34,675 nt of DNA from a virus. A program made the translations under genes and the position numbers. The notes under the pieces were generated by a model. The model made no database searches, was not told the DNA's origin, and saw nothing but the letters and a program-made list of their open reading frames with translations. Every line of letters begins with the position of its first letter. Within the stretch, counting starts at the first letter, position 1. Positions 1 through 34,675 of this stretch are shown here, piece after piece. Where the stretch lies: positions 1 through 34,675 of the IMG/VR virus record IMGVR_UViG_3300011116_000664; one strand, written 5' to 3'.

Positions 1-84
1 GAAGCACAGGCGCTTCGTGAAGGATTGCTAAACGCTGGTCAAGGTGCGCTTGGCGTTGCTGGTCAAATCATGGGTGGAGGCTGA
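1..84 (+). CDS. C-terminal fragment of a gene cut by the window edge
   Basis: Frame 1 is open from the first base to a TGA at 82-84 and gives 27 residues ending in QIMGGG. The next gene's ATG follows after one base, and its Shine-Dalgarno (GGAGG, 76-80) lies inside this reading frame, which fits a tightly packed virion operon. The fragment is Ala/Gly/Gln-rich, like the internal virion proteins that follow. It may be the tail of the gene whose start is cut off at the right edge (34620), but the two pieces are not in frame if the window ends are joined directly. No function can be assigned. Confidence 0.6.
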   Translation, partial: EAQALREGLLNAGQGALGVAGQIMGGG

Positions 85-85
85 C

Positions 86-1939
86 ATGCCGTTGCGTAGC
101 GATATTTTCGACCCAAGCGGTCAGGTTGACCCAAACTCTGAATTGGCGAAGCGAACGCAGCGCGAGCAAGCCTACGGTCAGATGTACGAGCAGGCCCTTG
201 GCACGCTTAAGCCACCTGCGATGGGCGCCAAGTACATGCAAGGCCCAGAAGGTAAACTCTGGCAAGGCATTGAGCAGCAGCAGCAATTCGGAGCGGCGCA
301 AGCTAGCAGGCGCGGATTCAATCCGTTTGCCGCTCGAGGTGCTACGCAGGCAGGCTCCGAGATGGAGTCTCAAGGCTATGGCGCAGCTCAGGGCATCCGT
401 GACCAGCAGGAAGCGTTTAGGCGCCAAGCGGAGCTTGGATTGCTTCAGCAGCGCACTGGGCAAGACTTCGCGCAGGCAGGCATTGAATCGCAGCAGCTTG
501 GACAGCGACTTGAGGGCATGAACTGGGAAGCGGCTCAGCGTGCAGCGCTTCAAGCTGAGCAGGACGCGCAGGACCGCAGAGCGTTTGAAGGAGGCATGGG
601 GGCGTTTGGAAGCGCGCTGAACCTCATTACTTCCGATGAGCGAATGAAGACGAGCATCGAAGACGGTGGCCCTGCTGCTGACGCTTTGATGGATTCGCTT
701 GGTAGTCCGATGACCCGTGAACAAGCCATCAAGTATTACAACACGCCGGCGGGCGCATCGGCTGACCAGGTTCAAATGGTTGGCGAGTTTGGAAACCGTA
801 AAAACCCGCGAACTGCTATCGTTTACACTGGCGACATGAAAAGCAAAGCTAAGCAAAACCAGGCTGATTACGAGTTGATTTCAGATGAGGACTACGGTGC
901 GGCTAGTCCGCAGCAGCCTGTTGCAGACCTCATGGCGCCCATGTCGATGCCGATTCGAGGCGTCGCCATTCAGAGCCTCGGCGAAGGTGGCCCGTCGCTA
1001 GCGGATATGCCGCAAGGCGTTGTCATCCCGTCGCAGCAACTTGGGATGAATGTTCGCGGCCTAACGCCTGAACGTCGCGCTCGAGCCGAGGAAGCTCTTG
1101 GCATTGCGCGTCCAATTGATCCTCGCGCGGCGCAATACGTTGCTCAGCAAATGCCGCGAACGTCCGCGATGCTTGTAAGTGGCCCATCTGTGTCGGATGA
1201 GGAATATGGAACCGTGGCATCGATGCATCCAATGCAGCCGCTTGGAATGAGCGTCCGTGGCATGACGCCAGAGCGCAGGCAGGCCGCTGAAGCTCGCCTA
1301 GGTATCACGCGCCAAATCGACCCTCGAGCCGCTCAATATGTGGCGCAGCAGATGCCAAAGTCCTCAGCAATGATCGCGCGCGAACCTGCGATTTCTGATG
1401 CCGAGTACGGAACGGTAGAATCAATGCAGCCAGAGAACGTTCGCACGGCTGCTGACATTGCTGGCAAGCCTGTGAGATTGCCAAGCGGTATGGTGCAGAT
1501 GCCTACTCAGGTGATTCGCGCTGAAACGCCGGAAGAAGCACTTAGGCGGCGCAATGCTGAACAGCTCGCAGCGTACTTTAATGAGCAAGCTGGAGTACTT
1601 GAAACCAAAGCATCAAAGTCGCCTCAAGAAAAGGGCAGCGAGCTTGCAAGCGCCATGGACGCTTATGCGAAAGACTACGCAAAAAAACTTGGCACAGGAG
1701 GCATTGACCAGGCGCTTAATACCTCGTCGCCTCAATCGTTTGACTACCGCGCTGGCGCCGGTGCGCCTGGTCGGCAACTCGGCGTGATGGCGCAGGACAT
1801 GGCAAGCGCTCCGCTTACGCGTGCCATGGTAACTCCGACCTCGCAGGGCCTTGCGCTTAACCCTGCCAAGGCTGTTGGACCATTGCTTGGCATGGTTGGA
1901 CGGCTAAACCAACGCGTTAACAAGGTTGAGGGTAAGTGA
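86..1939 (+). CDS. Virion protein with a split S74-like chaperone domain
   Basis: A 617-residue structural protein. The ATG at 86 is chosen because GGAGG (76-80) precedes it. Residues 1-180 are Gln/Ala-rich, probably helical. Residue 183 begins SDERMKTSI, which resembles the SDxRxK entry motif of peptidase-S74 intramolecular chaperone domains. The matching second half (FDYR...GVMAQDMASAP, ending LNQRVNKVE) appears only from residue 552. Between them lie about 330 residues holding two 67-residue tandem repeats (residues 319-449), each with MTPERR/LTPERR, a long IDPRAAQYVAQQMP block and D-E/A-EYGTV. S74 domains normally trimerise phage fibres and may self-cleave before the Ser. Position among ejection-type proteins suggests an internal or tail-tip role. 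Similarity to S74 is by motif recall, not search. Confidence 0.7.
   Translation: MPLRSDIFDPSGQVDPNSELAKRTQREQAYGQMYEQALGTLKPPAMGAKYMQGPEGKLWQGIEQQQQFGAAQASRRGFNPFAARGATQAGSEMESQGYGAAQGIRDQQEAFRRQAELGLLQQRTGQDFAQAGIESQQLGQRLEGMNWEAAQRAALQAEQDAQDRRAFEGGMGAFGSALNLITSDERMKTSIEDGGPAADALMDSLGSPMTREQAIKYYNTPAGASADQVQMVGEFGNRKNPRTAIVYTGDMKSKAKQNQADYELISDEDYGAASPQQPVADLMAPMSMPIRGVAIQSLGEGGPSLADMPQGVVIPSQQLGMNVRGLTPERRARAEEALGIARPIDPRAAQYVAQQMPRTSAMLVSGPSVSDEEYGTVASMHPMQPLGMSVRGMTPERRQAAEARLGITRQIDPRAAQYVAQQMPKSSAMIAREPAISDAEYGTVESMQPENVRTAADIAGKPVRLPSGMVQMPTQVIRAETPEEALRRRNAEQLAAYFNEQAGVLETKASKSPQEKGSELASAMDAYAKDYAKKLGTGGIDQALNTSSPQSFDYRAGAGAPGRQLGVMAQDMASAPLTRAMVTPTSQGLALNPAKAVGPLLGMVGRLNQRVNKVEGK
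1040..1432 (+). repeat. Tandem 201-bp coding duplication
   Basis: Two adjacent copies, 1040-1240 and 1241-1432, start at the same codon (LGM-VRG) exactly 201 bp (67 codons) apart. The protein copies are highly similar over nearly their whole length, with the identical stretch IDPRAAQYVAQQMP, while the DNA differs at many third positions. The duplication is therefore old enough to have diverged at synonymous sites. It lies inside the insertion that splits the S74-like domain. Confidence 0.85.
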
Positions 1940-1940
1940 C

Positions 1941-3701
1941 ATGCCTGATTATGAAGGCAGAACAGATTTTTTAGGAGTCCTTGATCGTGCGGGAGAAAAG
2001 TTTGCCCCATTCTCCCGCGCGTTGATGGGATTTTCAGACATTCCTGCGCAGCAAAAGCCTTTACAGGAGCAACCTCAAGGAGCGCTTGATCTTCCAAAGC
2101 CTGCGGATGCTCTTTCAGGAGTTGTTAGCGGGTATCGAGCTTTGCAACAAGCCGCCGCCGCGCAGCTTGGTGAAGCCAAAGGCGTTCCTCCAATGCTTGC
2201 AAGGCCAGCAGAGCAAGTGGCTTCGCCTGTGCAGCAACAGGCATTGCAGGCAGTACAAGCAAGGTATGCGGCGCCACGTCCGGTTACTCCAGAAGACGCG
2301 TTAAAAGCTGCTCAGGCGCGTTACGCTGGAAGTCCAGTCGGGCTTGCTGCTGAAGAAATTGGCTTAGCAAAACAAGAGGCTCTTTCTCAGCTTGGGCAAG
2401 AGCAATCTGGAACAGCTGCTGACATTGCTGCGGCCGATAGGTACAACCGCGCATTGGCTTCATCTGAAAAAGATGACCAACAGCAGCTTCGTCGCTTTGA
2501 ACAGATGCGCTCTGAGTTCGACAGTTCGCAAGCAAAGCGCTTGCGGGACATGGAAGATTTAAAAGCTGAAATAGCTGCTACAAAAATTGATCCTGCAAAT
2601 TACTGGGCAAAAGGCTCAGGCTTTGGACATGCGTTGTCGCTAATGGCTGTGGCCCTTGGAGGATTTGCCCAAGGATACAGCGGCGGCAAACTTCCAAACA
2701 CTGCGCTTAACCAACTCAATGATTCGATCAATCGAGACATTGAAGCGCAAAAAGCAAACCTTGCTAACAAGCGAGGCGTCTTGTCGGAAGCGCAGAACAT
2801 CTACGGCCTTGCTAGGCAGAAGTTCGGCGACGACCAGTCTGCCATGGACTACACGCGCGCACGCCAAAACGAAGCGCTTAAAAATGTCGCCATGCGTTAT
2901 CAGAACGAAGCGCGCACAGATAAACTAAAGGCGAGCGCTAAGTACCTGACAGAACATTTTGCGAACCAGGAAAACCTGTACGACCTTAAGGTTCGTCAGC
3001 TTTATGCAAACGCCGAGGCGGAACGCATGCGAGCTGCTGCCAATGCTCAAGCTTCTGCTCAATCTCTTGCTGAAAAGCGTCTCGAAAGGATGCTTGAGCT
3101 TAAGAAAAAGGGACTTGATGTTCAATTGCTTGAGCAAAAGGTGGCTGAAGGAATGCCAGTAGAAGCTGGCGGTTTGCAGAAGATTGAAAAGAGCGTTGCA
3201 GAGGGATTTGTTCCAAACGCTTTTGCATTGCGTAACCCAGATGGAACCATGACGTATCAAGGCGCGTATGTTCCTGGCATTGGTAAAGAGCAAGCTGCAA
3301 AGATTTTTGAAAGGCAGCAAGCTATTGACGAGCTTGATGACGTTCTTGAGCGGATGAAATCTTTACCAGATAGAGGGGTTACAGGTTATTGGGATCCCAG
3401 TACTTCTGAAAAAGCAAAAAACCTTTCTTCTGAGTTTGTAATAAAAAGAAACAAATCGGCAGGGATTGGCGCTTATGACCAAGGGACAGCTGAACTTTTT
3501 AAAGGGTTAGACCCGACTCAGCTTAGGAACACTAAAGAATATGTTGGCCAGTTGCTTGAAGCAAACAGGCGTCAACGAGCAAGAAATGTTGCCAATGCAA
3601 TTCCTGGCACCTTAATTCCAGGACCAGGCGGATTTTACGGTCAAATTGGCGCTCAAGCACAACAGCCAAACGTTAACTTTACTCCATTGAGACCTAAGTG
3701 A
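1941..3701 (+). CDS. Putative internal virion (ejection) protein
   Basis: 586 residues from the ATG at 1941, which has GAGGGT (1928-1933) upstream; the previous stop is at 1937-1939. The sequence is rich in Gln, Ala, Lys and Glu, with long predicted coiled-coil stretches through the middle and a Gly-rich hydrophobic patch (GFGHALSLMAVALGGFAQGYSGG) near residue 230. That pattern of soluble helices plus a short membrane-active segment is typical of podovirus internal proteins that leave the capsid with the DNA. No enzymatic motif was seen. Stop and start are contiguous with the next gene (3702). Function is inferred from composition and position only. Confidence 0.6.
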   Translation: MPDYEGRTDFLGVLDRAGEKFAPFSRALMGFSDIPAQQKPLQEQPQGALDLPKPADALSGVVSGYRALQQAAAAQLGEAKGVPPMLARPAEQVASPVQQQALQAVQARYAAPRPVTPEDALKAAQARYAGSPVGLAAEEIGLAKQEALSQLGQEQSGTAADIAAADRYNRALASSEKDDQQQLRRFEQMRSEFDSSQAKRLRDMEDLKAEIAATKIDPANYWAKGSGFGHALSLMAVALGGFAQGYSGGKLPNTALNQLNDSINRDIEAQKANLANKRGVLSEAQNIYGLARQKFGDDQSAMDYTRARQNEALKNVAMRYQNEARTDKLKASAKYLTEHFANQENLYDLKVRQLYANAEAERMRAAANAQASAQSLAEKRLERMLELKKKGLDVQLLEQKVAEGMPVEAGGLQKIEKSVAEGFVPNAFALRNPDGTMTYQGAYVPGIGKEQAAKIFERQQAIDELDDVLERMKSLPDRGVTGYWDPSTSEKAKNLSSEFVIKRNKSAGIGAYDQGTAELFKGLDPTQLRNTKEYVGQLLEANRRQRARNVANAIPGTLIPGPGGFYGQIGAQAQQPNVNFTPLRPK

Positions 3702-6377
3702 ATGGCAGACATTAACGTATTCAACCCAAACGGCGAACTTGGGACAATCCCAGAAGAGCAGCTCGTACAGGCGCAACGACTTGGCTATGCCGTCGCTTCG
3801 CCTGCTGACGTGCAGCTTGAAAAGGTTAAAGCTGAATACGGAACCATTCCCAATCAAATTGGCGCAGCTGTAACTGGTGTTGCAAGCGGTCTTACGCTTG
3901 GATTGTCTGATGTAGCGTTAGCTGGCCTTGGCGCTGATGAAGCGCTGAAGGCATACGAAACGCTTTATCCTGAGACTCGAACTGCTGGAACGGTTGTTGG
4001 CGCTGTTTTGCCAGCCCTGCTGTCAGCTGGAGCTACTGTTCCAGAATCTGGACTTGGCCTTGCTGCACGCGTGGCTGCTCGCAGTCCAGCGGCTCTTGCT
4101 CAAGCTGCTGGTGAGGCAACCGTTGCGCGTCTTGGACTTGCTGAAGCCGCTGGCCTGACTCAAGGCATTGGTCGCACGGCTGCTAGGTGGGCAACGCAAG
4201 CAGGCGTTGAGAACGCGCTACAGGGAGTTGGGCAAGAAACTGCACGCCTTGCCATCGACAACGAGTTAAGCGGCGAGAAGATCGGACAAATAGCAACAGC
4301 GGGCCTTACGTCTGGCCTTACAGGCATCGGCATTGGCGCCGGTCTTGGTGTTCTTGGAGGTGCAGCCAACAGGGCATATGCCGCCATTCCAAGAGAGCTT
4401 GAGGGGACGCCAATCGGTCAGCGCATTCAACAGCAGTTGCTAAGAACTAGGGCGCGCATGGCTGGGTTGAGCGCAGCAGATGCGGAGCAAGCCGCGTTGT
4501 TGGCAACTCCAGAATGGCGCAATATTGCGCTTGATGCCGACAATGTAATTGCTGAAGTAATCGCTGGGCCGCAAGCAGGACCACTTGAACGTCGCGTGGC
4601 TCAAGTTGGGTCAATGCAAGATGACCTTGACAGAAAGTTTCTAGGTCAGCAAGTAACAGCTCAAGCGATTCGAGACGGAAACCTTAAGATTGAACTCGTT
4701 CGCGGAAATGTGCTTGACAACGCCGATGCGCTGATTGCACAGCGAGACTTTGCAACAACTGAACTGTTGCAATCTATCGACGAAATTGACCGCGCGCTTG
4801 CTGCTGGTAGATATGAGTTTGCTCCCACCGGATTGGCTCAACTGCGGCATGAGTTAACCAGTGCTGTTGAGGCTGCCGATACTGCCATGGCAAGAGGTGG
4901 AACGGCAGGAGCAGAGGACCTTTACGGTGCGCTTGATGTTATGGCAAAGCGCGCAATTGGTCGAGCCACTTCAAGGTTTGAGCGTATCGGAAACCCAACT
5001 GGTGCCGATATGAACACAATGCGTGACCTGCTTGAGCCGATGTATGAGCGGTTTCGAACGGGCCTTGAAAACAGGTCATTGTGGGGCAGAGCTGCTGAAT
5101 TGCAGAGCGAAATGAATGCGCCAATGACGCGCGCCATAAGCAGCAACGAGGCATTGCTTTCAAACTGGTATGAAAAAACTCCGTTTGGCGCAGACCCTAC
5201 CAACCCATGGAGACGCGCTAGGGTCGCAAGCAATACAAAAATTGCTGAAAATATTCGCAATGCAACGCGACCAGGAACTGATTTTGCTGACCGCGCATTG
5301 AGAGAACAGATTGCCAATGAGATTCAATGGCAAGACGCTGCATTGCGACTTGGTAACTTTGAAAACATGGGCGAACTGAGAGCGGCCTTTGAGGATCAGG
5401 CCGTTCTTAACAATAGAATCCTTCGCCATCAAGATCGAGCAACACAAGCTGCTCTTGCAAAGAACCTTATTGATGAAATTTCTGGAGGTTCGGATTCTTT
5501 TGTTGGTGCCGTTCTTGGCTCTTCCCTTGCGACTGGTAACGTAGCGCTTGGCGCTCTTTTCGCTCCACTAATGAAGCCTCGCATGATGTTGCGTGGGGCG
5601 CAGATGGTCGAGAACATTGCGAACGGCCAGGCTGGTCGCATTGGGGCAGCGGTTAGACGTGCCGCTACCGCAGTTAACGATGGCGCAGTAGCAATTGCGG
5701 AAAGCGCTCCTACAGCTGGAGCAGCTTTAGCGCGGTATGACCAGCGTTCTAAAAGAGTAAAAGAGCTGTCTACACAAGCTCCTATTGTTCGTCAGCGCCT
5801 TGAAGAACAAACGAGTTGGATGGCAGACCAAGCTCCGCGCGCTCGTCAAGCCGCTGTCGCAACCGGATTGCGTCAAATTGACTACTTAAACAAGAATTTG
5901 CCGTCGTCAGTTGCTTCGCCTACGCCGTTTGCTTCCCCGTTGCCTCCGACTCGTCAGCAGGTGCATACATGGCTTAACAGGCTGCGAGCGATTGAAAACC
6001 CATCAAGCATCCTTGATGATTTTTCCAAAGGGAAACTAACGCCTGAGGCAGTTGATGCTGTCCGCGCGGTTTACCCAGAGACGTTTGCTGATATTCAATC
6101 GCAGATGCTGGAGCGCTTGGGCGCCCTCCAAGGCAAAAAAAAGGCGCCTGCTTACGCGCAACGAATCCAGCTTGGGCTGTTGCTGGGCATTCCTTCAGAC
6201 CCAACGATGACGCCAGAAGTCATGCAGGCCGTCCAAGGATCGTATGCTGCTCAGCCCAATGCAACACGAGAAGGCGCAGCGGGCCCAGCTCCGCAGCAAG
6301 GCCAAAAGGCGCCTAATATTGCCGCAGGTTTCAGGAGCGGTTCCGAAGAAACTGAGTTAACATCGGGGGCACAATGA
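3702..6377 (+). CDS. Large putative internal virion / pore-forming ejection protein
   Basis: 891 residues, beginning immediately after the preceding stop codon with no clear Shine-Dalgarno, so it may be translationally coupled. Residues 45-250 are dominated by Gly/Ala/Leu-rich hydrophobic segments (for example ATAGLTSGLTGIGIGAGLGVLGGA), followed by a long Arg/Glu/Gln-rich helical part and more hydrophobic segments around residues 600-650. Large size, alternating membrane-active and coiled segments, and a place after the tail-hub and before the fibre genes fit the class of ejection proteins that build a trans-envelope channel in podoviruses. No lytic transglycosylase or peptidase motif was found. 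The last codons overlap the next start by ATGA. Confidence 0.6.
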   Translation: MADINVFNPNGELGTIPEEQLVQAQRLGYAVASPADVQLEKVKAEYGTIPNQIGAAVTGVASGLTLGLSDVALAGLGADEALKAYETLYPETRTAGTVVGAVLPALLSAGATVPESGLGLAARVAARSPAALAQAAGEATVARLGLAEAAGLTQGIGRTAARWATQAGVENALQGVGQETARLAIDNELSGEKIGQIATAGLTSGLTGIGIGAGLGVLGGAANRAYAAIPRELEGTPIGQRIQQQLLRTRARMAGLSAADAEQAALLATPEWRNIALDADNVIAEVIAGPQAGPLERRVAQVGSMQDDLDRKFLGQQVTAQAIRDGNLKIELVRGNVLDNADALIAQRDFATTELLQSIDEIDRALAAGRYEFAPTGLAQLRHELTSAVEAADTAMARGGTAGAEDLYGALDVMAKRAIGRATSRFERIGNPTGADMNTMRDLLEPMYERFRTGLENRSLWGRAAELQSEMNAPMTRAISSNEALLSNWYEKTPFGADPTNPWRRARVASNTKIAENIRNATRPGTDFADRALREQIANEIQWQDAALRLGNFENMGELRAAFEDQAVLNNRILRHQDRATQAALAKNLIDEISGGSDSFVGAVLGSSLATGNVALGALFAPLMKPRMMLRGAQMVENIANGQAGRIGAAVRRAATAVNDGAVAIAESAPTAGAALARYDQRSKRVKELSTQAPIVRQRLEEQTSWMADQAPRARQAAVATGLRQIDYLNKNLPSSVASPTPFASPLPPTRQQVHTWLNRLRAIENPSSILDDFSKGKLTPEAVDAVRAVYPETFADIQSQMLERLGALQGKKKAPAYAQRIQLGLLLGIPSDPTMTPEVMQAVQGSYAAQPNATREGAAGPAPQQGQKAPNIAAGFRSGSEETELTSGAQ

Positions 6378-6658
6378 GCGCGACTACGTATCTCTACTCG
6401 TCACCTGACTTCATTGCTTACCCAGCAATCGCAGCAGACGTTGACTTGATGTTGGCAGACCCAAAAGGCCAGCGTCGAATGTGTCGTCGGCTTATGGTCC
6501 AGAATGCCGCCATGGGAACTGTTGCAAACATTGTCCTTCAGCGCGGCAACGGCACAAACATCACTTGCGTTGTGTACGGTGGTCAGACGCTCGAGCTTCA
6601 AGCCCGCAAAATCATCGCAGCAGGAACAACGGCAACAAACGTGCGAGTTGACTGGTGA
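6374..6658 (+). CDS. Small virion-associated protein, unknown
   Basis: 94 residues; the ATG overlaps the previous stop (ATGA) and a G-rich stretch precedes it. The protein has no signal peptide or membrane segment, and its second half (VANIVLQRGNGTNITCVVYGGQTLELQARKIIAAGTTATNVRVDW) has the alternating polar/hydrophobic pattern of a small beta-structure. It opens a set of short Thr/Ala/Gly-rich genes between the ejection proteins and the lysis block, a usual place for tail fibre or appendage parts. I do not recognise a family. Confidence 0.6.
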   Translation: MSATTYLYSSPDFIAYPAIAADVDLMLADPKGQRRMCRRLMVQNAAMGTVANIVLQRGNGTNITCVVYGGQTLELQARKIIAAGTTATNVRVDW

Positions 6659-6661
6659 CGA

Positions 6662-7111
6662 ATGATCAGCATTTCCATCGACGCTGTATCAGCGAACACG
6701 GTATTTCTACTCGGCCTGCCGGTTGATGACTTTATGTGGACAGCTTACACAGTCGCATATACGGACCTTGCAGCGGCGGCTGCGACCAACTCAATCACGC
6801 TTGCGTCGTTGCCAGCCAAAACGGTGCTGCACGCAGCGTGCATCAAGCATGACACGTCGTTCACAGGTGGAACGCTGAGCAACTACACCTTGTCGGTTGG
6901 CCTTGTTGGCACTGTTGACAAGTACGCTAGTCCGTTCAACGTGTTTCAGGCGACTGGCGCAAGCGTCGGCCAACTTAGCGGAGCGTTGTTCTGTGAGAAC
7001 TTTACTGCGCCAACCAATGTACTTGTGACTGGCACGGCAGTCGGTGCGCTGCTCAACGCTGCGACGGCTGGCAGCGCAACCATTTGGCTTTGCACGACCA
7101 CGCTTCCTTGA
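6662..7111 (+). CDS. Putative minor virion / tail appendage protein
   Basis: 149 residues of Ala/Thr/Val-rich, beta-type sequence with little charge. The segment IKHDTSFTGGTLSNYTLSVGLVG resembles small phage surface proteins that I recall from fibre clusters, often with a CxxF/W ending. It is three bases after the previous stop and ends just before GAGGT, which serves the next gene. No enzyme motif. An appendage or adhesin subunit is the likely role, inferred from composition and position. Confidence 0.55.
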   Translation: MISISIDAVSANTVFLLGLPVDDFMWTAYTVAYTDLAAAAATNSITLASLPAKTVLHAACIKHDTSFTGGTLSNYTLSVGLVGTVDKYASPFNVFQATGASVGQLSGALFCENFTAPTNVLVTGTAVGALLNAATAGSATIWLCTTTLP

Positions 7112-7120
7112 GGTGATGCA

Positions 7121-7771
7121 ATGACGACGCACGAGACAAAGAGCGGAACGCTGTACGTTCGGCAAAACACTGGCGCCATCGTTACCGATGCCAGCGGCAA
7201 CGGCATTGCGATCACCCAGGCAAGCGGTACGCACCATCAAGTAGCGGTCAGCGGCAGTACGACTTCGCTGCGAATGATTCCGGTGCTTGAGCTTTCAAGC
7301 AACGTGACGGCGCAGGTGGATAAGACGCCAAACATCGGCACTGAGACGGCACGCCTAAACAACATCGTTTCGCAAACGCGGACGATTAAGACGCACGATG
7401 CTTTTACTGGTTCTGCCTCTTACGAGCAGAGCGGAGCCGTTCAGACGACGAACAACGTGGCAACTACGATTGCGACGATTGCGGTCATCGACAACTGCGG
7501 CATTTGGATCGAAGCAAACGCGACTGGGCGAGATACTGCTGGCGCAACGCGAGCATGGATTAACAAGGCTGCGTTGTACTATCGCCAAGGCGGCGGAGCT
7601 CCAACGTCCGTTGGCACGTCAGCTGGCACGTCAGTTAAGGGCGGGGCCTGGGGCGATGTGACGTTTGCTGTGAGCGGAAACAATGTGCTTGTACAGGTGA
7701 CTGGCGCAGCAGCGACCACGATTAACTGGGCAGCCACGGTGCGCTACCAGTCGGTAAGCGGAAACACTTGA
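7121..7771 (+). CDS. Putative tail appendage / fibre protein
   Basis: 216 residues, preceded by GAGGT a few bases before the ATG. The sequence is Thr/Ser/Ala/Asn-rich with regular beta-strand spacing (TTIATIAVIDNCGIWIEANATGRDTAGATRAW), typical of phage exterior beta-sandwich or fibre domains. The C-terminal part (GNNVLVQVTGAAATTINWAATVRYQ) reads like the final strands of a jelly-roll domain. No chaperone or hydrolase motif. The intercistronic sequence CTTGAGGT-ATG before this gene is repeated before the next one, suggesting matched expression of the two. Confidence 0.6.
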   Translation: MTTHETKSGTLYVRQNTGAIVTDASGNGIAITQASGTHHQVAVSGSTTSLRMIPVLELSSNVTAQVDKTPNIGTETARLNNIVSQTRTIKTHDAFTGSASYEQSGAVQTTNNVATTIATIAVIDNCGIWIEANATGRDTAGATRAWINKAALYYRQGGGAPTSVGTSAGTSVKGGAWGDVTFAVSGNNVLVQVTGAAATTINWAATVRYQSVSGNT

Positions 7772-7782
7772 GGTAATGAGCC

Positions 7783-8376
7783 ATGGCCGGATACGAAACA
7801 ATCATTAGCGGAACGTCGCCTAGCATCACGGCTGTTACTCAGCTTGATGGGACGCCAATCTTTTCAGCGACGACCGGTGGCATCACGTTTGGTGTTCCGG
7901 TATCTGGAGCTGGAGGTTACGCCACTGGCGTTCGGCAGGTCGTTTCTTCAGCGACAACCGGTGTGCAGAGCACAACGACTACTTTGCCGACGACGAGTTC
8001 AATACCCACGATCACTCAGGGCGCTCAATTTGCAAGCGCGACGATTACGCCGCAAAGCGCCACGAGTTCAATTTTGGTGTTGGCAGCAATACAAGCAAGC
8101 ACGTCAAACATCAACACAGTGACAGCTGCGCTTTTTAGAGACGCAACGTCAAACGCGTTTGCTGCGGCGAGCATGGCATGTTTGCAAGCAAATTCCTCGC
8201 TGTTTGTTTTTCTTTGGGGTCTTGTTTCATCGGGATCTGTTACGTCAACTACATTTAGATTGCGGTCTGGGCCTGCTGGCGCTGGAACGTTGACAGTAAA
8301 CGGATTCGGCGCAACAAGTCAGCTTCTGGGAAGTTCTTCAAACACTGGAATTGTTCTTATTGAGTATGGCGCATGA
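7783..8376 (+). CDS. Putative fibre-like protein, low-complexity beta type
   Basis: 197 residues of Ser/Thr/Ala/Gly-rich sequence. A GAGGT lies upstream of the ATG. Residues 58-75 are a Thr/Ser tract (SATTGVQSTTTTLPTTSS), followed by a domain with alternating hydrophobic strands ending TGIVLIEYGA. Many phages carry a similar C-terminal minor structural domain in their receptor-contact region. This gene could therefore encode the distal fibre tip, but that is inference. The final codons overlap the next gene (ATGA). Confidence 0.6.
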   Translation: MAGYETIISGTSPSITAVTQLDGTPIFSATTGGITFGVPVSGAGGYATGVRQVVSSATTGVQSTTTTLPTTSSIPTITQGAQFASATITPQSATSSILVLAAIQASTSNINTVTAALFRDATSNAFAAASMACLQANSSLFVFLWGLVSSGSVTSTTFRLRSGPAGAGTLTVNGFGATSQLLGSSSNTGIVLIEYGA

Positions 8377-8726
8377 TCATTACATTTGAAAAGCCAGCGC
8401 ACTGCGACCCGAAGCTTCTGCATGCAGAAATTGATGCTCTTGAGATTGGCATCCCATACAGCATCGAATGGCTTAGCGATCAAATTGTCGTTTTATTCGA
8501 CCAGGACATTGAAAGCGCCGACGCCGAAAGCCTTGAGGTAGTCGTTGACACTCACGACGCATCCCAAAGCCTTCAAGCCGCCGCGCTTGAAGCTGAGAAG
8601 ATTGCGGCAATTCAACTAGCCAACAAGGCACTCGTCGAAACTGCAAAAGCAAAGCGACTGAATGGCCAGCAGTTGACGCAGGCGGAGCTTGCCGCGCTCG
8701 TTGATGCAATGCTTTTCCCAGCGTGA
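8373..8726 (+). CDS. Hypothetical protein, possible fibre-assembly partner
   Basis: 117 residues, start overlapping the previous stop. The N-terminal half is beta-type (MIITFEKPAHCDPKLLHAEIDALEIGIPYSIEWLSDQIVVLF), and the C-terminal half is a charged helix with many Ala, Glu and Gln. Small proteins of mixed beta/helix type directly after a fibre gene are often fibre assembly chaperones, but no family motif was recognised here. No signal peptide. Confidence 0.6.
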   Translation: MIITFEKPAHCDPKLLHAEIDALEIGIPYSIEWLSDQIVVLFDQDIESADAESLEVVVDTHDASQSLQAAALEAEKIAAIQLANKALVETAKAKRLNGQQLTQAELAALVDAMLFPA

Positions 8727-8738
8727 TAAAGGACTCCA

Positions 8739-9089
8739 ATGGCTTCGCAAGTCGCGCAATTAAAGGAGCTACTGGACGAGAAGTTTGCGGCGCACGAGCA
8801 CCGCAGCCAATTGGCCATTAGTGAGCTTGAAGGACGCTTGCGCGATGCGGCATACGAAGAAGCCAAAGCGCATGCTGCGCGACACGCAGAAACGCTTGCG
8901 GTCTTAGCTGGTCACCAGAGCGAAATCACGGCGCATGATGTGCGGATTAAGCGCGTGGAGGACCAAGGCGCGAGGCTTGAGGCGAAGCGCGAGGCAAGCG
9001 TTGACCATTGGCGCCTGTGGGCCATGGGAGTGATGGGAACGCTGCTAGCGTCAGCGCTGGCCTCTATTGTCTCTGCACTGAAGCATTGA
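8739..9089 (+). CDS. XhlA-like coiled-coil membrane protein of the lysis block
   Basis: 116 residues with AAGGA upstream. Residues 1-85 are heptad-patterned and highly charged (coiled coil). They are followed by WRLWAMGVMGTLLASALASIVSAL, a single C-terminal transmembrane segment. This layout matches haemolysin XhlA-type holin accessory proteins, and it sits three bases before the holin. The alternative is an inner-membrane spanin-like subunit, but i-spanins have their membrane segment at the N terminus, so the XhlA type is favoured. Confidence 0.6.
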   Translation: MASQVAQLKELLDEKFAAHEHRSQLAISELEGRLRDAAYEEAKAHAARHAETLAVLAGHQSEITAHDVRIKRVEDQGARLEAKREASVDHWRLWAMGVMGTLLASALASIVSALKH

Positions 9090-9091
9090 TT

Positions 9092-9373
9092 ATGAACCCC
9101 ACTCAAATTGCCAATGGTCTAACCTCGGCGCTACTTGGCCCAAGCCTCGGCGCTGGCCTTGTGCTTGTCGCGTGGCTGGTAAGTCTTATTCGCGATGGCG
9201 TACCGATTCGAGAGCAGGTGGCGCATGCGCTCGCGCAACTCAAGCCGGTGGCGATTCCTTCGTTGGGCGCGACTGGCCTTGCGTTGCTCGCTGGCGAGCC
9301 GTGGCAATTGGCGCTTTCCGCTGGAGTGAGCGCCGGTCTTGTGGCCGCAGGCTTTCGAGTGCCAGCAAAGTGA
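9092..9373 (+). CDS. Putative holin
   Basis: 93 residues with two hydrophobic segments (LGAGLVLVAWLVSLI near residues 18-33 and LGATGLALLAGEPWQLALSAGVSAGLVAAGF near 58-88). They are separated by a charged linker (RDGVPIREQ), and the C terminus is short and basic. Size, two membrane spans and location between a coiled-coil membrane protein and the endolysin genes fit a holin that opens the inner membrane at lysis. Only weak Shine-Dalgarno sequence is visible. The stop overlaps the next GTG start (GTGA). Confidence 0.7.
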   Translation: MNPTQIANGLTSALLGPSLGAGLVLVAWLVSLIRDGVPIREQVAHALAQLKPVAIPSLGATGLALLAGEPWQLALSAGVSAGLVAAGFRVPAK

Positions 9374-9786
9374 GGACGCTTGCCCTTGCACTGGCGCTGT
9401 CGTGCCTTGATTGCGCTGGTCTGACGCTGGCGCAGGTAGCTAAGGGTGCAGCTTGGTTGGGCGATGTGATCGAAGCGGCGCAGGCTGGCGCCGACGTCTA
9501 CTACCGTCGCCACCCAAACCAACAGAACGAGCAGCGACTTGCCTTGGCGCTTAAACGCACGAGGTTGGCGATTGCGGAGCTTTCCGGCGCCGTAGCCGCC
9601 GATGATGAGCTTGCTATGGCAAAGGCCCGTACAGAGGCACTGAGAGCCTATGGCGAGGTGGTCTACCTACTAGCGGAGCTTGGCGTTCTATCAGGTGAGG
9701 CGATTGGCGGCGCCGAGACGGATGCGCCTGCGCCTGGTCGCCTTGAATTGCCAAGTGTGGCACAGATTGCGATGGCGCTTGAATGA
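9370..9786 (+). CDS. Putative lysis-block lipoprotein
   Basis: 138 residues from a GTG at 9370 that overlaps the holin stop. This start gives M/V-RTLALALALSCLDCAGL: a basic residue, a hydrophobic core and a lipobox-like LxxC, so export and lipid attachment are likely. The mature part is helical and charged (NEQRLALALKRTRLAIAELSGAVAADDELAMAKARTEALRAYGEVV). A small lipoprotein between holin and endolysin suggests an outer-membrane spanin role, though it is longer and more helical than typical o-spanins. The stop overlaps the endolysin start (ATGA). Confidence 0.55.
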   Translation: MRTLALALALSCLDCAGLTLAQVAKGAAWLGDVIEAAQAGADVYYRRHPNQQNEQRLALALKRTRLAIAELSGAVAADDELAMAKARTEALRAYGEVVYLLAELGVLSGEAIGGAETDAPAPGRLELPSVAQIAMALE

Positions 9787-10913
9787 CTTCCTTGGCTTAT
9801 GTTTCGCGCGCGGGAGCTTGCGACCTGCATTCGGCAGGGTGGCTGGTACTGCCGAGTGGCGGCGCCATTAGTCGCCTGCCAATTGTCGATGCGGACACTA
9901 AGCTGTTCGCTCGCCTTTCGCCCGTGGCTGCTGACGCATGGGCGCGCAGCAAGGGCTGGCGTTTGCCGTCCGTCGATGAGTATGACGGCCTGCATTCGTC
10001 GGCGCTGTTTATCGCGCCTTGCACGATGCCAAGCATGGCGCAGCTCGCTGCTGCTGGCGTTGCCGCAAACAACGTGAAAGCCGTTGATGCGTTTCGCAAT
10101 GCCAACATGCGGTCGCTGACCTGGTGCCAAGAGCACGATGCAGCTGTATGGGACCGCCTAAAGGCTCGAGGATGGTGCGCCGAGCCGGTCAGTAATGCCG
10201 GTAAGCATTGGGCGAATGGTGGAGCTATCTATGGCTGGTGGCGTGCCGATGGCAGCAAGATTCAAAGCCCGTCGAGCGCGCATAAAGGCAGCCAGCATAC
10301 GGACTACGCCACGACGTTTCATGTGTGGCGCCCAGCTGAGCCTGGCGACAAGGTAGAGACTCCAAAGGTTGAGCCGTGGACGCACATTCAGGCTCGCAAC
10401 TTTACGCCAGCAGAGCGCAAGGCGGTTGACCTCGTAGTTCTTCACTCGACGGAAAACCCTATTAGGCGAGGCGTTGCTCGCAACGTGGCGCAATGGTTTG
10501 CAGGCGCATCGGCGCCGCAGGCGTCGTCGCATTACGTTGTGGGTCCTGATGCCGTATACAGGTGCGTCGAGGAGCGCTCTGTTGCTTGGGCAGCACCAGG
10601 CGCAAACCGCCAAGGCATCCAGATTGAGCAGGTCGGTCAGGCTGCCAAGACTCAATGGGACCGCGATGGCGATGGCGTCGAGGATGGCTTGCCAGTCTTG
10701 CGACGAAGCGCAGAGCTTGTGCGCGGCATCTGCGAGCGGTGGGACATTCCGGTTCAGGCGTTGAATGCAGCAGATTTGCTTGCTGGCAAACGCGGCATCA
10801 CGACGCATGCGGCGGTGTCGGCGGCATGGAAAAAGTCAACGCACGTCGATCCAGGATGTGGCGGCGACGTGCGTTGGCCGTGGGAGCTGTACTTGTCACT
10901 CGTCCGAGTATGA
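9783..10913 (+). CDS. Endolysin: N-terminal unknown domain plus Amidase_2 / PGRP domain
   Basis: 376 residues. Residues about 197-370 match N-acetylmuramoyl-L-alanine amidases of the T7-lysozyme/PGRP type: LVVLHSTE with zinc ligand H221, SSHYVVGPDAVYRCV, IQIEQVG, ITTH (H342) and a final STHVDPG (H354, D356). This enzyme cuts the amide bond between muramic acid and the stem peptide. Residues 45-183 form a separate domain with WRLPSVDEYDGL, KHWANGGAIYGWWRADG and HKGSQHTDYATTFHVW. The His/Asp-rich H-x-x-x-x-H-x-DY end could be a second catalytic site (peptidase-like), but this is unproven. No signal peptide, consistent with release by the holin. Its 3' end overlaps the convergent transglycosylase gene by 18 bp. 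Confidence 0.85.
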   Translation: MTSLAYVSRAGACDLHSAGWLVLPSGGAISRLPIVDADTKLFARLSPVAADAWARSKGWRLPSVDEYDGLHSSALFIAPCTMPSMAQLAAAGVAANNVKAVDAFRNANMRSLTWCQEHDAAVWDRLKARGWCAEPVSNAGKHWANGGAIYGWWRADGSKIQSPSSAHKGSQHTDYATTFHVWRPAEPGDKVETPKVEPWTHIQARNFTPAERKAVDLVVLHSTENPIRRGVARNVAQWFAGASAPQASSHYVVGPDAVYRCVEERSVAWAAPGANRQGIQIEQVGQAAKTQWDRDGDGVEDGLPVLRRSAELVRGICERWDIPVQALNAADLLAGKRGITTHAAVSAAWKKSTHVDPGCGGDVRWPWELYLSLVRV

Positions 10914-11516
10914 TTCGATAGCCTTGACGCGTCGTCGCGTGGCGGTATCCATTGGCCTGTTTCCGCAATCGATAGGCTCAATGTCGGCAGCGTCGGCCAT
11001 AGCGGCTGCGAGCTGGCAGCGGCGCACGCCGAGGGCGATAGGCTTTGCCGAGCACTTGCCAGCGCTCCACGCTCCGAGCCATTGAGCAGGACCTCCATGG
11101 CATGTGTCCCGATAGTGGCGCAGCAGCCGATACGCAGCGAGAACGGACGACCTTGGGTTGCGTAGCGAGTCTACTGTGATCGGAGCATAGTCCCGATCAA
11201 TGCGCGGCATCATTGATGGCAACGAACGCGAAAGCTGCATGGGTCCAATGGCCTTGCAATGTCGTGCCAAGGTGTTGTCGCAGTCACCATCTTTGATGTT
11301 TGGGCGATGACGCGATTCCTCGTACCCGATTACAGCCAGCAGCAATGGATCAACGTCGGGCGAGACGAGCGTTCCAGCGCGCCCAGCCTCGAGGTATTCG
11401 CCAGCCATTGTTGCCATGCCGTCGAGGTACGATGCCCAACGTTCTGATGTGTGGAGGTCTGGTTGCTCGACCATGGCGAGCTTGGACAGAAGCAGGATTA
11501 GTGTTGCGAACGTCAT
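10896..11516 (-). CDS. Signal-anchored lytic transglycosylase (SLT-like)
   Basis: 206 residues from the ATG at 11516, chosen because its ATGA overlaps the stop of the upstream small gene. Residues 1-18 are a hydrophobic export or anchor segment (MTFATLILLLSKLAMV). The SLT fold signature follows: DPLLLAVIGYEESRH (catalytic Glu at residue 67), AIGPMQLS (89-96, the usual GLMQ position), VLAAYRLLRHY and WLGAWSAGKC in place of the common AYNAG. Several Cys (80, 87, 139, 155, 167, 184) suggest disulphides in the periplasm. It cleaves the glycan backbone between MurNAc and GlcNAc. It is transcribed against the main lysis block and from an early-type promoter, so it may act in superinfection, wall remodelling or backup lysis rather than as the main lysin. 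Confidence 0.75.
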   Translation of the reverse strand: MTFATLILLLSKLAMVEQPDLHTSERWASYLDGMATMAGEYLEAGRAGTLVSPDVDPLLLAVIGYEESRHRPNIKDGDCDNTLARHCKAIGPMQLSRSLPSMMPRIDRDYAPITVDSLRNPRSSVLAAYRLLRHYRDTCHGGPAQWLGAWSAGKCSAKPIALGVRRCQLAAAMADAADIEPIDCGNRPMDTATRRRVKAIESYSDE

Positions 11517-11611
11517 TGGACGAAACCCCAGATAATGAAGGCAAAAAACAGCACGGTAACGATTAGATCGACATATTCCGTGCGTTTGCACTTGTTGCAT
11601 GAGCAATTCAT
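11513..11611 (-). CDS. 32-residue Cys-rich single-span membrane peptide
   Basis: A very short gene linked by ATGA overlaps to the gene before it (11608) and the gene after it (11516). The product begins MNCSCNKCKRTEY, with three Cys in a CxCxxC pattern and a basic patch. One hydrophobic span follows (VDLIVTVLFFAFIIWGFV). The positive residues before the span predict N-in, C-out topology. The paired overlaps, the absence of any other way to bridge the two neighbours without a gap, and the clean membrane span argue for a real gene. Function unknown; partnership with the adjacent transglycosylase is plausible. Confidence 0.65.
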   Translation of the reverse strand: MNCSCNKCKRTEYVDLIVTVLFFAFIIWGFVQ

Positions 11612-12156
11612 AGGTCCTGACAGCACCTAACAGTGGTTGCGTAATCGTGCCACCGTGGCGAGTGCGACCCGATTACGTCTCCGCATTCTCCGAGCCTCGA
11701 CCAATAGGCCGATGTGATGGCGTATTTGTCACCGATGCGTACCCATTCTTCCGTTGCAAGCATTCCCGCAGCGCCAGTGTCCCCGATGCATTGCGGCAGC
11801 TCCGATAGAGCAGGGTACTGGTCGAGGCGCATTAGCTCGCTGGCGTCCCGATTGGCAACCAGGTCCCAGGCCGGAGCCTGGTACGGCACGAGGTCGCCGC
11901 ACGCTTCGCGCACCGTACCAGCGCACGCCGAGCGCCACTCGGATATCTGGCAAAGCCTGCGGCCTCGAGAAGCGCAGAGCGTTTCAGCGTCCCATGTCGC
12001 TCCGTCGAGTCGGAGATATGGTTCAGGCAGCGCGGACAGGCCAAGCATCGGCTGCCCGTAGCCTGGCCATGGCAGCCGCTCTATGCAGGTGCCAGCGACG
12101 GCTGGCACCATATCGAGCGGGCACGCCAGCACTGGCAAGATGTGCCACCAGGTCAT
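11608..12156 (-). CDS. FGE/SUMF1-like (C-type-lectin fold) protein, short
   Basis: 182 residues from the ATG at 12156, which overlaps the stop of the upstream gene (ATGA). The segment LCASRGRRLCQISEWRSACAG matches the GxRLxxxxEWExAxRG signature of formylglycine-generating-enzyme-like domains. The C terminus YATTVRCCQDL fits their GFRCC ending. It is shorter than catalytic FGE proteins (roughly 250-300 residues) and rich in Cys. The N terminus (MTWWHILPVLACPLDMVPAVAG) could be a weak signal sequence. In phages this fold often serves as a binding or display domain rather than an enzyme. Association with a transglycosylase and a membrane peptide suggests a cell-envelope role. Family assignment is by motif only. 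Confidence 0.6.
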   Translation of the reverse strand: MTWWHILPVLACPLDMVPAVAGTCIERLPWPGYGQPMLGLSALPEPYLRLDGATWDAETLCASRGRRLCQISEWRSACAGTVREACGDLVPYQAPAWDLVANRDASELMRLDQYPALSELPQCIGDTGAAGMLATEEWVRIGDKYAITSAYWSRLGECGDVIGSHSPRWHDYATTVRCCQDL

Positions 12157-12410
12157 CGGTCCTGTAGCCTCATTTCGATGTAACGTGCCCAACCACGTTC
12201 ATCATTCGCGCTGAGACGAAGCTGTCTCCACCCGCCTCGGCGCTTGTCAGGCATCCAAGCCTGAACGGCATAGATTCCCTGCCAGTCTGAGTCCCAGGTA
12301 AACGTGGCCTCGAATACCATCACAGCGTATTCGCCGTAGCTGCTGAGGTTGCCTCGTTCAATGTCGCACTTTATTGAACGGTCGCCGTAAAGTCGCGGTT
12401 CCCAGCTCAT
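12153..12410 (-). CDS. Hypothetical protein of the envelope-gene operon
   Basis: 85 residues from the ATG at 12410, whose ATGA overlaps the previous stop; a more upstream in-frame ATG would overlap too far. The protein is rich in Trp, Arg and Asp with beta-type spacing (GEYAVMVFEATFTWDSDWQGIYAVQAWMPDKRRGGWRQLRL). There is no signal peptide and no membrane span. No family recognised. Second gene of the five-gene minus-strand operon. Confidence 0.65.
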   Translation of the reverse strand: MSWEPRLYGDRSIKCDIERGNLSSYGEYAVMVFEATFTWDSDWQGIYAVQAWMPDKRRGGWRQLRLSANDERGWARYIEMRLQDR

Positions 12411-12607
12411 AGCCGCACCTGGCCCCATTGGCCGCGTTTGGCATGCTCGACGCGCAGGCGATGCTTCATGTGCTGGATTGAGGATTCGCTAACCTTTACG
12501 CCAGAGGCAACAAGGTAAAAAACTACAGCGCCAGTGTCGATCTGGACGTCTTCCTCAATGACTTCCCAGGCCAGATCGTTGATTGTGTTTTTTTCGGTGT
12601 TGGTCAT
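12407..12607 (-). CDS. Hypothetical small protein, first gene of the minus-strand operon
   Basis: 66 residues, start ATG at 12607 with no Shine-Dalgarno but a promoter -10 box only six bases upstream, so it is probably translated from a leaderless mRNA. The first half is acidic (NDLAWEVIEEDVQIDTG), and the second half is basic and helical (SSIQHMKHRLRVEHAKRGQWG), possibly a winged-helix or small HTH shape (VVFYLVASGVKVSESSIQHMKHRLR). That hint would make it a regulator, but it is weak. Confidence 0.65.
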   Translation of the reverse strand: MTNTEKNTINDLAWEVIEEDVQIDTGAVVFYLVASGVKVSESSIQHMKHRLRVEHAKRGQWGQVRL

Positions 12608-12642
12608 GTGCAGACGTTAACCGCAGCTAATGCGTTCGTCAA
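12608..12642 (-). promoter_or_regulatory. Leaderless-type promoter for the 12607 operon
   Basis: Minus-strand TTGACG at 12642-12637, 17-bp spacer, TAACGT at 12619-12614, then six bases to the ATG at 12607. Transcription starting 6-8 bases after the -10 would begin at or next to the ATG. GTTGAC at the -35 and GTTAAC at the -10 recur at sister promoters. Confidence 0.65.
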
Positions 12643-12651
12643 CATTTGCGA

Positions 12652-12689
12652 ACAAAAAAAAGCAGGCTACGTCATTCCACGCAGCCTGC
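12652..12689 (-). terminator. Rho-independent terminator of the exonuclease-ssb operon
   Basis: Reading the minus strand, an 11-bp stem (12689-12679 paired with 12672-12662, one G-U pair) with a six-base loop is followed by a run of eight T (12661-12654). It lies 29 bp after the ssb stop and directly upstream of the next promoter at 12642, so it insulates the two operons. Confidence 0.85.
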
Positions 12690-12717
12690 CACCAGTCCAA
12701 CCCGATGAGCGTTGAGC

Positions 12718-13113
12718 TTAGAACGGGATGTCGTCGTTGTCAAAGACTGAAAAATCAGGCTCAGCCTTGGTTGTAGGAGCGGCCTGCGCTTGTTCGCGCC
12801 GCTCGCCTTTGACGAGGTGTACGTCGCTTGCAGCGACCTCGGTTTTGTAGCGTTTCTGTCCGTCTTTCTCCCAGCTCGAGGTGCGGAGGGAGCCTTCAAC
12901 GACGAGTTGCGAGCCTTTGGTCAGCAAGCGAGCCATGGCCTCGGCACGTTTGCCGAACAGCACGACCGAATGCCACTCGGTGTGGTCGATCCATTGTTCG
13001 CCTTGCTTTTTCCGCTCCGACGTTGCGAGCGAAAATTTCAGCACTGGCATTGCGCCAGCCTGTTTCAGCTCAGGGTCTTTCCCAAGCCGCCCAAACAAAG
13101 TAACGCGATTCAC
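12718..13113 (-). CDS. ssb: Single-stranded DNA-binding protein
   Basis: 131 residues with the OB-fold start MNRVTLFGRLGKDPELK, the HTEWHSVVLFGKRAEAMARLLTKGSQLVVEGSLRTSSWEKDGQKRYKTEV core and the acidic tip FDNDDIPF that recruits partner proteins in bacterial SSBs. The start is a GTG at 13113 with a strong GGAGG eight bases upstream and a GTGA overlap with the stop of the exonuclease-RecT gene. SSB coats single strands made by the exonuclease, a standard partner of RecT-type annealing proteins, and the coupling implies co-production. Confidence 0.95.
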   Translation of the reverse strand: MNRVTLFGRLGKDPELKQAGAMPVLKFSLATSERKKQGEQWIDHTEWHSVVLFGKRAEAMARLLTKGSQLVVEGSLRTSSWEKDGQKRYKTEVAASDVHLVKGERREQAQAAPTTKAEPDFSVFDNDDIPF

Positions 13114-14528
13114 GATGCACCTCCGAATTCCTCAGGCGAGTAAACTCCCGCCATGACCTCAGGCCAAACAAATCGTGCGGCCTCCGCAATGCACCGATTG
13201 ATCAGCATTTCGCGCGGATACTTGGACCAGTTTGGCCTGGACGCAAGCCCTGCTCGCTTAGCATCTTCGATGCCCCAGGTGTAAACCTCTGGCTCGTTCC
13301 AGCCATGCCGCTGGACCTCGACCGTTGCCAACTCGTTGCTGCATTTGCTGCGGACAACGCGAAACATCTTGCACGACGGGTGCTCAAGGCATCGAGCCAT
13401 CATGGCCTGAGCTGACATGGTGGGTTTGCCTTCCACAATGTGGAACGAACGCAACGCAGCCATGGCTCCGAGTCCGAATTCTCGGCCCGCCATGATTACC
13501 AGCATGGCAGCCTCTGGCGTTCCATAGGCGCTGAACATGCGCGAGCCAACGACAACTTTGGCAAGGCCGTATGCGCTGCGACTGTCGGTCGGCTCGAGCT
13601 GGCGTGCCCAATCCTGCGGCGCCGCTACAAGCGCACGTTGCGGAGCGCTAGCGGGAGCCGGTGGCGCCTGCGGGATAGTGTCTGCTGCCGGTGGCGCAGC
13701 AGGAGCGTCGTCAAATTCTGCTTCAATTGTCATGGTTTCCTTTGCTTTAGTCGTGATTCGAGGCTGCTGAATTGCAGCCAAGAGATCGGAGGTTACGCAC
13801 GCAGAGGCAAGCTCTGGGCGTAGCGTTACCAGTTCGAGTGCGAGGATGATGTTGCATCCAGCGCGTGTAGCGGCCTCGTGTAGCGCTTTTCTAAGCGCGG
13901 GCGTAAATGCGTCCGCATTCTCTCTCAAAGCGTCATAAACGCCGTTTATGCTGCCGTAATCTACCAGCAACGAGGTGGCGCGCTTAGGACCAACACCAGC
14001 TACACCAGGAACGTTATCGGACTTGTCGCCGGTTAGCGCTAACCATTCGGCAACTTTATTGGGCCATACTCCGAGTTCAGCATGTACCATTTCTGAGGTG
14101 ACGACCTCGTTGCGGCCCAGGTGGTACATGGTGACGCCCGCGCGCAGCAATTGTAAAAGGTCTTTGTCTTGGCTCAGGATCGTTTGTTCGCCGTCGATTC
14201 CATGCACAAACGATGCAATTAAATCGTCGGCCTCAAAGCCATCGAGCTCGACCATGGGAAAGCCGTCATCGCGCAGCGCTTCGATGGTGCGGCGCATTTG
14301 CTCAAGGCTTAGCTCGTCCTTTGCGGGCCTGTTTGCCTTGTATTCTGGCCACTTGTCGCGGCGCCAACTGGTGCGCGAATCGAGCGCAATAACGGTAGCG
14401 CCATGCCCGGCTGCATGTTCGCGAATTTGGCCAAGCGTCCGCTGAGCGGCGTAGCTCAGGGCCTCGTCGCCGCTGGCGTGCCACTGTCGCCACCAAACGG
14501 CGGAAAAATCTACGATTAGCGTACTCAT
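13110..14528 (-). CDS. 5'-3' exonuclease fused to RecT-like annealing protein
   Basis: 472 residues from the ATG at 14528 (ATGA overlap with the upstream gene). Residues 1-250 are a FEN/T5-type 5' nuclease: N-terminal VDFSA, RRDKWPEYKANR, DGFEADDLIA (96-105), LSQDKDLLQL (119-128) and TGDKSDNVPGVAGVGPKRA (166-184, H3TH), supplying the metal-binding acidic residues. An Ala/Pro linker spans about 272-305. Residues 315-472 match RecT-type single-strand annealing proteins (FGLGAMAALRSFHIVEGKPTMSA; RPNWSKYPREMLINRCIAEAARF; YSPEEFG). Resection and annealing are normally made by separate proteins (RecE/RecT, Exo/Bet). An internal ATG with its own ribosome-binding site sits at the junction. Domain calls are by motif recognition and are strong. 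Confidence 0.9.
   Translation of the reverse strand: MSTLIVDFSAVWWRQWHASGDEALSYAAQRTLGQIREHAAGHGATVIALDSRTSWRRDKWPEYKANRPAKDELSLEQMRRTIEALRDDGFPMVELDGFEADDLIASFVHGIDGEQTILSQDKDLLQLLRAGVTMYHLGRNEVVTSEMVHAELGVWPNKVAEWLALTGDKSDNVPGVAGVGPKRATSLLVDYGSINGVYDALRENADAFTPALRKALHEAATRAGCNIILALELVTLRPELASACVTSDLLAAIQQPRITTKAKETMTIEAEFDDAPAAPPAADTIPQAPPAPASAPQRALVAAPQDWARQLEPTDSRSAYGLAKVVVGSRMFSAYGTPEAAMLVIMAGREFGLGAMAALRSFHIVEGKPTMSAQAMMARCLEHPSCKMFRVVRSKCSNELATVEVQRHGWNEPEVYTWGIEDAKRAGLASRPNWSKYPREMLINRCIAEAARFVWPEVMAGVYSPEEFGGAS
13731..13744 (-). promoter_or_regulatory. Internal ribosome-binding site and ATG at the RecT boundary
   Basis: Within the fusion gene, AAGGAAA stands five bases or so before an in-frame ATG (13733-13731, residue 266, MTIEAEFDD). 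Starting there would give a 207-residue free RecT-like protein whose N terminus looks natural for that family. This may be the original recT start retained after the upstream exonuclease gene lost its stop codon. Confidence 0.55.
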
Positions 14529-14749
14529 GGGTACGCGTGCCATTCTTGGTTGGCGGCAGGCGTTACGTCCAGGCGCATGATATCGGCCTCGCCCAAGATG
14601 CGCGCAGCCTTGTTCCTGGCATCGTACCAGTGGCGCTCGATGACCTGGGCAACGACAAGGCTTTGGCGAGCCATGCGAACATCCCAGCACACGTCGTTGT
14701 GGTTGGGTTGTCCTGGTGTTTGTTCTGGAGCAAGTTCGTATGTTTTCAT
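14525..14749 (-). CDS. Hypothetical protein preceding the exonuclease-RecT gene
   Basis: 74 residues starting at the ATG at 14749, six bases after the preceding stop, with no Shine-Dalgarno. The central segment (VCWDVRMARQSLVVAQVIERHWYDARNKAARILGEADIMRLDV) is amphipathic helix. The C terminus overlaps the exonuclease-RecT start by ATGA, so translation is probably coupled. No recognised family; a small recombination accessory factor is possible. Confidence 0.65.
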   Translation of the reverse strand: MKTYELAPEQTPGQPNHNDVCWDVRMARQSLVVAQVIERHWYDARNKAARILGEADIMRLDVTPAANQEWHAYP

Positions 14750-14755
14750 AGTGTT

Positions 14756-14962
14756 TTACTTGGTAAATGCGTCAACGTAGAGCGCCAATGTGACGCTTGC
14801 CAGCCACAACCCAGCAAGAACCGGAGTCGGCACCGAAACCGATGCCACCGTGGCACTTGGCTGTGGTCTTTCTCGAACGAAACAATTTCCTTCCGTTCCG
14901 CGCAAGCGCATCTTGGATCCAATAACGACTGCGGCCCTTGTTGGTTCGTAGCAGCTGCTCAC
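14756..14962 (-). CDS. Small membrane protein, first gene of the recombination operon
   Basis: 68 residues if translation begins at the GTG at 14962, which lies eight bases downstream of a strong -10 box. Longer versions from upstream codons would begin before the promoter and are rejected. The N-terminal half is basic with two Cys (SSCYEPTRAAVVIGSKMRLRGTEGNCF). The C-terminal half holds one hydrophobic segment (VLAGLWLASVTLALYV). No family recognised. Leaderless translation from GTG is predicted. Confidence 0.55.
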   Translation of the reverse strand: MSSCYEPTRAAVVIGSKMRLRGTEGNCFVRERPQPSATVASVSVPTPVLAGLWLASVTLALYVDAFTK

Positions 14963-14998
14963 GACAACGATAGTTAACCAGCGCGAACCATCTGTCAA
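14963..14998 (-). promoter_or_regulatory. Leaderless-type promoter of the recombination operon
   Basis: Minus-strand consensus TTGACA at 14998-14993, 16-bp spacer, TAACTA at 14976-14971, then eight bases to the GTG at 14962. The box pair is nearly identical to that at 18869-18842. It is divergent from the rightward replication unit that begins at 15049. Confidence 0.7.
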
Positions 14999-15020
14999 CC
15001 AAATCGTTCGCAGTGGCGAA

Positions 15021-15048
15021 GTTTCTTTGCGCGTGTTATGGCTCCGCT
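15021..15048 (+). promoter_or_regulatory. Probable leaderless-type promoter for the rightward regulator
   Basis: TATGGC at 15037-15042 preceded by TG-T (extended -10), then six bases to the ATG at 15049. The segment GCGTGTTA is shared with sister promoters. The -35 region has no good match, so this unit may need an activator or rely on the extended -10. Confidence 0.4.
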
Positions 15049-15315
15049 ATGGAAGCACACAAGACGTTTGCAAAATGGCTGAAGAAAAATGGCGTTAACC
15101 AAGCAAAAGTCGCAAAGCTGATGCGAGTTTCTCCGCCATGCGTTCATGACTGGTTGCATCAAAAAAGACAACCGGGGCCTGCGTACCGCGATGCAATCCA
15201 AACTTGGACGGATGGCGCTGTTATGGCTGATGCATGGTTGACAAAAGAGGAGCTTGAAAGCTTGCAGTTCTTGCGTTCAATTCAGCCATTCGAAGACGTT
15301 CACGAGTCAAAGTGA
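15049..15315 (+). CDS. XRE/Cro-like helix-turn-helix regulator
   Basis: 88 residues from the ATG at 15049. This start is preferred over the GTG at 15013 because the -10 box lies between them. Residues 5-40 (FAKWLKKNGVNQAKVAKLMRVSPPCVHDWLHQKRQPGPAYRDAI) form a classic helix-turn-helix of the XRE family, followed by the DGAVMADAWLTKEE segment common to Cro-type proteins. It is the first rightward gene beside a divergent promoter pair, the usual spot for a phage switch repressor or Cro. Its operators may be the GTT(A/G)AC half-sites between 14960 and 15010. Confidence 0.75.
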   Translation: MEAHKTFAKWLKKNGVNQAKVAKLMRVSPPCVHDWLHQKRQPGPAYRDAIQTWTDGAVMADAWLTKEELESLQFLRSIQPFEDVHESK

Positions 15316-15319
15316 AAGC

Positions 15320-15664
15320 ATGTATTTGGTCCTTGTTTCTGATCGTGAAGTTGAACGGTACGATGACCTCCACCGCGCCATGCAACGCAGCCGCGAGCTT
15401 GCTGCGGAGCTTGATGCGTGGGCTGAGGTAGCAACAAGCGCAGGCGTGGTCCTGGCTGTCGCAGGCCCATGCGAGACTGGTGGAGGCTGGCATATGGCCA
15501 AGGCGCGTCGAAAAAACATGGCGATCCAATCTGGTACGTCATTGCCCGATGCGTCGATTGCTACCCTGTGTCGGTCATGCGGCAGACCTGGAATCGTGCG
15601 GCGCCAAACGAGCGCAAAGATCGTCCGTTATTACTGCGAGGTTCATGCCGATGGTGCAACTTGA
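15320..15664 (+). CDS. Hypothetical protein with C-terminal zinc-ribbon-like motif
   Basis: 114 residues starting five bases after the regulator's stop. The N-terminal half is helical and charged (EVERYDDLHRAMQRSRELAAELDAWAEVA). The C-terminal part has CRSCGRPGIVRRQTSAKIVRYYCEVH, two Cys/His pairs that could bind zinc. The end overlaps the start of the resolvase gene by about 20 bases. No family recognised; a nucleic-acid-binding role is plausible. Confidence 0.65.
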   Translation: MYLVLVSDREVERYDDLHRAMQRSRELAAELDAWAEVATSAGVVLAVAGPCETGGGWHMAKARRKNMAIQSGTSLPDASIATLCRSCGRPGIVRRQTSAKIVRYYCEVHADGAT

Positions 15665-16013
15665 CCTGAGTTTGCAAACGAAATCCGAGCTGAACCAGCG
15701 CGAGCATTGGGCGACGAAAGCGAGACGCGTTAAGATGCAACGTGGCGTCGTCACCATGGCGCTGCGGCAATATGGCCATGTGCTTGACGAGCTACGGACA
15801 GCGCCAAGAGTTCGAGTGCTGCTCGTTAGGACGTCGCCCCGCAAGCTCGACGACGACAACCTACGCGGAGCGCTTAAGGCTGTGCGGGACGCGGTTGCGG
15901 CATGGGTCGGCATTGACGATGGGTCAGAGCGCTACGAGTGGTGCTACGACCAGCGCAAGGGCGCCCTTGGCGTTCAGATTTTCATCGGGTTGCCAGAAAA
16001 CGGCGTGACGTAG
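15645..16013 (+). CDS. RusA-like Holliday junction resolvase
   Basis: 122 residues from the ATG at 15645 (a second ATG at 15651 is equally possible). Recognised by PRKLDDDNLRGALKAVRDAVAAWVGIDDGSERYEW: the conserved acidic cluster LDxDN and the following D-A-x...GI-DD are the metal-binding signature of RusA endonucleases. Length agrees with the family (about 120 residues). RusA dimers cut four-way junctions symmetrically, resolving recombination and replication intermediates before packaging. It lies in the replication unit opposite the recombination operon. Confidence 0.85.
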   Translation: MPMVQLDLSLQTKSELNQREHWATKARRVKMQRGVVTMALRQYGHVLDELRTAPRVRVLLVRTSPRKLDDDNLRGALKAVRDAVAAWVGIDDGSERYEWCYDQRKGALGVQIFIGLPENGVT

Positions 16014-16014
16014 G

Positions 16015-16049
16015 TTGACTCGTCTTAAAGCATGTTGTATCAAGACAAC
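16015..16049 (+). promoter_or_regulatory. Leaderless-type promoter of the LacI-type HTH gene
   Basis: TTGACT at 16015-16020, 17-bp spacer, TATCAA at 16038-16043, then six bases to the ATG at 16050. It gives the replication unit a second entry point after the resolvase gene. The -10 and start codon sit inside an inverted repeat. Confidence 0.6.
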
Positions 16050-16054
16050 ATGCT
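16029..16054. promoter_or_regulatory. Perfect inverted repeat over promoter and start codon (candidate operator)
   Basis: AGCATGTTGT at 16029-16038 and ACAACATGCT at 16045-16054 are perfect 10-bp complements around a six-base centre. The second arm contains the ATG of the HTH gene, and the first arm ends on the first base of the -10 box. Binding by a dimeric regulator would block initiation. As RNA, only a transcript from further upstream would carry the full hairpin, hiding the start codon. Confidence 0.75.
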
Positions 16055-16265
16055 AACGATTAAACAGAAACGAATCCTGGCGGCGCAAGCTGACGTTGCA
16101 ACCGCAACGGTTGAGCGCGTGTACGCTGGTTCCACGACGTTTGGATCTTCGTACCGTCGCATTGAGGCCACAGCGTCTGAGCTTGGATTCGAGTTACCTC
16201 CGCCCTTAAACAAAGCGATCACGGGCTGGACTGCTCGAGCCAAGAGGGTAGCAAATGGCTCGTGA
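16050..16265 (+). CDS. Small LacI-type HTH DNA-binding protein, probably autoregulated
   Basis: 71 residues from the ATG at 16050; an ATG at 16032 is less likely as it lies upstream of the -10 box. The stretch IKQKRILAAQADVATATVERVYAGSTTFGSSYRRIEATASELGFELP follows the LacI HTH pattern (xxVAxAAGVSxATVSRVLNG...tRxRIxxAxxELGY). There is no sugar-binding domain, so it is a minimal DNA-binding module. A perfect 10-bp dyad covers its own promoter and start, a natural operator. The stop overlaps the replication initiator start, so repression would also throttle replication genes. Confidence 0.7.
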   Translation: MLTIKQKRILAAQADVATATVERVYAGSTTFGSSYRRIEATASELGFELPPPLNKAITGWTARAKRVANGS

Positions 16266-17088
16266 GTGGTCTGAGGAGCGGTGGATAAAGGTCTTTTTAG
16301 TTGATTCCCCTAGGTGGCTGTCCCTGTCGTGGCAGGCGCGCGGACTGTACGTCCTGCTCCAGCGCCTGTGCGACCGTGACGGCTACATTGACCTAGGACC
16401 AGATTCGACGGCAGCACTGAGCGCGATATTGCGCGCACCTGAAGACGAAATTCGGGAACCGTTGCGCGAGCTGCAACGGTCTGGGCTGGTTGTCGAATGT
16501 GGCCAAACGCTCGAGCTGCCAGAGCACCGCGACCAGCAGGCGTCTAGGGCGAGCGGAGCTGCCAGGCAACGGCAATACCGTCAGCGCGTGACGCGAAGTG
16601 ACGACGCTCGAACGCTAAGTGACGCCGATAAACCATCTGGTGACGCCGCTGTAACGCGAAGTGACGATAAGAATAGAATAGATCAGAACAGAATAGAGAA
16701 GAGAGAGCAGAGCGCGCGCGAAGGGGCTGACCCAAAGGCAGTCAGAATCTCGGAGCTTATAGCTGCGAACAAAAAGTTCGCTTCCATACCGTCACTCGAA
16801 ATTGCTGAGGATTTGCTGGCTCACCTTGGAGTGGCTGGATTCAACGTCAGCGATGAACAGCTTGTTGCTGCTGTTGCTGAAGCTTCTGTCCAGGTTGAAA
16901 CTGGGGCGACAGAAGGACGCATGCGACAAATCCTAGCGTGGAAGTTTTCAAACCTGAAGAAGCCAACGTGGAAGAAAGACGGAGCGCCCAGGGTACAGGG
17001 CGATGGCCAGACTTCCGAGGCGGTAAAGAAGCTCCTTGAGGAACGAGTGAAGCCATCGAAGGCGTCAAAGGCTGACTTCACCTTTTAG
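16255..17088 (+). CDS. Replication initiator, lambda-O-like organisation
   Basis: 277 residues, start overlapping the previous stop. Residues 1-95 resemble the winged-helix N-terminal domain of phage replication organisers (WIKVFLVDSPRWLSLSWQARGLYVLLQRLCDRDGYIDLG...LRELQRSGLVVE). A hydrophilic linker (about residues 100-150) carries four seven-residue repeats (TRSDDAR, TLSDADK, PSGDAAV, TRSDDKN), then a Lys/Glu/Asn-rich patch. The C-terminal domain (about 160-277) likely contacts the helicase loader or DnaB. The repeated linker DNA looks like origin iterons, as in lambda O, where ori lies within the gene. Followed at 17104 by the DnaC-like loader, the usual O-P order. Confidence 0.75.
   Translation: MAREWSEERWIKVFLVDSPRWLSLSWQARGLYVLLQRLCDRDGYIDLGPDSTAALSAILRAPEDEIREPLRELQRSGLVVECGQTLELPEHRDQQASRASGAARQRQYRQRVTRSDDARTLSDADKPSGDAAVTRSDDKNRIDQNRIEKREQSAREGADPKAVRISELIAANKKFASIPSLEIAEDLLAHLGVAGFNVSDEQLVAAVAEASVQVETGATEGRMRQILAWKFSNLKKPTWKKDGAPRVQGDGQTSEAVKKLLEERVKPSKASKADFTF
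16588..16711 (+). other. Candidate replication origin: four 21-bp iterons plus purine-rich tract
   Basis: The core GTGACG occurs at 16598, 16619, 16640 and 16661, exactly 21 bp apart, with flanks ACGC(G/T)AA in copies 1, 2 and 4; copy 3 keeps only the core. An extra core lies one helical turn upstream at 16588. Immediately after, 16668-16711 is almost pure purine (repeated GAATAGA, GAGAG). Iterons next to an easily melted asymmetric tract inside the initiator gene is the lambda ori plan. Confidence 0.65.
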
Positions 17089-17103
17089 TTTGGAGAACAA
17101 GAG

Positions 17104-17805
17104 ATGGATTTGAACGATTATCTGCAAAGAATCTTGTCGAACCTAACGCCAGAGGACCAGGAGAAGGCTAAGCGTCGAGGGTCTGAGTATGTCCAGATGA
17201 ACCTCGACGAGTGGTGGGGTAAATTTGCCCCGGATTTGCCACGTTTTGCTTTTGCAAAATGGGACAATTCTGAATGGGTAAATCGATGCAATCCAAAAGT
17301 CCTCGAGGCTGTCAAAGCTTGGCGCGTGTTTGAGCTGGACGGCGACAGGCTTAGGGCAAAGCATGGCATGCTGCTATGTGCTCCGACTGGCGCAGGTAAA
17401 AGCACGGCAGTGCTCGCACGGATCCATCGGGCTTACGCCTACGCTCGAAAGATGGCGGGTGAAGGCAGGCTGACGGTGGGGCATCCTCCTTCGATTGTAT
17501 GGCTGAACGAGCAACAGCTCGTGGAAGCCAGTTGGGACAACCATGACAGAATGCAGAAGGCTAGGACTGCTGGCCTTTTGGTAATTGATGAGGTTGGGTT
17601 TGCCGGTGGCGACCAGGCCGTAAAGGGAAAGACGCCAGCCATCCTTGACGTCATGTCCGCAAGGTATGACCGTTCGCTTCCAACGGTAATTACCAGTGGG
17701 ATGAGCGTTGACGACCTGGCCAGACGTTACGGCCTGGCAGTTGTTCGAAGGATGCAAAATTGCGCGGACGTTTTGGACCTCGTTTCAAATAAGCCCACAG
17801 CGTAA
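17104..17805 (+). CDS. DnaC-like helicase loader (AAA+ ATPase)
   Basis: 233 residues, preceded by GGAG. Walker A is CAPTGAGKST (92-101), Walker B is GLLVIDEVG (157-165), and a sensor-like TVITSGMS lies near residues 195-202. The N-terminal 80 residues are charged and contain Trp-rich DEWWGKFAPDLPRF, a probable helicase-contact region. Loaders of this type open the host DnaB ring and deliver it to the initiator-bound origin. No phage helicase or primase was found, in line with recruiting host DnaB. A 17-bp segment of its early coding sequence recurs just after its stop codon. Confidence 0.85.
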   Translation: MDLNDYLQRILSNLTPEDQEKAKRRGSEYVQMNLDEWWGKFAPDLPRFAFAKWDNSEWVNRCNPKVLEAVKAWRVFELDGDRLRAKHGMLLCAPTGAGKSTAVLARIHRAYAYARKMAGEGRLTVGHPPSIVWLNEQQLVEASWDNHDRMQKARTAGLLVIDEVGFAGGDQAVKGKTPAILDVMSARYDRSLPTVITSGMSVDDLARRYGLAVVRRMQNCADVLDLVSNKPTA

Positions 17806-17809
17806 AGGC

Positions 17810-17826
17810 AAATTTGCCCCGGATTT
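17810..17826 (+). repeat. 17-bp direct repeat of a segment inside the loader gene
   Basis: AAATTTGCCCCGGATTT at 17221-17237 (inside the helicase loader gene) is repeated exactly at 17810-17826, five bases after its stop codon. In the original frame the second copy would continue as KFAPDFGKFRFEF, resembling KFAPDLPRFAFAK of the loader, so it may be a remnant of a partial duplication. Confidence 0.7.
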
Positions 17827-17874
17827 TGGAAAGTTCAGGTTTGAATTTCCAAACAAAATAAATCGTAAATTTTA

Positions 17875-18012
17875 CCTACATGTGGGCAAATGCTTACATG
17901 TAGGTGGAGTGAAGTGACTACATGTAGGTAGAGTGCAGCACTTACATGTAGGCGAAGATAAGCACTGACATGTAGGTGCAGTGGCGCAACTACACGTAGC
18001 GCAGTGTGCGAC
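17875..18012 (+). repeat. 24-bp iteron array with palindromic ACATGT core
   Basis: The core ACATGT (last copy ACACGT) occurs at 17878, 17896, 17920, 17944, 17968 and 17992. After the first 18-bp step, the spacing is exactly 24 bp four times. Unit consensus is roughly C-T-TACATGTAGGTG-AGTG-AGCA, and CTACATGTAG inside it is a perfect 10-bp palindrome. The array is non-coding and lies between the helicase loader and a terminator. Candidate roles: origin iterons, a partition or incompatibility site, or a multi-site operator. It is not a CRISPR: the repeat core is too short and there is no spacer diversity. Confidence 0.85.
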
Positions 18013-18035
18013 ACTGTGTGTTCGTTAAAACGAGA

Positions 18036-18057
18036 AAAGCCCGCGCAGGCGGGCTTT
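18036..18057. terminator. Terminator between convergent units
   Basis: A nine-base stem, AAAGCCCGC (18036-18044) with GCGGGCTTT (18049-18057), loop GCAG. T-rich sequence follows on the plus strand and AAAAG precedes it, giving T on the minus strand, so it can stop both the rightward replication unit and the leftward 18079-18834 gene. Region 17806-18078 holds only this, the iteron array and a short direct repeat. Confidence 0.85.
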
Positions 18058-18078
18058 CGTTCAACGGCGCGTCATCGC

Positions 18079-18834
18079 TCAGTGAATGGCAATGACGATG
18101 CTCTTAGGCTGTTTGTCGCTAACGTTGCCTCGCCAGCCATCGCACAGGCCGCAGTCAATGCATTGCGCCTCGCTTTCGGTAGTTGCTGGACAAACGATTT
18201 CACCCGAGTAGGCGTCGTCTGTTACCTCCGCACGAAACGAACGCCACCCACTAGCGTGGCACGCGGTGAGCTGTTCCGCCGTCGTGCCAGAGTCAAGCGA
18301 TGCCATGACGTATGGCCTGAGCCATTGGGCGTAGTCGCGCCTCCACTGGTGCGTATAGCCGGTTCGCATGGAAGCTGCAGCCGACAGCGCTTGGATCACC
18401 CCAGACGACTCTGGGATAGCTGCGGGATCCCCGTAGGCCCCGAGTCGCAGCGCTTTGCCTCGAATTGCATCAACGGCAAGGCCAAGGTCCACAGGCATGT
18501 CACGACGTGACGCCCACACTGCGCGCGGGGCCTGGTACGTTGCCACGTAGCACGCTTGGCCCTTTTTCGCCACCGACGGACGCATCGGACAGTCGCCACA
18601 AACCGAGACGTCGCCACCCGTTTTAACCGCGAGGTGTGGCGCTTCGTTGGCCGGGAGAATCCACAGCTGAGCCATCGGGCCCGTTTTGGGATTGCGAGAC
18701 GGCGACGCGAGCCCGGTTAGGATAGCGACGATGGGAGCCCCATTGATTGCAGAACATCCGCGATAAACAACCACGGCCTCGACGGCGCGGAGCATTCGTA
18801 ACGAGCGTTTGGTAGTAGTAGCTGTTGTTGCCAT
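18079..18834 (-). CDS. Conserved phage-type protein with Cys clusters, function unknown
   Basis: 251 residues. The opening after a Thr-rich leader (VEAVVVYRGCSAINGAPIVAILTGLASPSRNPKTGPMAQLWIL) and the CGDCPMR...CYVATYQAPRAVW block match a family of uncharacterised phage proteins that I recall, possibly DUF7227. Further Cys sit near the C terminus (CPATTESEAQCIDCGLCDGW). The CxxC and CxxCxxC groups could bind zinc or iron-sulphur. It has its own leaderless-type promoter and is closed by the terminator at 18036-18057, so it is a single-gene early unit. No enzymatic assignment is justified. Confidence 0.75.
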   Translation of the reverse strand: MATTATTTKRSLRMLRAVEAVVVYRGCSAINGAPIVAILTGLASPSRNPKTGPMAQLWILPANEAPHLAVKTGGDVSVCGDCPMRPSVAKKGQACYVATYQAPRAVWASRRDMPVDLGLAVDAIRGKALRLGAYGDPAAIPESSGVIQALSAAASMRTGYTHQWRRDYAQWLRPYVMASLDSGTTAEQLTACHASGWRSFRAEVTDDAYSGEIVCPATTESEAQCIDCGLCDGWRGNVSDKQPKSIVIAIH

Positions 18835-18870
18835 GCGTTAATAGTTAACACCTGCGAACAGGGTGTCAAC
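18835..18870 (-). promoter_or_regulatory. Leaderless-type promoter with dyad, upstream of 18834
   Basis: Minus-strand TTGACA at 18869-18864, 16-bp spacer, TAACTA at 18847-18842 preceded by TGT, then seven bases to the ATG at 18834. The boxes lie in an imperfect dyad: GTTGACACC and GGTGTTAAC, nine-base arms with one mismatch and a nine-base centre. This dyad is a candidate repressor site. Confidence 0.7.
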
Positions 18871-18880
18871 CTAACGACAA

Positions 18881-18909
18881 CAAAAAAGAAAAAGCCCGCA
18901 AGTGCGGGC
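18881..18909 (-). terminator. Terminator of the 19718-18938 minus-strand operon
   Basis: Stem GCCCGC (18894-18899) with GCGGGC (18904-18909), loop of four. On the minus strand it is followed by CTTTTTCTTTTTTG, a good T-rich tail. It stops the upstream three-gene unit just before the promoter at 18869. Confidence 0.85.
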
Positions 18910-18937
18910 CGATGGCTGCTGAATGGTTAGCGGTCAG

Positions 18938-19291
18938 TCAGAACGACGGGTCCAAAAACCCGCGCCATCCTCTGTCAAGGTCAAGGCCAGAGTGATTCCA
19001 GCCCGCGCGCTGATAGATGCTGCGCGTTCCAGTGTTGCGGCGTGTGTAGGTGTGTTCGCTACCGTCCGCATCGGTTTCGATGGCGACGGCGAACCCGTGT
19101 TCGTCGTACTTCGTTACCTTCGCATCGCGCACAACGATACGGTGTCCGCTTTTGCTGACGTAAACGATCTCGGCGGGATAGCGGTCGCTGCCAACGGTAT
19201 ACGAGATTCGTTGACCGACCTGGATGCTGCGTGCGTTGCTCACGGTGCCTTTGTCGGTAACAATGCAGATTGTTTTGGTATTGTTTTTCAT
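18938..19291 (-). CDS. Hypothetical early protein, SH3-like N-terminal pattern
   Basis: 117 residues, preceded on the minus strand by CGGAAACC and 14 bases after the upstream stop. Residues 20-70 (RSIQVGQRISYTVGSDRYPAEIVYVSKSGHRIVVRDAKVTKY) form closely spaced beta strands like a small SH3 or Tudor barrel. The C-terminal third (THYTRRNTGTRSIYQRAGWNHSGLDLDRGWRGFLDPSF-like) is Arg/Gly-rich. Similar small barrels bind nucleic acid or proteins. No family name is certain. Last gene before the terminator at 18881-18909. Confidence 0.65.
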   Translation of the reverse strand: MKNNTKTICIVTDKGTVSNARSIQVGQRISYTVGSDRYPAEIVYVSKSGHRIVVRDAKVTKYDEHGFAVAIETDADGSEHTYTRRNTGTRSIYQRAGWNHSGLDLDRGWRGFLDPSF

Positions 19292-19305
19292 GGTTTCCGT
19301 TTTGC

Positions 19306-19524
19306 TTAGAAAGATTCGTCACTCGACGAAAACAAAGACTTTTCCAGCTCCGAGCGGAGCGTTTCAACGTTGCTCTGAGCTGTACTCAGACCGTTTTGCT
19401 CTAGGAGCTGACGAAGGGTGTTGTCATCGAACATGTCAACGTCAGAACCGCGCACCTTATCTCCAACTAAGGGATCACTGATATGATCGTGAGCGATTGC
19501 GTCTGCGAGCGTTGAGATATTCAT
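19306..19524 (-). CDS. Hypothetical acidic early protein
   Basis: 72 residues, start overlapping the previous stop (ATGA). Acidic and helical (DDNTLRQLLEQNGLSTAQSNVETLRSELEKSLFSSSDESF), with no Cys or membrane span. Small acidic early proteins of phages often bind and inhibit host enzymes, but nothing in the sequence proves this. Second gene of the operon that starts at 19718. Confidence 0.65.
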   Translation of the reverse strand: MNISTLADAIAHDHISDPLVGDKVRGSDVDMFDDNTLRQLLEQNGLSTAQSNVETLRSELEKSLFSSSDESF

Positions 19525-19718
19525 GCTTCCCCCTTAGCTGCCGCAAGCGCAATAATGCGCGCCTCAGCCTTTCGGCTCAATCGGTGGCATAGGGTGAAAT
19601 ATCCCGCAACGTGGTCCCATACGCGCACAACACCGTCTTCGACGGAAACACGGTGAAGCGCAGGGCCACTGTCGCCACAGAACGGGCGGCAACGAACGGT
19701 TATGGTTGTCTTGGTCAT
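19521..19718 (-). CDS. Hypothetical early protein, first of operon
   Basis: 65 residues starting at the ATG at 19718, six bases after a -10 box and with no Shine-Dalgarno. Beta-type N-terminal half (TKTTITVRCRPFCGDSGPALHRVSVEDGVVRVWDHVAGYFTLCHRLS) with Cys at three positions, and a helical Ala-rich end. The pattern of short strands and Cys resembles a small zinc-binding domain, unproven. It leads a three-gene leftward unit that ends at the 18881-18909 terminator. Confidence 0.65.
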   Translation of the reverse strand: MTKTTITVRCRPFCGDSGPALHRVSVEDGVVRVWDHVAGYFTLCHRLSRKAEARIIALAAAKGEA

Positions 19719-19752
19719 GGGTGAAAGATAACACCTGTGAATTCTACGTCAA
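19719..19752 (-). promoter_or_regulatory. Leaderless-type promoter of the 19718 operon
   Basis: Minus-strand TTGACG at 19752-19747, 16-bp spacer, extended TGT-TATCTT (-10 at 19730-19725), then six bases to the ATG. The spacer end ACAGGTGTTA is nearly identical to that at 18834, where it reads GCAGGTGTTA. Confidence 0.7.
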
Positions 19753-19788
19753 CCCCGCGAGCAAAAAAAAGTTAACCGGTGCGATGCG

Positions 19789-20085
19789 GTGGCATTAGCA
19801 GAGGCTATAGGACTAGAGAGAAAAAGGCGGGGGCATAAAGATAGGCAGATGGTCATTGCTGCCACAGAATGGCCCCAGGGAGCTCGTTTTGATGCCTGGA
19901 CGGCCATTAGTGCGTCCGGCAATACCGACGCGTTTAAAGGCAACCTAGAGGCAATGGCGCCAGGTGGCGTTTTATCGATTCTGCGGAGTTCGAGGCACGC
20001 ATTGCCTACCTTGTCGCACCTATATTCGCGAACGCGAACATTGGCCCTTGCGTTACCGGTCGCAAGTGTTACTGTGTCTTTATGA
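19789..20085 (+). CDS. Uncertain reading frame in a divergent promoter gap
   Basis: 98 residues from a GTG at 19789. The first two thirds read like a real protein (KDRQMVIAATEWPQGARFDAWTAISASGNTDAFKGNLEAMAPGG). The C-terminal third is low in charge and overlaps the promoter of the 20082 gene, and no ribosome-binding site or clear promoter is present. The region 19753-20081 could instead be regulatory DNA between divergent early units, or hold a decayed gene. No better frame exists on either strand. Confidence 0.35.
   Translation: MALAEAIGLERKRRGHKDRQMVIAATEWPQGARFDAWTAISASGNTDAFKGNLEAMAPGGVLSILRSSRHALPTLSHLYSRTRTLALALPVASVTVSL
20048..20081 (+). promoter_or_regulatory. Leaderless-type promoter of the rightward small-gene train
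   Basis: TTGCGT at 20048-20053, 16-bp spacer ending CGCAAGTGT, extended -10 TGT-TACTGT (20070-20075), then six bases to the ATG at 20082. Same geometry and same spacer-end motif as the leftward promoters, on the opposite strand. Confidence 0.6.
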
Positions 20086-20294
20086 ACAACAACATCAAAA
20101 CCCTCCCTGTTGACCTGCACGACGCTTACGCCTGGACGGAGGCGGCAGGCGAACTCGAAACGCTCGCCACGCTTACGGGAGACGCATTGCACGCCTACGC
20201 ATACGAGAGCGTGCAGAACGCAGGCGAACACGGGATCAGCGGTATCTATATGGGCGACCTGCACGACCTTGCGACCTGGCTCCGCAGTGCCTAA
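20082..20294 (+). CDS. Hypothetical protein, first gene of the rightward small-gene train
   Basis: 70 residues; no Shine-Dalgarno, start six bases from a -10 box. Acidic, His/Ala/Leu-rich helical protein (LHDAYAWTEAAGELETLATLTGDALHAYAYESVQNAGEHGISGIYMGDLHDLATWL). It overlaps the next gene by eight bases. No family recognised. Confidence 0.65.
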   Translation: MNNNIKTLPVDLHDAYAWTEAAGELETLATLTGDALHAYAYESVQNAGEHGISGIYMGDLHDLATWLRSA

Positions 20295-20763
20295 AACCTG
20301 GCCGCGCCAAGCCCGCAGGGGCCACCCTGGCCGGTTCGCTCAGCTACTATCCGCCAGGCTAAGGGACCTCCGATGGTCGCACCTGGACCTTGCGGTGGCG
20401 TCAGGGCTGAGCCGTTGCCGTATAGGGGCCCTACTGGCGCAAGAGTCGATAAGCGAGGAAGTCTTTCTCCGCCTTGCCGACGTCCTAGGGCTGGACCTTG
20501 ATATCCGGCAGATTAGCAGGCCTCTTCCGCCGCTAACGCCGTATGAGAGGCTAATGGCTTGGCGTGCGATTGACGCATGCCGTGCCGCAGGTGGAGCTGA
20601 TGAGGCTTTGCGACTCCAAGAGATAATCAATCGCAAGCCGTCCGATATCGAACGGGACGAGTTCAACGGCGCAATGCGGGCTGTCCAGCGGGTCGTGGTC
20701 CGGGCTAAGGTCACCAGGGCTGGCTACGACCCGGATGAGGTACTAGGCAATGACGATTACTGA
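20287..20763 (+). CDS. XRE-family HTH protein with C-terminal helical domain
   Basis: 158 residues from the GTG at 20287, overlapping the previous stop; the next ATG lies well inside the HTH-containing protein. Residues 17-65 (FAQLLSARLRDLRWSHLDLAVASGLSRCRIGALLAQESISEEVFLRLADVLGLDLD) are an XRE helix-turn-helix. Residues 75-158 are helical and charged, probably for oligomerisation. As the second gene of the rightward early unit it may act as the delayed-early regulator. It overlaps the next gene by 14 bases. Confidence 0.7.
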   Translation: MPKTWPRQARRGHPGRFAQLLSARLRDLRWSHLDLAVASGLSRCRIGALLAQESISEEVFLRLADVLGLDLDIRQISRPLPPLTPYERLMAWRAIDACRAAGGADEALRLQEIINRKPSDIERDEFNGAMRAVQRVVVRAKVTRAGYDPDEVLGNDDY

Positions 20764-21058
20764 GCTGGAAAAGCTACTAGGCAAAGTTACCGATGCGCCA
20801 TGGGACGCAAGGTCATCCTCGAGGGAAGGGGCAAGCGTAGAGCACGGTACGGCAACCGTTGCCTGGTGCGGGACCAACGCTAGCCACGCTGGTACGTATT
20901 ACGAGATAAGCCAGCGCGAAGCGCATGCGAACGCGAGGTTCATTGCCTTGTGCCGTCGTGCGGTTCCAGTGCTCGTTGACAGAATCAAGCTACTGCAGCG
21001 GGATTGTGAACTGCTCGAGGAAAAGATTGAAAGGCTCGAGAGAGATGGGAAGACTTGA
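20750..21058 (+). CDS. Hypothetical protein of the phage Ea22-like type
   Basis: 102 residues. N-terminal MTITELEKLLGKVTDAPW and the later REAHANARFIALCRRAVPVLVDRI match a pattern common in small phage early proteins (TPGPW near the N terminus, then ANAxFIAxxRxxVPxLL). The C terminus is a coiled coil (LLQRDCELLEEKIERLERD). The role of this group is unknown. It is coupled by overlap to both neighbours. Confidence 0.65.
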   Translation: MTITELEKLLGKVTDAPWDARSSSREGASVEHGTATVAWCGTNASHAGTYYEISQREAHANARFIALCRRAVPVLVDRIKLLQRDCELLEEKIERLERDGKT

Positions 21059-21266
21059 CGAGATGGGATGGTTCCGAGCAGTCGATAAGGGGTTGGCGAA
21101 AGATCACCTGTACGACGACGGACACCTAAGTCGGGCCATATGCGGCAGGGTGGCTAGCATAGGCGATAGGCTGTACAGCATGGCGGTAGTTGCCGACCCA
21201 TGTCGTGACTGCGAAACAAGGCAAAAGGAGATTGGGCAATGGCACGAGATGAATGGGAAACGATGA
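21045..21266 (+). CDS. Hypothetical protein with CxxC
   Basis: 73 residues from the ATG at 21045, overlapping the previous gene; a start at 21063 is possible. Contains GHLSRAICGRVASIGDRLYSM and CRDCETRQKEIGQW, the latter a CxxC that with C59-type partners might bind metal. This pattern (Cys-rich middle, basic end) occurs in small phage early proteins of unknown function. It overlaps the next gene by 28 bases. Confidence 0.6.
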   Translation: MGRLDEMGWFRAVDKGLAKDHLYDDGHLSRAICGRVASIGDRLYSMAVVADPCRDCETRQKEIGQWHEMNGKR

Positions 21267-21466
21267 ACGGTCCGAGGACATGGCGCATCCTGTCGCATGG
21301 CGGCGTTGCTGACGTTGCTGTGGCCGAGGATGCTGACGTGGCCATTGCGGGCTACGTTGATTACCTGCAAGGCCATAAACGCGATTACGGCTATCCTGAC
21401 GCCTACGAGCTGGTAGCGGTATGCGTCGAGACGGCTGAACGTGTTACAGCAAGGGGGCAGCTATGA
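21239..21466 (+). CDS. Hypothetical protein
   Basis: 75 residues. N-terminal WRILSHGGVADVAVAEDADVAIAGYVDYLQGHKRDYGYPDAYELVAVCVETAERV, mixed alpha/beta with one Cys. No membrane span and no motif recognised. The stop overlaps the next ATG (ATGA). Part of the coupled train 20082-22638. Confidence 0.6.
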   Translation: MARDEWETMNGPRTWRILSHGGVADVAVAEDADVAIAGYVDYLQGHKRDYGYPDAYELVAVCVETAERVTARGQL

Positions 21467-21642
21467 GCTGGGCTGACTGGCTGCGGATATGGAACGCGCA
21501 CAAGCGCCAGGCCATAACGTCCGGCTGCGACCTCAAAGAGCTGTTAAAAGCAGACCTGGAAGCGCTGGGGCGCATGCCCAAGCTGCAACCATGGCCAGAA
21601 GGTCAACGTGCCAGCGATAACCGAGGCGAGGTGGACGGATGA
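21463..21642 (+). CDS. Hypothetical 59-residue protein
   Basis: A short gene linked by ATGA overlaps on both sides. Product begins MSWADWLRIWNAHKRQAITSG and continues CDLKELLKADLEALGRMPKLQPWPEGQRASDNRGEVDG. The N-terminal half is Trp-rich amphipathic helix and the C-terminal end is flexible. The two exact four-base overlaps support it as a real gene despite its size. No function assigned. Confidence 0.6.
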   Translation: MSWADWLRIWNAHKRQAITSGCDLKELLKADLEALGRMPKLQPWPEGQRASDNRGEVDG

Positions 21643-21884
21643 TTTACAAGGACGGACATTACGGAACGCGCCAAAAGCGCATCCGAGATAATGGCGACGG
21701 GCTTACCGATGAGGAGCGAAAGTTGGCCATCGGTTTGTCCTCGTCGAGGAGTAAAGCCGCGAGGATGCTCGGAGTAAGCCTAGAGACGCTGCAAGAGCTG
21801 TTAACGCCTTACGGGCGGGTGCAGCCAAAGACGCTTGAAAGGATACGAACGAGGATGGCAGACCTTAAGTCGGTGAGCGCTTGA
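21639..21884 (+). CDS. Putative HTH DNA-binding protein
   Basis: 81 residues, start overlapping the previous stop. The central part (DEERKLAIGLSSSRSKAARMLGVSLETLQELLTPYGRVQPKTLERIRTRM) has a helix-turn-helix pattern like Fis or small resolvase-type proteins (SRSKAARMLGVSLETLQELL). Basic N terminus (YGTRQKRIR). A regulator or DNA-binding accessory protein is likely. Confidence 0.6.
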   Translation: MIYKDGHYGTRQKRIRDNGDGLTDEERKLAIGLSSSRSKAARMLGVSLETLQELLTPYGRVQPKTLERIRTRMADLKSVSA

Positions 21885-21889
21885 TCGTC

Positions 21890-22084
21890 ATGGATGACGT
21901 TTCAGACGTGACGATTTCAATGCGGCTTAAGCTGTCAGAGCACTGGGAGGTGCGATTCAAAGGCCAGGTGCTTTACTCGTTTACCTCGAGCAAGTCTGCT
22001 CACGATAAACGCCGTTCGCTTGTTCAATACGAGACAGGTGGATATTCGGTCGTGCGCGTGCGAAGATTCAAAGTATGCCGTTGA
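21890..22084 (+). CDS. Hypothetical basic protein
   Basis: 64 residues from the ATG at 21890; a TTG at 21881 overlapping the previous stop (TTGA) is an equally coupled alternative. Beta-type sequence (DVTISMRLKLSEHWEVRFKGQVLYSFTSSKSAHDKRRSLVQYETGGYSVVRVRRFKV) with a basic C-terminal strand, suggesting a small nucleic-acid- or protein-binding fold. No family recognised. Confidence 0.55.
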   Translation: MDDVSDVTISMRLKLSEHWEVRFKGQVLYSFTSSKSAHDKRRSLVQYETGGYSVVRVRRFKVCR

Positions 22085-22347
22085 ACGTGTCGATGAAAGT
22101 AAGTGACAAGGGGATGGACGATTCCGAGGAGTGCGGGTGTGGCGAATGCTACTGCTGCGGCGCCCAGGAATACCGCGACAACGCGATTGCGCTCATTGGA
22201 ATGGAGCCTGTTAAGCAGGGTGACCCCAAGAACGTGCAACGCGAGATTGTGAAGCTGCTTGAGAAGCTGCCGATCAAGTCTGGGCGCAAGAGCGCACCAG
22301 GTTCGCAGCCTGGCATGATGTCGGAAGAGGATGGCTACGAGGACTGA
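22075..22347 (+). CDS. Hypothetical protein with dense Cys cluster
   Basis: 90 residues. Residues 20-28 are CGCGECYCC, five Cys in nine positions, surrounded by acidic residues. The rest is helical and basic (NVQREIVKLLEKLPIKSGRKSAPGSQPG). Such a cluster could hold zinc or another metal. The start overlaps the previous gene by ten bases; an ATG at 22093 would still include the cluster. No function assigned. Confidence 0.6.
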   Translation: MPLNVSMKVSDKGMDDSEECGCGECYCCGAQEYRDNAIALIGMEPVKQGDPKNVQREIVKLLEKLPIKSGRKSAPGSQPGMMSEEDGYED

Positions 22348-22353
22348 CAAGCG

Positions 22354-22638
22354 ATGACCGTTTCGCTTTGGACATGCCAGATGGAGTCTGCGCTTTATGA
22401 GCCGGACACAACCGGCCAACGACTAGTTGAGGCGGAATTGCTTGCGTTGCGTATCGTTGACGCAGCAAAACTGAGTGACCGTGAAGCGCTGGTCATAAAC
22501 GACCGTTTCTGGCTGGAGATGTCCTTGAGTGAAGTGGGCGATGGCTGCGGTCATGTGGGCCGCACTCGTGCAAAGCAGATTGAGATGCGAGCCATTCAAA
22601 AGCTGAGAAAGGCTGCCAGGGCGCTGCAGTGCCACTAA
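22354..22638 (+). CDS. Sigma-region-4-like transcription regulator (probable late activator)
   Basis: 94 residues. The stretch LSDREALVINDRFWLEMSLSEVGDGCGHVGRTRAKQIEMRAIQKLRKAARAL follows the sigma-70 region 4 pattern: L-x-x-REx-VI-x-RF, then SLxEVG, the HTH turn and TRxxxxQIExxAIxKLR. Region 2, which melts DNA, is absent, so it cannot be a full sigma factor. Proteins of this kind (like ArpU/RinA-type late regulators) are often encoded just before the terminase and control late genes. It overlaps the next gene by ten bases. Confidence 0.75.
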   Translation: MTVSLWTCQMESALYEPDTTGQRLVEAELLALRIVDAAKLSDREALVINDRFWLEMSLSEVGDGCGHVGRTRAKQIEMRAIQKLRKAARALQCH

Positions 22639-23021
22639 ACAGCTCAAAGGGAGAGCTTGTCCAAGAGGCAGATGGGCGTTGGAGAAAAGGCGCTAAGATT
22701 TCTCCAACGGGTAGAGTTTCTCAGGCGTGGACACCTGAGATGCGCGAGGCGTTTCACAACGCCCGTAAGCTTTCTGTTAGGGCAATTCAGAAGCTGTCAG
22801 AGCTGCTCGATTGCGGTGATGTTCGCGTTGAGCTGAAGGCTGCAGAAACGCTTTTGTTGCGCGTGTATGGCGCTCCAAAGGTAAGTGAGCCTGAAGAGCA
22901 AGACGAAGCGCCAAAGGTCAACCTTGAAGACCTTCCCCATGATGAACGATTGGCGTTGCTTGAAGATGCCGCCGTCAATGTTCAAAGAGCGCTTGAGCTT
23001 GAACGACTAAAGGCGAAGTAG
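22629..23021 (+). CDS. Putative terminase small subunit
   Basis: 130 residues from the GTG at 22629, overlapping the previous stop. Basic N terminus (KGELVQEADGRWRKGAKISPTGRVSQAWTPEMREAFHNARKLSVRAIQKLSELLDCGDVRVELKAAETLLLRVYGAPKV), then an acidic tail. A short DNA-binding helical domain followed by an oligomerisation helix, placed two bases before the large terminase, is the usual arrangement of TerS. Assignment rests on context and overall pattern; sequence conservation in TerS is weak. Confidence 0.65.
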   Translation: MPLNSSKGELVQEADGRWRKGAKISPTGRVSQAWTPEMREAFHNARKLSVRAIQKLSELLDCGDVRVELKAAETLLLRVYGAPKVSEPEEQDEAPKVNLEDLPHDERLALLEDAAVNVQRALELERLKAK

Positions 23022-23023
23022 GC

Positions 23024-24661
23024 ATGCCCGTAAGCCTTGAAGCTATCAACTATGCGGCGAGGGTAGTTGGTCCAAGTCTCGAAAAGATGCTTGTTTCATC
23101 AAGCGGCTTTGGTTTGACGACGGCAACTCCTTTGCAGCAGGCAATTTGCAGAATTGCAGATGGTGTCCCTCTTGGCGATCTGGTTGAAAAGCCTCTTTTA
23201 AAGAATGCTTCGCATTACGCGCGCGACATTCAAGAAAGGGCTACGTTCAAGTGGTCAATCGGTGACATTGAGGCGCTGCCTAAGTCTCGGCCTTCCGAGA
23301 TGTACATTATTGGTCCGATTAGGTCTGGTAAAAGCCTAATGACAGCGGCCGTTGGCGTTTGCGCTACGCAACGTTGTGACCTGTCGTTGCTTGGGCCTGG
23401 TGAAACGCCTCGTGTTTCCATTGTTTCGCTAACAACTGACCTTGCAAGCGTTGTTCATCAGCACGTTGTTGGGCGGTCCCTTGCTGTTCCTGCTTTAAGA
23501 AGCATCATTCTTGGTGACCCAAAGTCCGATTCGGTGCTTTTCAAGCATCCAACGGGCATTCCAATTGAGGTTAAGATTGTCGCTGGCAGCCGAGCTGGTG
23601 GAAGCTTGGTCGCGCGCTGGTCTGCTGGTGTTGTGTTCGACGAATTCACCCGCATGGTCGGTGGCGACGATGGCGTGATCAACTTTGACGACGCTAGGAG
23701 CGCTGTAAGCGGTCGCTTGCTGCCAGGCGCCCAGCTCTGCGGCATCGGCTCGCCGTGGGCGCCGTTTGGTCCTGCGTACAATATCGTGAACCAATACTGG
23801 CAGACGCCCTCTAAAGAGCGCGTTGTGCTTAGGGCTGTTGGTCCAGCGATGAATCCAATCTATTGGACTCCAGATCGCTGCGAGGAGCTTCGCCGTCGCG
23901 ACCCGGTTGCTTTTAGAACAGATGTTCTAGGTGAATTCTCTGACCCTGAGTCATCGCTGTTTACTGCCGACGACCTTGACCCAATTACAAGAAAGTGGCC
24001 TGTTAACTTAGAGGCCGAGCCTGGTCACAATTACGTTGCTGCAATTGACCCCGCAACGCGTGCAGACGCGTGGACGATGGTCGTTGCTACTAAGCGCAAA
24101 GATGGCGTAATACAGGTCGTTTTCACCAAACAATGGCAGGCCAAAAAAGGCATGCCACTGTCTCCCGACAGCGTTTTAAGGGAAATGGCTGAAGACCTGC
24201 ACCCTTACAACGTCGCCAGGGTTGTGACGGATCAATGGGCAGCAGATGCACTGTCAGACCTTGGAGCAAGGTATGGTCTTTGGATACATTCTCAATCAAT
24301 AACCTCGAGCAAAAAGGTCGAGCTGTTTGAGACAATGCGAACGCTTATCCTCGCTCGAAGGGTTGAGCTTCCGCCATTGAGAGAACTTCAGGACGATATT
24401 AGGCGCGTGAGAAAGCGCGTTACTCAGTCTGGAATTACAATTGAATTGCCAAGGGCCAGCGGAAGGCATTGCGACTTTGCTTTCGCAACTGCGCTGGCGC
24501 TTTCTCAGCCAGTTGGTGAGCCAGAAAGAGATTTGTCAGCAATTATTCCAGAGGGATGGGCACAACATGAGATCGAAGAAGCCGACAAGTATGCCAAGCA
24601 ATTCCGAAGAAACGAAGACATCGGAGACTTGGAAAGCGAACTCAATCAATGGGAAGATTGA
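23024..24661 (+). CDS. terL: Terminase large subunit
   Basis: 545 residues. ATPase domain: Walker A GPIRSGKS (97-104) and Walker B VVFDE (203-207). Nuclease domain: AAIDPATRADAW (D342), VVTDQWAAD (D403) and RHCDFAFATALAL (D484), the three acidic positions of the RNase-H-like metal site. It pumps DNA into the procapsid through the portal and cuts the concatemer. Length agrees with family members. The last 95 bases overlap the next gene. Confidence 0.92.
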   Translation: MPVSLEAINYAARVVGPSLEKMLVSSSGFGLTTATPLQQAICRIADGVPLGDLVEKPLLKNASHYARDIQERATFKWSIGDIEALPKSRPSEMYIIGPIRSGKSLMTAAVGVCATQRCDLSLLGPGETPRVSIVSLTTDLASVVHQHVVGRSLAVPALRSIILGDPKSDSVLFKHPTGIPIEVKIVAGSRAGGSLVARWSAGVVFDEFTRMVGGDDGVINFDDARSAVSGRLLPGAQLCGIGSPWAPFGPAYNIVNQYWQTPSKERVVLRAVGPAMNPIYWTPDRCEELRRRDPVAFRTDVLGEFSDPESSLFTADDLDPITRKWPVNLEAEPGHNYVAAIDPATRADAWTMVVATKRKDGVIQVVFTKQWQAKKGMPLSPDSVLREMAEDLHPYNVARVVTDQWAADALSDLGARYGLWIHSQSITSSKKVELFETMRTLILARRVELPPLRELQDDIRRVRKRVTQSGITIELPRASGRHCDFAFATALALSQPVGEPERDLSAIIPEGWAQHEIEEADKYAKQFRRNEDIGDLESELNQWED

Positions 24662-24866
24662 TGTTTTAAGTTTAAAAGAGCTAATCGCTGTCCTTCGCAA
24701 AGAGGGCGTTGTTAAGTTTAAAGGCAACGGCACAGAGATTGAGCTTGGGCCAATGATGCCTTTGCGTTCATTGGATGATTTCGCAACGACTGGCGTAGAA
24801 GAGATGATGGAAGATGACGCCAGGTTCGACCACGTTGGAATTAAGCTGAGGAAGATGGAACAATGA
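24567..24866 (+). CDS. Small protein between terminase and portal
   Basis: 99 residues from the ATG at 24567, preceded by GAGGGATGGG; this start lies inside the terL end and no alternative start exists downstream in frame near the stop of terL. Residues 30-60 (NGKIDVLSLKELIAVLRKEGVVKFKGNGTEIELG) resemble a short helix-strand unit commonly found in this slot of podovirus-like genomes. The end overlaps the next gene. Role unknown, possibly a head-assembly or packaging accessory. Confidence 0.6.
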   Translation: MRSKKPTSMPSNSEETKTSETWKANSINGKIDVLSLKELIAVLRKEGVVKFKGNGTEIELGPMMPLRSLDDFATTGVEEMMEDDARFDHVGIKLRKMEQ

Positions 24867-25183
24867 AACTTAAGCGCGTTATTTTTCGCGAGTCGTGCGA
24901 GGCACCAGGCACCAACTCAAAGGTTGTGTACCTGCAATCTACTGAGCCGCTGCGAAAGGACAGCTATGTGTCCGACTTGCGCCTGGCGTCGTTTGGCGTT
25001 CTTGCAGGCGACGAGGTGTATCCGCTGCATATGGTGCGCCGTATGACGGTGGACGCACAGGAAACTAAAGCTGAGCAGGCGTCAGACCTCAAGGGTTTGG
25101 CAGCGCATGAGGCCGATCACTTGGTTGATTTGCCATGGGCAAGCGAGCCTCCGAAGAAGCGCGGAAGGCCACCGAAGGCATAA
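24863..25183 (+). CDS. Hypothetical protein with C-terminal AT-hook
   Basis: 106 residues, start overlapping the previous stop. N-terminal beta-type domain (MKLKRVIFRESCEAPGTNSKVVYLQ...VYPLHMVRRMTV) and an acidic middle. It ends KKRGRPPKA, a textbook AT-hook that inserts into the minor groove of A/T-rich DNA. Placement in the packaging cluster suggests DNA contact during packaging or regulation of nearby promoters. Followed by a 90-bp gap with two hairpins. Confidence 0.65.
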   Translation: MKLKRVIFRESCEAPGTNSKVVYLQSTEPLRKDSYVSDLRLASFGVLAGDEVYPLHMVRRMTVDAQETKAEQASDLKGLAAHEADHLVDLPWASEPPKKRGRPPKA

Positions 25184-25187
25184 AAAA

Positions 25188-25250
25188 GCCGGTCAGCGCA
25201 AGGCGAGAAGCGCTAACCGGCCAAGTCTCGCGGAGATGGGGACGCGAGAC
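25188..25250 (+). promoter_or_regulatory. Twin hairpins ahead of the portal gene
   Basis: Hairpin one: 25188-25199 pairs with 25210-25221 (12-base arms, one mismatch, 10-base loop). Hairpin two: GTCTCGCG at 25225-25232 pairs perfectly with CGCGAGAC at 25243-25250, also with a 10-base loop. They are three bases apart and lack a T-tract, so they are poor terminators. They could be RNase processing sites or barriers that set head-gene expression. The gap 25184-25272 holds nothing else except GGGGA before the portal ATG. Confidence 0.65.
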
Positions 25251-25272
25251 GTGATACTAATACCGGGGAACA

Positions 25273-27144
25273 ATGAATTACGCAAAGGATCGTTGGTGGA
25301 ATGCTGAACCGTCGTTGCTCGCAGCTGAGACGATGGCAGAAGCACGCCGAGTCGATAACGTTACGAGCGTTCGGCGCATGCAGATGCTCGAATCTTATTG
25401 CTTGTACGGTGACGAGACTGCGATTCCAGAAAACGTAATTGAGCTTCGCGCGCAACCAAGCGTAACGCGCAATGTGCTGGCGCTTGCTGTTGACACGGTT
25501 ATCAGCGAAATCACGCAAGCAAAGCCTCGTCCGATGTTCGTTACCATCGGTGGCGATTGGCTTGAGCAAGAGCGCGCGCGAAAGCTGACTTACTTTAACG
25601 ATGCCGAGTTCGACCATTGCAACGTCCACGAGCTGGCAGAGCAGGCTGCCCGTGATGCCGTAATCTCTGGCCTTGGCATCCTTCGACCTCGGCGTGACCC
25701 CGCCGACGACACTAAGGTCATCATTGAGCGCATCTTCCCGCCCAACTTCCTAGTTGATGACCGTGGTGCGATTGACGTGGTGCCACGCTCGTTCTTTGTC
25801 CGTCATTTGCTCGACAAGTGGCAGCTTTGCGAGCTGTACCCCGATCAACGCGAATCCATCCAGATGGCTGCTACCGTCGATTCGTCGGCGTGGTTTAGCG
25901 ATGGTCCTCGAGGTCAGGACCTCGTTGAGGTCATCGAAGCCGTGCATCTTCCGTCAAAGCCTGGCGCTACCGATGGGCGCCATGTGCTGTGCATCGCAGA
26001 GACAGTGCTGGTTGATCAGCCTTACGTCTACAATGAACCGCCGTTCGTATTCATTCGCGCTGTAAAGCCGATGCGGCGCTTCTGGGGGCTATCCTTGGTG
26101 CAACGTGCGGCGCCGACTCAAATCGAGCTCAATCGCGTCCTACGCCGCTGGAACGAGGCACTACGCCTTAACGCTACCTCGCTTTGGTTTATCAATCGCC
26201 AAAGCCGCGTTGTGAAGGCTCATATGGTGAACCAGGTTGGCGCCATTGTTGAGCACGATGGACCGCCACCGCAGCAGATGACGCCTGCTGTCATGCATCC
26301 GCAAGTCGCAGCGTACATTGAGCAATGCGAAGCACGCGTGTTCAAGTTGATGGGTGCAAGCGAGCTTGCTGCTACGTCGATGAAACCGGCAGGGCTTAAC
26401 AGTGGCCGAGCGCTTCAGGTTTACAACGACGTTCAATCGAGGCGTTTTATTAGCCTTGAGCGAGCATTTGAGAACCTCTACGTTGACTTGGCCAAGTGGA
26501 TAGTAGTTCTTCATACTGAGATTGCAGAGGACTACCCAGGCCATGAGATTGTGTGCTCAGACGGTCCTACGCGAACGACGCGCATTAAATGGTCCGATAT
26601 TGACCTTGAAGAAGGTCGTTTCCGAGCGCGAGTTTTCCCGACCTCGGCGTTCCCAACGAACCCAGCAGCCAAGATCCAAGTGCTGCAAGACATGCTTGGC
26701 TCAGGCGTCATTGACCAGCAGAGCTTCTACGAGCTGGCGCTTGATGTGCCCGACCTTGAGAGCGTTCGAAACCGCGTAGTGGCGCCCATTGAGCTAATCC
26801 ACAAGCGGCTAGCAAAGATGCTGTACGACAACGTGTACATGCCACCGGAGCCAGTAATGGACCTGGCGCTTGCGTTGCGTGAAACGACGCTAGCGATCCA
26901 ACGCGCAGAGCTGGACGATATCCCCGAGGAGCGCGTTGACCTTTTGCGTCAATTCCTGACGCATGTGCAGATGTTGCAAGCGCAGGCGATGCCTCCGCCG
27001 CCACCTGGGCCTATGCCTGGCCCAATGCCTGGCCCTGGTCCGATGCCTGGTGGCGATATGGGCATGATGCCTCCAATGCCTCCAGAAATGATGGGAGGCG
27101 CGTTGCCTCCAATGCCGCCTGGGCCTCCAGGTATGCCGAGCTGA
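25273..27144 (+). CDS. Portal protein
   Basis: 623 residues, preceded by GGGGAA. N-terminal wing/clip arrangement with WWNAEPSLLAAETMAEARR, NVLALAVDTVISEITQAKPRPMFVTIGGDWLEQERARKLTYF, DAVISGLGILRPRR and EPPFVFIRAVKPMRRFWGLSLVQRAAPTQIELNR are typical of podovirus-like portal proteins, which form a 12-fold ring for DNA passage and terminase docking. The last 45 residues are a Pro/Met/Gly tail (PPPPPGPMPGPMPGPGPMPGG...), unusual for this family and possibly exposed inside the capsid. Confidence 0.85.
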   Translation: MNYAKDRWWNAEPSLLAAETMAEARRVDNVTSVRRMQMLESYCLYGDETAIPENVIELRAQPSVTRNVLALAVDTVISEITQAKPRPMFVTIGGDWLEQERARKLTYFNDAEFDHCNVHELAEQAARDAVISGLGILRPRRDPADDTKVIIERIFPPNFLVDDRGAIDVVPRSFFVRHLLDKWQLCELYPDQRESIQMAATVDSSAWFSDGPRGQDLVEVIEAVHLPSKPGATDGRHVLCIAETVLVDQPYVYNEPPFVFIRAVKPMRRFWGLSLVQRAAPTQIELNRVLRRWNEALRLNATSLWFINRQSRVVKAHMVNQVGAIVEHDGPPPQQMTPAVMHPQVAAYIEQCEARVFKLMGASELAATSMKPAGLNSGRALQVYNDVQSRRFISLERAFENLYVDLAKWIVVLHTEIAEDYPGHEIVCSDGPTRTTRIKWSDIDLEEGRFRARVFPTSAFPTNPAAKIQVLQDMLGSGVIDQQSFYELALDVPDLESVRNRVVAPIELIHKRLAKMLYDNVYMPPEPVMDLALALRETTLAIQRAELDDIPEERVDLLRQFLTHVQMLQAQAMPPPPPGPMPGPMPGPGPMPGGDMGMMPPMPPEMMGGALPPMPPGPPGMPS

Positions 27145-27154
27145 AAGGAACGAG

Positions 27155-28195
27155 ATGGCTGAGAACGAAGTTACGCCAGTTGTTGAGCAGATCGTTGGCA
27201 CTGGCTCTGAGTCTGTCGATGACCGTATTGCTGCCGCAGCAATGGCTCTAGGAGACGATGAACAAGTTGCGCCCACTGAGCCTGCTCCAAGCTCCGAAGA
27301 TGCAAAAGAGGAGCAGCCAGAGCCAAAGGAAGGCCAAAGCCAAGACAAGGCCAAGGCCGCTGACGATGCGGAGCAAAAGAAGCCCCGCAACATGCTCCGA
27401 GATGTGGCAGCCGAGTGGGCGACCGCTCGCAGGATGCAGCAGGCGAACACTAAGCGAGCGCAAGAGCTGGAAGCGCGCCAGCAGCAAATCGAGCAAGAGG
27501 CTGCGACGGCTCGCGAGGTTGCTACGCTCATGCGTCACAACCCAATTGCGGCTGCGGAGCGCGTTGCACAGCTCGCCGGCATCTCTCCGCATGAATACCT
27601 CCAGCGTTTGCAGCTTGCGTACATCAATGGCGACAATTCGCAGCAACGGCCGCAGCAGGATGCGGCAATTGCTAACGAGGTGGCGCAGCTTCGAGCGGAA
27701 CTGTACGCGGAGCGTAACCGTAGGGAGCAGGAAGAGCAGGCTCGCTACTACCAGCAGCAGGTTGCTGAAGTCACTACGACTGAAACGCAGAACCTTGTGG
27801 GACTTGCGAAAGCGTATGCCGATCAATTCCCCGCGCTTCAACACTTGTCGGACGATGCGCTTACGCGGCGAGTGAACGACGCTGTGCAGTTTTACGTTTC
27901 TCGAGGTGACGAGGTTGGTCGCTTTGAGGTCCTTAGCGCTGTGAATAACATCGTTAATGATACGCTTGCAGAATACGGGCTAACTGATAGTCTCAAGCAA
28001 CGGGTTGCCTCCGCGCCCGCGCCTAACGGCGGTAAGCGGCAGGGGACAAACGCTGCGCCCACAAGGCAGCGCAACGGCTCAGGCCGGTACATCCCAACGA
28101 ATGCGGCAGCCGCCGAAGGTGGCGCACCGCGACGAGCGATGACCGTGGAGGAGCGCTTGGCAGAGGCCACCAAAGTATTGTGGTCCGCTGACTGA
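27155..28195 (+). CDS. Putative scaffolding protein
   Basis: 346 residues. Acidic N terminus (residues 1-80, Glu/Gln/Ala/Lys-rich), long coiled-coil stretch with many Gln and Arg (EWATARRMQQANTKRAQELEARQQQIEQEAATAREV; AELYAERNRREQEEQARYYQQQVAEVTTTETQNLVGLAKAYADQF) and a basic C terminus (PAPNGGKRQGTNAAPTRQRNG). This layout, between portal and major capsid protein, is that of scaffold proteins that guide procapsid assembly and then leave or are cleaved. GAACG-like sequence precedes its start. Assignment is by position and composition. Confidence 0.75.
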   Translation: MAENEVTPVVEQIVGTGSESVDDRIAAAAMALGDDEQVAPTEPAPSSEDAKEEQPEPKEGQSQDKAKAADDAEQKKPRNMLRDVAAEWATARRMQQANTKRAQELEARQQQIEQEAATAREVATLMRHNPIAAAERVAQLAGISPHEYLQRLQLAYINGDNSQQRPQQDAAIANEVAQLRAELYAERNRREQEEQARYYQQQVAEVTTTETQNLVGLAKAYADQFPALQHLSDDALTRRVNDAVQFYVSRGDEVGRFEVLSAVNNIVNDTLAEYGLTDSLKQRVASAPAPNGGKRQGTNAAPTRQRNGSGRYIPTNAAAAEGGAPRRAMTVEERLAEATKVLWSAD

Positions 28196-28242
28196 CTCTT
28201 GCGTCGTCACTCACAATCCCAATTTAATTTTCGAGGTACACA

Positions 28243-29457
28243 ATGGCTTCTCTAAACATGTCGTCGTTCAGCTCCGCGCTGAAAATCCTTTATCCCGATT
28301 CGCTTGAGGAGGTTTGGTTTCCCGAAGCTCCGTTCCTTGCTTGGGTCCCGAAGTCCTACGACTTTGAAGGCGCTAGCAAGCAAAGCAACGCGATGTTTTC
28401 GGGCATCCGTGGCTCTACCGACTTCAGCACCGCGCTGAACGGCAAGTCGGTCCCGTCGCTTGCGAAGTTCAACGTCACCCGCAAGAAGGATTACGTCCTC
28501 GGCTCGATTGATAACGAGACGATGATGGCCTCTGCGTCGAACAAGGGTGCGATTGCCAAGGCGATCAAAACCCAGGTTGACGCGGCTGCTTACGAGTTTG
28601 GACGCTCGATGGCGGTCCAGGTTTGGGGCGATGGCAGCGGCGTTCGAGGCGTTGCTGGCGCGGTTGCGGCGTTCCCGGTTGTGACTCTTACTGACCGTCG
28701 CGATTGCGTTAAATTCGAGGTCGGTATGGTCCTTGAGGCCAAGAGCGCGGGCGGCGTTGTCTACGCTGGTTCGTTCTTGGTTACGGCAATCGACATCGAC
28801 GCAGGCACCATTACGCTTGCCCTCCAGGGTGGCGCTGTTGCTCCGATTATCGGTGACTTGTTCGCTCGTCAGGGCGACTTCCTTGCTGGTACGGGCAACT
28901 CCAACTGCATGAGCGGAGTATTTGCCTGGATTCCGGTTGCGGCGCCTACGGCAACCCCGTTCTTTGGCGTTGACCGTTCGGTTAACCCGGTTCGCCTCGC
29001 TGGTGGTCGCATCAAGGGCGGCGCCAAGACGATTGAGGAGGTCATCTTTGACAGCCTTGCTCGCGGCAAGACGAACGGCGGTAAGTTTGACACGGTTTGG
29101 ATGAACTCCGAGCGCGCTGCCGAGCTTCAGAAGTCGATGCAGGCGAAGGCTTTCGTTGATGTCCAGAGCGCGGGCAAGGCCAAGGTCGGTTTCCAGGGCT
29201 TTAACCTGGTTACCAGTTCTGGCAACCTCACGGTGCTTGACGACCCGACGTGCCCCTACGCTTACGGTTTGCTCTCGAACCGTAGCGCCTGGGAGTTTGC
29301 CACGCTTGGTGACGCACCGCACTTTGCCGAGGAGGACGGTCGCCGGTTCCTTCGCGAAAGCGCGAGCGACGGTATCGAGTTCCGCCTTAAGATGTACGGC
29401 AACCTCATCTGTCAGCGTCCCGTTGACAACATGGTCATCGATTTCGATGGCGTGTGA
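28243..29457 (+). CDS. Major capsid protein
   Basis: 404 residues, preceded by a GAGGT Shine-Dalgarno and a 47-bp gap (28196-28242) with no further feature. The sequence is even in composition (Gly/Ala/Val-rich, few Cys), starts MASLNMSSFSSALKILYPDSLEEVWFPEAPFLAWVPKS and has the long middle (YEFGRSMAVQVWGDGSGVRG) seen in HK97-fold capsid proteins of podovirus-like phages. High expression is suggested by its strong ribosome-binding site and by more C-ending codons than in neighbours. The family is inferred from context, size and position after the scaffold. Confidence 0.85.
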   Translation: MASLNMSSFSSALKILYPDSLEEVWFPEAPFLAWVPKSYDFEGASKQSNAMFSGIRGSTDFSTALNGKSVPSLAKFNVTRKKDYVLGSIDNETMMASASNKGAIAKAIKTQVDAAAYEFGRSMAVQVWGDGSGVRGVAGAVAAFPVVTLTDRRDCVKFEVGMVLEAKSAGGVVYAGSFLVTAIDIDAGTITLALQGGAVAPIIGDLFARQGDFLAGTGNSNCMSGVFAWIPVAAPTATPFFGVDRSVNPVRLAGGRIKGGAKTIEEVIFDSLARGKTNGGKFDTVWMNSERAAELQKSMQAKAFVDVQSAGKAKVGFQGFNLVTSSGNLTVLDDPTCPYAYGLLSNRSAWEFATLGDAPHFAEEDGRRFLRESASDGIEFRLKMYGNLICQRPVDNMVIDFDGV

Positions 29458-29484
29458 TTTGCGGCTTAATTAGGAGAACAGAAC

Positions 29485-29955
29485 ATGCCTATCAAGACTT
29501 CTACGGACCTTATTAAGGCCCCTGCTCACGCGCTTGGTAACCCCGATGACGTTGACTACGCGCTTCGAACGCGCGTCCTTCGCATCAAGCTTCCGATTGA
29601 TGCCGCTGCAAGCACGGCAACCGAGCACTTGCTGGCGATTTCGGAGGTTCCGATCATTATCAATAGTATTGAAATTCTTCCGCAAGGCGCAGTCGTTGCG
29701 GACAATACGGACTACGCGACCATTGCGTTGCAGACTGGTAACCTTGCGGCTGGTGCGCTCGCTACTGCTATCGCTAGCAAAGATACGCGTGCAGCTTCGC
29801 TCAATGGTTTGACCGCGAATACCGTTGCTGTGATTGGTGGCGGCCTTACGGCTGCTGTAGCAGTCGATCAGCGAATTTCGCTTAACGTTACCAAAGCCGG
29901 TGCTGGCAAACAGCTTCCGGTGCTGTTGGTCGAGCTGACGTATCAGCTTGCGTGA
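29485..29955 (+). CDS. Putative capsid decoration / head protein
   Basis: 156 residues with a strong GGAG upstream of the ATG. Beta-rich and Ala/Thr/Val/Ile-rich (AAASTATEHLLAISEVPIIINSIEILPQGAVVADNTDYATIALQTGNLAAGALATAIA), no membrane span. Location directly after the major capsid protein, matching codon style and a strong ribosome-binding site fit a decoration protein that binds the capsid exterior. No motif is specific enough for a family. Confidence 0.65.
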   Translation: MPIKTSTDLIKAPAHALGNPDDVDYALRTRVLRIKLPIDAAASTATEHLLAISEVPIIINSIEILPQGAVVADNTDYATIALQTGNLAAGALATAIASKDTRAASLNGLTANTVAVIGGGLTAAVAVDQRISLNVTKAGAGKQLPVLLVELTYQLA

Positions 29956-29967
29956 TTGGAGTAAAAC

Positions 29968-30336
29968 ATGAGCACGACCGCAAAAGGTATGTACCATCCC
30001 TACGGGCACGCCCGTGGGCTTACGGTCGGTTCGTTTCGCATTACGGCGAATGCGACTCCTACCGTACAGGATGACCCAGGCGGCATTGTTGCCTCGGTCG
30101 CGAAACCTGGCGCAAGCACTGGCGTTTATGTCATCACGCTGAAGCGTCGTTACAGCCGCATCCACGGTTTGGCGAACAACAATAGCGTGGCTGGCTTGGC
30201 GTCTAGCGTTTCAGCAACCACTTCTGGTGGAACCGCTGATAACACGATCACGATTCAGATCGTGAACGGCGCTGGTGCAGCCAATGATGGCGCTGGGTCG
30301 GTTTCGACCATTGCGTTCTTTGGCTACGACGCGTGA
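29968..30336 (+). CDS. Putative head or decoration protein
   Basis: 122 residues with GGAG upstream. Beta-type (HARGLTVGSFRITANATPTVQDDPGGIVASVAKPGASTGVYVITLKRRYSRIHGLANNNSVAGLASSVSATTSGGTADNTITIQIVNGAG), like small phage head or neck proteins. It follows the previous decoration candidate by 12 bp and precedes the neck protein. Role inferred from context. Confidence 0.6.
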   Translation: MSTTAKGMYHPYGHARGLTVGSFRITANATPTVQDDPGGIVASVAKPGASTGVYVITLKRRYSRIHGLANNNSVAGLASSVSATTSGGTADNTITIQIVNGAGAANDGAGSVSTIAFFGYDA

Positions 30337-30352
30337 TTGATAGGAGGTCTGC

Positions 30353-31078
30353 ATGGCTGCTTACGTCACACTCGCAGAAATGCGAACCCGTGCCCGCGAA
30401 CTTGCGGACATGCAGACCTCCAACCAGGCAGCAGCTTTCGTTACCGACGCAGAGCTGACCCGCGCGATCAACCGCAACATTAAGCAGCTTTATCAAAAGC
30501 TGATTATCGCTCGCGGAGACGACTACTACGCCCAAACAACGAGCGTAGCTGTTATTGGCTCTACAATTCTTCTCACGCTGTTTTCGCCTCCGTTCATGTC
30601 GCTTCTGTCACTTTCTGTGACTGACGGAACGCGCGTTGTATGGGTGCCAAAGTTTAGCCTTAAGCAATGGGCAGAACTTAAGTACCTCGAAAACGTCGGC
30701 GTAGCGGACCTTGGGATGTACCGTTACAGGCTGATGAACGATAGCCTTGAGATTCGCCCAGCTTGCAAGAATGCGAGCCACTCGTTCATCCTGCATTACC
30801 TTCCAGCGTTTATCCCGCTCGTTAACGACGCAGATACGTTTGACGGCATCAATGGCTGGGAAGATTGGGCCTGTTATGGCGCTGCCATTGACATGCTCAA
30901 CAAGGAAGAGTCGCTCGAGCAGGCACAAGGCTTAATGGCGCAGCGCGCCTTGCTTGACGACCAGATTGAAAAGCTTGCAGGCAACCGAGACGCAGGCATG
31001 CCAGAGGTCGTTGGCGACACCATGCACGACTTTGGCGACTACTCGGCACGCAGGCTCCGCAACGACTGGAACTGGTGA
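30353..31078 (+). CDS. Putative head-to-tail adaptor / neck protein
   Basis: 241 residues, preceded by GGAGGT. Helical N terminus (MRTRARELADMQTSNQAAAFVTDAELTRAINRNIKQLYQKLIIARGDDYY) followed by a beta core (VAVIGSTILLTLFSPPFMSLLSLSVTDGTRVVWVPKFSLKQW). The C terminus is a long helix (INGWEDWACYGAAIDMLNKEESLEQAQGLMAQRALLDDQIEKLAGNRDAGMPEVVGD). This layout is common to podovirus tail-tube / gp4-like adaptors that sit below the portal. The next genes are a small unknown and the tail hub. Confidence 0.65.
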   Translation: MAAYVTLAEMRTRARELADMQTSNQAAAFVTDAELTRAINRNIKQLYQKLIIARGDDYYAQTTSVAVIGSTILLTLFSPPFMSLLSLSVTDGTRVVWVPKFSLKQWAELKYLENVGVADLGMYRYRLMNDSLEIRPACKNASHSFILHYLPAFIPLVNDADTFDGINGWEDWACYGAAIDMLNKEESLEQAQGLMAQRALLDDQIEKLAGNRDAGMPEVVGDTMHDFGDYSARRLRNDWNW

Positions 31079-31081
31079 CGC

Positions 31082-31417
31082 ATGACGCGCGCTAGGGTGC
31101 TTCCTAAGCAAGGCGTCAGACCTGAGTCCGATTCGTTCGCAAAGTCGCAGCTTGCGGCAGCAGTTGACGCTCAGCGACTCGACGCAAACCAGCTACCGTT
31201 CAATCGCGGCCTGTGGCTTCGTAGCATTCGAGTGCCAGCAGCGGGCAGCGTTACCGTGGCGCATAATCTTGGCCACGTCCCAAGCGGCTATATCATCACC
31301 AAAATGATTGGCGGATCGACGGTCTACCTGTTTACCCAAAGCTCGTTGACTGACTCGCAAGTGACGTTCTCAAACTCTGGCGGCGCCGTCATTACCATCG
31401 ACGTTTGGATTTTCTGA
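31082..31417 (+). CDS. Small neck or tail-associated protein
   Basis: 111 residues; starts four bases after the previous stop. The N-terminal third is charged (PKQGVRPESDSFAKSQLAAAVDAQRLDANQLPFNRGLWLRSIRVPAAGSVTVAHNLGHVPSGYIITKMIGGSTVYLF). The second half is a small beta domain with the H-N-LGHVPSG pattern often found in phage fibre-like N-terminal or neck parts. Role unknown; one base separates it from the next start. Confidence 0.6.
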   Translation: MTRARVLPKQGVRPESDSFAKSQLAAAVDAQRLDANQLPFNRGLWLRSIRVPAAGSVTVAHNLGHVPSGYIITKMIGGSTVYLFTQSSLTDSQVTFSNSGGAVITIDVWIF

Positions 31418-31418
31418 C

Positions 31419-34400
31419 ATGCCAAGAGCACAAGCTTTCATTCCGCTTTCCAAAGGTATCGACCAAAAGCTCGATGAGAGGCTTCGAGAACCTGAGTCAT
31501 TGGCACAGGCCACGAACGCCTATTACCGGCGCAATAATGGCCTTACGAAGCGCCATGGCTTCACTCCCCTAACCTCGACCGGCTACACGCACGATGGCCC
31601 ATCCAAAGGGCTGCTATCGACTGGCGATGAGCTGCTCATCCGAGGTTATCGGCGCCTGTGGGCGTACAACGAGAGCAACGCGCTGGTTAATCCACAGTGG
31701 CTTTCAAAGGGTGACGTTTCGCCCTTCACTGGCCAGCAGCGCACGGTGTTTAACGATGCGCTGAGCATCCCAAGCTCTGACTCGTGCCATTCAGGCGGCT
31801 ATACCGTTCATGCGGCAGCTACGATGCGGTTTGCTGGATCGCTTCCAGGCGGCGGAACCGCAACGAGCCTGGTCTACAAGGTAGAAACTGAGCAAGGCGC
31901 CAACGAGATCAAAAGCACGACGACTATCGTTAGCGATGCTGGAACTAACGTAGAAATCGGAGCCGCTCGAACGGTTGCAGGTTCAGCGGCTTTGGGTGCA
32001 AGCGTCGTGCATATCGGTTGCGCTCGCTACGCCACAACGGCGCTTGAATGGTATCGGTGGAGCTCCGCCACGCCAACGATAACACCTGCACTTGCAATCA
32101 GTCACCTTGACCTTTACACGTTGGCCCTTGGCGATTCCGGTAACGACCGCCATTACGATGCAACCTCTCTTGGATCGTGGCCGACCGGAGCATCGGGCCA
32201 ATGGGCGTATTGCTACGTCAAGCTAAACCCAATTGGCAGCCGCACCATTTATGTGGCTCGCATGTTTGATGGCGTCACGCTTTCAAGCTGGCAGATTCCA
32301 TCGCCTGCTGGCCAGCAATGGGAATACTGCGCCATCGCTGATGGTCCGATTGCCAATCAAATCTATGTCGTTGGAACGGACACAGCATCCAACACGTATT
32401 TGTACGCGTATACACAGTTTGGCGTGTTTGTTTGGTCCAAGCTGATGCATGCAGCATCGACCGGAACGGTTCACGGATGTTCAGTTGTCGAAGGAACGCA
32501 GAACGGAAACAACCTTGTTCTCGTTGCAACGAACAACGGAAACGTTGGCCTTCCGCAGCGTTATAGCCTCGACATGAGCGCTACCGATCCAACAGGCGCT
32601 TTGCCTTCGACGCGAACCGTAACGCGCAATATGTACGCGTTTACCAAGCCATGGAACGCTGGTGGACGGTTCTACATTGTTGGCCGGTGCAGATATGGCC
32701 AAGGCAACACCGTTGGTCAGCTTAACTACGACAACGGCTATTGTGCCGAGGTCATCTTTGACGTGTTTAGTTCTGCTGTAACGGCAATTGTCCCTCAACC
32801 GCAACTGGTTGGGCGGTACGACTTTGGCGTCGTTCCATCGTATTCTGCTCAAACGCCAAGCCAGGAATGGACGTTCACGCGCGGTTCAATGCAGACCGTG
32901 CAACAAGGCATGACGTATACGAGCGGATACCGTTACGCCACGCAACGAATCGTAAATCGCGTTCCGTTCAAGTTTCCAACGTTCGCTGGCGACTTTGCCG
33001 AGTTGGACTTTGCTGGCAAGTGCACCCAGGTTGCCACGACGAGAGGCAGCGCAACGCTTGGTGGGGCTAACGTTGCTTGGTACACGGGTCAGTCCGTGTA
33101 TGAGCTTGGCTTTTCAAGCGGTCCAGTCATCTCCGAGATGACTAGCGCCAACGATGCAGCAGCAACGCTTACTGCTGGTCAGACATACACCTACGTCGGA
33201 GTGCTTGAGAGCTACGACGAAAAGGGCAACCTAACCAGGTCAGTCCCAGGTCCACCATGCTCCTATACGGTGCCAGGCGGCGGTGGCACCCATCACGTTG
33301 ATGTGACGTTCTACACGATTGGAGCAAGCGAGCGCTATTCATCGCAAAAGCGTTTCGCTGTGGTGCTTTATCGTGCAGACCAAGACGGCGTGTTTCAGCG
33401 ATGCACGCAGCCATTCGTCAACTCGTTCGACCAGCAGGCAAATCAATATTTCCCAGTCATTCGCGACATGGGAGAGCAATACGACGCCATCTATACGCAG
33501 TCTGGAGCCGAGGTCGAGGCGAGCGGCCCCGATGGCGCAGCGTTCGTCATGGTAGGAACCAAGCGGGTTTGGCTGGCTGGTTTCTTTCGTCGTGATCGCA
33601 TCCAATATTCAAAGCTCTACAACCCAGCGACGGCCAACGAGTATGCGATTGCGCCTGAGTTCAACGATGCTTTCTCGTACCTGTTGCCAGGTGGCGAGTC
33701 CGTTACCGGCCTCGGTGAACTAGACGACAAGCTGATTGTATTTACGAAATCCAAGATTTTTGCCATTGCTGGCAACGGTCCAGATGACGGCGGAAGAGGC
33801 AACGACTTTTCTGGCCTCCAGCTTGTGGCGAGCGACACGGGCTGCATTGACGCTCGAAGCATCGTAGCAACGCCTGCGGGTATTTTCTTCCAAACGCTGG
33901 CAGGCATCTTTGTGCTTGGCCGTGACCTCCAGCTTAACTTTGCTGGGTCAGCTGTACGCGACATCACCGATGCTTACACCGAGTGTACGAGCGCTGTCCT
34001 GGTGCCGAAAGACAGCCACGTCAGGTTTACGCTACGCAACGGCGAGAACGGCCTAGTTCTCGTTTACGACTTCGACCAGGGCGCATGGTCACGCTGGGAC
34101 ATAAAACGCATTATAGGAGCCGCCCAGCTCGTTCTGGACCCTGTTGGCGCGTGCCTACACAAGGACGTTTACCACGTCCTCGCAAGTGATGGTCGAGTCT
34201 ACAAGGAAGATGTCTCTACGTATTTCGACCACAATACGATCTACGTCCCAATGAAGATCGAAACCGGGTGGCTTCAAGCGGCGCAGCAAAGCGGTTGGCA
34301 GCGCATTCGACAAGTGGCGGCGCTTTGCAAAGCAAACAATCCGCACTCCCTAACGATGTCGCTGTATCAGGAGTTCGACGGCTCTACGCCGACGCAGACG

Positions 34401-34616
34401 TACACCTGGACAGAGGCCACGCTAGGCGCTCAAAAGCTGCAAGAGCTTGAAGTCATGCGCGTTAAGCAGCAGAAATGCACGGCGTTTAAGGTGCTGATTG
34501 AGGACGCATCAAGCGCTGGAACAACGACCGGTCAGGGTTACGACTGCTCAGGATTCAGTGTAGAATTGTCCGGTAAGCGCGGCCTGTATAAGCCTGGAAC
34601 GCAGCAAAGGAACTAA
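31419..34616 (+). CDS. Large tail hub / stabilisation protein
   Basis: 1065 residues. N terminus MPRAQAFIPLSKGIDQKLDERLREPESLAQATNAYYRRNNGLTKRHGF follows the pattern of podovirus stabilisation or tail-tube-B-type proteins (KGIDxKxDExxxxxGxLxxAxNxxFxxxGxLxKRxGF). The rest is beta-rich, with repeated Trp/Tyr-containing strands (for example LGELDDKLIVFTKSKIFAIAGNGPDDGG and ATPAGIFFQTLAGIFVLGRD), likely beta-propeller-type domains. It would seal the portal-neck and bind fibres. Starts directly after the previous stop. No enzyme motif. Confidence 0.75.
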   Translation: MPRAQAFIPLSKGIDQKLDERLREPESLAQATNAYYRRNNGLTKRHGFTPLTSTGYTHDGPSKGLLSTGDELLIRGYRRLWAYNESNALVNPQWLSKGDVSPFTGQQRTVFNDALSIPSSDSCHSGGYTVHAAATMRFAGSLPGGGTATSLVYKVETEQGANEIKSTTTIVSDAGTNVEIGAARTVAGSAALGASVVHIGCARYATTALEWYRWSSATPTITPALAISHLDLYTLALGDSGNDRHYDATSLGSWPTGASGQWAYCYVKLNPIGSRTIYVARMFDGVTLSSWQIPSPAGQQWEYCAIADGPIANQIYVVGTDTASNTYLYAYTQFGVFVWSKLMHAASTGTVHGCSVVEGTQNGNNLVLVATNNGNVGLPQRYSLDMSATDPTGALPSTRTVTRNMYAFTKPWNAGGRFYIVGRCRYGQGNTVGQLNYDNGYCAEVIFDVFSSAVTAIVPQPQLVGRYDFGVVPSYSAQTPSQEWTFTRGSMQTVQQGMTYTSGYRYATQRIVNRVPFKFPTFAGDFAELDFAGKCTQVATTRGSATLGGANVAWYTGQSVYELGFSSGPVISEMTSANDAAATLTAGQTYTYVGVLESYDEKGNLTRSVPGPPCSYTVPGGGGTHHVDVTFYTIGASERYSSQKRFAVVLYRADQDGVFQRCTQPFVNSFDQQANQYFPVIRDMGEQYDAIYTQSGAEVEASGPDGAAFVMVGTKRVWLAGFFRRDRIQYSKLYNPATANEYAIAPEFNDAFSYLLPGGESVTGLGELDDKLIVFTKSKIFAIAGNGPDDGGRGNDFSGLQLVASDTGCIDARSIVATPAGIFFQTLAGIFVLGRDLQLNFAGSAVRDITDAYTECTSAVLVPKDSHVRFTLRNGENGLVLVYDFDQGAWSRWDIKRIIGAAQLVLDPVGACLHKDVYHVLASDGRVYKEDVSTYFDHNTIYVPMKIETGWLQAAQQSGWQRIRQVAALCKANNPHSLTMSLYQEFDGSTPTQTYTWTEATLGAQKLQELEVMRVKQQKCTAFKVLIEDASSAGTTTGQGYDCSGFSVELSGKRGLYKPGTQQRN

Positions 34617-34619
34617 GCC

Positions 34620-34675
34620 ATGCCAGCAACATATGAAGAATTGATGGGCCGTGCCCAATCCGCAGTTGGCAAGGC
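34620..34675 (+). CDS. Start of a gene cut by the window edge
   Basis: ATG at 34620, three bases after the tail-hub stop, opening MPATYEELMGRAQSAVGK and running off the window. The bases before it (GCAGCAAAGGAACTAAGCC) contain AAAGGAA, a usable Shine-Dalgarno inside the end of the previous gene. By order it should be the first internal virion or tail protein, possibly the gene whose end appears at 1-84. Confidence 0.6.
   Translation, partial: MPATYEELMGRAQSAVGK

Follow-up and report, generated by a model that had tools for sequence, protein, structure and literature searches.

Beyond the helicase-loader gene of a poorly known phage lies an array of six ACATGT-cored sites which, together with the AT-rich stretch on its left, may form a second, non-coding, origin-type element arranged like oriL and oriR of Bacillus phage SPP1; we favor this reading tentatively, at a little less than an even chance. 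If the element is a second origin or a fork barrier, the two-site arrangement of SPP1 extends to an uncultured phage family that has almost no relatives among sequenced phage isolates. The array separates two often-merged questions, the place of the main origin and the role of an additional array, and its presence or absence among close relatives amounts to a set of natural deletion mutants.

The DNA analyzed here (the window) is an entire record from the IMG/VR virus collection, 34,675 bases long. Such records may be fragments. It encodes an endolysin, the large terminase subunit, a major head protein, a single-stranded DNA-binding protein (SSB), a Cro-like regulator, a replication initiator, and a DnaC-like loader. 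We place the phage in a poorly known group because similarity to the named phages in the collection was limited to distant DnaC matches and a single distant match for the terminase; no relative of it was found in the bacterial genomes searched. Queries with the initiator, terminase, and XRE-like protein sequences retrieved eight related viral records (G001 to G008), and the region after dnaC was readable in seven of them (G005 holds no dnaC). The nearest relative is G001, also handled as L004 (DnaC, 76% identity; terminase, 88%).

As the first-pass annotation had it, the array lies in non-coding DNA after the loader gene. The gap that holds it spans 273 bp, from the end of dnaC at 17805 to that of a leftward gene without known function (phrog_2554) at 18079. 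The genes on either side converge, and no promoter was found near the array. The region reads as follows.

16255 to 17088, plus strand: replication initiator (phrog_1408, E 5e-5; model and weak fold matches)
17104 to 17805, plus strand: dnaC-like helicase loader (phrog_50, E 6e-10)
17807 to 17826, plus strand: 20-bp element GGCAAATTTGCCCCGGATTT, a 12-bp palindrome with a tail, immediately past the dnaC stop
17825 to 17880, no strand: AT-rich segment, prone to melting, that contains an inverted repeat (TGGAAA..TTTCCA), a candidate unwinding element (from stability and GC content)
17875 to 17883, minus strand: site 1, inverted copy, with ACATGTAGG on the minus strand
17896 to 17904, plus strand: site 2, ACATGTAGG
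17920 to 17928, plus strand: site 3, ACATGTAGG
17944 to 17952, plus strand: site 4, ACATGTAGG
17968 to 17976, plus strand: site 5, ACATGTAGG
17992 to 18000, plus strand: site 6, degenerate, ACACGTAGC
18035 to 18058, no strand: terminator-like hairpin GAAAGCCCGC-CTGC-GCGGGCTTTT, closing the intergenic region

The array is a real repeat, beyond chance. Its score of 97 by Tandem Repeats Finder was the highest in the window, and its lag-24 identity reached 0.68 over 120 bp, against a maximum of 0.51 at any place and any lag of 15 to 40 in 100 Markov copies of the window. ACATGTAGG with at most one mismatch occurs nine times in the window, always within the array. The six sites fall within 17875 to 18001, with cores starting at 17878, 17896, 17920, 17944, 17968, and 17992 (the last ACACGT); the resulting spacings (18, 24, 24, 24, and 24 bp) confirm the exact 24-bp steps and the additional copy 18 bp upstream that had been annotated. 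That upstream copy is inverted (CCTACATGT, 17875 to 17883), and the layout is corrected to one inverted site followed by five direct ACATGTAGG-type sites, the last of them degenerate. The ACATGT cores are palindromic, as described; the full units we class as pseudo-palindromes, since only the right half of the conserved word (TGTAGG) is strongly conserved and the left half is weaker. With 10.5 bp to a helical turn, each 24-bp step covers 2.29 turns (a rotation of about 103 degrees), and neighboring sites therefore do not share one helix face, contrary to what the annotation had proposed.

On the left of the array, the 70 bp that lead from dnaC to it (17806 to 17875) have a GC content of 33%, versus 56% for the window. 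Ranked by nearest-neighbor energy, the least stable 40-bp segment in the window begins at 17841, in the array flank, and the next one at 16667, inside the initiator gene; when segments of 70 or 100 bp are compared, the flank comes second, after a coding segment near 3.4 kb. Low stability alone is weak evidence, non-coding DNA often being AT-rich. GC skew, a check that the annotation had recommended, was uninformative, with no switch singling out the array.

The 20-bp element after dnaC has a near copy inside that gene (17218 to 17237), and its core, TTGCCCCGGATTT, occurs twice in the window, twice in L004, and in none of the other relatives. The GGYAAATTTGCCCCGGATTT form is likewise present inside and directly after dnaC in these two phages only (window, 17218 to 17237 and 17807 to 17826; L004, 3751 and 4327), the copies lying about 580 to 590 bp apart; it is possibly a recombination boundary or a protein site.

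As the primary origin the array is disfavored, given the iterons and purine-rich segment found in the initiator gene of all seven genomes read. In the window these are as follows.

16588 to 16666, plus strand: candidate primary origin iterons, six GTRACG copies (from sequence; equivalents in seven of seven genomes read)
16667 to 16706, plus strand: candidate primary origin, purine-rich unwinding segment (from duplex stability)

The GTRACG copies are spaced at 10, 21, 21, 11, and 10 bp, that is, by whole helical turns. GTNACG-type clusters followed by a purine-rich run stand in the middle of the initiator gene in the window, G001, G002, G003, G006, G007, and G008, with two strict GTNACG copies remaining in G002. 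In four genomes (G001, G002, G003, and G008) no 40-bp segment is less stable than this run, and in the window just one is; the run ranks seventh in G006 and outside the top eight in G007. At 70 bp, the counterpart of the array flank ranks first in L004 and the internal origin segment second. The main origin of the family probably lies here, within the initiator gene, as GTNACG iterons plus a purine-rich segment.

An AlphaFold model of the initiator, of modest confidence, has a winged-helix N domain (residues 19 to 87), a disordered stretch (residues 116 to 141), and a helical C domain; the disordered residues are those encoded by the candidate internal-origin DNA. Its weak fold matches include RepA_N plasmid initiators (PDB 4pta, 4pql, and 4pt7), which have a similar winged-helix DNA-binding domain, at E-values of 0.11 to 0.22 and TM-scores of 0.42 to 0.44 over the target only, with no sequence match. 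In phage lambda, O-binding iterons and an AT-rich segment lie inside gene O (PMC5043065). The 16588 to 16706 element resembles oriλ in its iterons followed by an AT-rich or purine-rich segment in the initiator gene, as does the order cro-initiator-loader (PMC5043065), whereas the array, outside the initiator gene and after the loader gene, has no lambda counterpart.

A second origin had been among the functions proposed in the first-pass annotation, and the anatomy of the region supports it: a non-coding repeat array adjoins a low-stability, AT-rich segment that holds the least stable DNA of the window, the array stands at the end of the initiator-loader operon and is retained in the nearest relative, and a separate origin candidate lies within the initiator gene. 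The array travels with the C-terminal half of the initiator (67% identity between the window and L004) and with DnaC (76%). The mechanism would be, by analogy with SPP1 oriR, that pseudo-palindromic protein-binding sites (iterons) stand beside an unwinding segment at the end of this operon, and that a protein bound cooperatively to the array opens the AT-rich DNA so that DnaC can load helicase a second time. Alternatively, the array-bound protein could be a fork barrier that aids the switch to concatemer synthesis. What the sequences show is the sites and their retention in the nearest relative, the low duplex stability, and a primary-origin candidate kept throughout the family; protein binding, DNA opening at the array, and the effect on replication are inferred. 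Against the origin reading, the array motif ACATGTAGG differs from the GTRACG of the internal iterons, so that a motif or initiator common to both elements is not apparent, whereas SPP1 gp38 binds both SPP1 origins; the 2.29-turn spacing is out of helical phase, unlike that of the internal iterons; and six relatives are without the array.

In SPP1 (gp38 initiator, gp39 loader), oriL lies within the initiator gene, while oriR occupies a long non-coding region alongside moron genes; each consists of direct repeats and an AT-rich unwinding element (PMC6316719). Fork stalling and the start of concatemer synthesis have been proposed as effects of gp38 bound to oriR (PMC6316719, PMC3485210). Common to SPP1 and the window are an origin in the initiator gene (a candidate here), a second array with an AT-rich segment in a long non-coding region near accessory genes, and nearby genes for a loader, an SSB, an annealing protein, and an exonuclease (PMC6316719, PMC3485210). 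The differences are that the two sites are about 1.2 kb apart here versus about 12 to 13 kb in SPP1, that the two repeat motifs here differ, and that the initiators have no detectable sequence relation. We do not file the array in the family of the SPP1 pair, because the sequence gives no sign that one initiator binds both elements; its working may nevertheless be similar. The non-coding origin of Streptococcus thermophilus phage Sfi21 is another short, non-coding, origin-like element in a replication module, and there it is a phage-encoded resistance element whose cloned copies cause interference with the replication of the phage (PMC6356513). The likeness is one of type and place; Sfi21 has another host and other replication genes. 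A variant to which we give a fairly small probability is that the two origin-type elements carry different motifs to serve different proteins, one the initiator and the other a second DNA-binding protein, around one helicase loader, whereby early and late replication (or replication and arrest) would be addressed separately.

Of the seven relatives with a readable region after dnaC, only the nearest, L004, carries the array motif. Its first pair is inverted (CCTACATGg plus ACATGTAGG, cores at 4415 and 4433) with the same 18-bp core spacing as in the window, and further copies (ACAATGTAGG and ACATGTAGG) follow at irregular spacing; the 24-bp period is unique to the window. L004 also retains the 20-bp element that follows its dnaC, and with it the AT-rich dyad and the low duplex stability. 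The elements that survive in its diverged intergenic DNA are thus GGCAAA(A)TTTGCCCCGGATTT, the TGGAA..TTCCA dyad, and the CCTACATG-ACATGTAGG pair, the rest being hard to align with the window. In G002, G003, G004, G006, G007, and G008, dnaC is followed at once by the next gene, with no array between, and a clustered 8-mer scan of the relatives found no equivalent array elsewhere, besides the internal iterons of G006 and repeats in G004 and G007. The annotation had named, as part of its refutation, that relatives keep the genes and lose the repeat, and this is partly what was found: six keep the initiator and/or dnaC without it, and the closest keeps the repeat, in motif and not in period. The array is therefore dispensable in the family, and from its absence after dnaC elsewhere we take it to be an accessory of one branch. 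One relative only carries the array, so all covariation arguments are thin.

That the array is missing from most relatives, and that its 24-bp period is unique to the window, is what a neutral tandem duplication in non-coding DNA, without function, would also produce. We consider this the least probable of the explanations weighed here, as the motif, the inverted pair, and the neighboring elements survive in L004 despite the change in their surroundings and in the period, a pattern suggestive of selection on the sites; non-coding DNA is moreover scarce in this phage (with the gene set used, about 1.6 of 34.7 kb).

Three proteins of the phage were considered as binders of the array. The Cro-like protein (15049 to 15315) was rejected, since its likely operator, TTCGCnnnnGCGAA, persists in L030, which has a very similar Cro-like recognition helix and no array; an operator role for the array, another of the functions that had been suggested, is correspondingly disfavored for this protein and stays with the XRE-like one. 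TTCGCnnnnGCGAA stands beside the Cro-like gene in the window, L004, and L030, at early promoters, with related half-sites in TTGAC-containing leftward promoters, and is probably the operator of that protein. In the window it is represented by the following feature.

15007 to 15020, no strand: TTCGCAGTGGCGAA, likely operator of the Cro-like protein (from sequence)

A promoter-operator family of the form TTGAC-N5-GTTCGC-N4-GTTAAC plus TTCGCnnnnGCGAA recurs in the window (14973 to 15020 and 18844 to 18869), in L004 (1632 to 1680 and 5036 to 5061), and in L030 (about 4005 to 4052), and these sites are probably bound by the Cro-like protein.

Binding by the initiator is doubtful, because its N-terminal half groups with L030 (55% identity, versus 35% to L004) while the array is shared with L004; a small helix-turn-helix (HTH) protein (16032 to 16265) likewise sides with L030 (69% identical along its whole length). 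Recombination seems to have swapped the DNA-binding half of the initiator, with the array staying with the C-terminal half and DnaC. The differing nearest relatives of the two initiator halves are in themselves a sign of recombination at the internal origin within the gene. In favor of the initiator, and of the origin reading, one internal-origin dyad, CGTTACATGTAACG in L006, shares with the array the core TACATGTA, which is the sole TACATGTA in L006 (a post hoc observation in one genome).

The third candidate is central to the main rival explanation, which we regard as unlikely. In it the array serves a dedicated phage regulator, in all likelihood the XRE-like protein, as a multi-site operator or a place of nucleation, and acts on transcription or DNA organization, not on replication starts.

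20287 to 20763, plus strand: XRE-like HTH protein (weak Pfam matches), candidate array binder

This protein is common to the window and L004 (65 to 68% identity) with nearly the same recognition helix (SRCRI/SRCRV), and its homologue in G003, which is without the array, has a different one (DRQRI). Its AlphaFold model contains an HTH domain resembling those of HipB and 434 Cro, and the array sites are dyads of the operator type. Yet the array lies between convergent genes with no promoter nearby, a weight-matrix scan found no convincing additional array-type site at any promoter of the window or L004, and the covariation is weak, with three XRE homologues only; a search with the XRE-like protein for further pairs of array and regulator returned just the two already known. 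A partition or incompatibility site, also put forward earlier, was rejected in the form of a parS-like element, as it would have no partner: no ParA- or ParB-like gene was present among the proteins scanned, a set that did not cover every small open reading frame (ORF) and in which many had no assigned family.

Another candidate function for the array is as RNA, at the 3' untranslated end of the early rightward transcript, where hairpins would serve in protection, processing, or termination of the message. Folding of the plus strand is much stronger than that of shuffled sequences (z -8.0 and -7.0), is stronger also than with the motifs fixed and the spacers shuffled (z -4.4; L004, z -2.9), and exceeds that of the minus strand. 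Palindromic repeats pair by construction, however, and extended DNA dyads likewise pair their flanks; the predicted folds differ between the window and L004, Rfam gave only sub-threshold matches and no credible family, and a separate terminator is already present at 18035 to 18058. Since dyad sites pair automatically and the folds of the two phages differ, we do not prefer this explanation and consider it quite unlikely.

We regard as improbable that the array binds or titrates a host DNA-binding protein common to both hosts, whether as a decoy or for a borrowed replication, segregation, or nucleoid factor. Its motif is confined to two close relatives, and repeats with a ACATGTAGG core in unrelated viral contigs indicate that the word is not family specific; on the other side, no relative of the phage was found in bacterial genomes, sequence-word searches of the literature gave nothing relevant and no known binding site, and the arrays in other contigs differ in spacing and context. 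The exact array pattern was found in no viral contig. A looser pair pattern was found in 19, which carry no replication or packaging genes of the family except one weak SSB match and are therefore treated as unrelated.

Repeats of AACATGTAGGG/AACATGTGGGG occur in the unrelated viral contigs L007, L014, and L020 (array near 700, 2190, and 3911), those of L007 near an ORF that is HNH-like by eye, and these are possibly packaging-related sites.

Elsewhere in the window, one minus-strand frame (13110 to 14690) encodes a 5'-3' exonuclease (PF02739, PF01367) joined to a RecT-like annealing domain (phrog_561); tblastn hits over this frame in L004 (residues 15 to 455), L006, L030, L031, and L032 suggest that the fusion is kept across the phage family. 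A RusA-like assignment of 15651 to 16013 rests on a motif, and Pfam and PDB searches gave no confirmation. Directly upstream of the terminase genes, 22354 to 22638 encode a small sigma-70 region 4 protein, which is retained in L006, L028, L029, L030, and L032.
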